Both the position numbers and the translations under genes were made by a program. DNA of 64,000 nt, taken from NCBI RefSeq assembly GCF_016865365.1, contig NZ_AP024469.1:2448501-2512500 (forward strand), read 5' to 3'. Positions 1 to 64,000 of this stretch are shown here, one piece after another (the first letter of the stretch is position 1; each line of letters begins with the position of its first letter). The notes under the pieces were generated by a model, which was not told the origin of the DNA, did not search any database, and worked only from the letters and a program-made list of their open reading frames with translations. Source of the DNA: Geobacter sp. SVR (GTDB lineage Bacteria; Desulfobacterota; Desulfuromonadia; Geobacterales; Pseudopelobacteraceae).

Positions 1-1328
1 TGGAAGGCAAGAGCCGCATCGACATGAAGGACGTACGCGGAAAATACATGATGCAGGAAATCATCAAGAACGGCATGCAGCCCGGAGGGGGGTATACCGA
101 CTACTGGTTCCCAAAGCCGGGGAATGACCAGCCGCTGCCGAAACGGAGCTACTCCCTGTACTTCAAACCGTTCGACTGGGTCATCGGTACCGGCAACTAT
201 GTCGATGACCTGGAAGCACTGGTCAAGAAGGCTTCCGATGAAAATCGCGCTCGTATCAAGCAGGGAATTTACCTGATCCTGGGAGCCACGCTCCTCATTC
301 TTATCATCGTCAGCCTCATGGCTGTTATGGTGACGAAACTGCTGCTCAGGAACATCGGTGCCGAACCAAAGGAGATGGAGGAGATTGCCGTCCGGGTCGC
401 TGAAGGAGATCTGACCCTGCAGATGAAAGAAGACAGCAGCGGTATTTACGGCGCCATGCGCCGGATGGTGCACGGCCTGCGGCAGGTCATGGACAAGGTC
501 AACCAGAGCTCCCGGGAGGTTTCCACCGCTGCGTCGCAGCTCAATTCACATGCCGAAAATACTGCCGACGGTTCGCACCGGGTGGTGGGCCAGGCGGCAG
601 CCGTGGCCACAGCCAGCGAGGAGATGTCGGCCACCAGCTCGGATATTGCCAACAACTGCCATATGGCTGCCGAGAGTTCCAATCGGGCAAGCGTCACGGC
701 ACAGAACGGCGCGGTTATTGTCAGGGAGACCGTAGACGGCATGAACCGCATTGCCGACAAGGTGCGCAGTTCTGCCGGAGCGGTCGAACTGCTGGGCTCC
801 CGTTCCGAACAGATCGGCAATATCGTCGGCACCATCGAGGACATTGCCGACCAGACCAACCTGCTGGCTCTCAATGCCGCCATAGAGGCTGCCCGCGCCG
901 GAGAACAGGGGCGTGGATTCGCCGTTGTCGCCGATGAGGTCAGGGCGCTGGCCGAGCGCACCACCAAGGCTACCCGCGAGATCGGCGAGATGATCAAGAG
1001 CATCCAGAGCGATACCAGGCTGGCGGTCAAGGCAATGGAGGAAGGGGTTGTGGAGGTAGAGCGGGGAACGGTGGGGGCCGCCAAATCGGGTCAGGCGCTG
1101 GAGTCGATCCTGGAGCAGATCAACGACGTAACGCTCCAGATCAACCAGATCGCCACGGCGGCCGAGGAACAGACCGCCACCACCAGGGAGATCACCAACA
1201 ACATCCACGCCATTTCCGAAACTGTCCAGATGAGCGCGGAAAGCTCCCGCGAGATCTCCGTTTCTTCCTCTCGGCTTTCCCAGCTCTCGGGCGAATTGCA
1301 GGATATGGTCCGGCGCTTCAGCCTGTAG
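1..1328 (+). CDS. Methyl-accepting chemotaxis protein, 5' truncated by window edge
   Basis: The frame is open to the first base of the window, so the true start lies upstream and the N-terminal sensor is mostly missing. Visible residues (numbered from the Met at 24) are the tail of a periplasmic Cache-like sensor ([16 protein letters not shown], about 48-62), one transmembrane helix (about 81-107), a HAMP-like linker, and a full cytoplasmic signalling domain. The hairpin tip for CheA/CheW contact is clear at about residues 271-313 ([20 protein letters not shown], then [16 protein letters not shown]). No C-terminal CheR-docking pentapeptide is seen; the protein ends MVRRFSL. The ligand cannot be inferred. 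Confidence 0.95.
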
Positions 1329-1424
1329 GAGCATTTCTGGGCAAGCAGGATCAGCGGGAGCGGGAGACACCTTCCGTGTAAATGACTCCCTGAGTCACAT
1401 CTCACTCCGATAAGATTTCAAAAA

Positions 1425-1462
1425 CAAGAAGGCCCGCCGGTTAATTCCGGCGGGCCTTCTTG
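1425..1462. terminator. Bidirectional terminator between the chemotaxis gene and acnB
   Basis: A perfect 16-bp inverted repeat (caagaaggcccgccgg and its complement) flanks the loop ttaatt. It lies between two convergent genes and has T/A-rich flanks on both sides, so it can serve both. Confidence 0.85.
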
Positions 1463-1480
1463 CATGGAAGCGGGTTTCGC

Positions 1481-4021
1481 TTACTTGTACTCGGGCATTT
1501 CGTCGAACTGGAGGTACTTGTAGATCTTCTCCTTGTTCGGCTCGACCTTCTCCTTGTACACCTTCAGATATTCGGCCGGGGTGGGCAGCTTGCCCAACAG
1601 CGCGGCAACCGCGCCGAGTTCTGCCGAACCGAGGAATACCTTGGCACCGTCGCCCATGCGGTCATCGAAGTTGCGGGTCGAAGTGGAGAAGACCGTGACG
1701 CCGTCGGGCACGCGGGCCTGGTTGCCCATGCAGAGCGAACAACCGGCGATCTCGATGCGGGCACCAAAGGCGCTGTAGACCGAGAAGTAGGCCTCGTCCT
1801 TGAGCTGGGTCTGGTCCATGCGGGTCGGCGGGCAGATCCAGGTGCGGACACCGGGGTTGAACTTGTTACCCCTCCAGATCTCGGCCGCGGCGCGGAAGTG
1901 GCCGATGTTGGTCATGCAGGAGCCGAGGAAGACATCCTGAATCGCGGTGCCCTTGACCTGGGACAACAGCTTGACATCGTCGGGATCGTTCGGGCAGGCC
2001 AGGATCGGCTCGGTGATCTCCTTCAGATCGATTTCTATCACGGCCGCATACTGGGCCCCTTTGTCGGCCTTCAGCAGGGTCGGCTTCTTCAGCCAGGCTT
2101 CGGCGTCCTTGATGCGCTTTTTCAGCGTATTGGGGTCGGAGTAGCCCTCGGCAATCATCTTCTTCATCAGCGCCACGTTGGATTTGAGGTAGGTGGCGAC
2201 GCTCTGCTCGGAGAGCTGGATGCAGCCGGCAGCGGCAGAACGCTCGGCAGCGGCGTCGGTCAGCTCGAATGCCTGCTCTACGGTCAGGTCGGGCAGACCT
2301 TCCATCTCGAGGATGCGGCCGTTGAAGATGTTGACTTTGTTTTTCTTGGGCACGGTCAGGTGCCCCTGCTTGATAGCCCAGTAAGGGATGGCGTTGACGG
2401 CGTCACGCAGGGTGATGCCGGGGTTGAACTTGCCTTTGAAGCGTACCAGTACGCTCTCCGGCATGTCCAGCGGCATGAAGCCCATGGCGCCGGCAAAGGC
2501 CACCAGACCGGAACCGGCCGGGAAGCTGATGCCGATCGGGAAACGGGTATGGGAGTCGCCGCCGGTGCCGACCGTGTCGGGCAGGAGTAGGCGGTTCAGC
2601 CAGGAGTGGATCACGCCGTCGCCGGGACGCAGGGCAACACCGCCCCGCTCGGCAACGAAACCGGGCAGGTTCTTGTGCATCTTGACGTCGGCCGGTTTGG
2701 GATAGGCGGCAGTGTGACAGAAGGACTGCATGAACATCGGTGCCTGGAACTTGAGGCAGGCCAGTTCCTTGAGCTCGTCGGCGGTCATCGGGCCAGTGGT
2801 GTCCTGGGAACCGACCGTAGTCATCTTGGGTTCGCAGGCAGTGCCGGGCAGGATGCCGGCCACGCCGCAGGCGGCGCCCACCATCTTCTGGGCCAGGGAG
2901 TAGGCCTGCTTGGCCTTGGGCTTGGGGTTGACCGGCAGGGTGAACGCGGTGGAAGGCTTGAGACCCAGAGCCTTCCTGGCCTTGTCGGTCACGGCCCGAC
3001 CGATGATCAGCGGAATGCGGCCGCCGGCGCGGAACTCGTCGGCAACGGTGTTGGGGGAGATGGTGAACTTGGAGAGCTCCTTCTTGCCTTTCTCGTCGGT
3101 AATGACCCCCTTCTTTGTGTCGATCACGATCACGTCGCCGGTCTTCATGCCGGTCACATCGGCCTTGATCGGCAGTGCGCCCGAATCCTGGGCGGTGTTG
3201 AAGAAGATCGGGGCAATGACGCCGCCGATGATCACTCCGGCAGTCTTCTTGTTGGGCACGCAGGGGATCTCTTCACCGATTGCCCACAATACGCTGTTGC
3301 AGGCCGACTTGCGGGAAGAACCGGTACCGACCACGTCGCCCACAAAGGCTACTTGGTACCCTTCCTGGCGGAACTTGGCAATGGTGGCCAGGCCGTCCTT
3401 GAAGCGGGTTTTACCCATGGCCAGTGCGTGCAGCGGAATGTCGGGACGGCTCCAGGCGTCGCCGGCCGGAGAGAAGTCGTCGGTGTTGATTTCGCCATCA
3501 ACCTTGTAGACCTTGACCTTGATGGTTTCGGGCACGCCGGGACGATTGGTGAACCACTCGGCGTCAGCCCAGGATTTCAACACTTGGGCGGCAGCGGCGT
3601 TCTTGCCGCCTGCGGCCAGCTTGGCGACTTCGTCGAAAGCGTCGTACACCAGGGTAATGCCGGAAAGGGCTTTGGCGGCCTCGTCAGCCAGTTTCTTGTC
3701 TTTCAGTGCGGCAACCAGCGGTGTCACGTTATAGCCGCCGATCATGGTGCCGAGCATCTGGATGGCAGCCACCGGATCGATCAGCGGGGACTTTTTCTTG
3801 CCGGTCACGATCTCTGCCAGGAACTCGGCCTTGACCTTGGCAGCCGGATCGACACCTGGAGAAACGCGGTTCTTGATCAGGTCGAGCAGGAAGGCTTCTT
3901 TGCCTTTGGGCGGTTTTACCAGCAGCTTGCACAGGTCGGCGGTCTGCTCCGGAGTCAGGGGCAGCGCGGGAATGCCCTGCTTGGCGCGTTCGGCTTCATG
4001 TTGGAGATACGCTTCGATCAT
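1481..4021 (-). CDS. acnB: Aconitate hydratase B (AcnB)
   Basis: Bifunctional aconitate hydratase 2 / 2-methylisocitrate dehydratase type, 846 aa, close to the usual ~860 aa. It interconverts citrate and isocitrate in the TCA cycle using a [4Fe-4S] cluster. The AcnB order is visible: an N-terminal HEAT-like helical domain (about 1-160), the swivel domain, then the catalytic core with cluster-binding cysteines in [13 protein letters not shown] and [11 protein letters not shown]. The ATG at 4021 has a strong ribosome-binding site (GGGAGG, complement of 4029-4034). It is monocistronic, with its own promoter upstream and a terminator downstream. Confidence 0.97.
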
Positions 4022-4080
4022 CTCAGTTCCTCCCTTGGTGTATGGTTATCCTGATTGGATTGTCCACCTTAAATGCATAC

Positions 4081-4109
4081 TGTATACACTTTTGCGCACC
4101 ACCTGTCAA
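4081..4109 (-). promoter_or_regulatory. Sigma-70-type promoter of acnB
   Basis: On the minus strand TTGACA (4109-4104) and TATACA (4086-4081) are separated by exactly 17 bp, giving a start near 4074, about 50 nt before the acnB ATG. The -10 box overlaps the short palindrome atactgtat (4077-4085) within tgcatactgtatacact, a plausible repressor site of GntR-like appearance. Confidence 0.7.
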
Positions 4110-4173
4110 TTGCTTATAAGAGGTTAGAAACAGCGGATATTCGCGGGGATGAAGCTGCAGACGGCTTTCGGGT

Positions 4174-4977
4174 TCAGGAGACGGTCACGGCAGCGTAGCC
4201 CACCACCTGTCGGTCGTCGCCGGTAACGTCGCCGCTGGTGCCGTAGGCGATCACCTGGGCCCGGGTGGCTCCCAGCCGGGCTGCCGCTACCATCATGATC
4301 GCAGCCGGCACGACACCGCACATGGTGATGCGTTCCGTACGGCAGACGCGCAGCAGCCCTTCCGGATCGAAGGCCGTTATCCGTTCCAAAGCGAGACCGT
4401 CCTTGGCACGGGCGGAAGCCGCGGATTCGTAATGGCTCATATCGGAACTGGCAACGATCAGCACATCACCGCCAAAAGCGGTAATGGCCGAAGCCAGCCC
4501 CCTGCCGATCTCTTCGAGCACGGAAAAATCGCCATAGCCGAGGCACAGGGCAGCAATGGAGACATCAGGGCGCAGCATCTGCAAAAACGGCAGCTGCACT
4601 TCAAGCGAATGTTCCTGCCGGTGGGCCTGGGTATCGGTTTGCACCAAGGGGATGTGTTGCAGAATCAGGGCATTCAGGCGTGAGTCGAGCGGCACCGGCC
4701 CCAGGGGGGTCTGCCATTGGCCGTCGGGGAACAGGGCAGCCGGTTTTCCGGCGCCGTGATGATTGGGGCCGATGATCAGTACCGTGGCAGGAATTTCGAT
4801 CCCGCCGTACACGGCGCCGGCGATGGCCCCGGAATACAGATAGCCGGCATGGGGGGCCATGATGCCCAGGACTTTGTCCGGCCGATCGGAGCGGACCAGC
4901 AGGTTTTCGAGATCGTTGCGCAGTTTTTCGGGTGTACCGGGATAGAACTGCCCGGCAACCGCCGGTGGTCGCAGCAT
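4174..4977 (-). CDS. amrB: AmmeMemoRadiSam system protein B (MEMO1 family)
   Basis: 267 aa, full length for the bacterial Memo family, which is related in fold to class III extradiol dioxygenases. Diagnostic motifs are RPPAVAGQFYP at the N-terminus, MAPHAGYLYSGA, IGPNHHG and SSDMSHY, which carry the conserved histidines of the active-site pocket. The usual partners (AMMECR1-like and radical-SAM proteins) are not in the window. It is the last gene of the trpS-scpA-scpB-amrB run, 51 bp after scpB. The biochemical role of the family is not settled. Confidence 0.9.
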   Translation of the reverse strand: MLRPPAVAGQFYPGTPEKLRNDLENLLVRSDRPDKVLGIMAPHAGYLYSGAIAGAVYGGIEIPATVLIIGPNHHGAGKPAALFPDGQWQTPLGPVPLDSRLNALILQHIPLVQTDTQAHRQEHSLEVQLPFLQMLRPDVSIAALCLGYGDFSVLEEIGRGLASAITAFGGDVLIVASSDMSHYESAASARAKDGLALERITAFDPEGLLRVCRTERITMCGVVPAAIMMVAAARLGATRAQVIAYGTSGDVTGDDRQVVGYAAVTVS

Positions 4978-5028
4978 GTCTTCCTCCGCTCGAGCTTTCG
5001 GTTCGTGTTCACGCTCAGGGACGAATTT

Positions 5029-5613
5029 CTACTCCCCCTCAACCACACCATCGGTCTTACCGAGCGGCAATTCCTCTTGCTGCTCGAAGTGCGGTTCCTC
5101 TCCCAGCGCCTGGATTTCCTTGAGAGTCGGCAGACTCTTCAGATCCTTGAGTCCGAATACTTCGAGGAATTCCCGGGAGGTACCGTAGATCAGTGGCCGT
5201 CCCGGTATATCCTTCTTCCCCAGGATTCTGACCAGTTTTTTTTCGAGCAGGGTCTTGAGTACACCGCCGCAGTCAACCCCGCGCAGATGTTCCACTTCGA
5301 TGCGGGTTACCGGTTGGCGGTAGGCAATGATAGCCAGGGTTTCAAGTGCGGAGGGGGAGAATTTGACCGCTTTGGATCTGACCTGTCTGAGCACGTATTC
5401 CTGCAGCTCGGGCCTGGTCCTGAACTGCCAGCCGCCGCCCACCTCGACCAGATGGAAACCCCCTGCCCGGCCCTGATGCAGTTCCTCCAGTTCGGACAGC
5501 GCTGCCTTGATATCGACGCGTTGATACTCCTGTAGCAGGTCGGCCATCCGATCGATCGACAGAGGAGAATCTGCCGCAAAAATGATACTTTCGACTATGG
5601 CAGTTAATGTCAT
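5029..5613 (-). CDS. scpB: Segregation and condensation protein B
   Basis: 194 aa, normal length for ScpB, the winged-helix kleisin partner of the SMC-ScpA-ScpB chromosome condensin. Typical sequence includes ALETLAIIAYRQPVTRIEVE, VLKTLLEKKLVRILGKK and PGRPLIYGTSREFLEVFGL. The start ATG overlaps the scpA stop by 4 bp (ATGA), indicating translational coupling. The C-terminal tail is acidic (EGE). Confidence 0.96.
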   Translation of the reverse strand: MTLTAIVESIIFAADSPLSIDRMADLLQEYQRVDIKAALSELEELHQGRAGGFHLVEVGGGWQFRTRPELQEYVLRQVRSKAVKFSPSALETLAIIAYRQPVTRIEVEHLRGVDCGGVLKTLLEKKLVRILGKKDIPGRPLIYGTSREFLEVFGLKDLKSLPTLKEIQALGEEPHFEQQEELPLGKTDGVVEGE

Positions 5614-6446
5614 GATTCACCTGCGAAGCCGGGCTCGGCTTCAGGCTCCTGGGTCACGGCAGGCACAAACCAGATGCTGCCGTACGGTTCTGACTGGAAA
5701 ATCCTGATCAGCTTGAGGCGGCATAATTCGAGCAAGGCCAGAAAGGTAACGATCAATCGTTCCCGGGTCGGTTCATCCCGCACCAGGTCTTCAAAGCGTA
5801 CGGTCTCCGACTCCTGCAGCAGGGAAAGGATCTCGTTGATGCAATCGGCGATGCTGAGCGATTCCACCGGCGCCACATCGTGAAAGGTTTCCACCGGAAG
5901 ACGGGCCAGCAAGGAGCGAAAGGCATCAACCAGGTCGAACAGCTCCAGTTCCAGCGGCCCATCGTCATACTGGACAGAGGCAAGGGCTTGGTCCGGGCAG
6001 GAACGGACAAAAACCTCGCGCCCCAACAGTGCCCTGGCACCGATCACTTCGCCCGCCTCCTTATACTGCTGGTACTCCAGCAGGCGGCGTACCAGCTCGG
6101 CCCGCGGATCGACCTCCTCGGCCTCCCCCTCCTCCGGCTCGAGCTGTGGCAGCAGCATGCGCGACTTGATGTGCAGCAGCGTGGAGGCCATCAGCAGAAA
6201 ATCGCCGGCCACCTCCAGGTTCAACTCTTTCATCAGTTTGATGTAATCGAGATACTGGCGGGTGATGACTGCAATCGGAATATCGCAGATGTCGAGTTCG
6301 TTCTTCTTGATGAGGTGCAGCAGCAGGTCGAGCGGCCCGTCGAACGTGTCGAGATGGACGCTGTAGGCTTCCGGGAAGCTCCGCAGCAGGGAGAGATTCT
6401 CTTCCTGCTGGCCGGTGACGGTTTCCGGTGCCGTGGCGGACATCAT
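5610..6446 (-). CDS. scpA: Segregation and condensation protein A (kleisin)
   Basis: 278 aa. ScpA bridges the SMC heads in the bacterial condensin. The N-terminal signature FDGPLDLLLHLIKKNELDI is present at about residues 35-53, followed by the ITRQYLDYIKLMKELNLE helix region. The C-terminal winged helix (about 200-260) has LLELCRLKLIRIFQSEPYG. It begins 2 bp after the trpS stop and overlaps scpB by 4 bp, so the three are probably one transcript. Confidence 0.96.
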   Translation of the reverse strand: MMSATAPETVTGQQEENLSLLRSFPEAYSVHLDTFDGPLDLLLHLIKKNELDICDIPIAVITRQYLDYIKLMKELNLEVAGDFLLMASTLLHIKSRMLLPQLEPEEGEAEEVDPRAELVRRLLEYQQYKEAGEVIGARALLGREVFVRSCPDQALASVQYDDGPLELELFDLVDAFRSLLARLPVETFHDVAPVESLSIADCINEILSLLQESETVRFEDLVRDEPTRERLIVTFLALLELCRLKLIRIFQSEPYGSIWFVPAVTQEPEAEPGFAGES

Positions 6447-6448
6447 GA

Positions 6449-7429
6449 TCAGATCTTGAGGGCTTCGCGCGCCTCGGCCATGACGGCATCGGAAATCAGG
6501 GAGGCGCGGCGGCTGCCGTCCAGCAGCAGCTCATCCACCAGCGCCGGATCTGCAGCCAGTTCCTCCCGCTTGGCGCGGAAAGGCGCCAGGCGCTCGTTCA
6601 TGCACTCGGCCAGGATGCGCTTGCACTCCACGCATCCGATTGTGGCGGTGCGGCAGGCGGGAATGATCTGATCCAGCTTTTCCTGCGGCACGTAGATGCG
6701 GTGCAGGTTGAAAGCCACGCAGACGTCCGGTTCCCCCGGATCGGAGCGCCGCACCCGGGCCGGGTCGGTCATCATGGACAGGACCTTTTTGGTGGTTTCT
6801 TCGGCTGTATCGGAAAGATAGATCGAGTTGCCGTAGGATTTGCTCATCTTGCGGCCGTCCAGGCCGAGCAGCTTGGGCGTTTCGGTCAGGAGCGCCTCAG
6901 GCTCGGGAAAGACATTGCCGTAGAAATTGTTGAAACGTCGGGTAATCTCCCGGGTGATCTCCAGGTGCGGCAGTTGGTCGTGGCCGACCGGCACACGGGT
7001 GCCCTTGTACAGGATGATATCGGCCGCCATCAGCACCGGATAGCCGAGGAAACCGAACGTAGAGAGATCGCGATGCTCGATGTTGTCCTGCATCTCCTTG
7101 TAGGTCGGATTGCGCTCCAGCCAGGAGACCGGGGTGATCATCGACAGGATCAGGTTCAGTTCCGCGTGGTGGGGCACCAGGCTCTGTCGGAAGATGACCG
7201 ATTTTTGCGGATCAAGACCAAACGAGACCCAATCCAGCACCATCTCGCGGATGTTCTCCCTGATGGCAGAGGTGTCGGCATATTCGGTGGTCAGCGAATG
7301 CCAGTCGGCAACGAAGAAGAAACACTCGAACCGGTCCTGAATCTTGACCCAGTTTTCAAGAACGCCGTGGTAATGACCGATATGCAGCCGGCCGGTGGGC
7401 CTCATGCCGCTGACAACGCGCTGATTCAT
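6449..7429 (-). CDS. trpS: Tryptophan--tRNA ligase
   Basis: Class I aminoacyl-tRNA synthetase that charges tRNA-Trp. The frame opens at 7459, but the ATG at 7429 (MNQRVVSGMRPTG) matches the family N-terminus and has an AAGGGAG ribosome-binding site, giving 326 aa. The nucleotide-binding HIGH motif is at residues 16-19 and KMSKS at 194-198. GHDQLPHLEITR is the usual tryptophan-pocket helix. First gene of the trpS-scpA-scpB-amrB run. Confidence 0.97.
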   Translation of the reverse strand: MNQRVVSGMRPTGRLHIGHYHGVLENWVKIQDRFECFFFVADWHSLTTEYADTSAIRENIREMVLDWVSFGLDPQKSVIFRQSLVPHHAELNLILSMITPVSWLERNPTYKEMQDNIEHRDLSTFGFLGYPVLMAADIILYKGTRVPVGHDQLPHLEITREITRRFNNFYGNVFPEPEALLTETPKLLGLDGRKMSKSYGNSIYLSDTAEETTKKVLSMMTDPARVRRSDPGEPDVCVAFNLHRIYVPQEKLDQIIPACRTATIGCVECKRILAECMNERLAPFRAKREELAADPALVDELLLDGSRRASLISDAVMAEAREALKI

Positions 7430-7460
7430 CGAAAGTACTCCCTTGATAGGTAAATGCAAT

Positions 7461-7566
7461 GGAACACGGATGACGCGGATCGAGCGAATTTGAGCGGATT
7501 AGAGACTTTAAAAGGCCTATGATTCCATCCCGTGTAGATCCGCTTAAATCTAGATGTGATCCGCCG
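7461..7566. repeat. Intergenic inverted-repeat element, CGGAT type
   Basis: The left arm holds iterated CGGAT/GCGGATT words (7461-7500: cacggatgacgcggat and onward). The right arm (7528-7566) holds their complements (gatccgcttaaatc, gatccgcc). The element fills the gap between trpS and the M50 gene and could fold into an imperfect hairpin of about 100 nt. Confidence 0.65.
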
Positions 7567-7591
7567 GTCTTTCTTGGTTACGACTTTGTGC

Positions 7592-8272
7592 CTACCTCAT
7601 CATCAAGCGCGTGACACCAAGTACCAGGTTGCTCTGCGGCCCTGCCAGCAGATGGACTCCCACCTGGAGCAGCGGGGAGATGACGTACGAAAAAACATTG
7701 GTAAAGAACACCAGCAGGATGATGATTACCATGCCATAGGGCTCGATCCTGGACCAGGCGGCTGCCTGGCGGTACGGCAAAAGCCCCACCATTACCCTTC
7801 CACCATCCAGGGGGGGCACCGGTATCATGTTGAAAATCGCCAGCAGCAGGTTGATGTAGACCGAAAACGCCAGCATCATCACCACGGGTTCGGCGACCAT
7901 GGCCAGCGGAGTTGCCGACGAGGCCAGGTTGCTCATGGCCAGCACCCCGCGCAGTACAAAGGCGGAAAGGGTGGCCAACAGAATGTTGGTAATCGGCCCG
8001 GCCGCCGCCACCCAGATCATGTCCCGCTTGGGATTGTGCAGGTTTTCGTACACGACCGGAACCGGTTTGGCCCAGCCGATGCCGATGATGAAAATCATCA
8101 GCGTACCGATGATGTCGATGTGCTTGATCGGATTGAGGGTCAGCCGTCCCATCATACGCGCGGTGGGGTCCCCGAACCGCCAGGCAATGAAACCGTGCGA
8201 AACCTCGTGGCAGACAACGGCCAGCATCCCCGGCACCAACATTACTGAAAGTTTGAAAAGCAAGTCTTCCAT
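7592..8272 (-). CDS. Site-2 protease-like intramembrane metalloprotease (peptidase M50)
   Basis: 226 aa, the short membrane-only form of the M50 family. The zinc motif HEVSH lies at residues 22-26 inside the first hydrophobic helix. The third zinc ligand is in the C-terminal NMIPVPPLDGGRV motif. About six hydrophobic segments are visible, with no PDZ domain. Substrate unknown. Proteins of this kind often neighbour trpS and scpAB in Geobacter-like genomes. An inverted repeat (8282-8308) sits just upstream of its start. Confidence 0.9.
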   Translation of the reverse strand: MEDLLFKLSVMLVPGMLAVVCHEVSHGFIAWRFGDPTARMMGRLTLNPIKHIDIIGTLMIFIIGIGWAKPVPVVYENLHNPKRDMIWVAAAGPITNILLATLSAFVLRGVLAMSNLASSATPLAMVAEPVVMMLAFSVYINLLLAIFNMIPVPPLDGGRVMVGLLPYRQAAAWSRIEPYGMVIIILLVFFTNVFSYVISPLLQVGVHLLAGPQSNLVLGVTRLMMR

Positions 8273-8281
8273 GCGGATCCT

Positions 8282-8308
8282 TTTTAGAGATGAAACAGGT
8301 CTCTAAAA
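8282..8308. repeat. 9-bp inverted repeat in the M50 / PEP-CTERM intergenic region
   Basis: Perfect arms ttttagaga and tctctaaaa separated by 9 nt, immediately upstream of the M50 start. It could be an operator or a 5'-UTR hairpin. The rest of 8309-8531 shows no other clear signal. Confidence 0.45.
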
Positions 8309-8531
8309 GTAGCAGAGAGCAGTGTCAAAGTCAATTGCGGGGGGATGGTCTGAAAATGGCAAATCTGGAGTCCTCCCTGCATCAAATTGGGTTCTGGAGA
8401 GATGCGGGCCTGGTCCCATCTTTTCCTCTTATGTAAAGAGCACTTGTCAAATCGTCGGTGTCGCTTACAAGTTCTCTCGGTAAATAGGAAAACCGTCTCG
8501 GTTGTATTTGTTTTTCAACCGGTTATCCATA

Positions 8532-8547
8532 TGGAATACCTCTTGCG
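8532..8547 (+). promoter_or_regulatory. Sigma-54-type promoter of the PEP-CTERM gene
   Basis: TGGAATACCTCTTGCG has the invariant GG and GC dinucleotides 10 bp apart (consensus TGGCAC-N5-TTGCW). It predicts a start near 8558, about 24 nt before the ATG and just ahead of a strong AGGAGG site. RpoN-dependent expression of PEP-CTERM genes through the PrsK/PrsR system is known in related exosortase-bearing bacteria, which supports the call. Confidence 0.6.
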
Positions 8548-8581
8548 TAATCCAGGTTACTACCTAAGAGGAGGTTCAACC

Positions 8582-9346
8582 ATGAGAGCGTTTCCCAATG
8601 CCGTGCGTAATTCAGCATCATTGACAGTGATTCTGGCGATGGTTCTGAATATCATGCTGGTGAGCAGTGCCAGTGCACTTACCGTCATCAACGGCGATTT
8701 TTCGTCCGGCAACTCTAGTGGTTGGAATTCCTCGGGTAATTTCAGCATCGATACGGTAAGTAACCTGCCCACAATCTCGCAGGGCAAATGGGATCTTTCT
8801 TCCTGGAATAGCGTCATGGACGGGAATTTTGCCCTGATGCAGACCAGCCCGGAAGATCACATATCCAGATGGTTCTCTACCAGCGTGCAACTGCCTGTGG
8901 CTGCGGTTCCGCTCTCCCTTTCGTTCGATTATGCGGTGGCCTATGAACTGACCAACCGTAGTTCAAACCCCGCTGATGTGGGCTACTTTCGGGCCGAGGT
9001 ATACGGCAAGAACGGTCAGTCGTATTACCCTGAGTTGACCGAGCGTGAAATAATGTGGTCATCAAGGGAACCGGAAAAGAATGTATTTACAGGGCACATC
9101 AGCCTGCCACCAGAATACTTCATACCACGCTCGCCGGATTACAACGATTTTTCCATTAATTTTATTTTTTTCACCAGTCTATTTGACACAATCATCGGAA
9201 TCGACAATATCCAGCTTGAGGCTGCACCGGTGGAGCCAGGGCCAGCTCCCGTTCCCGAGCCGGCCACATGCCTGTTGCTTGCCAGCGGCTTGGCCGGGAT
9301 AGGTGCGTATGCCAGGAAAAAACGTCTGGGAGATAAGCTTGCCTGA
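8582..9346 (+). CDS. PEP-CTERM sorting domain protein
   Basis: The ATG at 8582 follows an excellent AGGAGG site and gives 254 aa. Upstream in-frame codons lack such a site and would disrupt the signal peptide. Residues 1-35 are a Sec signal peptide ending ASA. The middle is a beta-rich secreted domain (NGDFSSGNSSGWN at its start). The C-terminus carries the sorting signal PVPEPATCLLLASGLAGI, a hydrophobic helix, then a basic tail (YARKKR), which exosortase recognises for sorting to the cell surface with exopolysaccharide. No exosortase gene is in the window. The protein's own role is unknown. Confidence 0.92.
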   Translation: MRAFPNAVRNSASLTVILAMVLNIMLVSSASALTVINGDFSSGNSSGWNSSGNFSIDTVSNLPTISQGKWDLSSWNSVMDGNFALMQTSPEDHISRWFSTSVQLPVAAVPLSLSFDYAVAYELTNRSSNPADVGYFRAEVYGKNGQSYYPELTEREIMWSSREPEKNVFTGHISLPPEYFIPRSPDYNDFSINFIFFTSLFDTIIGIDNIQLEAAPVEPGPAPVPEPATCLLLASGLAGIGAYARKKRLGDKLA

Positions 9347-9410
9347 ATAACTACAGCAATACCCTCGTAGTGCGAGTAACTTACGACAAATCACTGTAGT
9401 GCAGAAACGA

Positions 9411-9438
9411 CGAAAGGCGGGATTGCTCCCGCCTTTCG
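9411..9438. terminator. Bidirectional terminator between the PEP-CTERM gene and glnA
   Basis: Perfect 12-bp stem cgaaaggcggga / tcccgcctttcg with loop ttgc, between convergent genes. There is no long T-tract, so strength is uncertain. Confidence 0.7.
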
Positions 9439-9464
9439 CGTACTGAATATGCAGCTGCCGCAGA

Positions 9465-10877
9465 CTAGATGTCGTAGTACAGTTCGAACTCCAGCGGTAC
9501 CGGACGCATGCGGACCGGATTGACTTCCGCCTCGGTTTTGTACTCGATCCACTTCTCGATGACATCGGGGGTGAAAACGTCGCCCTTGAGCAGGAACTCG
9601 TGGTCGTCCTGGAGGCACTTGAGCGCTTCTTCCAGGCTGCCCGGAGCGGACGGGATGTCCTTGAGCTCTTCGGGGGTAAGCCCGTAAATGTCCTTGTCCA
9701 GCGGCTGACCCGGATCGATCTTGTTCTCGATGCCGTCCAGGCCGGCCATCAGCATGGCGGCGAAGGCGAGGTAGCCGTTGCAGGAAGGATCCGGCGTACG
9801 GTACTCGATGCGCTTGGCTTTGGGGTTGCTCGAGAACATCGGGATACGGATCGAAGCGGAGCGGTTGCGGGCCGAGTAGGCCATGTTGACCGGAGCTTCG
9901 AAGCCCGGCACCAAGCGCTTGTAAGAGTTGGTGGTCGGGTTGGTGAAGGCGCACAGGGCCTTGGCGTGCTTGATGATGCCGCCGATGTACCACAGGGCCT
10001 GCTGGGAGAGCCCGCCGTATTTGTCGCCGGCGAACAGGTTGACGCCACCTTTCCAGATCGACATATGGCAGTGCATGCCGGAACCGTTGTCGCCGTAGAG
10101 CGGCTTGGGCATGAAGGTGACGGTCTTGCCGTTGCGATTGGCAACGTTCTTGATCACGTATTTGAACCACTGGAGCTGGTCAGCCATGTCGACCAGCGAG
10201 GAGAAGCGCATATCGATCTCGGCCTGGCCGCCGGTGGCAACTTCGTGGTGCTGGCACTCAACGCGAATGCCGACTTTCTGGAGTTCCAGAACCATTTCGT
10301 TACGCAGGTCGTTCTGGGAGTCGGTCGGGGAGACCGGGAAGTAGCCTTCCTTGTGGCGCGGCTTGTAGCCCAGGTTGGGGAACTCTTCACGGCCGGTGTT
10401 CCAGGCGCCTTCGACGGAATCTACCGCATAAAAGGACTGGTTGGCGCTGGAATCGTAGCGCACGTCGTCAAAGATGAAGAATTCGGCTTCAGGACCGAAA
10501 AAGGCAGTGTCGCCGATACCGGTGGACTTGAGGTACGATTCGGCCTTCAGAGCGATGTTGCGCGGATCGCGGGTGTAGCCTTCCTTGGTGATCGGATCGA
10601 AGATGTTGCAGATCAGCGACAGGGTCGGCACGGCAACAAAGGGATCCATTTTTGCGGAAGCCGGATCGGGAACAATGATCATGTCGGAAGCGTGAATCGG
10701 CTGCCAGCCACGGATGGAGGAACCGTCGAAACCCTGGCCCTCTTCGAAGGTGTCTTCACCGAACTCACTGATTGGCACCGAAAAATGCTGCCAGATACCT
10801 ACGAAGTCCATGAATTTGAAGTCAACCATCAGCGCGCCGTTTTCTTTGGCAAATTCTACTACCTGTTTCGGGGTCAT
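9465..10877 (-). CDS. glnA: Glutamine synthetase, type I
   Basis: 470 aa, the normal length of the dodecameric GSI enzyme that makes glutamine from glutamate, ammonia and ATP. Motifs include [19 protein letters not shown], the glutamate-binding NRSASIRIP region and the C-terminal ELYYDI. An adenylylation-loop equivalent is present (IYGLTPEEL, Tyr398), suggesting GlnE-type control. It lies 36 bp downstream of glnB, so the sensor and enzyme genes are likely co-transcribed. Confidence 0.98.
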
Positions 10878-10914
10878 GCATTTTCTCCTTTCGGGGGTAT
10901 GTCAAACAGTGACA

Positions 10915-11289
<375 letters not shown>

Positions 11290-11336
11290 TTATATAGGTT
11301 ATAGGTCAAATTGCAAGCGACATTTCCCGATTATTC

Positions 11337-11352
11337 TGCAAGTAACTTGCCA
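11337..11352 (-). promoter_or_regulatory. Sigma-54-type promoter of glnB-glnA
   Basis: On the minus strand TGGCAAGTTACTTGCA matches the -24/-12 consensus with the required GG-N10-GC spacing. It predicts initiation near 11325, giving a leader of about 70 nt before glnB. Nitrogen control through RpoN and an NtrC-type activator is the expected logic for this operon. No enhancer site was assigned. Confidence 0.75.
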
Positions 11353-11481
11353 AAGGAGGGTTATTTTTTTTGCTCGTGAATTCATATTGTTATGAATTTG
11401 ACAGATGATTGGGTTGCAGGACATGCCAATTAATAAGGCACGCCACAAGGATAATTGCTGCTAATTTGTGCAACAAAGGAA

Positions 11482-12216
11482 TTAACTGTTCAATTCCTTC
11501 AATTCCTTGATGATCTCAACCTGACGTTGGTTGATAAAATAGGCAATTTGCTGTTGGGAATGTTTTTCGGGCTGGAACTGCAGATAGCAGGTAAATGAGG
11601 GGGATTCTCCAAAGATCCTGACAACCGTGGCGGTCACCCCCACTTCGGTGATCCGTCCGCTGGAAATATCAGGCAGTTTGAGGATGATGTTCAACTCGTT
11701 GCCCCCATGCAGGAGATCGCAGGACGCCACCGTCATTGCCGCGCCTCCCAGGGAGAGGTCGCTTATATGACCGTTCAGAATATCGTCCTCGACGAACAGA
11801 TCGACATCGAGCGGCTTGTCGAGGATGACCCGGACGAAACGACGCATGCCCGAGCATATTTTTGCATAGGCGAATTTGCAGAGTATGACGCGTTTTTTGG
11901 CAACATTGACGTAGAAGGCTTCCGCAAAGATGTCCTCGGTAAATGGGGCCTTTTCAGGAGCATGGATCAGGACCGTACGCTCGATGTTCACAACCTTCGC
12001 CTGGTATTCATGCACCTCGAACTCCGCCATTTCGTTTTCGACGCTCAACAGAGTGGCATCGTACGAAACCGGCAATTCCTTGTAATATCCGAGAAAGGAA
12101 AAGCGCTGGCCCACCTTGTCCTTGAAAAATTGGACAAGCATCAGCATGTCCTCGTGCTCCGTACCGCGTACCACCTTGTCGTAATAAGAAGACATTTGAA
12201 ATTCCCGAAATATCAT
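11482..12216 (-). CDS. PilZ domain protein
   Basis: 244 aa as opened at 12216; a start at the Met at 12195 (MSSYYDK) is equally possible since neither has a strong ribosome-binding site. The C-terminal half is a PilZ domain, with the c-di-GMP-binding arginines in RRFVR (125-129) and the second motif DLSLGG (153-158). The N-terminal half (about 20-115) looks like a YcgR/flagellar-brake-type beta domain, which would make it a c-di-GMP effector of motility or surface behaviour; that part is inference. Intergenic 11353-11481 shows nothing else. Confidence 0.8.
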   Translation of the reverse strand: MIFREFQMSSYYDKVVRGTEHEDMLMLVQFFKDKVGQRFSFLGYYKELPVSYDATLLSVENEMAEFEVHEYQAKVVNIERTVLIHAPEKAPFTEDIFAEAFYVNVAKKRVILCKFAYAKICSGMRRFVRVILDKPLDVDLFVEDDILNGHISDLSLGGAAMTVASCDLLHGGNELNIILKLPDISSGRITEVGVTATVVRIFGESPSFTCYLQFQPEKHSQQQIAYFINQRQVEIIKELKELNS

Positions 12217-12311
12217 GAATTGCGCAAACTGTGCGCTTGTTGTATATAAATAGGACTCATTTTTCTATCAGAAATACTACAGTCATACAACAAGTATTAA
12301 GAGTTTCCCCT

Positions 12312-13127
12312 ATGCACATTCCCCCCTGCGAGCCCCGCTTCCTTGTCCGATTAGCCGCCATGGTCGCGTCGATCTGCATCCCGCTTGTTTTCACCGTTGA
12401 AACCCGGGCTGACATTTACCGCTTCGTGACCGTCGACGGCGTTGAAACCTTCACGGATGCCCCGGTCAACAAACAGGCACGGGTTGTAATCAAGGACTCG
12501 GCAAAAAAAGGGGCATCGAAATACAAGAACAGAAAGGGCTCCCAAACGCACGACGTATCGCTGGACGAGATCGCCGAGAAAACGGTGCGGACCTCCCTGA
12601 ATCCCCAGCAAACAACCGGCTCGATCATTCAGCGCCTGCCGTCGGTGGGGGGCAGCATCACATCCGGCGTCGGCATGCGCATCGATCCGATTGACGGGAA
12701 GTGGCGCCATCACAACGGCATCGACATCGCCATACCGGAAGGGACCCCGGTAACTCCGGCAGCTGCCGGGGTCGTGATCTACAGCGGACACAGATCCGGT
12801 TACGGCAACACCCTTGTGGTAGAACACGAAAACGGCATGATCACCCTTTACGGCCACAACAGCCGGCTGACCGCTTCGGCGGGTCAGGCGGTCGGCACCG
12901 ACACGGTGATCGCCCTGTCGGGCAATACCGGTCGCTCCACCGGTCCCCATCTGCATTTCGAGGCCTGGCAGGCCGGGGTCAATGTTACGCCCGCCTTCAT
13001 GCCGGGCAGCACCATGCCGCTTCCAACAGTGAAACTGGCCTCCAGCAAACAGAAATCCACCTTCCGCAAAGAGGTCATGTCGGACGGCACGATCCTGTTC
13101 ACCAACCTTCCCCCTACGGCCCCCTGA
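12312..13127 (+). CDS. M23 family metallopeptidase with N-terminal DUF4124-like domain
   Basis: 271 aa from ATG 12312. The ribosome-binding site is weak, and the reading frame continues upstream only from a GTG. Residues 1-34 form a signal peptide. Then comes a DUF4124-like segment (DIYRFVTVDGVETFTDAP) and a LytM/M23 domain with zinc motifs HNGID, LYGH and HLHFE, all intact. Predicted periplasmic peptidoglycan endopeptidase. Its TGA overlaps the ATG of the next gene (tgatg), indicating coupling. Confidence 0.88.
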   Translation: MHIPPCEPRFLVRLAAMVASICIPLVFTVETRADIYRFVTVDGVETFTDAPVNKQARVVIKDSAKKGASKYKNRKGSQTHDVSLDEIAEKTVRTSLNPQQTTGSIIQRLPSVGGSITSGVGMRIDPIDGKWRHHNGIDIAIPEGTPVTPAAAGVVIYSGHRSGYGNTLVVEHENGMITLYGHNSRLTASAGQAVGTDTVIALSGNTGRSTGPHLHFEAWQAGVNVTPAFMPGSTMPLPTVKLASSKQKSTFRKEVMSDGTILFTNLPPTAP

Positions 13128-14347
13128 TGCTCGACCAGATTGCCAAATACACCGCCAAAATGGTTGCAGACCGCTCCGCTCTGGCCGGCTCGATCGCCTT
13201 TGCAGCGCAGGACGATACGCTGATAGCCGCCGGTGATGCCGCACTCTCGGACCTGGCCGGCGAAGTGCTGTCACGGCTCAATTGCCTGGCCCTGACCGTT
13301 GCCGGCCCTGCCCTCCCCTTTGCCGATTTCCTGATCCAACGGGCGGAGCGGACCGAGCACGAGATCCTGCCGCGCGATACCGAAACCCGCACCTTCCTGC
13401 ACGATATCCCGTTCCTGCGGGCCGATGAACTGGGCAGCGACCCGGCCGCAGCCATAGCCGGACTGCTGGGCAACCGCAAGGGGATTGTGGTGGAGGGAAT
13501 CGGCATCATTGCCAATGGCGCCCTGACGGTCGAGCAGGCCTACATCAACTGGTCGTCGGTCTTCCACTCCACCTTCATCAAATACCTGGAGGACCTGCTC
13601 GCCGACGGATTCAAACTAAAGGGCGAAGAGGAGGCTTTCAGACGTTTCCGCCATGAATGGCTGACGGAACTGACTCCCGCTGGTCTCGAATTCCGGCGGG
13701 GTTCTTTTGACGATAAATCGGCAATCCTGGTGGAAATGGCCCGGGTGGGGCGTTACACGGTCCAGCGCGGCCTGGTGGATTCCTTCTTCGGCAACATCTC
13801 CTACAGAAGCGGCGAGCTGCTGTACATCTCCCAGACCGCTTCCAGCCTTGATGAACTGGAGGGATGCATTGACCCGGTTCCCTTCGAGAACAGCTCCACC
13901 GTCGGCATCACCGCCTCCAGTGAATTGGTGGCACACCGGCGCATCTTCGAGGTGACTGGCTGCCGGGCTATCCTGCATGGGCATCCGCGTTTTGCCGTGG
14001 TGATGAGCATGGTGTGCGAGGAACAGGAAATGTGTTCGATAACGGATTGCTGGAAGGATTGCGGCAGAGTCCGTTTCCTTGGGGATACTCCGGTGGTGGC
14101 AGGCGAGATCGGCGCCGGGGGGATTGCCAAAAACGTCCCGCCGGTGATCGGGCAAACCGGACAGGCCATCGTGTACGGACATGGGATTTTCAGCATCGGC
14201 GCAGACGACTTCGACGAGGCTTTCAAGGGTATGGTGGCGGTGGAAAACCGGTGCCGGGAGGAGTATTTCAGAAGATTCGACGAAAAATGGCAAAACAGCC
14301 TGGCCACAGAGGACACAGAGAGCACAGAGAACGTCAAAAGCAGGTAA
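13127..14347 (+). CDS. Class II aldolase/adducin family protein with two aldolase-like halves
   Basis: 406 aa, starting inside the stop codon of the M23 gene. The C-terminal half (about 195-390) is a recognisable class II aldolase/adducin domain with HGHPRFAVV (two zinc-type histidines) and YGHGIFSIG. The N-terminal half (about 1-170) ends in a segment (KGIVVEGIGIIANGALT) that resembles the end of the same fold but lacks the histidine pair, so it may be a degenerate duplicate. The last 15 residues (LATEDTESTENVKSR) are encoded by an intergenic repeat. Substrate unknown; fuculose/ribulose-phosphate-type chemistry is possible. Confidence 0.75.
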   Translation: MLDQIAKYTAKMVADRSALAGSIAFAAQDDTLIAAGDAALSDLAGEVLSRLNCLALTVAGPALPFADFLIQRAERTEHEILPRDTETRTFLHDIPFLRADELGSDPAAAIAGLLGNRKGIVVEGIGIIANGALTVEQAYINWSSVFHSTFIKYLEDLLADGFKLKGEEEAFRRFRHEWLTELTPAGLEFRRGSFDDKSAILVEMARVGRYTVQRGLVDSFFGNISYRSGELLYISQTASSLDELEGCIDPVPFENSSTVGITASSELVAHRRIFEVTGCRAILHGHPRFAVVMSMVCEEQEMCSITDCWKDCGRVRFLGDTPVVAGEIGAGGIAKNVPPVIGQTGQAIVYGHGIFSIGADDFDEAFKGMVAVENRCREEYFRRFDEKWQNSLATEDTESTENVKSR

Positions 14348-14474
14348 CATGGATGAACAGGATAACCCAAAAATCAAACCCTCTCCTGTGTTTACATCCC
14401 GTTTATCCCCTTCATTCCTGTAAATAAGACTTTGTTTTTCCGCCTTTCTCCGTGTCCTCTGTGATCTCTGTGGC
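14304..14474. repeat. Composite inverted repeat, CACAGAG type
   Basis: Left arm 14304-14331 (ccacagaggacacagaga and onward) and right arm 14446-14474, its near complement, enclose a second smaller repeat built on ggatgaacaggat / ttatcc words. The element lies between convergent genes and reaches into the 3' end of the aldolase-like gene. Confidence 0.8.
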
Positions 14475-14484
14475 AAATGTTTTT

Positions 14485-15225
14485 TTACGGTTTTTCCCGC
14501 AGTCCCCGCGCCACCTCGAACAGCGCGATCCCTCCTGCCACCGAGGCATTCAGGGAGGCTACCCCGCCGAATTGCGGAATCGACATGATTACGTCGCACT
14601 GCTTGCGCACCAGCGGCCTGATCCCCTCTCCCTCGCTTCCGATCACCAGTGCCACTTTTCCGGAAAAGGTCAGATCATAGACCGATTGCCCCGCCTCCCC
14701 GGCCAAGCCGTAGACCCAGTAACCCGCTTTTTTCAGAGTCTCCAGCGTCTTGGCCACATTGGTAACCTGCGCCACGGGGATGGTTTCGACCGCCCCGGCC
14801 GAAGATTTTTCGGCAACCGGGGTAATGCCGCAGGCACGGTCTTTGGGAATGATTACGCCATGCGCGCCGGCGCAGGCGGCACTGCGGATCAGAGCACCCA
14901 GGTTGTGGGGGTCCTGGATGCCATCCAGTACCAGCAGTACGTCGGAGGCTTCCGATCCGGCAGCGGCAACCATGTCCTCCAGTTCCGCGTAGGGGAAAGA
15001 GGCCACCCGCAGGGCCATTCCCTGGTGGTGGGACGAACCGCACATGCGAGTCAGGTCCTCCCGCTCGCGTTTGCAGACCTTGACTCCCCGCTCCTTGGCC
15101 AAGGCCAGGATCTTTTCCATGCGGTGGTCGCTGGAGCTGGCCTGCACGAACAGCTCGTGCACCTCGCGCGTGCCGCGTAGGGCCTCTCTGACCGGATTGA
15201 CGCCAAAAACCAGTTCGTCTTTCAT
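14485..15225 (-). CDS. rlmB: 23S rRNA (guanosine-2'-O)-methyltransferase RlmB
   Basis: 246 aa SpoU/TrmH-family enzyme that 2'-O-methylates G2251 of 23S rRNA. An N-terminal substrate-binding domain (about 1-75, starting VFGVNPVREAL) precedes the SPOUT knot with motif 1 (DGIQDPHNLGALIRSA), motif 2 (LVIGSEGEGI) and motif 3 (IPQFGGVASLNASVAGGI). Start ATG overlaps the pyrF stop by 4 bp. Confidence 0.96.
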   Translation of the reverse strand: MKDELVFGVNPVREALRGTREVHELFVQASSSDHRMEKILALAKERGVKVCKREREDLTRMCGSSHHQGMALRVASFPYAELEDMVAAAGSEASDVLLVLDGIQDPHNLGALIRSAACAGAHGVIIPKDRACGITPVAEKSSAGAVETIPVAQVTNVAKTLETLKKAGYWVYGLAGEAGQSVYDLTFSGKVALVIGSEGEGIRPLVRKQCDVIMSIPQFGGVASLNASVAGGIALFEVARGLREKP

Positions 15226-15944
15226 TGCCCACCCGCCACGATTTCATCCACGATCAGATCGGCCGCTTTGGACGGATCGTCGGCCTTGGCGATGGGGCGC
15301 CCGATCACCAGATAATCGGCCCCGGCCGCTACGGCCTCGCCAGGTGTCATGATCCGCTTCTGGTCGTCCACGGAGGCAAAGGCAGGGCGCACCCCGGGGG
15401 TGACGATCAGAAAGTCGGGACCGCAGGCCTCGCGGATCAGGCCGATCTCCAGGGGAGAGGCCACCACACCGTCCATGCCGGAATCCTGGGCCAGCTTGGC
15501 CAGCCTGACCACCATCTGCTCCACCGGATGGTCGATGCCCACACCGCGCAGGGTCTCGGCCGTGGAGGAGGTCAGGATGGTCACGGCCAGAAGCCGGGGG
15601 CGCTGATCGCCGAACTCTTTACGCACCGCTGTTGCGGCGGTCTCCATCATCTCGGCGCCTCCTAGGGCATGCAGGTTGGCCAGTTGCACCCCCATGCGGG
15701 TCGCCTCGACCATGGCCTTGGCCACCGTGTTGGGGATGTCGTGGTACTTCAGATCCAGGAAGACCTCGCCCCCCCGGCGCTGCACGGTGGTCACCGCCTC
15801 GCGGCCGCAGGAGGTGAACAGCTCCTTGCCGACCTTGAACATCCCCACCTTGCCGGAAAGCAATTCGGCGTAGCGGTCGATCTCTGCCAACCCGTTTACA
15901 TCCAGGGCGAATAGTATCTTCTTGCGTGCTTCGTCACGTGTCAT
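15222..15944 (-). CDS. pyrF: Orotidine 5'-phosphate decarboxylase
   Basis: 240 aa from the ATG at 15944 (MTRDEARKKILFALDV), which has an AAGGAT ribosome-binding site. The frame stays open to 15995 only because it runs through the adjacent CACAGAG repeat, so that extension is rejected. Catalytic motif DLKYHDIPNT is intact. It converts OMP to UMP in pyrimidine synthesis. Translationally coupled to rlmB downstream. Confidence 0.96.
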   Translation of the reverse strand: MTRDEARKKILFALDVNGLAEIDRYAELLSGKVGMFKVGKELFTSCGREAVTTVQRRGGEVFLDLKYHDIPNTVAKAMVEATRMGVQLANLHALGGAEMMETAATAVRKEFGDQRPRLLAVTILTSSTAETLRGVGIDHPVEQMVVRLAKLAQDSGMDGVVASPLEIGLIREACGPDFLIVTPGVRPAFASVDDQKRIMTPGEAVAAGADYLVIGRPIAKADDPSKAADLIVDEIVAGGQ

Positions 15945-15956
15945 TGAAATATCCTT

Positions 15957-16085
15957 TTGCCACAGAGGACACAGAGAACATAGAGGGTCGGGCAAAGAAG
16001 CAAAACTTCAGAAACAGGCATCTAACAGCTTGATTCTGATTTACTTTCTCTGTGACTTCTGTGACTTCTGTGACTTCTGTGGCGA
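15957..16085. repeat. Inverted repeat, CACAGAG type
   Basis: Left arm 15959-15986 (gccacagaggacacagag) and right arm 16044-16085, which contains three tandem copies of tctgtgact. It separates livF from pyrF and sits 8 bp downstream of the livF stop. Confidence 0.8.
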
Positions 16086-16093
16086 ACGTTTTT

Positions 16094-16837
16094 TTACCGC
16101 TCCCAAATTTCCTTCTTATCCTTGCCCAGATAGGCCCGCTTGACCTCGGCATTCTCCATCAGTTCGTCTGCCGGTCCCTCCAGGATCACCTTGCCAGTTT
16201 CGAGCACATAGCCCCGGTCGGCCAGCTTGAGGGCCGCCTTGGCGTTCTGCTCAACCAACAGGATGGTGGTGCCGTTTTCCTGCCGTAGTTGCTCCAGCAC
16301 GCGGAAGATCTCCTGCACCACCAGCGGCGCCAGCCCCATGGAGGGCTCATCCAGCAGGAGCAGGCGCGGCTTGGCCATCAGGGCCCGGCCAATGGCCAGC
16401 ATCTGCTGTTCGCCGCCGGACATGGTGCCGGACAACTGGCGCCGCCGCTCTTCCAGGCGCGGAAACAGAGCGTACACCTGCTCCATGTCGCGATGGATGG
16501 CCGTCTTTGGTTCTCGGCTGCGATAGCGCAGATAGGCTCCCATTTCCAGGTTGTCCTCCACCGAAAGCGGTTTGAACACCTGACGCCCTTCCGGCACCTG
16601 GGAGATGCCGGCCTTGACGATCCGGTCGGGGGAGAGCGTCTGGATCTGCTCCTTGCCGAGCAGGATTTCGCCGGCCGAAGCAGGGGTGATGCCCGAAATG
16701 GTGTTGAGGATAGTGGTCTTGCCGGCGCCGTTGGCACCGATCAGGGTCACGATCTCGCCCTCCTGCAGGTGCAGGGAGATGTTCTTCAGGGCATGGACCT
16801 TGCCGTAGTACGTATTGATATTCTTAAGCCTCAGCAT
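16094..16837 (-). CDS. livF: Branched-chain amino acid ABC transporter ATP-binding protein LivF
   Basis: 247 aa. Walker A GANGAGKTT, signature SGGEQQMLAIGRAL, Walker B LLLLDEPSMGL and the switch histidine (LVEQN region) mark it as the LivF-type ATPase of the HAAT family. Last gene of the liv cluster; its start overlaps the livG stop by one base. Confidence 0.95.
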   Translation of the reverse strand: MLRLKNINTYYGKVHALKNISLHLQEGEIVTLIGANGAGKTTILNTISGITPASAGEILLGKEQIQTLSPDRIVKAGISQVPEGRQVFKPLSVEDNLEMGAYLRYRSREPKTAIHRDMEQVYALFPRLEERRRQLSGTMSGGEQQMLAIGRALMAKPRLLLLDEPSMGLAPLVVQEIFRVLEQLRQENGTTILLVEQNAKAALKLADRGYVLETGKVILEGPADELMENAEVKRAYLGKDKKEIWER

Positions 16838-17592
16838 CAGTCGTCGCCTCCCAGGTACGCGGCAACCACCTCGGGATTTTCCTGGATCGCGCGCGGCGTC
16901 CCTTCGGCTAGTTTCTTGCCCAGATTGAGCACTACGATCCGGTCGCAGATATCCATCACCAGCTCCATGTCGTGTTCCACCAGCACCACGGTGATGCCCA
17001 GATCGCGGATGCGCTCGATCAAGCGGGCCAGCGCCAGAGTCTCCTGGCTATTGAGACCGGCGGCTGGTTCGTCCATCAAGATCAGACACGGCTCCACCGC
17101 CAGTGCCCGGGCAATCTCCAGCAGGCGCCCCTTGCCGAACGGCAGATTGGCGGCAATAACATCGGCCAGGTCATTGATGCCGACGAAGTCGATCCACTTC
17201 ATGGCCCCGGCCCGGATGCGGCGTTCCTCGGCCATCGCCCAGGGGGCCTTGAGCGAGCAGGCCAGCAGACCGCTTCTGCTTTTGGTGTGCAGCCCGACCA
17301 TCACATTCTCAAGTACGCTCATCTGGCCGAACAGCTCGATATTCTGGAAGGTGCGCACCATGCCGTAGCGGGCCAGCTTTTCCGGCGGCAGGCCGGACAC
17401 GTCCCGTCCCTCCAGCGTGACTGTGCCGCGGGTCTGGCGGTAGATGCCGGTAATGATGTTGAACAGGGTTGTCTTGCCGGCGCCGTTGGGGCCGATCACA
17501 CCGGTGATGTCCCCCTGTCGGATGGCAAAGGAGACCTCTTCCAGGGCGGTTACGCCACCGAAGACCTGGGTGATGCCGTGTACCTCAAGCAT
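16837..17592 (-). CDS. livG: Branched-chain amino acid ABC transporter ATP-binding protein LivG
   Basis: 251 aa. Walker A GPNGAGKTTLF, signature region FGKGRLLEIARAL and Walker B LILMDEPAAGL are intact. The longer C-terminus (LAEGTPRAIQENPEVVAAYLG) is typical of LivG. Overlaps livM by 8 bp. Confidence 0.95.
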   Translation of the reverse strand: MLEVHGITQVFGGVTALEEVSFAIRQGDITGVIGPNGAGKTTLFNIITGIYRQTRGTVTLEGRDVSGLPPEKLARYGMVRTFQNIELFGQMSVLENVMVGLHTKSRSGLLACSLKAPWAMAEERRIRAGAMKWIDFVGINDLADVIAANLPFGKGRLLEIARALAVEPCLILMDEPAAGLNSQETLALARLIERIRDLGITVVLVEHDMELVMDICDRIVVLNLGKKLAEGTPRAIQENPEVVAAYLGGDD

Positions 17593-18541
17593 GGCCGGCC
17601 CTCCCCCGTTTGGCGAATCTGCGCAGCAGATCGGGAATGCCCCGCACCAGACCGCCCGGCATGAACATGATCATCGCCATCAACAGCCCGCCGTAGATCA
17701 CGATATCGTAGTCATGGGCGGCGCGCAGGAATTCCGGCAGCAGCGTCAGCAGGGCCGCCCCCAGAAACGAGCCGTAGATGCTGCCCAGGCCGCCGATCAC
17801 CACCATGGTCAGGAGCTCGACCGAAAAATTGAACCCAAAGGAAGACGGTGCCAGAAAGGTCATGGTGTGGGCGTACAGACTGCCGGCCAGGGCAGAGATC
17901 ACGGCCGAAAGTGCAAAGATCTGCACCTTGAGCAGGCGGGCATTGACCCCCATCACCCGCGCCGCCACCTCGGAATCGTGCACCGCCCTGAGGGCCCGCC
18001 CCACCCGGGAAGCGGCCAGATTGAGGGACAGCAGCACCGTGCCGAGCGTGAACGACCAGACCAGATAGTAGTTCCTGATGTCGGAGTCGAACTTAAAATC
18101 GCCCAGAGACAGGTTGGGAATGCCCGAAAGGCCGGAAGGGCCGCCGGTCAGTTCGATGGTCTCGTTGAAGACGATGAAAATGATGATGCCCAGGCCCAGG
18201 GTCGCCATGGCCAGATAATGCCCTTTGAGCTTGAGGATCGGGAAACCGATCAGGAAGGCTAGCAGACCGACCGTTACAGCGGCCAGAGGCATGGCGATCC
18301 AGGGGTTCCAGCCGTAGGTGGCGGTCAGGATGCCGGAGAGATAGGCCCCCAGGCCGAAGAAGCCGGCATGTCCCAGCGAGATTTGTCCGGCGTAGCCCAG
18401 GAGCAGGTTCAGGGCAATGGCCAGCATGGTGTTGATACCCACGAACACCAGCACGTTCATCAGGTAGCCCCCCTGAAAAAGCAGGGGAGCCAGCAGAACC
18501 AGCAGGCTGAAAACCAGGAATTTGAGCAGTTCTCGATTCAC
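17585..18541 (-). CDS. livM: Branched-chain amino acid ABC transporter permease LivM
   Basis: 318 aa inner-membrane permease with eight or more hydrophobic segments and the family sequences GYAGQISLGHAGFFGLGAY and RVGRALRAVHDSEVAARVMG. It forms the membrane channel with LivH. Starts 2 bp after the livH stop. Confidence 0.95.
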   Translation of the reverse strand: MNRELLKFLVFSLLVLLAPLLFQGGYLMNVLVFVGINTMLAIALNLLLGYAGQISLGHAGFFGLGAYLSGILTATYGWNPWIAMPLAAVTVGLLAFLIGFPILKLKGHYLAMATLGLGIIIFIVFNETIELTGGPSGLSGIPNLSLGDFKFDSDIRNYYLVWSFTLGTVLLSLNLAASRVGRALRAVHDSEVAARVMGVNARLLKVQIFALSAVISALAGSLYAHTMTFLAPSSFGFNFSVELLTMVVIGGLGSIYGSFLGAALLTLLPEFLRAAHDYDIVIYGGLLMAMIMFMPGGLVRGIPDLLRRFAKRGRAGHA

Positions 18542-18543
18542 CC

Positions 18544-19425
18544 TCAGACCCTCTCGCTTTCGGCCTTGCCGAACAGTCCCTGCGGCCGGATGAACAGGAT
18601 CAGCAGCAGGATGATGAAGGCAATGGCGTCCTTGTAGCCCGAGGAGATCAAGCCGGCCCCCAAGGATTCCAGTATCCCCAGGATCAGCCCCCCTACGACC
18701 GTGGCCAGACCGCTGGACATCCCGCCGATGATGGCGGCGCAGAAGCCTTTCAGCCCCAGCATGACTCCCACGTCATAGGCTGTCATGGTCAAGGGGGCCA
18801 CGATGATGCCGGCAATCGCCCCCATGGCGGAACTGATCATAAAGGAGAACAACACCATCCGCTGCACATCGATGCCGACCAGGCCGGCTGCCGTGCGGTT
18901 GTAGGAACAGGCTCGCATGGCCTTGCCGCTGATGGTGTGGTAGAAATAAAACCGGTTGATGACCACGATCACCAGTGTAATCGCCAGTATCCAGAGATGC
19001 TGCGGCAGAATGGTTGCCCCGCCCACTGCAATCGGCTCGTCTCCACTGAATGGCGGGATGGAATGGGTATCCTTGCCCCACACCAGCATGGCAAGCCCCC
19101 GGATCAGGATGCTGCCGCCGATGGTGATGATGACGAGACTGATCGGCGTCGGCTTGCGCAACGGGCGAATGGCCAAACGCTCGAACAGCAGACCGATGAC
19201 AGTGGCGGCAGCCACGGCGCAGGGCACCGCTGCCCATGGCGGCAATTGGAGCAGGTTCAGGCACGACAGGGTCAAGAGCCCCCCCAGCATGACGAATTCA
19301 CCCTGGGCAAAGTTGATGATTCCGGTGGCATTGTAGATGATCGAAAAGCCGATGCCGATCAGGGCATAGATGGCACCGGTGGAAAGGCCGGAGAGGACGT
19401 ATTGGAGTAGCTGATCGAGCTGCAT
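18544..19425 (-). CDS. livH: Branched-chain amino acid ABC transporter permease LivH
   Basis: 293 aa from the ATG at 19425 (MQLDQLLQYVLSGLSTG), which has an AGAGGT ribosome-binding site and matches the family N-terminus. The open frame to 19527 is an upstream extension through a hairpin and is rejected. Motifs IYNATGIINFAQGEFVMLG and the permease loop with NRTAAGLVGID are seen. Confidence 0.95.
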   Translation of the reverse strand: MQLDQLLQYVLSGLSTGAIYALIGIGFSIIYNATGIINFAQGEFVMLGGLLTLSCLNLLQLPPWAAVPCAVAAATVIGLLFERLAIRPLRKPTPISLVIITIGGSILIRGLAMLVWGKDTHSIPPFSGDEPIAVGGATILPQHLWILAITLVIVVINRFYFYHTISGKAMRACSYNRTAAGLVGIDVQRMVLFSFMISSAMGAIAGIIVAPLTMTAYDVGVMLGLKGFCAAIIGGMSSGLATVVGGLILGILESLGAGLISSGYKDAIAFIILLLILFIRPQGLFGKAESERV

Positions 19426-19445
19426 TGTACCTCTGTCTACAAACC

Positions 19446-19471
19446 GAGAGACACGGCGAACCGTGTCTCTC
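19446..19471 (-). promoter_or_regulatory. Stem-loop between livJ and livH
   Basis: An 11-bp perfect stem (gagagacacgg / ccgtgtctctc) with a ttcg loop when read in the direction of transcription, lying between the second binding-protein gene and livH. There is no T-tract, so it is more likely a processing or stability element, or a weak attenuator, than a full terminator. Confidence 0.55.
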
Positions 19472-19588
19472 CGGGAAATTGAATATGTCAGGTAATCAGG
19501 CGAATGTGAAAAAAGCACCAAATGCAAGGTATGCGATTTCCGAGGAATGAGGCGTAACGCGGCAGATGGACTTTTTTCGCATTCGCTT

Positions 19589-20728
19589 CTATTTCACGAG
19601 CACCCAGTCCCTGTTCCTGATTTCCACCAGCACAAAGGCATCCTTGCCGAGTCCGGCATGATCCTGGGCCGAATAGGTGAAGGTACCGCCGATGCCGTGG
19701 AACTGCCGGGTCTTTTCCAACTGTTCACGAATCGCATCGGGAGTAGCGGCACCATGCTCCAGGGAGCCCTTCAGCAGCATGACCGCATCCCAGGCATGGC
19801 CGCCGAAATGGTCCCCTTCAGCCTTGTAATGGTTCTGGTAGTCCTTGACAAATGCCAGGAGCGATTTCTTTTGCGAGTCCGAGGCAGGCAACACGTCGGC
19901 AACGATTACTTTTCCGGAAGGAAGCCTGATACCTTCGGCAGCGTCTCCGGCCAGCTCGATGAATTTTTTGGACGAAACGCCGTGGCTCATGTAGAGCGGC
20001 AGCTTGAGACCGAGCTGGCGGGCATTCTTGGCAATTACCGCCGGGCCGGGATTGGTGCCCCAGACGATCAGCGCCTGGGCCTGGGATCCGCGGATTTTGG
20101 TCAACTGGGCGGTCATGTCGGTGTCCTTGGGACCATAGGTATCGTCGGACGCGATGGTCATACCGTACTTCGCGGCCTGAGCTTTCAACTGCTCGCGCCC
20201 GGACGAGCCGAATCCGTCGGACACGCTCAGGATCGCCACTTTGGTCTGCTTCTGCTTTTGGAGGTATTCGAAGATCCTGCCGACTGCCAGGGCATCGTTC
20301 TGGGCGGTCTTGAAAACCCACTTCTTGACCGGATCGGTAATCTTACTGCCGGCTGACAACGAAATCAGGGGAATCTGCTCCCTCTCCACCACCGGGATGA
20401 CCGCCATGGTTTCGCCGGTGGTGCTGGGACCAATAATGGCGGCCACCTTATCGTCCTTGATCAGCTTGGTGGCCAGTTGCACCGCCTTTGTGGCATCGCC
20501 GGCTGTGTCGTACACGACCAGTTCGAGCTTGCGCCCTTTGACTCCGCCCGCCTTGTTGATCTCATCGATCACCATCCTGGCAGTGTTGCGTTCCGGCTCC
20601 CCCAGGAAAGCGGCCGGGCCGGTGACTGCAAACAGGCCGCCGATCTTGAGCGGCGGAGCGGCGAAAACAGCCGTCGAAACCAGCAGCGTGAATGCCGCGA
20701 CAAAAAGCGGAACTATCCGGATGCCCAT
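19589..20728 (-). CDS. livJ: ABC transporter substrate-binding protein, LivJ type (copy 1)
   Basis: 379 aa periplasmic binding protein with a signal peptide (about 1-23, ending VFAAP). Family sequence KIGGLFAVTGPAAFLGEPE, VYDTAGDATKAVQLATKLI and GPSTTGETMAVIPV. The ATG at 20728 has a strong AGGAGG site. It is clearly paralogous, in tandem, to the next copy upstream, with several near-identical stretches. Together they would feed LivHMGF with leucine/isoleucine/valine or aromatic amino acids; specificity cannot be read from sequence. Confidence 0.93.
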   Translation of the reverse strand: MGIRIVPLFVAAFTLLVSTAVFAAPPLKIGGLFAVTGPAAFLGEPERNTARMVIDEINKAGGVKGRKLELVVYDTAGDATKAVQLATKLIKDDKVAAIIGPSTTGETMAVIPVVEREQIPLISLSAGSKITDPVKKWVFKTAQNDALAVGRIFEYLQKQKQTKVAILSVSDGFGSSGREQLKAQAAKYGMTIASDDTYGPKDTDMTAQLTKIRGSQAQALIVWGTNPGPAVIAKNARQLGLKLPLYMSHGVSSKKFIELAGDAAEGIRLPSGKVIVADVLPASDSQKKSLLAFVKDYQNHYKAEGDHFGGHAWDAVMLLKGSLEHGAATPDAIREQLEKTRQFHGIGGTFTYSAQDHAGLGKDAFVLVEIRNRDWVLVK

Positions 20729-20760
20729 GGATATCCTCCTGATATCGAAATTGAATGGAA

Positions 20761-21906
20761 TTATTTCACCAGTTGCCAGTCGCCCTTAGTCACCCGCACA
20801 ATCTCGAAGGCCGACAGGTCAAGGCCGTTATGATCCTTGGCAGACATGCTGAAGACGCCGGAAACGCTGACCAGTTTGCTGGCCTGTTCGATCCCGTCGC
20901 GGAGCTTCTCAGGCGCAGAGCTGCCGGTTTTCTTGACGGCATTGGCGATCAGCAGGAAGGCATCGTAGGCATATCCGCCGAAGGTGGAAGCTTCGGCGCC
21001 ATAAGCCTTTCTGTAGGCGGCGTCATACTCCTTGAGCAGCTTGGCCTGGGCATCGGACTTGGGCAGGACATCGTACACGGCCAGTTTACCGGCCGGCAGG
21101 ACCACCCCTTCGGCTGCGTCGGCTCCGGCCAGTTCGATGTATTTTTTGGAAGCAACGCCGTGGCTCATGTAGAGCGGGATCTTGAGTCCGAGCTGTTTGA
21201 CGTTCTTGGTGATCACGGCCGGTCCGGGATTGGTGCCCCAGCAGATGACGGCATCCGGCTTGATGCCGCGGATCTTGGTCAACTGGGCGGTCATGTCGGT
21301 GTCCTTGGGACCGTAGACCTCGTCCGCCACGACCTTGAAGCCCTTCTGAGCGGCCAGGGCCTTGATCTGTTCGCGCCCGGAGGAGCCGAAACCGTCGGTT
21401 ACCGTCAGCAGGGCGATGTTCTTCTGTTTATGTTTCGCCATGTAGTCGAGGATCTTCTCGGCTGCCACATGATCGTTGGCCGGTGTCTTGAAAACCCACT
21501 TCTTGACCGGTTCGGTGATCTTGATGCCTGCTGCACAGGAGATCAGCGGGATTTTCTCCCTTTCAGCCACCGGAATAACCGCCATGGACTCCCCGGTCGT
21601 ACTGGGCCCCACGATCACCGACACTTTGTCGTCCTTGATCAGCTTGGTGGCCAGTTGAACCGCCTTGGTTGCGTCACCGGCAGTGTCATAGATGACCGCC
21701 TCCAGCTTCATGCCGGCGATACCCCCCTTTTCGTTGGCATCTTTGACCAGCATTTCCAGCGTTTTCTTTTCAGGCTCCCCGAGAAACGAGGCAGGACCGG
21801 TCACTGCGAACAGACCGCCGATCTTGAGCGTACCTGCGGCAAACGCCGCTGTCGACGAAAACACTGCCGTAACCGCAGCTGCCACGACCATCATCTTTTT
21901 CAGCAT
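20761..21906 (-). CDS. livJ: ABC transporter substrate-binding protein, LivJ type (copy 2)
   Basis: 381 aa from the ATG at 21906 (MLKKMMVVAAAV), which follows a textbook AAGGAGGG site; the frame to 21945 is rejected. Signal peptide about 1-24. It shares KIGGLFAVTGPA, VIYDTAGDATKAVQLATKLI, SDGFGSSGREQ-like and TNPGPAVI segments with the copy downstream, so it looks like a tandem duplication. Confidence 0.93.
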   Translation of the reverse strand: MLKKMMVVAAAVTAVFSSTAAFAAGTLKIGGLFAVTGPASFLGEPEKKTLEMLVKDANEKGGIAGMKLEAVIYDTAGDATKAVQLATKLIKDDKVSVIVGPSTTGESMAVIPVAEREKIPLISCAAGIKITEPVKKWVFKTPANDHVAAEKILDYMAKHKQKNIALLTVTDGFGSSGREQIKALAAQKGFKVVADEVYGPKDTDMTAQLTKIRGIKPDAVICWGTNPGPAVITKNVKQLGLKIPLYMSHGVASKKYIELAGADAAEGVVLPAGKLAVYDVLPKSDAQAKLLKEYDAAYRKAYGAEASTFGGYAYDAFLLIANAVKKTGSSAPEKLRDGIEQASKLVSVSGVFSMSAKDHNGLDLSAFEIVRVTKGDWQLVK

Positions 21907-21965
21907 GATACCCTCCTTATATCCATCAATGCATTGAATGATCACTGCCGGGGGCCGGAAACCGG

Positions 21966-22397
21966 CTATATGCTGTAGAGGCGCTCCCCTTCCAGTACGA
22001 CGAAATTGCTGTTTCTGAGCACGGTAATGGCCTTGTCGGTCTCATCGAAACGGAAAATGATGACTGCATTGCCACCGCAGCGCTCCACAAAAGCGTACAT
22101 GTACTCCACGTTGATCTGCTCGGTATCCAGGGTTTGCAGGATGGTGGACAGCCCGCCGGGACGGTCCGGCACCTCCACCGCAACGACCTCAGTCTTGTTG
22201 ACGGTGAAACCTCTCTCCTTGAGCACCCGTTTGGCGGTTTCCACGTCATTTACGATCAGGCGCAGAATGCCGAAATCGGAGGTATCGGCCAGAGACAGGG
22301 CCCGGATATTGATGCCGGCATCACCCAAGATGCGTGTGATCTCGGCCAACCGGCCCGACTTGTTTTCGATGAAGATGGATATCTGTTCGACTTTCAT
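21966..22397 (-). CDS. Tandem ACT domain protein
   Basis: 143 aa made only of two ACT domains (about 1-65 and 70-140), starting [23 protein letters not shown] domains bind amino acids. This stand-alone form in an ior-paaK-liv cluster is known from other anaerobes, where it is presumed to sense the amino acid being transported or oxidised. Strong AGGAGG site before the ATG. No catalytic domain. Confidence 0.9.
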
Positions 22398-22426
22398 AGT
22401 GAACCTCCTGGGAGAAAACCTGGCTT

Positions 22427-22550
22427 CTGCCGCAGAGACGCAGAGGCACGGAGAACTTCAAACTCTTTTCAACGAGACAGCCCCTTTGGGTTAAACTTAC
22501 GAGATTTTGCCCTTTTCCTGCTTTTCCTCTGTCAGTGTCTCCGTGGTAGA
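22427..22550. repeat. Inverted repeat, CACAGAG type (diverged)
   Basis: Left arm gccgcagagacgcagaggca (22427-22446, continuing to 22453) and right arm 22523-22550 (ttcctctgtcagtgtctccg). It lies between paaK and the ACT gene inside the operon, so it would be transcribed as a hairpin. Confidence 0.7.
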
Positions 22551-22563
22551 TTGACGTGTAGAA

Positions 22564-23865
22564 CTACAGCTTCCTGTTGTCGATCACCCGTTTGGCCTTG
22601 CCCTCGCTGCGCTGGATGGTTTTGGGTTCCACCAGTTTGGCGGTGCAGGTGATCCCCAGCATGTCCTTGATTTCCTTCTCGATCCGGCGGGAAAGTTTCT
22701 GCAGCACCTTGATCTCGTCCGAAAAGAGCCGTTCGTCCACCTCGACCTGCACTTCCAGCGTGTCGAGGTTGTCCCGACGATCCACGATCAGCAGATAATG
22801 GGGCTCGACCCCCTCGATGCCGACCAGGATCGATTCGATCTGGGAGGGGAAGACATTGACACCGCGGATAATGAGCATGTCGTCGGAACGGCCGCTCATG
22901 CGGGTGATGCGGGCATGGGTGCGGCCGCACACGCAGGGTTCGTAGGTAATGCTGGTGATGTCGCGGGTACGGTAACGGATCAGCGGTATGCCCTGCTTGG
23001 TGATGGTGGTGATGACCAGTTCGCCCCGCTCCCCTTCTCCCAGGCGCTGCCCGGTGTCGGGATCGATGATCTCGGGGATGAAGTGGTCCTCCCAGATGTG
23101 CAGTCCGTTTTTGGCCTGGATGCACTCGATCGCCACACCCGGCCCCATGATCTCGGACAGGCCGTAGATATCGATGGCCGCCAGGTTGAGCTTGTCCTCG
23201 ATCTCGCCGCGCATGGATTCGGACCAGGGCTCGGCCCCGAAGATCCCCACCCGCAGTTTGAGATCGCGGAAGTCGACCCCTTCCTCGTGGGCCGCTTCGG
23301 CCATGAACAGGGAATAGGAGGGGGTACAGGTCAGGACTGTGGAACCGAAGTCCTGCATGATCATGATCTGCTTCTTGGTGTTGCCCCCGGACATCGGTAT
23401 GACCGATGCGCCCAGGAGTTCGGCGCCGTAATGGGCACCCAGGCCGCCGGTGAACAAACCGTAACCGTAGGCGTTGTGGATGATGTCACCCTTGTGGGCG
23501 CCGGCCGAAACGAAGGAGCGCGCCATCAGTTCTGCCCAGGTCCGGATGTCCTTGGCTGTGTATCCCACCACGGTCGGCTTGCCGGTGGTGCCGCTGGAGG
23601 CGTGGATCCGGACGATCTCTTCCATGGGGGCGGCGAACAGGCCGTAGGGATAGGAATCGCGCATGTCCTGCTTGGTGGTGAATGGCAGCGCCTGCAGGTC
23701 TTCCAGGCTCTTGACGTCCCCCGGCTTGACGCCGGCCTTCTCGAAAGAGGCCTGATAAAACGGCACGTTGGCATGCACACGTTCCATCACCGACTGAAGG
23801 CGCTTGAGCTGCACCGCCTCCAGTGCCGACCGGGGAAGGGTTTCGTATTCCTCGTTGAAAAACAT
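22564..23865 (-). CDS. paaK: Phenylacetate--CoA ligase
   Basis: 433 aa AMP-forming acyl-CoA synthetase of the PaaK family. The ATP-binding loop [13 protein letters not shown] is at about residues 92-104, [12 protein letters not shown] and [13 protein letters not shown] follow, and the C-terminal lid carries [13 protein letters not shown] with the catalytic lysine. It activates phenylacetate or another arylacetate. Located directly after iorB, it links arylacetates and arylpyruvates. Confidence 0.93.
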
Positions 23866-23956
23866 GCTAAGACCTCATGATACGATAGTAGCGCTGCTTG
23901 CCGCCGCCACAAGGGGGCAGCCCCGTGGAACGACAACCTGAACGTGTTCGTGGATG

Positions 23957-24535
23957 CTACAGAGAACGCCCCATCAAAAAGGCTTTCCTGTTTATTTCCA
24001 ATGCCTTGGGTGGTACCATTTTCTGCAACGCTTCAAGCCAGAATTTCTCGTCGATATCCAGACGCTTGGACACCGCTCCCAAGAGGACCGTGTTGGCCGC
24101 CCGCGCATTGCCCGCCTCGCTGGCCAGCTTATGGCCGTCCACCAGCAGAAAATCGGGGAATTGCTCCCGGATGCCCTCGACCAGCCCCTCAGGATAGCTC
24201 TCCTTGCCCATTAGGATCGAAGGGGAGGCAATGCGCAGGTCGTTGGCCACCACCGTTCCCCCGGGTTTCAGCAGCGACAGGTAACGGCTGGTTTCCATCA
24301 GCTCGAAGCCGAACAGGATGTCCCCCTGCCCTTCCGGCACGATCGGAGAGAAGACCTCCTTGCCGTAGCGTACATGGGACACGACACTACCGCCGCGCTG
24401 GGACATGCCGTGAATCTCGCTCTTTTTGACGTCGAAGCCGGCCAGCATGAAGGTCTCGGACAGGATTTCCGACGCCAGCAGGATGCCCTGCCCCCCTACG
24501 CCTACCAGCAGGATATTGGTGATTCCCCCGCTCAT
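23957..24535 (-). CDS. iorB: Indolepyruvate ferredoxin oxidoreductase, beta subunit
   Basis: 192 aa from the ATG at 24535 (MSGGITNILLVGVGGQG), which has a GGGAGGA site and overlaps the iorA stop as ATGA. The glycine-rich GVGGQGILLASEIL is the pyruvate-oxidoreductase gamma-domain signature. With IorA it oxidatively decarboxylates arylpyruvates to aryl-CoA using ferredoxin, or runs in reverse for aromatic amino acid synthesis. Confidence 0.95.
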   Translation of the reverse strand: MSGGITNILLVGVGGQGILLASEILSETFMLAGFDVKKSEIHGMSQRGGSVVSHVRYGKEVFSPIVPEGQGDILFGFELMETSRYLSLLKPGGTVVANDLRIASPSILMGKESYPEGLVEGIREQFPDFLLVDGHKLASEAGNARAANTVLLGAVSKRLDIDEKFWLEALQKMVPPKALEINRKAFLMGRSL

Positions 24536-26310
24536 TTGCTCCTCCCGATGGCGTTGAACTTGCACAACTGGCGGCAGACGTCGCAGCCGGTGCACAGCAG
24601 CGGCTCGATATAAGCCTTGCCCCTTTGCCCTTCACCCGGGCGCCATTCGATGGCAGGACAGCCGATCTTGAGGCAGGCCCGGCACCCAACACAGCCCTCC
24701 TCGTCGACCTCCAGGACGATGCCCTTTTCGAAGACCCCTTCGCGCTTGATCAGCACGCAGGGCTTGTCGGTGATGATCACCGAAGGCTCGGGACGGTTCA
24801 TCTCCTCCTGTATCACTTTACGGGTCTGCTCCAGATCAAAGGGATCGATCAGGCGGATGTGCTGTACCCCCACCGCCTTGCAGAGCAGAGGTAGATCGAC
24901 GCGGTGGGTCGGATCGTCCATCAGCGTGAAACCGGAGGCCGGATTGTCCTGGCGCCCGGTCATGGCGGTGATGCGGTTATCGAGGATGATCAGCGTGGCC
25001 GGGGACTGGTTGTAGACCATGTCCATCAGACCGTTGATGCCGGTATGCAGGAAGGTGGAATCACCGATCACTGCCACCACCTTTTTCTGCTCCTCGCTCG
25101 AGACCACCTTGGTGACTCCGGTGGCCATCCCGACCGACGCCCCCATGCAGACGCAGGTGTCCATGGCCGAGAGCGGCGGCATGAAACCGAGCGTGTAGCA
25201 GCCGATGTCGCCGGTCACGTAGGCCTTGAGCTGGTTAAGAGTATAGAACACGCCGCGGTGCGGGCAGCCCGGACACATATTGGGGGGGCGCGGCGGCAGT
25301 TTCGCGGGCTCCGCCGTTGAGGATGAAGCGACAATAGCCCCCTGGATGCCGGCTGCGGCAAAGGCCTTCTGAATCCTCTCGGGTGTCAGCTCGCCGCAGA
25401 TCGGCAGGATCTCCTTGCCGGTTATGGCAAGGCCCATGGCCTTGACCTGGTCCTCGATGAACGGGTCCAGTTCCTCGACCACGAAGAGCCGTTCCACACG
25501 GGAGGCGAAATCCCGGATCAGGGTCTGCGGCAGCGGATGAACCATGCCCAGCTTGAGGGTCGAAGCCTCGGGAAAGACTTCGCGTACATACTGGTAGCAG
25601 GCGCCGGAGGTGATGATGCCGATGGAGGTATCACGCAGTTCCAGGCGATTGATGGCCATGCTTGCCCCTGCCTCGGCCAGTTTGGACATGCGCTCTTCGA
25701 CCAGCGGGTGGCGGACCCGGGCATTGCCCGGCAGCATCACCAGCTTGGCGGCATTGCGCACCAGCTGCGGCTGCGGCAGACCGGTCACCGGCTCAGCCAG
25801 TTCCACCACCGACTTGCTGTGGGAGATACGGGTGGTGGTCCGCAGCATGACCGGCGTGTCGTACTGTTCGGACAGCTCGAAGGCCAGTCGCGTAAACTGC
25901 AGACACTCCTCGGAATCGGACGGCTCCAGCATCGGCACCTTGGCGAACTTGGCGTAATTGCGGTTGTCCTGTTCGTTCTGGGACGAATGCATTTCCGGGT
26001 CGTCGGCCGTCACCAGCACCAGGCCGCCATTGACGCCGGTATAGGACAGGGTGAACAGCGGATCGGCCGCCACGTTCACCCCGACATGCTTCATGGTGCA
26101 CAAAGCGCGCCCGCCGCCAAAGGAGGCGCCGATGGCAACCTCCAGGGCAACCTTCTCATTGGGGGCCCAGGAGGAGTTGATCTCTTTGTAATTAATCGTA
26201 TTTTCAAGAATTTCCGTGGATGGAGTACCCGGATAGGCACAGGCGACGCGGCAACCCGCCTCGTAAGCGCCACGGGCTATGGCCTCGTTGCCGGAGAGAA
26301 TTTCTTTCAT
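24532..26310 (-). CDS. iorA: Indolepyruvate ferredoxin oxidoreductase, alpha subunit
   Basis: 592 aa from the ATG at 26310 (MKEILSGNEAIARGAYEAG). Domains in order: pyrimidine-binding domain with YPGTPSTEI, transketolase C-like domain, TPP-binding domain with GDIGCYTLG and GDSTFLHTGINGL, and a C-terminal ferredoxin domain with two 4Fe-4S clusters (CVGCRACLKIGCP; CTGCDVCRQLC). Normal length. It leads a long minus-strand gene set that runs down to livF. Confidence 0.95.
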   Translation of the reverse strand: MKEILSGNEAIARGAYEAGCRVACAYPGTPSTEILENTINYKEINSSWAPNEKVALEVAIGASFGGGRALCTMKHVGVNVAADPLFTLSYTGVNGGLVLVTADDPEMHSSQNEQDNRNYAKFAKVPMLEPSDSEECLQFTRLAFELSEQYDTPVMLRTTTRISHSKSVVELAEPVTGLPQPQLVRNAAKLVMLPGNARVRHPLVEERMSKLAEAGASMAINRLELRDTSIGIITSGACYQYVREVFPEASTLKLGMVHPLPQTLIRDFASRVERLFVVEELDPFIEDQVKAMGLAITGKEILPICGELTPERIQKAFAAAGIQGAIVASSSTAEPAKLPPRPPNMCPGCPHRGVFYTLNQLKAYVTGDIGCYTLGFMPPLSAMDTCVCMGASVGMATGVTKVVSSEEQKKVVAVIGDSTFLHTGINGLMDMVYNQSPATLIILDNRITAMTGRQDNPASGFTLMDDPTHRVDLPLLCKAVGVQHIRLIDPFDLEQTRKVIQEEMNRPEPSVIITDKPCVLIKREGVFEKGIVLEVDEEGCVGCRACLKIGCPAIEWRPGEGQRGKAYIEPLLCTGCDVCRQLCKFNAIGRSK

Positions 26311-26622
26311 GACCGCTTTCCCACTGATTGAGGTTTTGTGCAAAGTTTTGGCACTATACTAAAAGGACATGGAGAATGCAATCGTTTGACATGCTTTCAA
26401 CAGCATTCAGTTTAATGAAAAAAGCGTTCAACACTGCGGAAATACACAAATCGAAGAAACCGGGGACAGGGACTGACAGAGGAGAGCAACCAGGGCGAAT
26501 GGAGGCATGGTGAGCCTGTGAGGCAGCGGGCTGTGCGACACCAGCGGGGATTGCGCAAGACTGCAGAGTCGGGGAAGGAGCACCGGCAACCCTTTCACGG
26601 AGAATAGGTTGCCGGTGCCATT
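26311..26622 (-). promoter_or_regulatory. Structured leader region upstream of iorA
   Basis: 312 bp without a gene, between the ppx-like gene and iorA. Its main feature is a perfect 12-bp stem (gcaccggcaacc / ggttgccggtgc at 26580-26591 and 26607-26618) just after the ppx stop. Several smaller palindromic pieces (ttgcgcaa, actgcagagt) follow within 26,510-26,580. The half nearest iorA is AT-rich and probably holds the promoter. I could not match it to a known riboswitch or T-box by eye. Confidence 0.5.
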
Positions 26623-27561
26623 TCAATCCACGGAGTTGACAGGGTCAGCGGGAAGCTCGTCAGTGACCACCAGCCCTTCCAAAAGGCCGTAGTCGCTGAC
26701 CTTCATGCTCCCGATGCCGAACATCTCCATCGTGTGCAGGGTGATCAGACTGCCGGCGATGATCAGGTCTTCCCTGCCCCGCTCCAGGCCGGGTATCCCG
26801 AGCCGCTGGTCGGGTGCAAGAGGGAGCAGGCGCCGGTAGATCGCCTGTATCTCATCCTGTGCGATGATGTAGTTGTTGACCAGGCGGTAGTCGTACTGTT
26901 CCATCCTGAGGTTGATGGCTGCCAGCGTGGTGGCGGTACCTGCCGTGCCGATCAGCACGGTGTCGCGGTCGACAGAGCAGGAACTACCCTTCATCTCCTG
27001 CATTAACGCGCCAAGTTCCTTGCGGATTTTCCGTTCCATGGCCTCCGGTGTACCCTTGCCTTCTGTCAGACGCACCACCCCCAGCGGCAGGCTGCTGATG
27101 AAACACGCTTCGCCGTTTCTCACCAGGGTATATTCGGTGCTCCCGCCCCCCACGTCGAACAGCAGGATATGCTCGTGTCTGCGATCCAGACCGGCAAGAA
27201 CGCCCGCCAGGGTCAGCCGTCCCTCCTGGATCCCGTCGATGACCCTGAGCGGTATGCCTGCACGGCGTTGTGCCGCCTGCAGGAAATCCCCCCCATTGAC
27301 GGCATCCCGGACCGCACTCGTGGCCACGGCACGTATATGGCTGGCCTTGTGCCGCCGGATCAGATCAGAAAATCTTTCCAGACAGGAGAGCCCCCTCTGG
27401 ATCGCCTCTTCCGAAAGGCCGCGCTCACGGCAAAAACCGCCCCCCATCCGCACGATCTCCCGCTCCAGGCAGACCGGGGCAAAATTGCCGCCGTTCCGGT
27501 CAGCGATCAGCAGGCGTGCGGTATTGGTTCCCAGATCAATAGCGGCGATTCTGTCGTTCAT
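26623..27561 (-). CDS. Ppx/GppA family phosphatase (exopolyphosphatase-like)
   Basis: 312 aa, the short form of the ASKHA-fold family: AIDLGTNTARLLI (phosphate 1 motif, residues 7-19), DVGGGSTEYTLV (phosphate 2) and IGTAGTATTLAAI. It degrades polyphosphate and/or pppGpp. The lack of a C-terminal HD domain is normal for this short form. Its ATG overlaps the stop of the Na/Pi-cotransporter-like gene (ATGA), linking it to phosphate handling. Confidence 0.9.
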   Translation of the reverse strand: MNDRIAAIDLGTNTARLLIADRNGGNFAPVCLEREIVRMGGGFCRERGLSEEAIQRGLSCLERFSDLIRRHKASHIRAVATSAVRDAVNGGDFLQAAQRRAGIPLRVIDGIQEGRLTLAGVLAGLDRRHEHILLFDVGGGSTEYTLVRNGEACFISSLPLGVVRLTEGKGTPEAMERKIRKELGALMQEMKGSSCSVDRDTVLIGTAGTATTLAAINLRMEQYDYRLVNNYIIAQDEIQAIYRRLLPLAPDQRLGIPGLERGREDLIIAGSLITLHTMEMFGIGSMKVSDYGLLEGLVVTDELPADPVNSVD

Positions 27562-29204
27562 GCCGATTTCCTTCCGTATATTGCCATCAGGTTCCAGCAG
27601 AGCTCGGCAATCCGTTCCAGGTCGGCCATCAGCTCGTTGAACAGCATGGCTGCCCGCGGAGGGCAGACCCCCGAGCAGATCCTGTCGAAGTGCAGCTCCT
27701 TTATTTCGTCGTCGGCGGCCCGTGCAGCCTCCTTCAAGCGGCGGCGTGCATCGTTTTCCGGGGTCAGCCCTTCCTTGACCATCGTCTCCACAAAGGACAT
27801 GTTTTCCGCAACAGCCGCGGCCATGCGCCTGAGATCGTCCATTGCCTCATCGGAAAAGAAAATGGACGCTTCCTTGCGGTCAATGATGCAGTCGAGAATA
27901 TCCTCGCAGCGATCCCCGATATGTTCCAGATCGGTGACCGTCTGGAGCAGCCCTGGTATTTCGTAGCTGATGTCCGGATTGGTGCTGGAGCGGGCCAGAG
28001 ACGCCAGGAACCCGGTAATCTCATGGTTGAGCGAATCGAGCACCTGTTCGTGCCGTCTGATAGTGTCGGCCCTGCGGGCATCGTAGTCGAACAGCATCTC
28101 CCGCACATCGGCAAACATGTACCCTGTCACCGACACCATCCTGACGATCTCCTTGCGGGCCTGCTCAATGGCCAGGGTGGGAGTGTTGATGATGCGCATG
28201 TCCAGGTAGCCGGCCCGGGGCTGGGGCATGGCGCCATTACCGCCATGATCGTCATAGGCCCCGATGATACGTGAAACGAGCCCGCTGGCGGCTGTTGCGA
28301 TCAGGGCCGCCACGATGCCGGCAACGGTGTGCAGCCAGGCCAGGCGGCTGAAAAGCTCCCCCCGCTGCAGCGAACCGGAGGCCATGTCCGCCAGACTGCT
28401 GGAGGCGACTATGTCTGCCAGATACGGGGCGAACACCGCCAGGGGAAGTATCGCCACAACCGTGACCAGAAAAAACGAGATGGCTATCCGCCGCGACACG
28501 AACGTTCCGCCGATGGAGGCCAGCAGGCCGATGGCTGCCACCCCCGCCACACTCCCCAGCATCATGAGGTTGCCCATGGAAGCGGGCACCTGTTGACTCA
28601 GCACCAGGGAGGTGATCACCTGGGTCGCGGAGAGTGCCGACTGCACGAAGCAGGAGATAACCGCTCCGAAGACCATCGCCGGAACGGGATAGTTGAAAAA
28701 GGCCCCCCTGAAGGCCCCGTAGAAGGGATGACTTTCATAGGGCCGGAAACTTCCTTCCAGCAGGCTCAGACCCAGAAAGAGCAAGCCGGCCCCCAGCAGC
28801 AGGTCCCCGGCATTGGCGAGCCTCCGCCGGTGGGCGAAGAACTTGAGCAGCACTCCCGCAAATACCAGCGGAGCGGCAACCAGGCTATAGGGAATGCCCT
28901 GCAGGTGCAGGCTCAGCGAGGCGCCCACCAGCGCCCCGGCCAGCACGCTCATGGCCTGAAAGGCGGTCAATACCCCTCCGTTGGCCAGTCCGATCGTAAA
29001 AATGACCGCAGCCCCGGCGGAATTGAGCGAGAACGACAGGACCATGCCGAACAGCAGGGAGTACAGGCGGTTGGAGGTTATCGCAGCAAAAACGGCGCGA
29101 ATGCGCGCATCAGCCACGGTGCGAATCCCGTTGGACATGATCCGCATGCCCAGCAGAAACAGGCCGATGCCGCCCAGGGCGCCCTCGAGCAGATTAAGAG
29201 ACAT
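27558..29204 (-). CDS. Na/Pi-cotransporter II-like protein with C-terminal PhoU-like domain
   Basis: 548 aa. The N-terminal ~310 residues hold about nine membrane segments in two inverted repeats, and the C-terminal ~200 residues are a helical PhoU-like domain. The second repeat has FVQSALSATQVITSLV, close to the family QSSSA motif, but the first repeat reads FSLNSAGAAVIF where family members normally have a QSSSA-type sequence. It may therefore not transport phosphate in the standard way. Co-transcribed with the Ppx-like phosphatase. Confidence 0.85.
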   Translation of the reverse strand: MSLNLLEGALGGIGLFLLGMRIMSNGIRTVADARIRAVFAAITSNRLYSLLFGMVLSFSLNSAGAAVIFTIGLANGGVLTAFQAMSVLAGALVGASLSLHLQGIPYSLVAAPLVFAGVLLKFFAHRRRLANAGDLLLGAGLLFLGLSLLEGSFRPYESHPFYGAFRGAFFNYPVPAMVFGAVISCFVQSALSATQVITSLVLSQQVPASMGNLMMLGSVAGVAAIGLLASIGGTFVSRRIAISFFLVTVVAILPLAVFAPYLADIVASSSLADMASGSLQRGELFSRLAWLHTVAGIVAALIATAASGLVSRIIGAYDDHGGNGAMPQPRAGYLDMRIINTPTLAIEQARKEIVRMVSVTGYMFADVREMLFDYDARRADTIRRHEQVLDSLNHEITGFLASLARSSTNPDISYEIPGLLQTVTDLEHIGDRCEDILDCIIDRKEASIFFSDEAMDDLRRMAAAVAENMSFVETMVKEGLTPENDARRRLKEAARAADDEIKELHFDRICSGVCPPRAAMLFNELMADLERIAELCWNLMAIYGRKSA

Positions 29205-29333
29205 CGAAAACTCCCGGAACTGTTTCAGAATTTCGAAAGGAAGGATTGTGGTTGACTGATTGAATGTGTAAGTGAGGTATGAATGCCATGTGATATGTCT
29301 GGATGCCTTGCCCGAGATGGTTGGAGCAGCGGG

Positions 29334-29367
29334 AATCGGGCGCCCATGCCGGCACGGACGCCCGATT
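29334..29367. repeat. Inverted repeat downstream of the IHF/HU gene
   Basis: Arms aatcgggcg and cgcccgatt, 16 nt apart, in the 254-bp gap between two minus-strand genes. A T-run follows on the plus strand only, so a terminator role for the IHF/HU gene is uncertain. The rest of 29205-29458 holds nothing recognisable. Confidence 0.4.
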
Positions 29368-29458
29368 TTCCTCTCAACTGCTGCATCGTTCGTTTCCGGC
29401 AGGCTCCAGCGGCGGCGAAGGAGAACACTCTTGTTTCCCCGTGCCGCATTGGTGCCGC

Positions 29459-29734
29459 TTACCCGATGACCATTTCCTTCAGTTCCTTGCCGACCTTGAA
29501 GAAAGGCAGCTTCTTGGGGCGCACCGTTATGGGCTCTCCGGTCTTCGGGTTTCTGCCGGTATAGGTATCGTATTCCTTGATTACGAAACTTCCCAGGCCG
29601 CGGATCTCGATACGCTCTCCCCCAACCATGGCATCCGCCATGGAGTTGAAAATGATGTTGACGATCTCTTCAGCGCGTTTGTTGGAGATATCTTTCTTAG
29701 CTGCCAGATGTTCGATGAGTTCCGACCTGTTCAT
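29459..29734 (-). CDS. ihfB: HU/IHF family DNA-binding protein (IHF beta-like)
   Basis: 91 aa from the ATG at 29734 (MNRSELIEHLAAKK), which has a GGGGGAAAG site; the upstream frame is rejected. The DNA-binding arm contains GRNPKTGEPITV, and the GLGSFVIKEYDTY region fits IHF beta rather than HU. It bends DNA and is often needed by sigma-54 promoters, two of which appear in this window. Confidence 0.9.
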   Translation of the reverse strand: MNRSELIEHLAAKKDISNKRAEEIVNIIFNSMADAMVGGERIEIRGLGSFVIKEYDTYTGRNPKTGEPITVRPKKLPFFKVGKELKEMVIG

Positions 29735-29780
29735 TGCTTTCCCCCCACAGTATACCGATAGACTTGTTCTAATGCCACAT

Positions 29781-30800
29781 TCAATGGCAACATCCGCCGA
29801 GATATTGCTTGAAAACCCGCGCCGCTTCCTGCTGCCGGCCGCACTGCATGAGTGCCGCATACAGCTTTTCGGCGGCAGGTTTGGCGACCGGTGTTGTCAG
29901 CAGTTTTGCGAACCGGTCAATGGCTCCCTGGGAATCGCCCGACAGGAGCGACACCTCGCCCCGCAGCATGAGCGCCTGTATCGGGAGGATGTCGTTGGCC
30001 GCCATATGGTCGAGATGACCGGCAGCTTCGTCCAGTCGGCCGGCATCGATCAGAAGCAGGGCCAGCCCCTGGTAGGGAAGCGGGTTGTCCCGGTTGTGCC
30101 CGATGGATTCCCTCAGGCAGGCTTCCGCGTCGTCCACCCGGCCGAGCCGGTACAGAATCATCCCCTTTTCATAGCTGTAAATGTCGCTATGGGAGCCCTG
30201 GTACCATTCTTCCAGCATCTTCAGGGCAGCGTGGTGCTCATCCTGGCTGACAGCCAGATACATGCAAGCAAATTTCTCTCCCAATGTTGCATAGCGCTCG
30301 TAATTTTCTTCAGGAAGCTGCCGAATGAGAAGATCGTAATAGTCTTCGGGAGACATGTCCGGGTGATCATGCGCTGAATCCGGCGCTGCATCGTGGCAGG
30401 AGGACGAACTGCAGGAGCTGCATCCCCCTCCGGCTTCCGGTTTGGGCGAAATGGCGGTCTCTTCCCGAATAAACGAGAGCAGATTTTCCGCCTTTTCCCG
30501 TAGGGCCGGGTCGTTGGTCAGCGTTTTTGCCAGTTCGAGATGTTCGGCTGCCTTGGCGCCGTTGCCGTGCTGGAGGGCAGCCTCCGCCTCCTCGATATTC
30601 AGGGCCGCCAGGGAGGTATTGGCAGCGGCTATCTTTGCAGCGAACTGCTCCACTGTTTCGCGATTGCCGGTCCCGCACGATTCCAACCCCTGCTCGTACA
30701 CGCTGCGGGCATCGAAAAAACGTCCGGACTCGAAAAGACGGTCCCCTTTGGACAGGTAATCGTCGGTGCTTTTGGAAAACAGTCGCGAAAAAAGGCTCAC
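29781..30800 (-). CDS. TPR-repeat protein with Cys/His-rich linker
   Basis: 339 aa starting with GTG at 30800, supported by a GGGAGGT site 7 nt upstream. Tetratricopeptide-like helical repeats are visible at about 12-110 and 190-330. A linker at about 125-150 is unusual: GGCSSCSSSSCHDA then SAHDHPD, with three cysteines and three histidines; the protein ends GGCCH. This could bind a metal. No signal peptide, so probably cytoplasmic. It follows rlmD by 15 bp and seems to be the last gene of the que operon. Confidence 0.75.
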   Translation of the reverse strand: MSLFSRLFSKSTDDYLSKGDRLFESGRFFDARSVYEQGLESCGTGNRETVEQFAAKIAAANTSLAALNIEEAEAALQHGNGAKAAEHLELAKTLTNDPALREKAENLLSFIREETAISPKPEAGGGCSSCSSSSCHDAAPDSAHDHPDMSPEDYYDLLIRQLPEENYERYATLGEKFACMYLAVSQDEHHAALKMLEEWYQGSHSDIYSYEKGMILYRLGRVDDAEACLRESIGHNRDNPLPYQGLALLLIDAGRLDEAAGHLDHMAANDILPIQALMLRGEVSLLSGDSQGAIDRFAKLLTTPVAKPAAEKLYAALMQCGRQQEAARVFKQYLGGCCH

Positions 30801-30815
30801 GTGGTTACCTCCCGT

Positions 30816-32126
30816 TTATACCCGCTGCAGCAGGGTTACGCTTTCCAGATGATAGGTCTGCGGGAACATGTCGACCGGCACGCTTGCCAGAACCTGATAC
30901 CCGCTGCCCGACAGATGGCCGCAGTCCCGCGCCAGCGTGCTGGGATCGCAGGAAACATAAATAATTTTCTCCGCCCCGCTCCGGACAAGTGCGCCAACCG
31001 CGTCGGCAGCTCCGCTGCGGGGGGGATCAAGGATAACCGTATCAAACACGCCGCGCCCCTCCCCGGCCAGCCGCGTGATGCCGGCAGTGGCGTCGGAGCA
31101 AAGGAATTCCGCATTCTGTATCCCATTGCGGCGGGCATTGTCAACAGCAGCGGCAATGGAATCGGGATACTCTTCGATGCCGGTCAGGTGGGCTACCTCA
31201 CCCGCCAAGGGCAGGGAAAAATTGCCGTTGCCGCAGTAGAGATCCAGAATGCGCTCGTGCCCGCCGAATGCCGCGAATTGTCTGATCAAAGCCAGGATGG
31301 CGCGGTTCTGCAAGCCGTTGACCTGGGAAAAACCGCCGGGCCTGAATCCGAGAGAACACTCACCACCATGACCGTCCGGCAGACCGTAGACCAGCAGATC
31401 ATCTCCGCAGACCCTGCACAGGGTGGCCTTGCGGCCGGTTTGCAGGTACAGGCCGGTCAGCGGGGACAGGCTGCTGAATTTTTTTTTGAAAAATGCGGCG
31501 GTACGATCGGCATCGCGGCCGATGTAATTGACGATAGCCACCGCCCCGTGGTCGCCGCAGTCGATATTGATCTGGGGAATCATGTCCGGTTCGGGAAACT
31601 CCGCCAGGACCTCCCGCAGGCGCTGCAAGGCCTGATTGATCACCGGCAGGGCGATCGGGCACCCCGCGGGCGCATCTTCGACGAAATGGGACCCCTGCCG
31701 AAAAAACCCGATCTGCAGACGCTGCGACCGTCCGTGCAGCTTGAACTGGACCCGGCTGCGATAGCCGTACCGGAGCGGAGAGGCTATCGTCTCGCGCACC
31801 AGTTCGACCGGCACCCTGGCTCCCCGCCAGAGTGCATCGGCCAGGATGCTGCGCTTTGCTTCGAGTTGGCAGTCATAGTCCACATGCTGCCAGTCGCAAC
31901 CGCCGCACCTGCCGAACAGGGGGCAGGAAGGGGTGACGCGCCGGCTGGAGGGGATGATGATATCGATGATGGAGGCGTTCAGATAGGAGCGTTTTTCGGC
32001 GGTGATGCGCACCAGAAGTTCATCGCCGGGGCAGCTGTAGGGAACAAAGCAGACCTTGCCGTCAATACGGCCGACACCGCTGCCTCCGAAAGCCAGTTTC
32101 TCGATGCTGACACGGGCCTCAGACAT
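30816..32126 (-). CDS. rlmD: 23S rRNA (uracil-C5)-methyltransferase, RlmD/TrmA family
   Basis: About 436 aa from the ATG at 32126 (MSEARVSIEKLAFGG); alternative ATGs at 32135 and 32177 exist and no ribosome-binding site decides. An N-terminal TRAM-like domain is followed by iron-sulfur cysteines (CPLFGRCGGCDWQ), the SAM motif LDLYCGNGNFSLPLA, LDPPRSGAADAV and the catalytic-cysteine motif VSCDPSTLARD. It methylates U1939 of 23S rRNA or a related site; RlmC cannot be excluded. Overlaps the upstream gene. Confidence 0.88.
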   Translation of the reverse strand: MSEARVSIEKLAFGGSGVGRIDGKVCFVPYSCPGDELLVRITAEKRSYLNASIIDIIIPSSRRVTPSCPLFGRCGGCDWQHVDYDCQLEAKRSILADALWRGARVPVELVRETIASPLRYGYRSRVQFKLHGRSQRLQIGFFRQGSHFVEDAPAGCPIALPVINQALQRLREVLAEFPEPDMIPQINIDCGDHGAVAIVNYIGRDADRTAAFFKKKFSSLSPLTGLYLQTGRKATLCRVCGDDLLVYGLPDGHGGECSLGFRPGGFSQVNGLQNRAILALIRQFAAFGGHERILDLYCGNGNFSLPLAGEVAHLTGIEEYPDSIAAAVDNARRNGIQNAEFLCSDATAGITRLAGEGRGVFDTVILDPPRSGAADAVGALVRSGAEKIIYVSCDPSTLARDCGHLSGSGYQVLASVPVDMFPQTYHLESVTLLQRV

Positions 32127-32520
32127 GGACGCCATTCCGGAAAAAGGCTGTGGGCCGGGATTTTCCCGCCTTGGCATGTTCGCTCAGCACGAAGCGGCGG
32201 GCAAAATCGGGGCGTGAGAGATAGGGCTGAACATTGACCTCAAAGCTCTGCAGCAGCGCCTGGCGCACATCCTCGATCTCGTTCTCCGGCACTGCCATCT
32301 TTTCAAGGCTCCTCTCGAAACGCACCGACGCCCCCAGGCGCTCCAGCGCATCCCGGTAATCGGAGGTACTGTCGAACCAGCTCGCCGAGAGCGGCACCTC
32401 CGCCTCGACACGCAGCCTGACATGATAATACCCGCCGAAATAGTGGCAGGTGGCATCAAGGATCGCGGCGGTCACGCCGTCGGACAATTTCATCGTCCGG
32501 ATCACGGTTTCAGGTGTCAT
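32119..32520 (-). CDS. Conserved hypothetical protein
   Basis: 133 aa from the ATG at 32520 (MTPETVIRTMKLSDG), which has a GGAAAGGTG site and overlaps the creatininase-like gene by 11 bp. It contains a beta-rich middle (DATCHYFGGYYHVRLRVEAEV) and an amphipathic helix-rich C-terminus. No family recognised. Its position in the que-rlmD run suggests a housekeeping accessory role, but nothing in the sequence assigns one. Confidence 0.75.
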   Translation of the reverse strand: MTPETVIRTMKLSDGVTAAILDATCHYFGGYYHVRLRVEAEVPLSASWFDSTSDYRDALERLGASVRFERSLEKMAVPENEIEDVRQALLQSFEVNVQPYLSRPDFARRFVLSEHAKAGKSRPTAFFRNGVHV

Positions 32521-33235
32521 GGCCACACCTTTCCAGGGCACGTACCAGCTCGATTAATTTTTGGACCACCAGTTCCTCCAGCTTGGCACCCTTTTCAGCC
32601 GAAGCCTTGCCGGGATCGCCCCAGACTCCGCCCGGCCAGTAACGCCGCTTGTCGCGTACCAGAATGCCGCCTGGAAAGGCGGGAAACTCGCGTGGAGCGC
32701 TCCCCTTCACCAGATGGGGATGGCTGTGCATGATCCGTGAGGTTTCGATCTCGCCGGCATGGGCATCACCCGCGGTTTCGATCAGCCCTTTCCCCTCGTT
32801 CCGGGCCAGGTCGTACTCGCTCACCACCGCGATTTCGATATCATCGAATTCGGCGATCAACTCTTCCCCGGCATCCTGAAGCGCCATGCAATGGGCGCTG
32901 CCGGCATGTCCCGAAAGTGCGACGAAACAGCGCAGCCCCTGGCTACGCAGCGAACGGACGATATCCTTGAAGAGCAGCCTGAGCGTAGTGGTGGTGATCG
33001 ACACAGTGCCGGGATGGCGCGCCGTGGAACGGCAGTTGCCGTAATGGACCGGCGGAGCGACGAAGAGAGGGATCCGCTCGGCAGCGCGCCGGCCTACGGC
33101 ATAGGCCTCCAGCGTGTCGGTGGAAAGCGGCAGGTGCGGCCCGTGCTCCTCCACCGAACCGAAGGGGATCAGGACGGTGCGGGTCCGCTCAAGTCCCGCT
33201 TCGAATTCAGTCATCGTCATTTCTTCGATGATCAC
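32510..33235 (-). CDS. Creatininase family protein
   Basis: 241 aa amidohydrolase-type protein. Family metal-binding motifs: FGSVEEHGPHLPLSTDT near the N-terminus, LSGHAGSAH in the middle and GDAHAGEIETS, all with the expected Glu, His and Asp residues. The family includes creatinine amidohydrolase, the archaeal FAPy deformylase ArfB and MftE. Being inside a 7-deazaguanine operon, it may act on a pterin- or purine-type compound, which is inference. Starts by ATGA overlap with the queE stop. Confidence 0.85.
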   Translation of the reverse strand: MIIEEMTMTEFEAGLERTRTVLIPFGSVEEHGPHLPLSTDTLEAYAVGRRAAERIPLFVAPPVHYGNCRSTARHPGTVSITTTTLRLLFKDIVRSLRSQGLRCFVALSGHAGSAHCMALQDAGEELIAEFDDIEIAVVSEYDLARNEGKGLIETAGDAHAGEIETSRIMHSHPHLVKGSAPREFPAFPGGILVRDKRRYWPGGVWGDPGKASAEKGAKLEELVVQKLIELVRALERCGHDT

Positions 33236-33978
33236 ATGACCCCCAGCAGTTTATGCATCTGCGGAATCACCCTCACATCGGGCAGACGGGAGGCGGCTGT
33301 TTCCTGCAGGTGCAACAGATGTACGGCAGTGATGCCGACTTCGCCGCCGGCCAGCGTCAGCGGCTGGAGAAACAGCGGCACCGCCGGGTCAAGGGAGGTG
33401 ATGATGCCGCACACCCGTTCGATCTCTTCCACGGAAGAGCGTTCAGATACCACCACTTTGACCGTCACCGTCTTGCCCAGCGAGACCTGAAGAAAACGGC
33501 GGTGCAGATCCCACAGCCCCTCACATCCCGAGGTGGAGGGGAGCTTGATGTCCATGCTGACATAGTCGATATGCCGGATCACCTGTTCCAGTGCGGCCGG
33601 CAGGGTGCCGTTGGTTTCCAGGTGCAGCGGAAGAACATCGTGCAGCGCAGCCAGCCAGTCCGACAGAACGGCCGCAGCGAGCAGCGGTTCCCCCCCGGTG
33701 ATGCTCACCGAATGATGCGCACCGGGCAGTTTGGCGGTCCAGGCGGTCAGGATTTCCCGGCAGGTCTCCAGCGCCAGCGGCTGGGGCAGCTGCCGGAAGG
33801 TATTGGAGCCCGGCTCGGTTTCGACGTGACAGACGGCACCCTTGTCGTAGCTGGTGTCGCAGTAGCTGCAGTTCAGATTGCAGTCCGTCAGGCGGACGAA
33901 AATCTGCCGTCTGCCGGCCAGCAGCCCCTCCCCCTGAATGGAAGAGAAGATTTCGCCGATGTGCAGCGGCTCACTCAT
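33232..33978 (-). CDS. queE: 7-carboxy-7-deazaguanine synthase
   Basis: 248 aa from the ATG at 33978, which overlaps the end of queD by 8 bp; the long upstream frame overlaps queD and is rejected. Radical-SAM motif CX3CX2C at Cys33, Cys37 and Cys40 (CNLNCSYCDTSY), GEIFSSIQGEG at the N-terminus and SITGGEPLL. It contracts 6-carboxytetrahydropterin to 7-carboxy-7-deazaguanine for queuosine synthesis. Confidence 0.94.
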   Translation of the reverse strand: MSEPLHIGEIFSSIQGEGLLAGRRQIFVRLTDCNLNCSYCDTSYDKGAVCHVETEPGSNTFRQLPQPLALETCREILTAWTAKLPGAHHSVSITGGEPLLAAAVLSDWLAALHDVLPLHLETNGTLPAALEQVIRHIDYVSMDIKLPSTSGCEGLWDLHRRFLQVSLGKTVTVKVVVSERSSVEEIERVCGIITSLDPAVPLFLQPLTLAGGEVGITAVHLLHLQETAASRLPDVRVIPQMHKLLGVM

Positions 33979-34339
33979 AATAGCTGGCCGAGGCGTTGTC
34001 CGACTCCCATACGGTGACCGAATCCACGGTGATGTTGCCGTCGTTGAGACGTTCCGAGAGGCGCTGGTAGAGATAGCGGGAAATATGCTCGGAGGAGGGA
34101 GAGACCTCCTTGAAGACGGGGTTCTCGTTGAGATACTTGTGGTCGAGTTCGTTGATGATGGCACCGGCCTCGCGCTTGAGCACCTTGAAGTCGATCCCCA
34201 GACCGGCCTTGTCCAGCTCTCGGGCAGTCACGGCCACATCCACCTTCCAGTTGTGGCCGTGCAGGTTCTCGCAGTCCCCCTGATAGTTGATCAGGTTGTG
34301 GGCTGCGGCAAAGGCGGTGCGAATGGTCAGTTTATACAT
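33971..34339 (-). CDS. queD: 6-carboxytetrahydropterin synthase
   Basis: 122 aa from the ATG at 34339 (MYKLTIRTAFAAAHNL), with a CAGGAG site. Zinc ligands His14, His27 and His29 (LHGHNW) and catalytic Cys23 are intact. It converts dihydroneopterin triphosphate to 6-carboxytetrahydropterin, the substrate of QueE. First gene of the queD-queE-creatininase-like-unknown-rlmD-TPR run. Confidence 0.95.
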   Translation of the reverse strand: MYKLTIRTAFAAAHNLINYQGDCENLHGHNWKVDVAVTARELDKAGLGIDFKVLKREAGAIINELDHKYLNENPVFKEVSPSSEHISRYLYQRLSERLNDGNITVDSVTVWESDNASASYYE

Positions 34340-34391
34340 TGAAGACTCCTGGCGGAAGATAACGTTTTTGCAAAGACTGATTTTACACAGA

Positions 34392-34422
34392 AAGAAGGGC
34401 AACCACAAGAGTTGCCCTTCTT
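34392..34422 (-). terminator. Rho-independent terminator after metY
   Basis: 12-bp stem aagaagggcaac / gttgcccttctt with loop of 7, followed in the minus direction by a T-rich run. It separates metY from queD. Confidence 0.85.
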
Positions 34423-34451
34423 CGGGACGAAAAGCTGCTCTGACGGGATGG

Positions 34452-35738
34452 CTACTTCTGTGACGCCTCCAGCGCCTGATTGATGTCAGCGATGATGTCG
34501 TCCACATTCTCGAGCCCGATGGAGAGGCGGATAAAATCGGGCGACACGCCGCTGGCGAGCTGTTCCTCCTCGCTCAACTGCTGGTGCGTGGTGGAGGCGG
34601 GATGGATCACCAGCGACTTGGCATCGCCGATGTTGGCCAGGTGCGACAGGAGCTTGACGTTGTCGATGAACTTCTTGCCCGCTTCGATGCCCCCCTTGAT
34701 GCCGAAGCCGATGATGGCCCCCTCCCCTTTGGGGAGGTACTTGCGCGCCTTGGCATTGTCCTTGTGGCTGGACAGTCCCGGGTAGTTGACCCAGGAGACC
34801 AGGGGATGCTTTTCGAGCGTTTCTGCCACCCGGCGGGCGTTCTCTACGTGGCGCGGCATGCGCACGTGCAGCGTTTCCAGTCCCTGCAGGAACTGGAAGG
34901 CATTGAAGGGGGAAAGGCAGGCCCCCATGTCGCGCAGGAGCGTTACCCGCATCTTGATGATGTAGGAAAGTCCCCCCAGGGCCTCATAGTAACGCAGACC
35001 GTGATAGGAGGGATCCGGCTCGGTCAGCTCCGGGAATTTGCCGCTGTTCCAGGGGAAGCGGCCGCTGTCCACCACGGCCCCGCCGATGCTGGTGCCGTGG
35101 CCGCCGATGAACTTGGTCAGGGAGTAGACCACGATGTCGGCTCCATGGTCCAGGGGACGGAACAGGACCGGCGTGGTCACGGTATTGTCGACCACAAAGG
35201 GGATGCCGGCGTCGTGGGCGATTTTTGCGATGGCTTCGAAATCGTCCACGTTGTTCTTGGGATTGCCGACCGATTCGGTGTAGACCAGCCGCGTGTTCTC
35301 GTCGATGGCGGCGCGAACGTTGTCGGGATTGGAGGTGTCCACGAACTTGACCGTGATGCCCAGCTTGGGCAGGGTGTAGTGGAACAGGTTATAGGTACCG
35401 CCGTACAGGTAGTTGGTGGAAACGATATTCTGGCCGGCCTGGGCGATATTGAGCACCGCGTTGGTGATGGCGGCCTGGCCCGAGGCGAGACACAGGGCGC
35501 CGATGCCGCCGTCCAGGGCTGCCAGACGCTGCTCGAGCACGTCCGTGGTCGGGTTCATCAGGCGGGTGTAGATATTGCCGAACTCCTTGAGCCCGAACAG
35601 GTTGGCGGCATGCTCGGAACTCTTGAACACATAGGAACTGGTCTGGTAGATCGGAACCGCACGGGAAAGGGTGGCGGAATCGGGAGATTGTCCGGCGTGC
35701 AGCAGAAGCGTCTCGATCGAAGGCTGTTTGGGTTCCAT
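34452..35738 (-). CDS. metY: O-acetylhomoserine sulfhydrylase / aminocarboxypropyltransferase
   Basis: 428 aa, full-length PLP enzyme of the Cys/Met metabolism family. N-terminus [10 protein letters not shown]-like ([14 protein letters not shown]), [22 protein letters not shown], and the PLP lysine in [13 protein letters not shown]. It forms homocysteine (or methionine) from O-acetylhomoserine and sulfide (or methanethiol). Strong AAGGAGA site before the ATG. Monocistronic by position. Confidence 0.95.
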
Positions 35739-35771
35739 GATGTCTCCTTAAAAAGGGATAAATGAGAAAGG

Positions 35772-35800
35772 AAAGTACCGTGTAGCACAGGTCAAGTCAA
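35772..35800 (-). promoter_or_regulatory. Candidate sigma-70 promoter of metY
   Basis: On the minus strand TTGACT (35800-35795) and TACTTT (35777-35772) are 17 bp apart, about 30 bp upstream of the metY ATG. No SAM riboswitch or terminator fold is seen in 35739-35880. Confidence 0.45.
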
Positions 35801-35880
35801 GCATTCCTTACCAAATCGATTGGCAATATCCATTAGCCAGTAAAATGTGAAAAAACACGGTGACACCGGCGGGTTACGGC

Positions 35881-36237
35881 TCAAATGGTGATCGTCGATC
35901 CCGGCTGCATACGCTCTTCCGGCGGCGAGGTTATCGACGAGACCAGCAGGTAGAAAAAGAGCGCCACCACGCATACGATCACCAGCAGAAGCGGTGTTAT
36001 GCGTACGCCGGCATCGCGGTGACCCGGGGAGAGCACCAGCCCGAAGGCGGCCAGCACCACACCGTAGCCCCCCACGGCAGCGGCCCAGAAGATGCCCAGG
36101 CTGTAGAAGCGCTGCTCCGCCCCCCAGGAGAGCGACAGCAGCTCGGCCAGGCCGGCGTGGTAAAAACTGGCCAGCATGATCATCAGCAACGCCGCCAGCA
36201 GGAGACGCAGGCCGTTGCGGACCGTACGCTTACGCAT
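35881..36237 (-). CDS. Small inner-membrane protein of unknown function
   Basis: 118 aa from the ATG at 36237, preferred over the ATG at 36243 because the AAGGA site is then 7 nt away. Three hydrophobic segments (about 11-28, 45-68 and 78-98) and a hydrophilic C-terminal tail (SPPEERMQPGSTITI). Basic N-terminus MRKRTVRNG suggests N-in topology. No family recognised. It follows the TsaC/YciO gene by 24 bp. Confidence 0.75.
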   Translation of the reverse strand: MRKRTVRNGLRLLLAALLMIMLASFYHAGLAELLSLSWGAEQRFYSLGIFWAAAVGGYGVVLAAFGLVLSPGHRDAGVRITPLLLVIVCVVALFFYLLVSSITSPPEERMQPGSTITI

Positions 36238-36261
36238 GAGCATTTCCTTTCGCGCAAGCCG

Positions 36262-36870
36262 TCAGGAGCACCATGACACGTCTCCCAAGCCCGCCCTAAG
36301 GACCTCGGGCGTATCCCGGACCAGGCTGACCACCGAACTGACATCCGTGGAGAGCAGGCCGCCGTCGACGATGATATCGAGCTGGTGCCCGAACACATCT
36401 TCGATGGACCGGGGATCGCCGCACGGTTCCTCGCCCGACAGGTTGGCGCTGGTGGTCACGATCGGATTGCCCAGCAACTGGACGATTTCGATGCAGATGC
36501 GGTTGTCGGGAATGCGGATACCGACCGTTTTCTGGCGGGTCACCAGCAGGTCCGGCACATCCCGCGTGGCATCGAGCACAAAGGTATATGGCCCGGGAAG
36601 GTAGCGCTTCAGGATCTTGTAGGCCATGTTGCTGACCCTGCAATAACGGGCTATTTCCGAGATATTGGGGCAGATGAAGGAAAAGGGCTTTTTGTGCTCG
36701 CGCCGCTTCATCTGGTATATCCGCTCAATGCCTTTCTTGTTGAAAATCGAGCACCCGATGCCGTAGGTGGTGTCGGTGGGATAGGCGATGATGCCCCCCT
36801 GCCGCAGGCATTCGACGACGCGGGCGATGTAGCGGGGCTGAGGATGTTCGGGATGAATCTCTAACAGCAT
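36262..36870 (-). CDS. TsaC/Sua5/YciO family protein
   Basis: 202 aa YrdC-domain protein. Conserved sequence includes GGIIAYPTDTTYGIGC, the K-x-R motif region (MKRREHKKPFSFIC), LPGPYTFVLDAT and TTSANLSGEEP. These bind ATP and threonine in L-threonylcarbamoyladenylate synthases, the first step of t6A tRNA modification. Overall sequence is closer to YciO, whose role is less clear, so no symbol is given. Confidence 0.85.
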   Translation of the reverse strand: MLLEIHPEHPQPRYIARVVECLRQGGIIAYPTDTTYGIGCSIFNKKGIERIYQMKRREHKKPFSFICPNISEIARYCRVSNMAYKILKRYLPGPYTFVLDATRDVPDLLVTRQKTVGIRIPDNRICIEIVQLLGNPIVTTSANLSGEEPCGDPRSIEDVFGHQLDIIVDGGLLSTDVSSVVSLVRDTPEVLRAGLGDVSWCS

Positions 36871-37239
36871 CTGAAATTAACTTTCCCTGGCGGCTTTTCC
36901 ATGGTGAGCATACTCATATACCTGTGTTGTTCCTTATTTTCAAACACAATTCGCATGTTTCCCTCCCCTGCGGGCGGCTTTACAAATCAGTGCCGGGGGG
37001 TATACTGGGATTGGCATGGATCGGCGCCGGCATTTTCGCGGGATTTCCCGCCCCATCCGTCTGGCCGCCAGCACTTCCGCATCTCTTTCACCAGTTCGTA
37101 TGCACGCGCTGTCTCCGTTCGTGACGGTTTTCCGCCTTCACGTGCACAACTCTTATTATATACGACTGTTTCCACACTGCACCATACGCCGCGCCATACC
37201 GCACCATGGCACACGTCTCAGACAAGCGGGGGAACCGAT
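36871..37239. other. Divergent intergenic region without a gene
   Basis: 369 bp between the TsaC/YciO gene (minus) and the small PilZ gene (plus). The only promoter-like sequence is an AT-rich tcttattatatacgac near 37150, which could be a -10 region for the PilZ gene. No stable hairpin was found. Confidence 0.4.
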
Positions 37240-37515
37240 ATGCACATGCCATCGCGGCCAAGCAGGAGAGTTGCCTGCCAGACACGCTGCATCCTGGACC
37301 ACGAGGGAGTCGTATATTCCGGAGTGATCGAAAACGTCTCCCTGAGCGGCACCCTGGTCAAGCTGCAGGATCTGCCCCCCGGCATCAGGCCGGGTGACAC
37401 CTGCGGATTACTGGTGTGCGATAACCCGGATGTTCCGCATCTCATGCACAGTTGCCGGGTAATCAGGCTCGACCTCCCCCACATCGGCCTGGAGCTGCTG
37501 GAACTGGGCTGCTGA
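37240..37515 (+). CDS. Small PilZ-like domain protein
   Basis: 91 aa from ATG 37240, with a GGGGGAA site; the longer frame from 36901 lacks one and is mostly non-protein-like. It fits a stand-alone PilZ fold: N-terminal RPSRRVACQTRC, then IENVSLSGTLVKL (equivalent of the D/NxSxxG motif) and a final beta strand. The arginine cluster could bind c-di-GMP. It precedes the accessory ftsH by 180 bp. Confidence 0.7.
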   Translation: MHMPSRPSRRVACQTRCILDHEGVVYSGVIENVSLSGTLVKLQDLPPGIRPGDTCGLLVCDNPDVPHLMHSCRVIRLDLPHIGLELLELGC

Positions 37516-37695
37516 TTTCGTCGCCGGCCGTTGCCGGCTCACTCCCTGCCGATCTCCGCGCAATCGCGCCCGTTCCTGCACGCCTGCCCCAATTCTCCCC
37601 GATGTAATCCGCATCACATCAGAATCGCTCCGACCGGTGCATACTACCAGCAACGACACCCGCTCCATCGCAATCAACGACTGCACGAGGTATCA

Positions 37696-39504
37696 ATGAA
37701 AAAATCAAGACCAGTCCGTCCGCTCAAAGCATGGGCCATTATCGTTTCCGTCATACTGCTGCTGTGCGGTGCATACGCCTGGCGCCAACACCAGGCCGAT
37801 CAGCGCAGCCGTATCAGTTACACGGCCTTTATCGACCGGGTCAATGCCGGTGAAATCAAATCTGTCAGGACCGAAGGGGACGAAATCATCGCCCTGGCTG
37901 CATCAGGGGTGAAATACAAGCTGTATCGCCCTGCCGATGCCGAACTCTCCCAACTGTTACTGGCAAAACACATAGAATTTTCGGCCAATGCCCCGGCCGC
38001 ACGTTCCTTGTGGATCGAGCTCTGTTTTCTGCTGGTGCTGCTGGTTCCGCTTTTCTTCGTCTTCAAGCGCCTGGCGGTATTCGGCCGCAGCTCGGCCCGG
38101 CTCACCGACGGGTCGCGTTCCACCACGCTTTTCACCGATGTGGCCGGCGCCGACGAAGCCAAGATCGACCTGCAGGAAACGGTCGAATTCCTGAAGGACC
38201 CGCAGAAGTTCGCCAAACTGGGGGGCAAGATGCCGACCGGGGTGCTGCTGGTCGGTCCCCCGGGAACCGGCAAGACCCTGCTGGCGCGCGCCGTTGCCGG
38301 AGAGGCCGGTGTGCCGTTCTATGCCATGTCCGGCTCCGAATTCGTCGAGATGTACGTGGGGGTGGGCGCGTCCCGCGTCAGGGACCTGTTTGCCCGTGCA
38401 AAAAAAGTGGCCCCCTGCATCATCTTCATCGATGAGCTGGATGCTGTGGGACGGCGGCGCGATGCCGGCGGCAACGGAGCCAGCGACGAGCGGGACCAGA
38501 CCCTGAACCAGCTGCTGGTGGAGATGGACGGCTTTACCGTCAATTCCGGAATCGTCATCATCGCCGCCACCAACCGTCCCGAGGTCCTGGACCCGGCCCT
38601 GCTCCGCCCGGGACGCTTCGACCGTCAGGTCATGGTGGGCAATCCGGACATCCGCGGGCGGGAGGAAATCCTCAAGGTACACACCCGTTCCATCCCCCTG
38701 GCAGCGGAGGTGGATCTGCTGGTGATCGCCCGGGGAACGCCCGGCTTTTCCGGGGCGGATCTGGCCAATGTCGTCAATGAAGCCGCCATTCTGGCAGCCA
38801 GGCAGGACAAGTCCGTTCTGGAGATGGTCGACTTCGACATGGCGCGTGACAAGATATTGATGGGAGCCGAAAAGAAATCAATGGTGCTGTCCGAGAAGTC
38901 TAAGCTGAGCACCGCCTATCACGAGGCGGGGCATGTGATGGTGGCCAAGCTGGTTCCTGGATGCGACCCGGTCCACAAGGTCTCGATCATTCCACGGGGA
39001 CGCGCCCTGGGGGTCACGGTGCAGATCCCGGAAGAAGACATCCATTGCTATACCAGAGACATGCTGATCGGTCACATCAAGATGCTGATGGGGGGACGTG
39101 CGGCAGAAGAACTGGTTTTCAGCACAACCACCACCGGGGCGGGCAACGACCTGGCCCGGGCCACCGACATGGCCCGCAGGATGGTCTGCGAGTGGGGCAT
39201 GTCGGAAGCCTTTGGCCCGGTCGCTTTCGGGCACCGGGAATCCACGCCCCAGAGCGACGGTAGCACCCCGGGGAACACGTTCAGCGACACAACCGCCCTG
39301 GAAATCGACTCCCAGATCCGGTCGATCGTAACCACGGCCTACAACGAGGTCCGGGACCTCTTGCAGACCAACCGTACGGCGCTCGACCTGCTCTCTACAG
39401 AACTGGTGGCCCATGAAACCCTGGGCAGCCGCGAAATAGACGCCATCCTGACAACGGTGTCGGCACAGGACCGCTCTGCGGAGGGATACGCGGCCGCGGC
39501 CTGA
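37696..39504 (+). CDS. ftsH: ATP-dependent zinc metalloprotease FtsH (accessory paralogue)
   Basis: 602 aa from the ATG at 37696. Two transmembrane helices (about 12-28 and 103-122) flank a periplasmic FtsH-extracellular domain. The AAA+ domain has Walker A GPPGTGKT, Walker [12 protein letters not shown] and the SRH arginines. The M41 protease domain has HEAGH. It is probably a secondary copy: the C-terminus is short, and it stands alone next to a PilZ protein rather than with housekeeping tilS/folP-type genes. That last point is inference. Confidence 0.92.
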
Positions 39505-39529
39505 CATCGCCCGTCACGAAGCCGGGATA

Positions 39530-39991
39530 TCAGTGGGATTGCAGCATGGCCACGCCCAATTTCGGCATCAACTGCATCAGGGAGGTGGGCGTCGGGGTCG
39601 GTAGCGGGGTGAAGGTCGGCACCGGCGAAGAAATCGAGATCGGTGTCGGCGTCGGAAATGGCGTGAAAGTCGCAATCGGCGTTGCCAACGGGGTAAAGGT
39701 CGGCACCGGAGAAGAAATCGTGAGCGGGGTCGGCAGCGGCGTAAAGGTCGGTCCCGGTGAAGAAACCGTAAAGGGGGTCGGCGTCGGGAAGGGGGTGAAG
39801 GTCGGCACCGGAGTGACTGCCGAGGTCGGGAACGGCGTCACCAGCGGTGTCGGCGTCGGGGTAGCTGACGCAAGCGGCGTCAAGGTGGGCAGCGGCGTTG
39901 AAACGATCGGCCCGGTACCGCCACCCTCGTTTTGACTGGAGCCACACCCGCTGATCAGGACCAGCAGGACCAGGAGGAACCTTTTCACCAT
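39530..39991 (-). CDS. Pro/Thr-repeat lipoprotein
   Basis: 153 aa from the ATG at 39991 (MVKRFLLVLLVLISGC). Residues 1-16 form a lipoprotein signal peptide with lipobox ISGC, so Cys16 would be acylated. Almost all the rest is an irregular array of PTFTPFPTPTP and SSPVPTFTPL units (about six), ending LMQLMPKLGVAMLQSH. The repeats are visible in DNA as ggtcggcgtcgg-type words across about 39580-39910. Such segments usually act as extended spacers at the surface. Function unknown. Confidence 0.75.
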   Translation of the reverse strand: MVKRFLLVLLVLISGCGSSQNEGGGTGPIVSTPLPTLTPLASATPTPTPLVTPFPTSAVTPVPTFTPFPTPTPFTVSSPGPTFTPLPTPLTISSPVPTFTPLATPIATFTPFPTPTPISISSPVPTFTPLPTPTPTSLMQLMPKLGVAMLQSH

Positions 39992-40245
39992 ACTGCACCC
40001 CCTGCAACCATGATCGGGCAGTACCTGAACGGCCATACTCCCATTTCTCCCTCCCCGCTGTGCGGGCGGATCGGACTACTAAAAGCGTACAACGGATCGG
40101 GTTGCAGTCAACCGGACACGGGAAAGCCCGGGCACAGGCGGCCTCTCCCTTCCAGCGGACCGGCAGGCGTTGATTCTCCACGATTGGAGGCTATACTGTA
40201 AAGGTAGCCGAGAGCTCATTTCGACCGACGAAAGGAGAAGGATCA

Positions 40246-40581
40246 ATGAAGCCGAGATATGCCATGGCTGCCATCATGGCAGCCTCCGCACTGCTGATGT
40301 CCGGTCTGCCAGTCCACGCTGCCGATTCGGATGCCAAGAAGGATCAGACAATGGGACAGGAGTTCGATGACGCCACCATCACGACCAAAGTGAAAATGGA
40401 GCTGATGGGCAACCGCTCGACCAGTGCCATGCACACCGATGTAACCACCAACGGCGGCGTGGTGACTCTGACCGGCAAGGCCCGCAGCCAGGCGGAAAAG
40501 GATCTGGCTACCGCTGTTGCCAAAAACGTGAAAGGGGTCGCCAGCGTCAACAACCAGATGATCATCGACACGACAAAATAG
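40246..40581 (+). CDS. BON domain periplasmic protein
   Basis: 111 aa with a GAAAGGAGAAGG site. Signal peptide about 1-25 (ending VHAAD), then one BON domain (ITTKVKMELMG, GGVVTLTGKARSQAEKDLA, VASVNNQMII). OsmY-like domains of this kind associate with membranes and respond to envelope stress. Ends in a terminator at 40606. Confidence 0.9.
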   Translation: MKPRYAMAAIMAASALLMSGLPVHAADSDAKKDQTMGQEFDDATITTKVKMELMGNRSTSAMHTDVTTNGGVVTLTGKARSQAEKDLATAVAKNVKGVASVNNQMIIDTTK

Positions 40582-40605
40582 GGCACAACAGGATAAGGGA
40601 CAAGG

Positions 40606-40634
40606 GGCTGCGGGCTATCGGACGCAGCCTTTTT
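40606..40634 (+). terminator. Rho-independent terminator after the BON gene
   Basis: Stem ggctgcg / cgcagcc with a 10-nt loop, followed directly by five T residues. Confidence 0.8.
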
Positions 40635-40682
40635 CTTTGGGGCGGGAAGCCGGTTGCAGCGTGGATGGTCTCGCCCCCCGGC

Positions 40683-40719
40683 TTGACAGCACCTGCTTAT
40701 GGTTCAGAATTTAAGCAGG
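40683..40719 (+). promoter_or_regulatory. Possible promoter and hairpin ahead of the monooxygenase-like gene
   Basis: TTGACA at 40683-40688 overlaps the start of a perfect 8-bp inverted repeat (cctgctta / taagcagg, 40692-40699 and 40712-40719). The -10 at the right spacing (agaatt) is poor, so the promoter may need an activator or be false. Confidence 0.35.
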
Positions 40720-40773
40720 CGGTGCGCAAGCACCGGCATAGTCAGGAGAGCAGGGCTCGGGAAGGAGATTCCG

Positions 40774-41391
40774 ATGACGGAAAAAGGACTGCTGGTCACA
40801 ATACAGGCACAGTCGGGAAAGGACGACCAGGTCGAGCAGTTTCTCCATACCGCCGGAGGGATGGTGCGCCAGGAACCTGCCACAACCGCCTGGTTTGCAA
40901 TCCGCTTCGGCCATTCAGAATACGGCATTTTCGATGCCTTCGAGGATGAAGCGGGCCGCGAGGCCCATCTGACGGGAATCGTGGCCAAGGCCCTCCGGGA
41001 GATGACTCCTGCGCTGTTTACCAGGGCGCCGGAAATCAGAAAGCTGGAGGTGCTGGCGGACAAGCTTCCGCTCATGCCGACGATCGAACCGGTGACCAAG
41101 GGACTGCTGCTGACCTTCCGGGCCAAAGCCGGCCACGAAACCGATGTGCAGCAATTTTTGCGCGAAGCCAAGCCGTATGTCCTGGACGAACCAAAGACCA
41201 CCGCCTGGTTCGCGCTGCACTTCGACGATGGCACGTACGGTATTTTCGACGTGTTTCCCGACGCAGCGGGGCGTTTTTCGCACCTGACCGGCCACGTGCC
41301 GAGAGAACTGGCCAAGCATGCCCTGACACTCATGGGGAGCGTGCCGGACCTGGACATGCTGAACGTCGTGGCGGAAAACCTCTTCCGCTGA
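40774..41391 (+). CDS. Tandem antibiotic-biosynthesis-monooxygenase-like (ABM) protein
   Basis: 205 aa from ATG 40774, with a GGAAGGAG site. Two copies of a dimeric alpha/beta-barrel (ABM-like) domain, about 1-95 and 108-205. Each runs KGLLxTxxAxxG, an EPxTTAWFAxxF strand and YGIFDxFxDxAGRxxHLTG. ABM domains are found in small quinone monooxygenases and heme-degrading enzymes. Here the duplication makes a pseudo-dimer. Possibly co-transcribed with the flavoenzyme 62 bp downstream. Confidence 0.8.
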   Translation: MTEKGLLVTIQAQSGKDDQVEQFLHTAGGMVRQEPATTAWFAIRFGHSEYGIFDAFEDEAGREAHLTGIVAKALREMTPALFTRAPEIRKLEVLADKLPLMPTIEPVTKGLLLTFRAKAGHETDVQQFLREAKPYVLDEPKTTAWFALHFDDGTYGIFDVFPDAAGRFSHLTGHVPRELAKHALTLMGSVPDLDMLNVVAENLFR

Positions 41392-41453
41392 ACATCCGGG
41401 CGCAGGTCCATCCCGTATCGTCGCCGGTTTCATCAGGTGAAAAGGTATAGGCC

Positions 41454-42902
41454 ATGTCATACGACCGTCCCTCAGACGCCGTCGTGGTAGGCTCGGGACC
41501 CAACGGGCTGGCTGCCGCCATAGCGCTGGCCCGCGCCGGCATGACGGTCACCGTTTTCGAAAAGGCAGATACCATCGGCGGCGGAACCCGTACCGAACCC
41601 CTGACCCTGCCCGGTTTTCTCCACGATGTCTGTTCGGCCGTCCATCCTCTGGGAGCGGCCTCTCCTTTCCTGCAAACGCTCCCCCTTCAGGCATATGGCC
41701 TCGAATGGATCCACCCCGAGGTCCAGCTCGCCCATCCCCTGCCCGACGGCACTGCCGTTCTGCTGCATCGGAACCTCCTGGAAACGGCGGCCGGTCTGGG
41801 CCAGGATGCCGCCAATTACCGGTGCCTGATGGAACCGCTGGTCAGGAACTGGCCGGCCCTGGCGCGCGACCTGCTGGCACCACTGCATGTTCCCCGCCAT
41901 CCACTGCTGGTGGCCGGTTTCGGGCTAAGGGGCGTACTCTCGGCCGATTTTCTGGGACGGCAGGCCTTTGGCACCCCTTCGGCCCGGGCCCTCTTTGCCG
42001 GTATGGCGGCCCACTCCTTCCTGCCGCTCGATACTCCTCTCTCCGCCGCTTTCGGGCTGATCCTGGCCACGCTCGGCCATGTTGCCGGATGGCCTTTAGC
42101 CAAAGGGGGGTCCGCCTCCATCACTACGGCCATGGCCTCCTATTTCGGTTCCCTGGGGGGAAAGATCGTGCTGTCGCGGGAAATCACCTCTCTGGGAGAG
42201 CTTCCGCCGGCACCGATCGCGATCCTGGACATCACCCCCCGTCAGTTGCTGCGCATGGGGGGGCACAGCTTCAAGGCGTCGTACCGCCGCAGCCTGGAAC
42301 GCTACCGCTATGGCCCCGGCGTCTTCAAAGTCGATTGGGCTCTGGATGGCCCGATTCCCTGGAGGGCGGCCGGGTGCAGACGGGCTGCAACGGTCCACGT
42401 GGGGGGTACGGCGGTCCAGATCGCCGCGGGTGAGCGGGAGGTATGGCAACGGATCCATCCGGAGCTCCCCTTTGTCCTGGTGGTGCAGCCGAGCCTGTTC
42501 GACCCTTCACGGGCGCCGGCCGGCAAGGAGACCGCCTGGGCCTACTGCCACGTACCCAACGGATCGACCGCGGACATGACCGAACGGATCGAAACGCAGG
42601 TGGAGCGTTTTGCCCCCGGGTTCCGCGACCTGATCCTGGCCCGGCACACGCGCACCTGCGAGGAATACGAACAGTACAATCCGAACTTCATCGGCGGGGA
42701 CATCAACGGCGGAGTTCAGGACCTGCGCCAGTTTCTGGCCCGTCCGACCCTCTTTTCCCCTTACCGTACTCCGCTCAGGGGGGTCTATCTCTGCTCGTCC
42801 GGGACCCCGCCCGGCGGCGGGGTTCACGGCATGTGCGGCTTCCATGCCGCCATGCAGGCCCTGAGCGACATCGGCCTCGGAAGGAACGGGCATGGACGCT
42901 GA
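41454..42902 (+). CDS. FAD-dependent oxidoreductase, phytoene-desaturase-like
   Basis: 482 aa. The N-terminal dinucleotide-binding motif VVVGSGPNGLAAAIALARAG is at about residues 10-29, followed by FEKADTIGGGTRTEPL. The C-terminus has YLCSSGTPPGGGVHGMCGFHAA, the second FAD motif of the carotenoid-desaturase/retinol-saturase group. No other carotenoid genes are nearby, so the substrate is unknown. It overlaps the lipase-maturation-factor-like gene by 11 bp, suggesting a joint function. Confidence 0.85.
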   Translation: MSYDRPSDAVVVGSGPNGLAAAIALARAGMTVTVFEKADTIGGGTRTEPLTLPGFLHDVCSAVHPLGAASPFLQTLPLQAYGLEWIHPEVQLAHPLPDGTAVLLHRNLLETAAGLGQDAANYRCLMEPLVRNWPALARDLLAPLHVPRHPLLVAGFGLRGVLSADFLGRQAFGTPSARALFAGMAAHSFLPLDTPLSAAFGLILATLGHVAGWPLAKGGSASITTAMASYFGSLGGKIVLSREITSLGELPPAPIAILDITPRQLLRMGGHSFKASYRRSLERYRYGPGVFKVDWALDGPIPWRAAGCRRAATVHVGGTAVQIAAGEREVWQRIHPELPFVLVVQPSLFDPSRAPAGKETAWAYCHVPNGSTADMTERIETQVERFAPGFRDLILARHTRTCEEYEQYNPNFIGGDINGGVQDLRQFLARPTLFSPYRTPLRGVYLCSSGTPPGGGVHGMCGFHAAMQALSDIGLGRNGHGR

Positions 42903-44322
42903 CGGCTACTGGGTCATCCGGCTGTTGCTCCAGCGGGGCCTGGGGCTGATCTACCTGATGGCCTTCCTGGTGGCCCTGAACCAGTTTCGGGCGCTGTGCG
43001 GAGACCGGGGACTGCTGTCGGCCCGGAACTTCATGCGCGATGTCCCCTTCCGTTCCGCCCCCAGCCTGTTCTACCTGTGGGGAGGCGATGCCGTCTATCG
43101 GGCCTGCGCCCTGGCGGGCATCCTTCTGGCACTCCTGGCGCTGAGCGGGCTGTCGGAGGCTTACGGCACCCTTTTCTCGATGCTGGTCTGGTTTCTGCTC
43201 TGGGTGCTGTACCTCTCCTTCGTCAATATCGGCCAGACCTTTTATGCCTTCGGGTGGGAATCGCTGCTGCTGGAGAGCGGTTTTCTGGCGATCTTCCTGG
43301 GTCCCACCGACATGGCGCCGCACTGGGTCGTGATCTGGCTTTTCCGCTGGCTGGCGTTCCGGGTGATGTTCGGCGCAGGGCTGATCAAGTGGCGCGGCGA
43401 TCCCTGCTGGCACGACCTGACCTGCCTGGACTACCACTTCGAATCACAGCCGATGCCGAACCCGCTCAGCGCCTTTTTCCACCGGCTCCCCCCCAGGGTG
43501 CACAAAGCAGGGGTACTCTTCAATCATGCTGCCGAGTTGGGCGCTCCGGTGCTGTTCTTTGCGCCGCAGCCGCTGGCCGGGATTGGCGGTGCCTTCAGTC
43601 TGCTGTTCCTGCTGTCGATCATTGTCAGCGGCAATTTCGCCTGGCTGAACTGGCTCACCGCGATCCTCTGCCTCAGTACGCTGGATGGAGCGCTGATCGC
43701 CAAGATGGCATCGCTGCAGCCGCCGCCGCTTCATGCAGCGCCGCCGCTGTTCACGGCTCTGATCTGGGGGCTGGCGCTGGTGGTGGCGCTGAAGAGCGTG
43801 CAGCCGGTCCGAAACCTGTTCTCCAAACGGCAGATCATGAACACCTCCTTTGATCCGTTCCACCTGGTCAACACCTACGGAGCCTTTGGCAGCATCACGC
43901 GCCTGCGCTACGAAATCGTGCTCGAAGGGACCGATGAAGAACGGGTAACGGAGCGGACGCACTGGAAGGAGTATGAGTTCCGCGGCAAGCCGGGAAATCC
44001 GCTGCGCATGCCCCCGCTGATCGCCCCCTATCACCTGCGCCTGGACTGGCTGATGTGGTTCGAGGCCATGCCGTCGCGGGGGGTGTCGTCCTGGTTCATC
44101 CATCTGGTGATCAAACTGCTGGAAGGGGACCGCCAGACACTGGCGCTGCTGGCGGGCAACCCGTTCCCCGACCACCCGCCCCGCTTTGTCCGGGCGCTCT
44201 ACTACCGTTATACCTTCGCTAAAAAGGGGTGGTGGCAACGAAGACTGGTCGGGATCTACCTGGAGCCGCATGCCGCCGGCGACAAGGAGCTCAGACGGAT
44301 CATGGAAGCCTACGAGTGGTAA
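42892..44322 (+). CDS. Lipase maturation factor family membrane protein
   Basis: 476 aa. Eight or more hydrophobic segments in the first 310 residues, including family sequences YAFGWESLLLESGFLAIFLGP and RWLAFRVMFGAGLIKWRGD. A soluble C-terminal part has LVNTYGAFGSITRLRYE and a characteristic W-rich segment (LDWLMWFEAMP). Eukaryotic LMF1 assists lipase folding in the ER; bacterial homologues have no assigned job. Starts inside the end of the flavoenzyme gene. Confidence 0.88.
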   Translation: MDADGYWVIRLLLQRGLGLIYLMAFLVALNQFRALCGDRGLLSARNFMRDVPFRSAPSLFYLWGGDAVYRACALAGILLALLALSGLSEAYGTLFSMLVWFLLWVLYLSFVNIGQTFYAFGWESLLLESGFLAIFLGPTDMAPHWVVIWLFRWLAFRVMFGAGLIKWRGDPCWHDLTCLDYHFESQPMPNPLSAFFHRLPPRVHKAGVLFNHAAELGAPVLFFAPQPLAGIGGAFSLLFLLSIIVSGNFAWLNWLTAILCLSTLDGALIAKMASLQPPPLHAAPPLFTALIWGLALVVALKSVQPVRNLFSKRQIMNTSFDPFHLVNTYGAFGSITRLRYEIVLEGTDEERVTERTHWKEYEFRGKPGNPLRMPPLIAPYHLRLDWLMWFEAMPSRGVSSWFIHLVIKLLEGDRQTLALLAGNPFPDHPPRFVRALYYRYTFAKKGWWQRRLVGIYLEPHAAGDKELRRIMEAYEW

Positions 44323-44334
44323 GGGAATACATTC

Positions 44335-45276
44335 CTACAGCCCCAGCACATCAAGGGTTTTGCGTACCACCAGTGCACTTTCGCGCAGCGCCTGCTGTTC
44401 CACCTGGTCAAGGGCCGGAGGGAAGCTTTCCAGCACCCCTTGACGTCCCAGCAGGTGCGGCAGCGAGATGGTGACCCGCCCGATCTCGTCGAAGGATTTG
44501 AGGGGAGTACAGACGGTCTGGATCGAACGGCGGTCGTTGACGATGATATCGACGATCTTGGCCAGGGCGCTGCCGATCCCGTAATAGCTGGCCTGCTTGC
44601 CGGCGATGATTTCGTAGGAGGCCCGCCGCACCTGCCGGTCGATCGAGGCGGTCAGTCCGCTGACCAGGGGGGTGCCGCGGCGCAGGGCGAACGTATCCAG
44701 CGGCATCCCACCCACCGTTACCAGGGACCAGCCCAGCACTTCGGAATCGCCGTGCTCGCCCAGCACATAGGCATGCACGTGCCGGGGATCGATGCCCAGG
44801 GCCGAACTGAGCAGACTGCGGAACAGGGCAGTGTCGAGGGTCGTGCCGGTGCCTATGATCCGCGACGGGGGAACGTCGAAGGGTTCCGCCAGGAAAGCCG
44901 CCAAGTGGGTCATGGCATCCACCGGATGGGTGGCCACCAGCAGGACCGCATCCCTGGCGCTGTGCAGTACGGCAGGGACCACATCCCGGAATACCCGCGC
45001 ATTGCGTTCCAGCAGTTGCGGACGCGTCTCTCCCGGCTTCTGCCCCACTCCCGCCGCTATCACCACCACCGCAGCCCCTCTCAGATCGGGGTATTCACCG
45101 GCGGTCACTTCAACCCGGTGCGCAAATGGCACGGCATGGGCTATGTCGGCCGCCTCGGCCCGCGCGCGTCGCTCATCGGCATCCACCAGCACGATCGATT
45201 GCCCCACCCCCCGCATCACCATCGCATACGCTGCAGTGGACCCGACAAATCCGCACCCGACAATCCCGATTTTCAT
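44335..45276 (-). CDS. ldh: L-lactate dehydrogenase
   Basis: 313 aa from the ATG at 45276 ([12 protein letters not shown]), with a GGAGG site. Rossmann motif GCGFVG. The substrate-specificity loop [10 protein letters not shown] has Gln rather than Arg, which marks LDH rather than malate dehydrogenase. Catalytic His is in LGEHGDSEV. It interconverts pyruvate and L-lactate with NAD. Convergent with the lipase-maturation-factor gene, 12 bp away. Confidence 0.93.
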
Positions 45277-45470
45277 GGATGCCTCCGGACGAAAACGATT
45301 GAGTCTCCTGTTGAAGTATACCATCCCCGGCCTCTTTTCTCAGAAGCCCGAATCCGCGGGCACCGGCTGACAAGCGGGACGCTTCTGGTACAATTTGGTG
45401 GGAATGTTTCAATGAAACGAATGCCTGAGGCGTTCCAAAAGGAAAGCACCCCTGCCCGCGAGAGGTCGCC

Positions 45471-46787
45471 ATGAAGTCAATAGTACCTGTCATGATTCTG
45501 GTCCTTGTGATCGTAGCCGCCATCCTGGGGTATGTCTGGGGCACGTCCGCCCCATCGATCGAACTGAAGCCGTCAGAAGGGGCGGTTTCCGTCACCACCC
45601 CCCTGACTCTGAGTTTCAAGGCGTCCCGGGGGAGCCTGAAACAGCTGGCCGTGACAGTTCTTCAGGGGGACAGGGCCGTGCCGGTGCTGCTGAAAAGCTA
45701 TGCCACCGGGACCCGCGAGAGCAGGGAAAGCCTCAATCTGGCACGTGGCGGTCTCAACGAAGGCCCCTTTACCCTGAAAATCGCCATCGGCGGATCGTTG
45801 TCAGGTTTCAGCGGCAGGAGCACAACCCGCACCTACACCATGACCCTGGACAACACGCCCCCGTCGATCTCGGTCCTGACAACGGCACATAACATCATCC
45901 GCGGCGGCTCGGGCCTGGTGGTGTACACGGTGAACGAAGAAACCCAGCGAACCGGGGTGGTCATTGCCGACCGTTTTTTCCCCGGATACCGCCAGGGGGG
46001 GGAGATGTATGCCTGCCTGTTTCCCTTCCCCTACGACCTGGAGCCGGACCGCTATGTACCCCGCGTGATCGCGGTCGACAAGGCCGGCAACGAACGCACC
46101 GCCGGCATCAACTACCACCTGATCATGAAGTCGTTCTCCACTGACCGCCTCAACCTGAGCGACTCGTTCCTCGAAAAGATCGCGGCCGAGTTCAAGAACA
46201 AGTTCCCCCAGGCCCTGACTCCTCTGGAGATATTCCAGAAGGCCAATGGCGACCTGCGCCGGCAGAACGTGGCCTCGCTCTATGACTTTGGCCGGCGCAC
46301 CTCCCCCACCCCCCTCTGGCAGGGAGTGTTCCTGCGCATGCCCAATGCCGCTCCGCTGGGGGGCTTTGCCCAGACACGCTTTTATCTCTACAAGGGACAG
46401 CAGGTGGATCGGCAGACCCATCTCGGGTTTGATCTGGCCTCGCTGGTGCATGCGCCGGTGCCGGCTGCCAACAGCGGCACGGTCGTGTTCGCCGGAGACC
46501 TGGGCATCTACGGCCAGTGCGTGATCATCGACCACGGTCTCGGCCTGCAGACCCTGTACGGCCACATGAGCCGCATGACGGTCAAGGCGGGGGACAAGGT
46601 GGAAAAAGGGGAGATCATCGGCAATACCGGGGCCACCGGCATGGCTGCCGGCGATCACCTGCATTTCGGCGTGACGGTTTCCGGACAGGAGGTCAATCCG
46701 GTCGAGTGGTGGGATGCTTCCTGGATCATGAACAACATTACCGGCAAGCTGGAGCAGACCAGGGGGCTTGAACCGAAGGCGAAATAA
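45471..46787 (+). CDS. M23 family metallopeptidase, membrane-anchored
   Basis: 438 aa. One N-terminal membrane anchor (about 5-23), a beta-sandwich region (about 30-130) and a long linker. The C-terminal LytM/M23 domain has THLGFDLAS, LYGHMSRM and HLHFGV, so the zinc residues are intact. Predicted periplasmic peptidoglycan hydrolase or activator. It differs from the shorter M23 protein at 12.3 kb in having no DUF4124 domain. Confidence 0.88.
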   Translation: MKSIVPVMILVLVIVAAILGYVWGTSAPSIELKPSEGAVSVTTPLTLSFKASRGSLKQLAVTVLQGDRAVPVLLKSYATGTRESRESLNLARGGLNEGPFTLKIAIGGSLSGFSGRSTTRTYTMTLDNTPPSISVLTTAHNIIRGGSGLVVYTVNEETQRTGVVIADRFFPGYRQGGEMYACLFPFPYDLEPDRYVPRVIAVDKAGNERTAGINYHLIMKSFSTDRLNLSDSFLEKIAAEFKNKFPQALTPLEIFQKANGDLRRQNVASLYDFGRRTSPTPLWQGVFLRMPNAAPLGGFAQTRFYLYKGQQVDRQTHLGFDLASLVHAPVPAANSGTVVFAGDLGIYGQCVIIDHGLGLQTLYGHMSRMTVKAGDKVEKGEIIGNTGATGMAAGDHLHFGVTVSGQEVNPVEWWDASWIMNNITGKLEQTRGLEPKAK

Positions 46788-47047
46788 CGCGCCACGTCTT
46801 ACCCCCCAGCTAAAATTGCTACCTGGGCATTATCCGGCCCAACCGCACCAGGAAGCTGGCCTTTTACACCATTCAGCGGCTGGTAGCCCTGTTTGGACAC
46901 CGGCTAGCTGACCGTGGCCGATGGGGAATATCGACGGAAGTGACGGCAGGCAGGCGGGGCGAGTCAGAATCTTCGAGATCCGCTGAGGAGGTGATCTATC
47001 AGAGGTTCAACTCTGAAAAAAAACAATGCGCACGCTCTCCCGAAAGT
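46788..47047 (+). other. Intergenic region with a possible gene remnant
   Basis: An open frame without a start codon (46814-47089) encodes a protein-like segment (IIRPNRTRKLAFYTIQRL, then VALFGHRLADRGRW) that I cannot assign. It then turns low-quality. It may be the decayed end of an old gene. No repeats or promoters were seen before 47048. Confidence 0.3.
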
Positions 47048-47090
47048 TGTGATCCTGATCACAGAATTGTGCCGCCCGGAACCCTATAGT
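47048..47090 (+). promoter_or_regulatory. CRP/FNR-type operator and class II promoter
   Basis: TGTGATCCTGATCACA (47048-47063) matches TGTGA-N6-TCACA exactly, with 7-bp perfect arms. A TATAGT -10 box is at 47085-47090, predicting a start near 47097, which puts the operator centre at about -41.5. That is the class II activation position. Candidate regulators are CRP, FNR or HcpR types. Confidence 0.65.
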
Positions 47091-47096
47091 AGCACT

Positions 47097-47197
47097 CACG
47101 ACACGACTACAACATCCGCCAGGACCCCGCGGTCTTTGGAAGACAGCCGGGTCGCCACGTTATCATCGGCATCGATATCGAGCGACCCGGTTTTTTT
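47097..47197 (+). ncRNA. Candidate ~100-nt small RNA or attenuated leader
   Basis: Defined by the predicted start near 47097 and a terminator ending at 47197. There is no convincing coding frame inside. It could be an independent regulatory RNA or a leader with attenuation for the small gene and penicillin-binding protein gene downstream. Confidence 0.4.
47147..47197 (+). terminator. Rho-independent terminator-like hairpin
   Basis: Stem ccgggtcgc (47147-47155) / gcgacccgg (47182-47190), 26-nt internal part with its own small fold, followed by seven T residues. Confidence 0.65.
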
Positions 47198-47221
47198 GCG
47201 GGCACGGCAGAAGGAATCATC

Positions 47222-47422
47222 ATGTGGGGAATGGGCATTGGCAGTATCCTGTTGTTGGCGGTTTCAGCGGCATTATCGTGCTGCGAGGTGGGCGCCTCCT
47301 CCGAGCGCAGCGCCGACCAGCCCGGCGCGAGCATTGCCACGGACGTCAGCAGCGGCAGCCGGCAGGGGAACGACGCTTTCGGCGTTTTACCGGCCAAACC
47401 CGCCACTGCCGGAATACGCTGA
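47222..47422 (+). CDS. Small hydrophobic-N-terminus protein, doubtful
   Basis: 66 aa with a good AAGGAA site 5 nt before the ATG. MWGMGIGSILLLAVSAALS forms a membrane or signal segment like that of small SHOCT-type proteins. The remainder is Ser/Ala/Gly-rich with no domain. It may be frameshifted or simply non-functional. It lies between the small terminated unit and the penicillin-binding protein gene. Confidence 0.35.
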   Translation: MWGMGIGSILLLAVSAALSCCEVGASSERSADQPGASIATDVSSGSRQGNDAFGVLPAKPATAGIR

Positions 47423-47509
47423 GCAACGGCTCACCGTGATAGCCGGCACCTCGCCGGGATATTGCCGCACTGCCGCTCGCCGGCATAAGAAACCATTTCG
47501 GGCCACCTC

Positions 47510-48814
47510 ATGAAAATCACCTTCCCGTCACGTCCGTCTCAGGCACGCCGCTTCCTGCCGGCAGTCTTCCGCCGGAACATCGTCATTGCAGGCTCGCTTG
47601 CACTGTTTATCGGCAGCGCACTGGCCTGGGGACACATCCCCTCATCCACCCCGTCGCCCAATCATGCCGCGCCGCAGCCTGCATTCGACTATTCCGCTGC
47701 CACCGGTCTCGGTCTTTTCCGCCAGATCTGCACCACCACCGCCATACCCACCTCAAGCAGCAGCGCCTACCAGCTCAGCGACGGGAACCTGGCGCACCTT
47801 TCCCTGGACCGGAGCCTGCAAACCGGCGTGCGGGCCTTTCTGGAACGGAAGAAAGTTCCCTATGCGGTCTTTGTTGCCATAGAACCGAAGACCGGCCGCG
47901 TGCTGGCCAATGTCTCCTATTCGGCACAGGATCATGGCTGGGAACCGCGCGCCGCCTTCACTGCCTATCCCATGGCGTCGCTCTTCAAACTGATCACGGC
48001 TGCGGCAGCCTTCGAATCCGGTGCGGCAACGGCGCAGACATCACTGCATTTCCGCGGCGCCCCCTGTTCGGAAAGTCCCGGGCTCTGGGGCAAGCCGGGC
48101 AGGTCGCGGGATGCCAGCATGCCGCTCTCCAATGCCATGGCCCACTCCGTCAATCCCGCTTTCGGCCGGCTGGCCGGGGACAAGCTCGGCAAGCCGCTGT
48201 TAGTAAACACAGCCCAGCGCTTCGGCCTGGGGTGCGATATCTACGGCAGCCGGGAGATCGCCAGCGGCACGCTCACCTCTCCCGATACCATTGGTGAGCT
48301 GATGAGAATGGCTGCCGGCCTGGACCATGGCGTCAGGACCTCCCCCTTTCACGCCGCCATGCTGCTGGCCGCCATTGCAAACGGCGGCGTCATGCCGGTG
48401 CCCTCGTTCGTCGATGCCGTCGCCGATCCGGCCGGCACGCATCTGTACAGTTTCCGGGCCGCGCCGCTCGCCACCGTCACATCCCCTGCCGCAGCCGGTG
48501 AGCTGATCCGCTCCATGTCCGAAACCGTCATCACCGGCACGGCCCGCCGGGCCTTCAATGACCGGTCGGGGCACCGCTTCGGCAGCGAACTGAAGGTGGC
48601 CGGGAAAACCGGCTCCATCTGCGGAACCGCCCCGAAAGGCTATTATAACTGGTTTGCCGGACTCGCTCCGGCCGACAACCCGAAAATTGCCTTTGCGGCG
48701 CTGGTGATCAACAACGGCCGCATCCGGCTGCGCGCTCCCGCCCTCGGGCGTGCCGCACTGGATATATTTTTCTCCGAAAATCTGCTACAGTTGGCCGGCA
48801 CGCAGCAAAAATAA
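47510..48814 (+). CDS. Penicillin-binding protein, transpeptidase domain
   Basis: 434 aa. One N-terminal membrane anchor (about 22-42). The transpeptidase domain covers about 90-430 with SxxK (SLFK), SxN (SVN) and KTG (KTGS) motifs in order. There is no glycosyltransferase or dimerisation domain, so it is shorter than FtsI or PBP2 and resembles stand-alone D,D-transpeptidase proteins. Neighbouring NodB deacetylase and M23 peptidase suggest a cell-wall group. Confidence 0.85.
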   Translation: MKITFPSRPSQARRFLPAVFRRNIVIAGSLALFIGSALAWGHIPSSTPSPNHAAPQPAFDYSAATGLGLFRQICTTTAIPTSSSSAYQLSDGNLAHLSLDRSLQTGVRAFLERKKVPYAVFVAIEPKTGRVLANVSYSAQDHGWEPRAAFTAYPMASLFKLITAAAAFESGAATAQTSLHFRGAPCSESPGLWGKPGRSRDASMPLSNAMAHSVNPAFGRLAGDKLGKPLLVNTAQRFGLGCDIYGSREIASGTLTSPDTIGELMRMAAGLDHGVRTSPFHAAMLLAAIANGGVMPVPSFVDAVADPAGTHLYSFRAAPLATVTSPAAAGELIRSMSETVITGTARRAFNDRSGHRFGSELKVAGKTGSICGTAPKGYYNWFAGLAPADNPKIAFAALVINNGRIRLRAPALGRAALDIFFSENLLQLAGTQQK

Positions 48815-48894
48815 CCTCACGCAAAGAAGCATGCGGGTTCCCCAGGGGGCAATCATGTCGATCTGCAACAAAACACAGGAAAGGATTCATCCGA

Positions 48895-49719
48895 ATGTCC
48901 GTACGTCTGCTGTTGGTTCTCCTCTCTCTCCTCGTCTGCACTGTTTCCGTCCAGGCCGCACCTCCCCAGTCTAAAAACAATCCCCCAGCCGCCGCCAGTA
49001 CGGGTGTGGACGTGCCGATCCTGCTGTACCATCGCATTGGTCCCACCGTGGCCGACGGCATGACCATCAAGACCAGCCTGTTCGAAGAACACCTGAAGTA
49101 TCTCAGGGACAACGGCTATACCGTGATCCCCCTGCGGCACCTGATCGACTACTACCAGAAAAAAGGACCTGCGCCGGCCCCGAAATCGGTTGTAATCGTC
49201 GAGGACGATGCTCACAAGTCGGTCTACAGCGACATGTTTCCGCTGGTCAAAAAATACAAGGTGCCGGTCACGGTATTCGTCTATCCTTCTGCCGTCTCCA
49301 ATGCCAAGTACGCCCTGACCTGGGATCAGATCAGGGAACTGAAGAAAAGCGGGCTGTTCGACTTCCAGTCGCACACCTACTGGCATCCCAACTTCAAGAA
49401 GGACCGCAGAAAGATGAGCCCGGCGGAATTCGAGAAATCGGTCACCATGCAGCTTGCCAAATCAAAGGCCAGGATCGAGAAGGAGGTCGGCGGCACGGTG
49501 GACATGCTGGCTTGGCCGTTCGGCATCTACGACGATTACCTGCTGAAAAAGGCTGCCGAGGCCGGTTACGTCACCACCTTCACGATCGAGGCCCGCAATG
49601 CCACTGCTTCGGAAAAGCTCAACAAGCTGCCGCGCTACCTGCTGATCAACTCCGATCAGGGCAAGGCCTTTACCCAGATCCTGAGCGGTTCGGCCGGCAA
49701 GCGCAACATCGTCTTCTGA
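48895..49719 (+). CDS. Polysaccharide deacetylase family protein
   Basis: 274 aa. Signal peptide about 1-22 (ending VQAAP). NodB-type domain from about 39 on: VPILLYHRI, then the metal/catalytic motif, here VIVEDDAHKS where most members have TFDDG, then SHTYWHP with the two zinc histidines and LAWPFGIYDD. The altered first motif keeps two Asp residues, so activity is possible but not assured. Likely acts on an exopolysaccharide or peptidoglycan in the periplasm. Confidence 0.85.
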   Translation: MSVRLLLVLLSLLVCTVSVQAAPPQSKNNPPAAASTGVDVPILLYHRIGPTVADGMTIKTSLFEEHLKYLRDNGYTVIPLRHLIDYYQKKGPAPAPKSVVIVEDDAHKSVYSDMFPLVKKYKVPVTVFVYPSAVSNAKYALTWDQIRELKKSGLFDFQSHTYWHPNFKKDRRKMSPAEFEKSVTMQLAKSKARIEKEVGGTVDMLAWPFGIYDDYLLKKAAEAGYVTTFTIEARNATASEKLNKLPRYLLINSDQGKAFTQILSGSAGKRNIVF

Positions 49720-49747
49720 CGCACCGGACTTCAACGACCCTGTCGTA

Positions 49748-49785
49748 AAAAAGACCGGCTCCCCGAATAGGGAGCCGGTCTTTTT
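49748..49785. terminator. Bidirectional terminator
   Basis: Perfect 16-bp stem (aaaaagaccggctccc and complement) with loop cgaata, between the deacetylase gene and the minus-strand membrane protein gene. Confidence 0.88.
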
Positions 49786-49806
49786 GCATCTGTCGGACCC
49801 GGTCGT

Positions 49807-50169
49807 CTAGCTGCCGCGGATGGACAACCTTCTGCCGCAAAAGATGTCGAGGGCGGTCACCCCCGCCACGGCAGCCGCCGCCAGGGCGGCATTCCTGCGT
49901 TTTTTCCTCGTGGCCGTGCCTGCAATGCCGATGGTCGCCAGATCAACCACATCTCCTGCCACCCGCGCCCAGAGCCAGGGGGATTTCTTCCTGAGCGTCA
50001 GGATGCCGGCCCCGGTCGCCATTTCCCTGATGCCGAAGATCCGGAAGATCCCGCACTGTTTTCTTTTCATGCCCAATGTCTTCGCGATCCGGTGAGGGGC
50101 CAGCAGTTCCGCCATGCCCAGGCCTATGCTGAAAAGTCCCAGGCCGAGTGCCAGTTTCCGCTCCTTCAT
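49807..50169 (-). CDS. Small membrane protein of unknown function
   Basis: 120 aa with a strong GGAGGA site. Hydrophobic segments at about 6-24, 50-75 and 90-110, separated by basic stretches (GMKRKQCG, TRKKRRNA). Sequence IGLGMAELLAPHRIAKTLG resembles small proteins often annotated near cyclase/dehydrase (SRPBCC) genes. No function assigned. Follows the R3H-ATPase gene by 77 bp. Confidence 0.75.
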   Translation of the reverse strand: MKERKLALGLGLFSIGLGMAELLAPHRIAKTLGMKRKQCGIFRIFGIREMATGAGILTLRKKSPWLWARVAGDVVDLATIGIAGTATRKKRRNAALAAAAVAGVTALDIFCGRRLSIRGS

Positions 50170-50246
50170 GGTGTCCTCCTCCGGTAGATTATGGTGCTTA
50201 TGAAAGTATACCCCGGATCCCCTGATGGAACAGCAGCGGTATTTTT

Positions 50247-56013
<5,767 letters not shown>

Positions 56014-56149
56014 CGGGGTGCTCGGCGCGGTTTTTACTGGCAGGAATCTTCATTGAGCAGGTATAATCCGCACTAAAAGGATGCGGATGCTCCCCTATTC
56101 CTGCATCTGCGCTGAGCAATGATCCTGCACTGTCAAGGAGGCCGTCACC

Positions 56150-57211
56150 ATGAGCACACTCTTCACCCCGTTCGAGCTGAGGTCCGTCACCTTCCGCAAC
56201 CGGATTTTTGTTTCCCCCATGTGTCAATACTCCAGCCGCGACGGTTTCCCGACCGACTGGCATCTTGTCCATCTCGGCAGCCGCGCGGTCGGCGGCGCCG
56301 GGCTGGTCATGGTCGAGGCGACCGCCGTAAGCCCTGAAGGGCGCATCAGTCCGGACGACAGCGGCATCTGGAGCAACTCCCACGCCGACGCCTTCGTGCC
56401 CATCACCCGCTTCATACAAGAGCATGGCGCCGTACCCGGCATCCAGCTCGCCCATGCCGGCCGCAAGGGTTCATGCTCGCTGCCCTGGCTCGGCGGCGGT
56501 CCACTGGGGCCGGAAGCATGCGGCTGGCAGCCGCTGGGACCGAGTGCCGAACCGTTCGACGAAGGGCATCCGGTGCCGCGCGCCCTGACGCTGGAGGAGA
56601 TGGACGAGGTGGAAGCCCAGTTCCGCGCCGCCACCAGCCGGGCCCATGCCGCCGGATTCCAGGTGGTTGAAGTCCATATGGCGCATGGCTACCTGTTACA
56701 TGAATTTCTGTCGCCGCTGGCGAACCAGCGGGAGGACGAATACGGCGGCAGCCTGGAAAACCGGCTCCGCTTCCCTTTACGGGTGGCACAAGCGGTGCGT
56801 GAGGAATGGCCGGCTAATCTGCCGCTGTTTGTCCGCATCTCGGCCACTGATTGGGTAGAGGGGGGCTGGGACATCGACCAGTCGGTGGAATTGTCCCGCA
56901 GGCTGAAAGAGATCGGCGTGGATCTGATCGACTGTTCTTCCGGATTCGTGGTGCCGAACGAGCCGGTGCCCTTTGGGCCAGGCTTCCAGGTACCCTTTGC
57001 CGCCCGGATCAGGACAGAAACCGGGCTTGCCAGCGGCGCGGTCGGCTGCATCACGGAACCGGCCCAGGCGGAGCAGATCATTGCCACCGGCCAGGCCGAC
57101 GTGGTGCTACTGGCGCGCCAGATGCTGAACGATCCCTACTGGCCGCTCCACGCGGCCAGGACTCTCCGTGCGGATGTCGCCTGGCCGAACCAGTATTTGC
57201 GGGCCGGATAG
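56150..57211 (+). CDS. NADH:flavin oxidoreductase, Old Yellow Enzyme (YqjM class)
   Basis: 353 aa FMN TIM-barrel. Thermophilic-like/YqjM features are SPMCQYSS with Cys25 and Tyr27, QLAHAGRKGS, and the substrate-binding histidines in VHMAHGYLLHEF. C-terminal phosphate-binding GAVGCITEPAQAE and DVVLLARQMLNDPYWP. It reduces activated C=C bonds or nitro-compounds with NAD(P)H. Physiological substrate unknown. Confidence 0.92.
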   Translation: MSTLFTPFELRSVTFRNRIFVSPMCQYSSRDGFPTDWHLVHLGSRAVGGAGLVMVEATAVSPEGRISPDDSGIWSNSHADAFVPITRFIQEHGAVPGIQLAHAGRKGSCSLPWLGGGPLGPEACGWQPLGPSAEPFDEGHPVPRALTLEEMDEVEAQFRAATSRAHAAGFQVVEVHMAHGYLLHEFLSPLANQREDEYGGSLENRLRFPLRVAQAVREEWPANLPLFVRISATDWVEGGWDIDQSVELSRRLKEIGVDLIDCSSGFVVPNEPVPFGPGFQVPFAARIRTETGLASGAVGCITEPAQAEQIIATGQADVVLLARQMLNDPYWPLHAARTLRADVAWPNQYLRAG

Positions 57212-57328
57212 ACGGCATTCGTCATGGCATCGTTGTTCGGCGTTCACACAGAGAACGCTGCCAGACCGGATTAAGACCATATTTTTTCAGTACCTCCGGC
57301 ACGGCAGGCGTTCGGAAAGGAGGACACC

Positions 57329-57586
57329 ATGAAAAAGGTCAAAATAAAAATTCCCCAACTGGCAATGATTGCAGGTACCCGCGTCTTGCTCGGCAGTGGT
57401 CTGGGATTGCTGCTGGCCGACAGGCTGGAGAAAAAACAGCGCACATGCACCGGGTGGACGCTGTTGGGGGTCGGCATCGCGAGCACCATTCCGCTGGGAA
57501 TGATGGTCCTTTGCAAAAAATCCCGCTTCAGCCGGTTTTTGCAGTACCGTCCCAAGTTTGATTTTCTGAAAGTTGCAGGATTATAA
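57329..57586 (+). CDS. Small membrane protein of unknown function
   Basis: 85 aa with a strong AAAGGAGG site. Two hydrophobic segments (about 11-29 and 43-62) with a basic loop (RLEKKQRTC) and basic C-terminus, suggesting a hairpin membrane protein with both ends in the cytoplasm. No family recognised. Last gene before the tRNA and prophage boundary. Confidence 0.7.
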   Translation: MKKVKIKIPQLAMIAGTRVLLGSGLGLLLADRLEKKQRTCTGWTLLGVGIASTIPLGMMVLCKKSRFSRFLQYRPKFDFLKVAGL

Positions 57587-57662
57587 GGCGGCTCCGAAGC
57601 ACGCAAGAGTCCTGCATATGCCGTGCAGCAGCATGTATATGAGCGGCAGCTCGCCTTTCCAG

Positions 57663-57693
57663 TTGACAAACCGCTCATCTCTTGGCATATATA
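57663..57693 (+). promoter_or_regulatory. Promoter of tRNA-Gly
   Basis: TTGACA at 57663-57668 with catata at 17 bp or tatata at 19 bp spacing, just upstream of the mature tRNA at 57704. Confidence 0.6.
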
Positions 57694-57703
57694 CAGGCTC
57701 ATT

Positions 57704-57778
<75 letters not shown>

Positions 57779-57788
57779 AAGAAATCAC

Positions 57789-57819
57789 GGGGTTAGGTCA
57801 AAAGGCCTAACCCCTTTTT
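57789..57819 (+). terminator. Terminator after tRNA-Gly
   Basis: Stem ggggttagg / cctaacccc with an 8-nt loop, followed by five T residues. Confidence 0.85.
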
Positions 57820-57823
57820 CTTT

Positions 57824-57860
57824 TTGAGTACCGATTTGAGTACCGGAATTTTGAGTACCG
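57824..57860. repeat. Three direct copies of ttgagtaccg
   Basis: Copies at 57824-57833, 57836-57845 and 57851-57860, identical over 10 bp, spaced 12 and 15 bp apart, right after the tRNA terminator. They look like recombinase arm sites or att-region repeats. Confidence 0.6.
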
Positions 57861-57924
57861 TTTTCGTTGTCATAGTGCAGTTTTTGGGGAATTGAAGAAA
57901 AATGGGGAGCAAGGCGCTCCACAT

Positions 57925-58860
57925 TTAGAAAAGGTGGGGTAATTTATGCGAAAGGAGATCGTTCTCCTTGGATCTGGTAACGTGTCCGGCTATGCTTTCG
58001 TGGTGGAATCTTTCCACGAGGTAGATCAATCCGTTGCTTGATGCACCTACGTATGGATTGCCGATCTGTAGGGCCCATCAGTGAATACCAGCTTCCCCTT
58101 CGCTTGCGCGGGTGACGATAATTTTGACTTTGTGAGGCGTCGGGTTCTGTGTCTCGTCCACGCCCGGGTACTGATTGGGTATCAACCTACCGCAGATACA
58201 CTGAAGAGGTTCAACATCCATGATCTCGGCGTTCACCAATTCAAGGTGTCCCTAGCTCATGCCTCCCTGCTCTTTTTCTTGCTGAGCCAGGAAAGCCCCC
58301 CCCTCTCTGCCTTGGATAGCCCTTTAGGCGTATTATCTTGGGTGTGACATAACCTGCCATCAGGTACTCTCGATGTTGTCGTAGATAGGCTGCATGTACG
58401 GGGCCAGCTTTTCGTCTATGTCGCCTCGATGTCCTTACTCCATCGCACAACGCTGTTCATCGTTCCTCGGAGATAGCTATCAGAACTCTAAATTTGCCCT
58501 CAGAACCACGAAGCCACCCACGCCCTTGATAACTCCAGAAAGGTCACCATTAGAGGAACAATAGACCGTCATAAACTCGTGGGCGGACATGTCGTTCTGT
58601 GTGGGATGTACCTATCAGCAGGTGCTGCAGATTCCGGGGTACAGATCCTCTAATTCGATCCTGACATTTTCGTAAGTTCGGCGTCCAGAGCGAGTATGTT
58701 CGCTTGATACGCACACTGGTATCCTGGGATACCAGGACGTTTTTTGCGCCGATACTCTTCTTGCAGTAGAGAGCGGTGGCAATATTCTATTGTCGTCTAC
58801 TTCCGGTTGCAGGAGTTTTATTACCTTATATGAGCAAGAGGCTATCAACAGCATTGTTTA
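57925..58860 (-). pseudogene. Frameshifted phage-type gene remnant(s)
   Basis: Protein-like sequence is recoverable only in pieces on the minus strand. One piece, 58252 down to 57925, is about 107 sense codons (GRLIPNQYPGVDETQNPTPH, later KVKIIVTRASEGEAGIH, then GNPYVGASSNGLIYLVERF) interrupted by one TGA at 58080-58078. Upstream pieces in shifted frames include DIDEKLAPYMQPIYDNIEST (about 58,425-58,360). No family recognised. Indels and stops make a working product unlikely. Confidence 0.5.
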
Positions 58861-58900
58861 CCACTTAATAGAGCCTTGCTTTCTTAAATCATCTACAATA

Positions 58901-58944
58901 TGAGATAAGTATCTCACACAACACTTAACTATATATGAATAGTT
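58901..58944. promoter_or_regulatory. Two palindromes, candidate phage operators
   Basis: tgagataagtatctca (58901-58916; 7-bp arms, 2-bp centre) and aactat-N6-atagtt (58927-58944). They lie upstream of the promoter for the regulator-like gene and suit a repressor-controlled switch region. Confidence 0.45.
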
Positions 58945-59004
58945 GATATTATCAGTTGACTCATCACAATCTTTATGTGCTATGTAAACTTTACAAATAG
59001 ATAA

Positions 59005-59035
59005 TTGACAAATACTAGTTTTATGATAATATACT
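59005..59035 (+). promoter_or_regulatory. Promoter of the phage regulator-like gene
   Basis: Perfect TTGACA at 59005-59010. Candidate -10 boxes are taatat (16 bp), aatata (17 bp) or tatact (19 bp). It lies about 35 bp before the ATG at 59069. Confidence 0.55.
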
Positions 59036-59068
59036 ATTTTTAATTATTGTTTTATGCGAGGCTAGCTA

Positions 59069-59518
59069 ATGCAACAGATAACACCTGAAAAAGTAAAGCG
59101 TGATAATTCCAATATTCGTAAATACTCGGATACTTTTTGGCGTGAACTGAGAAAGCTTAACAAGCTTAATCGCAAAACGATCAATCCTGATCCTTACACT
59201 AACGAGATGATGTCAGAGATCATGCGCTTATCCATGAACCCCAATTCTGACTTCAATATTGACGTAGGCAACTTCGTAGAGAAAAAGCTGTCTGAGCGGG
59301 AAGCGTTCATCTTCAAGATGTTTCTGTACGGTGGCAACATTAAGCAGCAGGACATTGCCAATAGCTGGATAGGCACGCAGAAGGACTGCGATGGAAATCT
59401 GAAGAGCGTCAGCCAATCTCTAGTCAACATAGAGCTAAAACGAATCTTGAAGATGTTCAAAGAATATTACTATGACGGGGAAAAAAGATGTGCTGGAAAC
59501 TGTAACGGGAACAGATGA
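59069..59518 (+). CDS. Phage-type regulator, sigma-region-4/ArpU-like
   Basis: 149 aa, intact, with a GAGG site. The C-terminal half (LSEREAFIFKMFLYGGNIKQ, then IANSWIGT and VSQSLVNIELKRILKMFKE) has the pattern of a sigma region 4-like helix-turn-helix used by phage late regulators. It sits just before terminase-like sequence, the usual place for such a regulator. A small terminase subunit is an alternative. It overlaps the start of the next (broken) gene by 47 bp. Confidence 0.6.
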   Translation: MQQITPEKVKRDNSNIRKYSDTFWRELRKLNKLNRKTINPDPYTNEMMSEIMRLSMNPNSDFNIDVGNFVEKKLSEREAFIFKMFLYGGNIKQQDIANSWIGTQKDCDGNLKSVSQSLVNIELKRILKMFKEYYYDGEKRCAGNCNGNR

Positions 59519-60220
59519 ACTTGCTCCCTTCGAGACGGAATATGTAGCTGTGCTGCGATTCCTGTCAGATGGTCGATAGAGAAGTACAAAGCGGCACAGG
59601 TGCTCACTTTGAAAGAAGGCAGTGGCGAAGGAGCTGGGCCTTTAGCTTGGATACAAGTGGATGGAGAATGCAGAGTTCCTTGCTACAGCTGTCCAAACAG
59701 CATGTCAGGCATATGGGGAGAAGTACCCTGCCCCGCAATACAGGATGTGAGAACAAGAGTTTGCAGCCCCCCCCTTTTACCAAGGAAAGGACCGACAAAC
59801 AAGCTGACAGTTTAGCTGCGACCAAACTATTTATATGCAAATACCTGTCAAGTAGAGTTCAAGAGTATTTATCAATTCAAAGAATAAATCACAGCCCCAG
59901 GCTTCATTAACCTGCTGAATAGTAGTCCGAACAAGAAGATCCATTGGCATCCGTACGATGGCCAGAGGAAGATCATCGAGGCATATGAGGAACGGATAGC
60001 AGCAAGTGAGGAGTCTCAGCAGAGGGGGCCTTAAATTCGATTACAGGTACAACTGCCTGGTTGCGGCCTGCGGTTGTTATTTTGGAAAGTTCCTATTATT
60101 GGTATCCAGGAGCTGCTGGTGCTTCATGCAAAGGTTCTTATCTGTTCCTATCGCCTGGACAACTGTAAGGTTATCTGCAACAACATCGGCGCTACATTAC
60201 AGGCCTGGGGATTGAGCTTA
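59472..60220 (+). pseudogene. Broken terminase-type genes
   Basis: An ATG at 59472 opens MTGKKDVLETVTGTDELAPF and runs to a TAG at 59577, after which coding continues in other frames. Pieces include SIEKYKAAQVL, KKAVAKELGL and GYKWMENAEFLATAVQTACQ ending YPAPQYRM (to about 59750). Later HWHPYDGQRKIIEAYEERIA (about 59940-60000) resembles the start of a large terminase ATPase. At least five frame changes or stops occur, and no Walker A motif survives. Confidence 0.55.
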
Positions 60221-60229
60221 CTATGGACC

Positions 60230-60940
60230 GTCAGCAGGACTTGGAGATGACGCTTATCAACAGCAGTTGCCTCGAACGATGAACATAGAGGCACGCCCGG
60301 GCACCAGCATCATGCTATTGGCACTAGATGAAGCAAAGCTGTTCGCTCGACCGTCTCAATCCCAAGAATAAGATTAAAGAGTACCACTACTACATCGACG
60401 GCCAGTTCGTTGTTTATAAGCCCATCAAGTGTTCCGCTGCGACGATCATACTTCAGTACTCCCTCCTTTGACGGCTGCGTCGGATATTCTGACGTTCGAA
60501 AATTACAAACCCAGTTTGCCAACAACTTCTTTAAGAACGGGGCCATCCCAGTTGGTATCCTGGAAACAGAGCAGGCTCTTGGCGACAGCCTGCTGCGGAA
60601 ACTTCGTGGAGAGCGGACTAATATTCATGGTGATATCGTCAACGTTCATGAGGTGGCCGTGCCACAGGGCGGTTTGTCATACAAGCCAGTGGCTTCTCAG
60701 CTCAAAGAACTGGATCTGAGCGGTCTGAAGCAAGGAGACATCCAGATCCTCTTTAAGGTACCTGATCCGATCCTCGGTTCTCTTGAGGGTACAGAAGGGA
60801 AAGAGGATAAAGATGCACTGACCGCCTTCTGGCCCACCGCCTGATTCCTCACGTTCGTAGGATTGAAAGTGGCCTAAATCGTGGCCTGAAGATGGGCATG
60901 TTCAAGGGTGGTAAGCTGGTTCTCAGGTTAACTTAAAGGC
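60230..60940 (+). pseudogene. Broken phage portal protein gene
   Basis: LNPKNKIKEYHYYIDGQF (about 60349-60402), then in other frames QTQFANNFFKNGAIPVGILE and GGLSYKPVASQLKELDLSGL followed by FKVPDPILGSLEGT (to 60844), then LIPHVRRIESGLNRGLK (to about 60935). The FFKNGA / VPDPILG pattern is characteristic of HK97-type portal proteins. At least three frame changes are needed to join the pieces. Confidence 0.65.
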
Positions 60941-61373
60941 TGTGGTCGTTAAATCGATATAATCCCGTCAACAGATCCGAATGCTGACAAACTGTACATA
61001 TACAACTCGCAGTTCGGCAACCGGCTTATTGCTCGGGAGTAGCCGGTCCTGGAGCAGAGAAGCCTACGCTTAAGCCCGTGAAAGTAATGACTCCAGCACA
61101 AAAGCCCACACAATAACTATTTATTTACAAATAATCTGTAATAATTTTTCAGATTTTTACGTATAGAATAATACTAGATAAAACTGAAATGACCAAAACA
61201 ATATAAAAGAGACAATTTATAATTTGTCACCAAATACTTTAAAATATACTTTCCCTTTGTAAATAAGGCAGTATGTTGTCTAACATGTGGCAATGATCAT
61301 TGTACTTGTGACAGTGAATAAGGCAAAGTCAAGGTTATTAAAATAGCAAAATGCCTAAAACGAGGAAGAAATA
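60941..61373. other. Non-coding A+T-rich stretch before the neck genes
   Basis: 433 bp. The first ~150 bp may hold further degenerate coding sequence (ADKLYIYNSQFGNRLIARE). From 61110 on it is very A+T-rich with no gene and probably contains the promoter for the following phage genes, though no single -35/-10 pair stands out. A head-maturation protease and a major capsid gene, expected here, are absent. Confidence 0.6.
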
Positions 61374-61955
61374 ATGTCATTCACCACAATAGCCAGTGCC
61401 TGTGCTTCACTGAATAAAGATCCTGCCGATCTGTCTCCCCTGGAGACTACGCAGGTGTCCATGCTCATCACGCAGATCGATGGTGTCATTATTAACTACT
61501 GTGGCTGGCACCTACTTGCGAGAGACTATACGGACAAAAGATACGATGGGGACGGGACGGCGCTGCTTGATCTTCGCGTCTATCCTGTCAACTCTGTCAC
61601 TGGTCTGCGTATGCGGGACTCAGGCGGCACGTTTACCGACTACGATCCGTCAACTCTTGAAATTCTCGATGGAGGGCTGCTCCAGTTCGATCCTGCGACT
61701 GCTTCAGGCTCAACGTTTACTACTGGCAAAAACAACATCTTTATATCCTTTAACGCTGGGTTCACCACTGCTCCCAGCGACCTGGAATATGCAGCAAACT
61801 ACCTGATCGCTCTACACTTCAATCGCATAGTAAATGATGCAATGGGCGTGCAGTCTCTCAAAAATATGGGAGCAGAAGTTGTTTTCTCAGATTTGGAATT
61901 GCCCATAATGGTTAAACGGGTGCTTGATCGTTACCAAATACCATCTATTTCCTGA
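61374..61955 (+). CDS. Phage head-tail connector protein (gp6-like)
   Basis: 193 aa, intact, with a GAGGAAG site. N-terminal helical part (SPLETTQVSMLITQIDGVII), then YDGDGTALLDLRVYPVNSV and an IFISFNAGF strand, then a C-terminal helix, as in gp6/YqbG-type connectors that form the ring below the portal. First intact structural gene of the prophage. Confidence 0.75.
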   Translation: MSFTTIASACASLNKDPADLSPLETTQVSMLITQIDGVIINYCGWHLLARDYTDKRYDGDGTALLDLRVYPVNSVTGLRMRDSGGTFTDYDPSTLEILDGGLLQFDPATASGSTFTTGKNNIFISFNAGFTTAPSDLEYAANYLIALHFNRIVNDAMGVQSLKNMGAEVVFSDLELPIMVKRVLDRYQIPSIS

Positions 61956-61963
61956 ATATTGCC

Positions 61964-62611
61964 ATGAGATTAGACAAGATAATCCATAATTTTGAAAAAA
62001 ATACCGTTGGAATGCTCCAAGGTAAGCCACGAATGCTGAATCTGGACAAAACAGATGCAGATCATCCAGACGGCTTACACATAGTAGGGCACGTAAAGGC
62101 AAACACCATGGCTACTGCACCATGGTCACGAGTAAAAGTACATAAGGGTTACTTTTACGGGGTAACTGATTCGGCTATTTCAAATGGTGACCTAGTACTG
62201 GACCGCTCTGATAATTACTACTATTTGGTGATGTCAGTAAAAGCAGAGCGCCTTGGGGGGTATGTTACGTACCTGGATGGCACCTTGTTTCTATGCGACA
62301 GCCAGATCGAAATTTCCCGCTTCGAGGAAGGAGAGAGGGACAATTTTGGGCGAGTCCTGACGCCTGGTTTGACAGTGAAAGTGCCATTCGCATACGCGAC
62401 CACTAATTTAAAAAACTTCGACGTGCTTGAGCAGAAAGACCGTTTGGTGCCGCAGGAAAAATTAATCATCTACGTACAGCCTAAGACCGGGGTACAGGTA
62501 GCTGACAGAATTATTATGCTGGACACTATGGATAGATATCGAGTTGTCAGTATAGACAAAAAATCGATTATTGGCCTGTGGTCTTGCCAGGTAGACGTGG
62601 ATGACAGGTAA
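61964..62611 (+). CDS. Phage structural protein, probable head-closure/neck type
   Basis: 215 aa, starting 8 bp after the connector gene, no strong ribosome-binding site. Beta-rich sequence (VKVHKGYFYGVTDSAISNGD, YYYLVMSVKAERLGGYVTYL, MDRYRVVSIDKKSI). No family recognised with certainty. Position between connector and tail-terminator-like gene suggests a head stopper. Confidence 0.55.
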   Translation: MRLDKIIHNFEKNTVGMLQGKPRMLNLDKTDADHPDGLHIVGHVKANTMATAPWSRVKVHKGYFYGVTDSAISNGDLVLDRSDNYYYLVMSVKAERLGGYVTYLDGTLFLCDSQIEISRFEEGERDNFGRVLTPGLTVKVPFAYATTNLKNFDVLEQKDRLVPQEKLIIYVQPKTGVQVADRIIMLDTMDRYRVVSIDKKSIIGLWSCQVDVDDR

Positions 62612-62617
62612 ACTGTT

Positions 62618-63043
62618 ATGAATATCAACTCAATAGAATCAAGCCTTTATAAGCTGCTGTACGACACATTTGAAGCTACGGACGGTATCAGAATCTTTGA
62701 AAACGTCTATTACGTGGATTTCAAAAATCACGATCAGTGGATCGTGATCGACAGTCAGACGAACACTGCCGGCGCGATTCCAAAAGCTACTTTCAACCTT
62801 CACATCTCGATAAAGAATGGCCTTATGAATGAGAAGGTTGTGCTGAACAAGCTGCTTGACAAAGTACTGAAGGTAATGACCCCTGGCTACAGATTTGACG
62901 TTTTGGATGGAGATACCGCGGATCTCATTGGTGAAGCGGAAATAACTGAAACTTCCTTATTGCCGGTCATGCAGCATCAAGGCGGTGGAAGTTTCAGGAG
63001 CCTAACGATTGGGGTTGTTTACGCAGGAGAGATTCCAGCGTAG
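62618..63043 (+). CDS. Phage protein, probable tail-terminator/completion type
   Basis: 141 aa. Alpha/beta pattern with an N-terminal helix (SIESSLYKLLYDTFE), central strands (DQWIVIDSQTNT, ATFNLHISIKNG) and C-terminal RSLTIGVVYAG. Size, fold pattern and position fit tail-terminator proteins. Six base pairs after the preceding gene. Confidence 0.55.
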   Translation: MNINSIESSLYKLLYDTFEATDGIRIFENVYYVDFKNHDQWIVIDSQTNTAGAIPKATFNLHISIKNGLMNEKVVLNKLLDKVLKVMTPGYRFDVLDGDTADLIGEAEITETSLLPVMQHQGGGSFRSLTIGVVYAGEIPA

Positions 63044-63088
63044 GGATGCGCTGGATAATGAAGATAAATTTGAACAGGAGAAATAAAA

Positions 63089-64000
63089 ATGGCATTGGAT
63101 AGAAGTACACAACCTATTGTTAAAGATGCTTCCGGCGTTCTCGTTGGCGTTGCCCAGATTCGCGTTGGTAAGCCGTCTATTCGTGAAGCGGGGACTGCTG
63201 TGGTTGCCCCTAAAATTGTTGCTGTTGGGAAGAGTCAGAAGGCTATGGCCGTCTCCAACAACAGCGTGTGTCTGGTAAAGCCGAACGTCGTGTGGTCTGC
63301 TAATGGCCTTGCTGCCGCTCCGAACGCTACCATTGATGGAGAATACACTGGCAAGATCGATGGCTGCATCATCCTGAGGGCCGCTGCCGTAACCGGTAAC
63401 GTGGCGGAGACCTCCAGCTCCAGCACAGCTTCCGCTATCGAGTGTTTCGATACCTATGGTCGCAGAACCATTGCTACAGGCAGCTACCCTGCCGGCGTTA
63501 CTGCTACTATCCAGGGTGTGACCATCACTGCTGATTTTACTGGTGCAAATGTCGGTGATACGTGGGTTCTCCCCGTCTGGACCGGGGCTGCCATCAGCAT
63601 CCAGCAGACAGGTATCGTGTCCCCGTTCTCTATGTTTTACGACGCAACAGACTCCATTGGTGGCCTGAAATCTGCTTCCTTTCAGCCTAAGATTGACTCG
63701 GTCAAGAAGCTTCAGTCTGGTTTTCCCAGTTACGTGGCTGACCAGATTGTTGACTCCGTCTCGGTAGAAGTGCAATGGAACGGGTACGAATACACCAACA
63801 GCAAACTGGCTCTTCTGAAGCAGATGATCGCTCGTGTCATCAACACTGGCGAACTGTCCGCTATTTCAGTTGAGATGGTCATGCGTACTCGTGGCGGCTC
63901 GCTTGTTCGAATGTGGCTTCCGACCTGTACTTTTATGGCTCTGCCTACGTATGCGCCGACCAACGACTACTCGGACGTTCAGTTCCATATGTCTGCTCTG
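63089..64000 (+). CDS. Phage tail-type structural protein, 3' truncated by window edge
   Basis: 304 codons visible from ATG 63089 (MALDRSTQPIVKDASGVLVG), with an ACAGGAG site; the frame is open to the window end. Beta-rich, Thr/Ala/Val-rich (ATIQGVTITADFTGANVGDT) with QIVDSVSVEVQWNGYEYTN. This fits a tail tube or similar virion protein. Function inferred from position after the terminator-like gene. Confidence 0.6.
   Translation, partial: MALDRSTQPIVKDASGVLVGVAQIRVGKPSIREAGTAVVAPKIVAVGKSQKAMAVSNNSVCLVKPNVVWSANGLAAAPNATIDGEYTGKIDGCIILRAAAVTGNVAETSSSSTASAIECFDTYGRRTIATGSYPAGVTATIQGVTITADFTGANVGDTWVLPVWTGAAISIQQTGIVSPFSMFYDATDSIGGLKSASFQPKIDSVKKLQSGFPSYVADQIVDSVSVEVQWNGYEYTNSKLALLKQMIARVINTGELSAISVEMVMRTRGGSLVRMWLPTCTFMALPTYAPTNDYSDVQFHMSAL

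What the first reader, a model, noticed from the sequence alone, without database searches (positions are those of the whole stretch)
57860..64000. Prophage with broken packaging genes, no capsid gene, but intact neck and tail-side genes
Terminase-like and portal-like sequences survive only as pieces in shifting frames (59.47-60.94 kb), and no room is left for a protease and major capsid gene before the connector at 61,374. From there four consecutive genes are intact with normal spacing and ribosome-binding sites. Selection appears to have spared the tail side. This could be a step toward a phage-tail-like particle, or uneven prophage decay.
Basis: partly seen in the sequence, partly recalled or inferred. 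Interest (0 to 1): 0.7.

Follow-up and report, generated by a model that had tools for sequence, protein, structure and literature searches.

The report
Defective prophage missing its head genes
An 80 kb virus genome lodged in a bacterial chromosome has lost the genes for its DNA-holding head but still has open genes for its tail, DNA copying and integration, so it looks like an ordinary virus remnant that has decayed unevenly rather than a finished tail-only weapon.

Summary
The observation largely holds. The finding is the left edge of a 79.6 kb prophage integrated in a tRNA-Gly gene (38 bp att core at both ends). Its left 3.5 kb is decayed: a PhoH-type gene with five in-frame stops, pieces where a terminase should be (no family match), and the middle of a portal protein (PF04860). 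There is no room for protease and capsid, and no PF05065 capsid or second PF04860 portal in the genome. From the neck gene at 61,374 on, three large blocks are 90-97% coding: lambda-like tail, four large fibre genes, a BstA-type gene, a T5-like DNA polymerase with other replication and nucleotide genes, and an integrase lacking only its last residues. Only the far right end is sparse too (56%). So what was spared is far more than 'the tail side'. Tailocins lack replication genes, so this is not one by definition. Best reading: a head-minus defective prophage in uneven decay. A tail-only particle, a patchwork with an older remnant, and a helper-dependent element remain possible. No close relative was found in the collections searched, so dN/dS against other phages could not be computed.

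The parts
57704..57778 (+). tRNA-Gly (ccc), integration site; 38 bp att core at 57733-57770
   Evidence: ARAGORN; core also at genome 2585846
57826..57860 (+). three GAGTACCG repeats, probable integrase arm sites (two more sit beside the integrase at the other end)
57967..58974 (-). decayed PhoH/PIN-type gene, five in-frame stops between 57967 and 58425; the part beyond is a weak match
   Evidence: tblastn (57967-58425 in 9 of 9 loci tested; 58633-58974 in 1 of 9); intact relative named PF02562
59069..59518 (+). open reading frame of 149 aa, no family match; possible small terminase by position
59470..60460 (+). pieces in changing frames where terminase genes would be; identity unproven
60464..60930 (+). 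portal gene remnant: middle in one frame, next part probably in another (by eye), N-terminal part not found
60950..61373 (.). gap, AT-rich towards its end; protease and major capsid genes absent
61374..61955 (+). head-tail adaptor (connector), intact
   Evidence: phrog_442 E 3e-20
61964..62611 (+). intact ORF, 215 aa, probable head-closure protein by position
   Evidence: phrog_37035, unknown function; fold attempt failed
62618..63043 (+). intact ORF, 141 aa, probable tail terminator by position
   Evidence: no family
63089..64000 (+). start of a 348 aa ORF (ends beyond the window), probable tail tube by position and sequence appearance
   Evidence: (no family); fold attempt failed

Best explanation
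This is the left edge of a large (79.6 kb) temperate siphophage prophage integrated by a tyrosine integrase into the 3' half of a tRNA-Gly gene. It has become defective by losing its head and packaging module: protease, capsid and the N-terminal part of the portal are gone, and stops and frame changes ruined what was left, together with the PhoH-type gene next to attL. Most other modules have stayed open. If induced it could in principle replicate, make tails and lyse the cell, but it could not build or fill its own heads. Shown: integration site, lesions, absence of the capsid family searched, open ORFs. Inferred: deletions as the cause, order of events, loss of function, and what induction would do.
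For: 38 bp att core at both ends, 79,613 bp apart, with GAGTACCG clusters at both ends. In 1 of 2 same-genus genomes searched (G256) sequence like the right flank (68% identity) lies about 2.5 kb past a tRNA 91% identical to this one. GC about 0.5 against about 0.6 outside. Portal remnant and connector lie in the usual phage order and strand. No PF05065 match and only this PF04860 match in the genome, while each family rings in 4 of 14 control genomes. Coverage by ORFs of 80 aa or more is 0.43 in the left 3.5 kb against 0.97, 0.94 and 0.90 in the tail, fibre/lysis and replication blocks. Of 60 element proteins or pieces scanned with PHROGs, none matches a family described as major capsid or terminase; families filed under 'head and packaging' appear for the portal piece, a ClpP-like protease, a fibre and two fibre-assembly-like proteins. 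PMC7744054 (passages): packaging and structural genes such as terminase, portal and capsid are preferentially lost, and tail fibre and integrase genes enriched, in incomplete prophages.
Against: The PhoH remnant has 2 stops in about 129 aligned codons; at that rate the roughly 19,000 codons of the three main blocks should hold hundreds under uniform neutral decay, yet these blocks are nearly filled by open frames. So the rest was either maintained by selection after head loss or is younger than the left end. PMC7744054 says replication genes too are preferentially lost; here they are kept. The right end (7.6 kb, coverage 0.56) and a 4.6 kb strip (0.71) are also sparse, so decay may not be limited to the head side; six frames of 3.9 kb there matched only excisionase families. 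In G256 the left-flank gene lies on another contig than the tRNA, so only the right flank supports the empty site. Terminase identity is unproven. Capsid families other than PF05065 were not searched in the genome.
Confidence: 0.62

Rival explanations
1. An early tailocin: the host keeps the element because induction releases headless lambda-like tails with several receptor-binding fibres that kill relatives, and the remaining phage genes have not yet decayed.
For: Open tail and fibre genes. Among fibre segments of 73% identity or more between paralogues, 6 of 7 give dN/dS 0.08-0.27 and the seventh is saturated; C-terminal parts have diverged. Short tape-measure protein of 431 aa.
Against: Integration, replication and nucleotide genes are as open as the tail; the head-tail adaptor, useless without a head, is intact; tailocins lack replication genes (PMC12090994, passages). 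Fibre dN/dS may predate head loss, and synonymous sites are near saturation (dS above 1) in 3 of those 6 segments.
Confidence: 0.13
2. A patchwork: an older, decayed remnant of a related phage already sat at tRNA-Gly, and a younger intact element recombined with it near 61.1-61.4 kb, losing its own head genes at once and keeping the old ruined left end.
For: Sharp boundary between ruined and open DNA at an AT-rich non-coding stretch. Explains the different states directly.
Against: No second att core: the tRNA region's only strong match in 2560000-2599999 is attR, and its exact core motif occurs once in the 160 kb. Portal remnant and connector are in normal order with similar GC. Arm-like repeats sit at the ruined end too.
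Confidence: 0.15
3. A helper-dependent element: it lost its own head genes while still moving, packaged into heads made by another phage, and supplies its own tails and replication.
For: Most functions except head and packaging are open, integrase and att included. A second prophage with a T7-type terminase exists in the genome.
Against: No second copy in this genome (connector, portal piece and 348 aa protein each match one place) and no close relative elsewhere. The other prophage has a T7-type terminase, not obviously compatible with this neck. Known satellites are mostly small and use helper parts (recalled; PMC10803314 seen as the start of its abstract in a listing, PMC4936722 as abstract and outline).
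Confidence: 0.05
4. Assembly or sequencing error in the left end.
For: Frame changes are a common long-read error (recalled), and C runs occur here.
Against: The PhoH remnant keeps one frame through five stops. Portal N-terminal part, protease and capsid are missing outright. Downstream blocks of the same assembly are nearly filled by open frames.
Confidence: 0.03

Closest known systems
Defective (incomplete) prophages as surveyed in PMC7744054 (passages)
   Same: Integrated phage that lost portal and capsid genes (terminase probably) but keeps integrase and tail fibres
   Different: Very large; replication genes, which that survey says are also lost preferentially, are kept here
F-type tailocins (lambda-like; PMC12090994, passages)
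   Same: Lambda-like tail and fibre genes without a head (details of F-type gene content recalled)
   Different: Keeps integrase, replication, nucleotide metabolism and adaptor genes
Rhizobium phages RHEph10 and vB_RleS_L338C (115 and 110 kb)
   Same: Among the best-covering J tail protein matches (24-26% identity over 90%); similar order of tail genes
   Different: L338C has annotated portal and protease genes; longer tape-measure proteins; only remote similarity
T5-like phages (My1, DT57C, Vibrio phi 3; grouping recalled)
   Same: Top-listed DNA polymerase matches (27-28.5% identity)
   Different: Here joined to a lambda-like tail and an integrase

Membership tests
Prophage (integrated temperate phage) | att repeats flanking the element at a tRNA | tested here: met
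   38 bp core at both ends, tRNA-Gly
Prophage (integrated temperate phage) | Integrase with catalytic residues | tested here: met
   phrog_1 E 2e-46, PF00589 E 3e-10; motifs read by eye; last 27 or so residues come from an IS
Intact prophage | Complete terminase, portal, protease and capsid genes | tested here: not met
Tailocin, F-type | Lambda-like tail and fibre genes present | tested here: met
Tailocin, F-type | No head, replication or packaging genes | tested here: not met
   replication genes present; head genes mostly gone
Tailocin, F-type | Headless particles that kill relatives | not testable with these tools
   needs induction and microscopy
Phage satellite | Mobilised by a helper phage | not testable with these tools
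   needs transfer assays; no relative of the 348 aa protein in 395 genomes of the phylum apart from itself

The most novel reading that the evidence does not exclude
A mobile element that kept its own replication machinery, tails, fibres and integrase while discarding heads, and travels in heads supplied by other phages: a tail-bringing satellite, the mirror image of capsid-forming satellites that borrow tails.
Probability: 0.05. Interest if true: 0.8.

Novelty: new member of a known kind. Interest (0 to 1): 0.3.

Why it matters
The element shows loss of one module in an otherwise largely open, large prophage. That is a useful natural case for asking whether head genes go first because they are costly, because tails are useful, or by chance. 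If tails are released on induction, it would be a tailocin-like state that still has replication genes, which the tailocin review seen here (PMC12090994, passages) gives as lost.

Tried and rejected
Rejected: 'tail side selectively spared' as sole description (replication, integration and BstA genes are open too); 'capsid elsewhere' for the PF05065 family (0 matches); a second PF04860 portal (none); the two PF03237 matches elsewhere as a spare terminase for this phage (one lies in a UvrD-type helicase by eye; the other is the T7-type terminase of another prophage).

Led nowhere: genome-contig scans with the connector and the J protein (0 relatives each); viral-contig scans with J, polymerase and the 348 aa protein (J and the 348 aa protein found one contig, IMGVR_UViG_2894661207_000005; polymerase found none). 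The 16,058 bases of that contig fetched are 100% identical to this genome, so it is probably this strain. Class-wide search with the connector: 6 remote matches besides itself in 277 genomes, best 33% identity. Phylum-wide with the 348 aa protein: 1 of 395, itself. Class-wide with the portal piece: 1 of 264, itself. Class-wide with the polymerase: 258 of 271 match, apart from the own element apparently through cellular DNA polymerase I (inference). Phage records with the 348 aa protein: no match; with the L-type tail protein: 482 records, best 26% identity. Plasmids: no match. Two structure predictions without alignment had mean pLDDT 35 and 31 and were not used. Without a close relative dN/dS against other phages could not be done; only internal paralogues were compared: fibre pairs as reported, while three other pairs were saturated. 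Neck, tail and portal pieces against six fetched stretches: connector matches in 3 (L027-L029, which had been fetched because of it), the 129 aa tail protein in 1 (L051), nothing below E 0.05 for the portal piece and the other eight minus these. Not scanned with PHROGs: the first and last fibre genes, the second QueC-like and the SocA-like gene (Pfam only), the transposases and most ORFs under 100 aa.
Full report
What is there. The window lies at 2,448,501-2,512,500 of a single 4.72 Mb contig, so the finding could be followed to its end. A tRNA-Gly gene lies at 57,704-57,778. A 38 bp block from its 3' half recurs at genome position 2,585,846, 79,613 bp away. GAGTACCG is clustered three times beside the left copy and twice beside the right copy, next to a tyrosine integrase. 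GC is about 0.5 between these points and about 0.6 outside. In one of two same-genus genomes, sequence like the right flank sits about 2.5 kb beyond a matching tRNA; the left-flank gene is on another contig there, so synteny is shown on one side only. Together this defines one integrated element.

The left end. From attL to the connector, 43% of 3.5 kb is covered by ORFs of 80 aa or more, against 90-97% in the three main blocks. On the minus strand, 57,967-58,425 aligns at 47-48% identity with proteins from related genomes (9 of 9 loci tested; the one scanned is PF02562 PhoH plus a PIN domain), in one frame with five stops, two of them opposite aligned residues and three in a stretch without counterpart; a weaker piece reaches 58,974 in 1 of 9. 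A 149 aa ORF without family matches follows (59,069). The next kilobase has no statistically supported identity: terminase is expected by position only. The middle of a portal protein is well supported (PF04860 positions 147-256 of 321). Its N-terminal part was not found, and residues that seem to continue it are in another frame (by eye). Between it and the connector lie about 420 bp, AT-rich towards the end. The genome has no PF05065 capsid and no other PF04860 portal.

The rest. The connector is a head-tail adaptor (phrog_442). Then come two small ORFs (head closure and terminator by position), a 348 aa ORF without family (tube by position), a chaperone-like ORF whose -1 frame stays open for over 100 codons past an A6 run (a lambda G/GT-like arrangement by inference, and the heptamer is not in the canonical register), a 431 aa tape-measure protein, minor tail and tail-assembly proteins and a J-type tail protein (an L-type by the annotated matches). 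Four large fibre genes follow (1112, 1232, 1195 and 1376 aa; the middle two were scanned). Between paralogues, 6 of 7 segments with 73% identity or more have dN/dS 0.08-0.27 and one is saturated; C-terminal parts have diverged. Lysis genes are suggested by sequence appearance only; PHROGs found no match for them. Then a BstA-family gene (phrog_6287, E 1e-93; no Pfam match), and on the other strand ribonucleotide reductase, a ClpP-like protease that also matches head-maturation protease families (its place among nucleotide genes suggests that it is not the head protease, but this is not proven), dUTPase, SbcC- and SbcD-like proteins, exonuclease, a DNA polymerase closest to T5-like phages in the listing, primase, DnaB-like helicase and dNMP kinase. 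The right end is sparse: 7.6 kb at 56% coverage, where six frames of 3.9 kb matched only excisionase families. The integrase ends the element. An IS copy identical to one at 2,618,482 supplies roughly its last 27 residues; the catalytic motifs remain (by eye).

Meaning. The lesions that can be recognised lie at one edge, while the main blocks, about 19,000 codons, are nearly filled by open frames. ORFs were picked for being open, so the argument rests on the small gaps left, not on the count. Uniform neutral decay does not easily give this. Either the rest was kept by selection after head loss, or the left end is older. But what is kept is much more than tails: the adaptor and the replication genes, which a tailocin does not need, are open as well. 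Hence a head-minus defective prophage in uneven decay is the best reading, in line with the reported preferential loss of terminase, portal and capsid genes in incomplete prophages (PMC7744054, passages), although that survey also finds replication genes lost. A tailocin in the making, a patchwork with an older remnant, and a helper-dependent element are rivals that need a close relative or bench work to decide. No close kin was found: searches in IMG/VR (apart from one identical contig, probably this strain), GTDB species genomes, phages, plasmids and relatives.

Literature seen: PMC12090994, PMC7744054, PMC3173496 and PMC8585504 as passages; PMC4936722 as abstract and outline; PMC10803314 as the start of its abstract in a listing. 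PMC3173496 describes the opposite loss in Wolbachia prophages (tail module missing, head module kept), so module-wise loss in either direction is known. Searches with terms for headless siphophage prophages, Geobacter tailocins and prophage domestication listed no paper whose title or abstract start describes this element; that is no proof that it is unpublished.

Changes after checking: the count of PhoH stops was split into aligned and unaligned ones, the sparse right end and the one-sided synteny were added, and dN/dS segments were recounted. None of these required a change of odds.

Noticed in passing
genome 2552332-2553315 (L003:7333-8313): BstA-family abortive-infection gene inside the element (phrog_6287 E 1e-93; no Pfam match); cognate aba site not looked for.
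   Followed up: partly
genome 2523212-2548361: Four large tail-fibre genes that form two pairs with similar starts (first 150 codons 89% and 97% identical) and diverged ends, with fibre-assembly-like genes and two QueC-like genes between and after them.
   Followed up: partly
genome 2514170-2515465 (L001:9171-10466): Tape-measure protein of only 431 aa, against 1566 aa in RHEph10 (from its coordinates): predicts an unusually short siphophage tail or an internal deletion.
   Followed up: no
genome 1731000-1748000 (L047): A second prophage with a T7-type terminase (PF22530), next to clpX/clpP/tig-like genes (by eye).
   Followed up: partly
genome 2526547-2527716 (L002:1548-2717): DDE transposase gene (PF01609) overlapping the end of the first fibre gene by 4 bp.
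   Followed up: no
genome 2555668-2556360 (L003:10669-11361): ClpP-like protease in the nucleotide-metabolism cluster that also matches phage head-maturation protease families.
   Followed up: no
genome 2575459-2583047: Right end of the element is sparse in ORFs (56% coverage) and may hold further decayed genes; only an excisionase-like match was found.
   Followed up: partly
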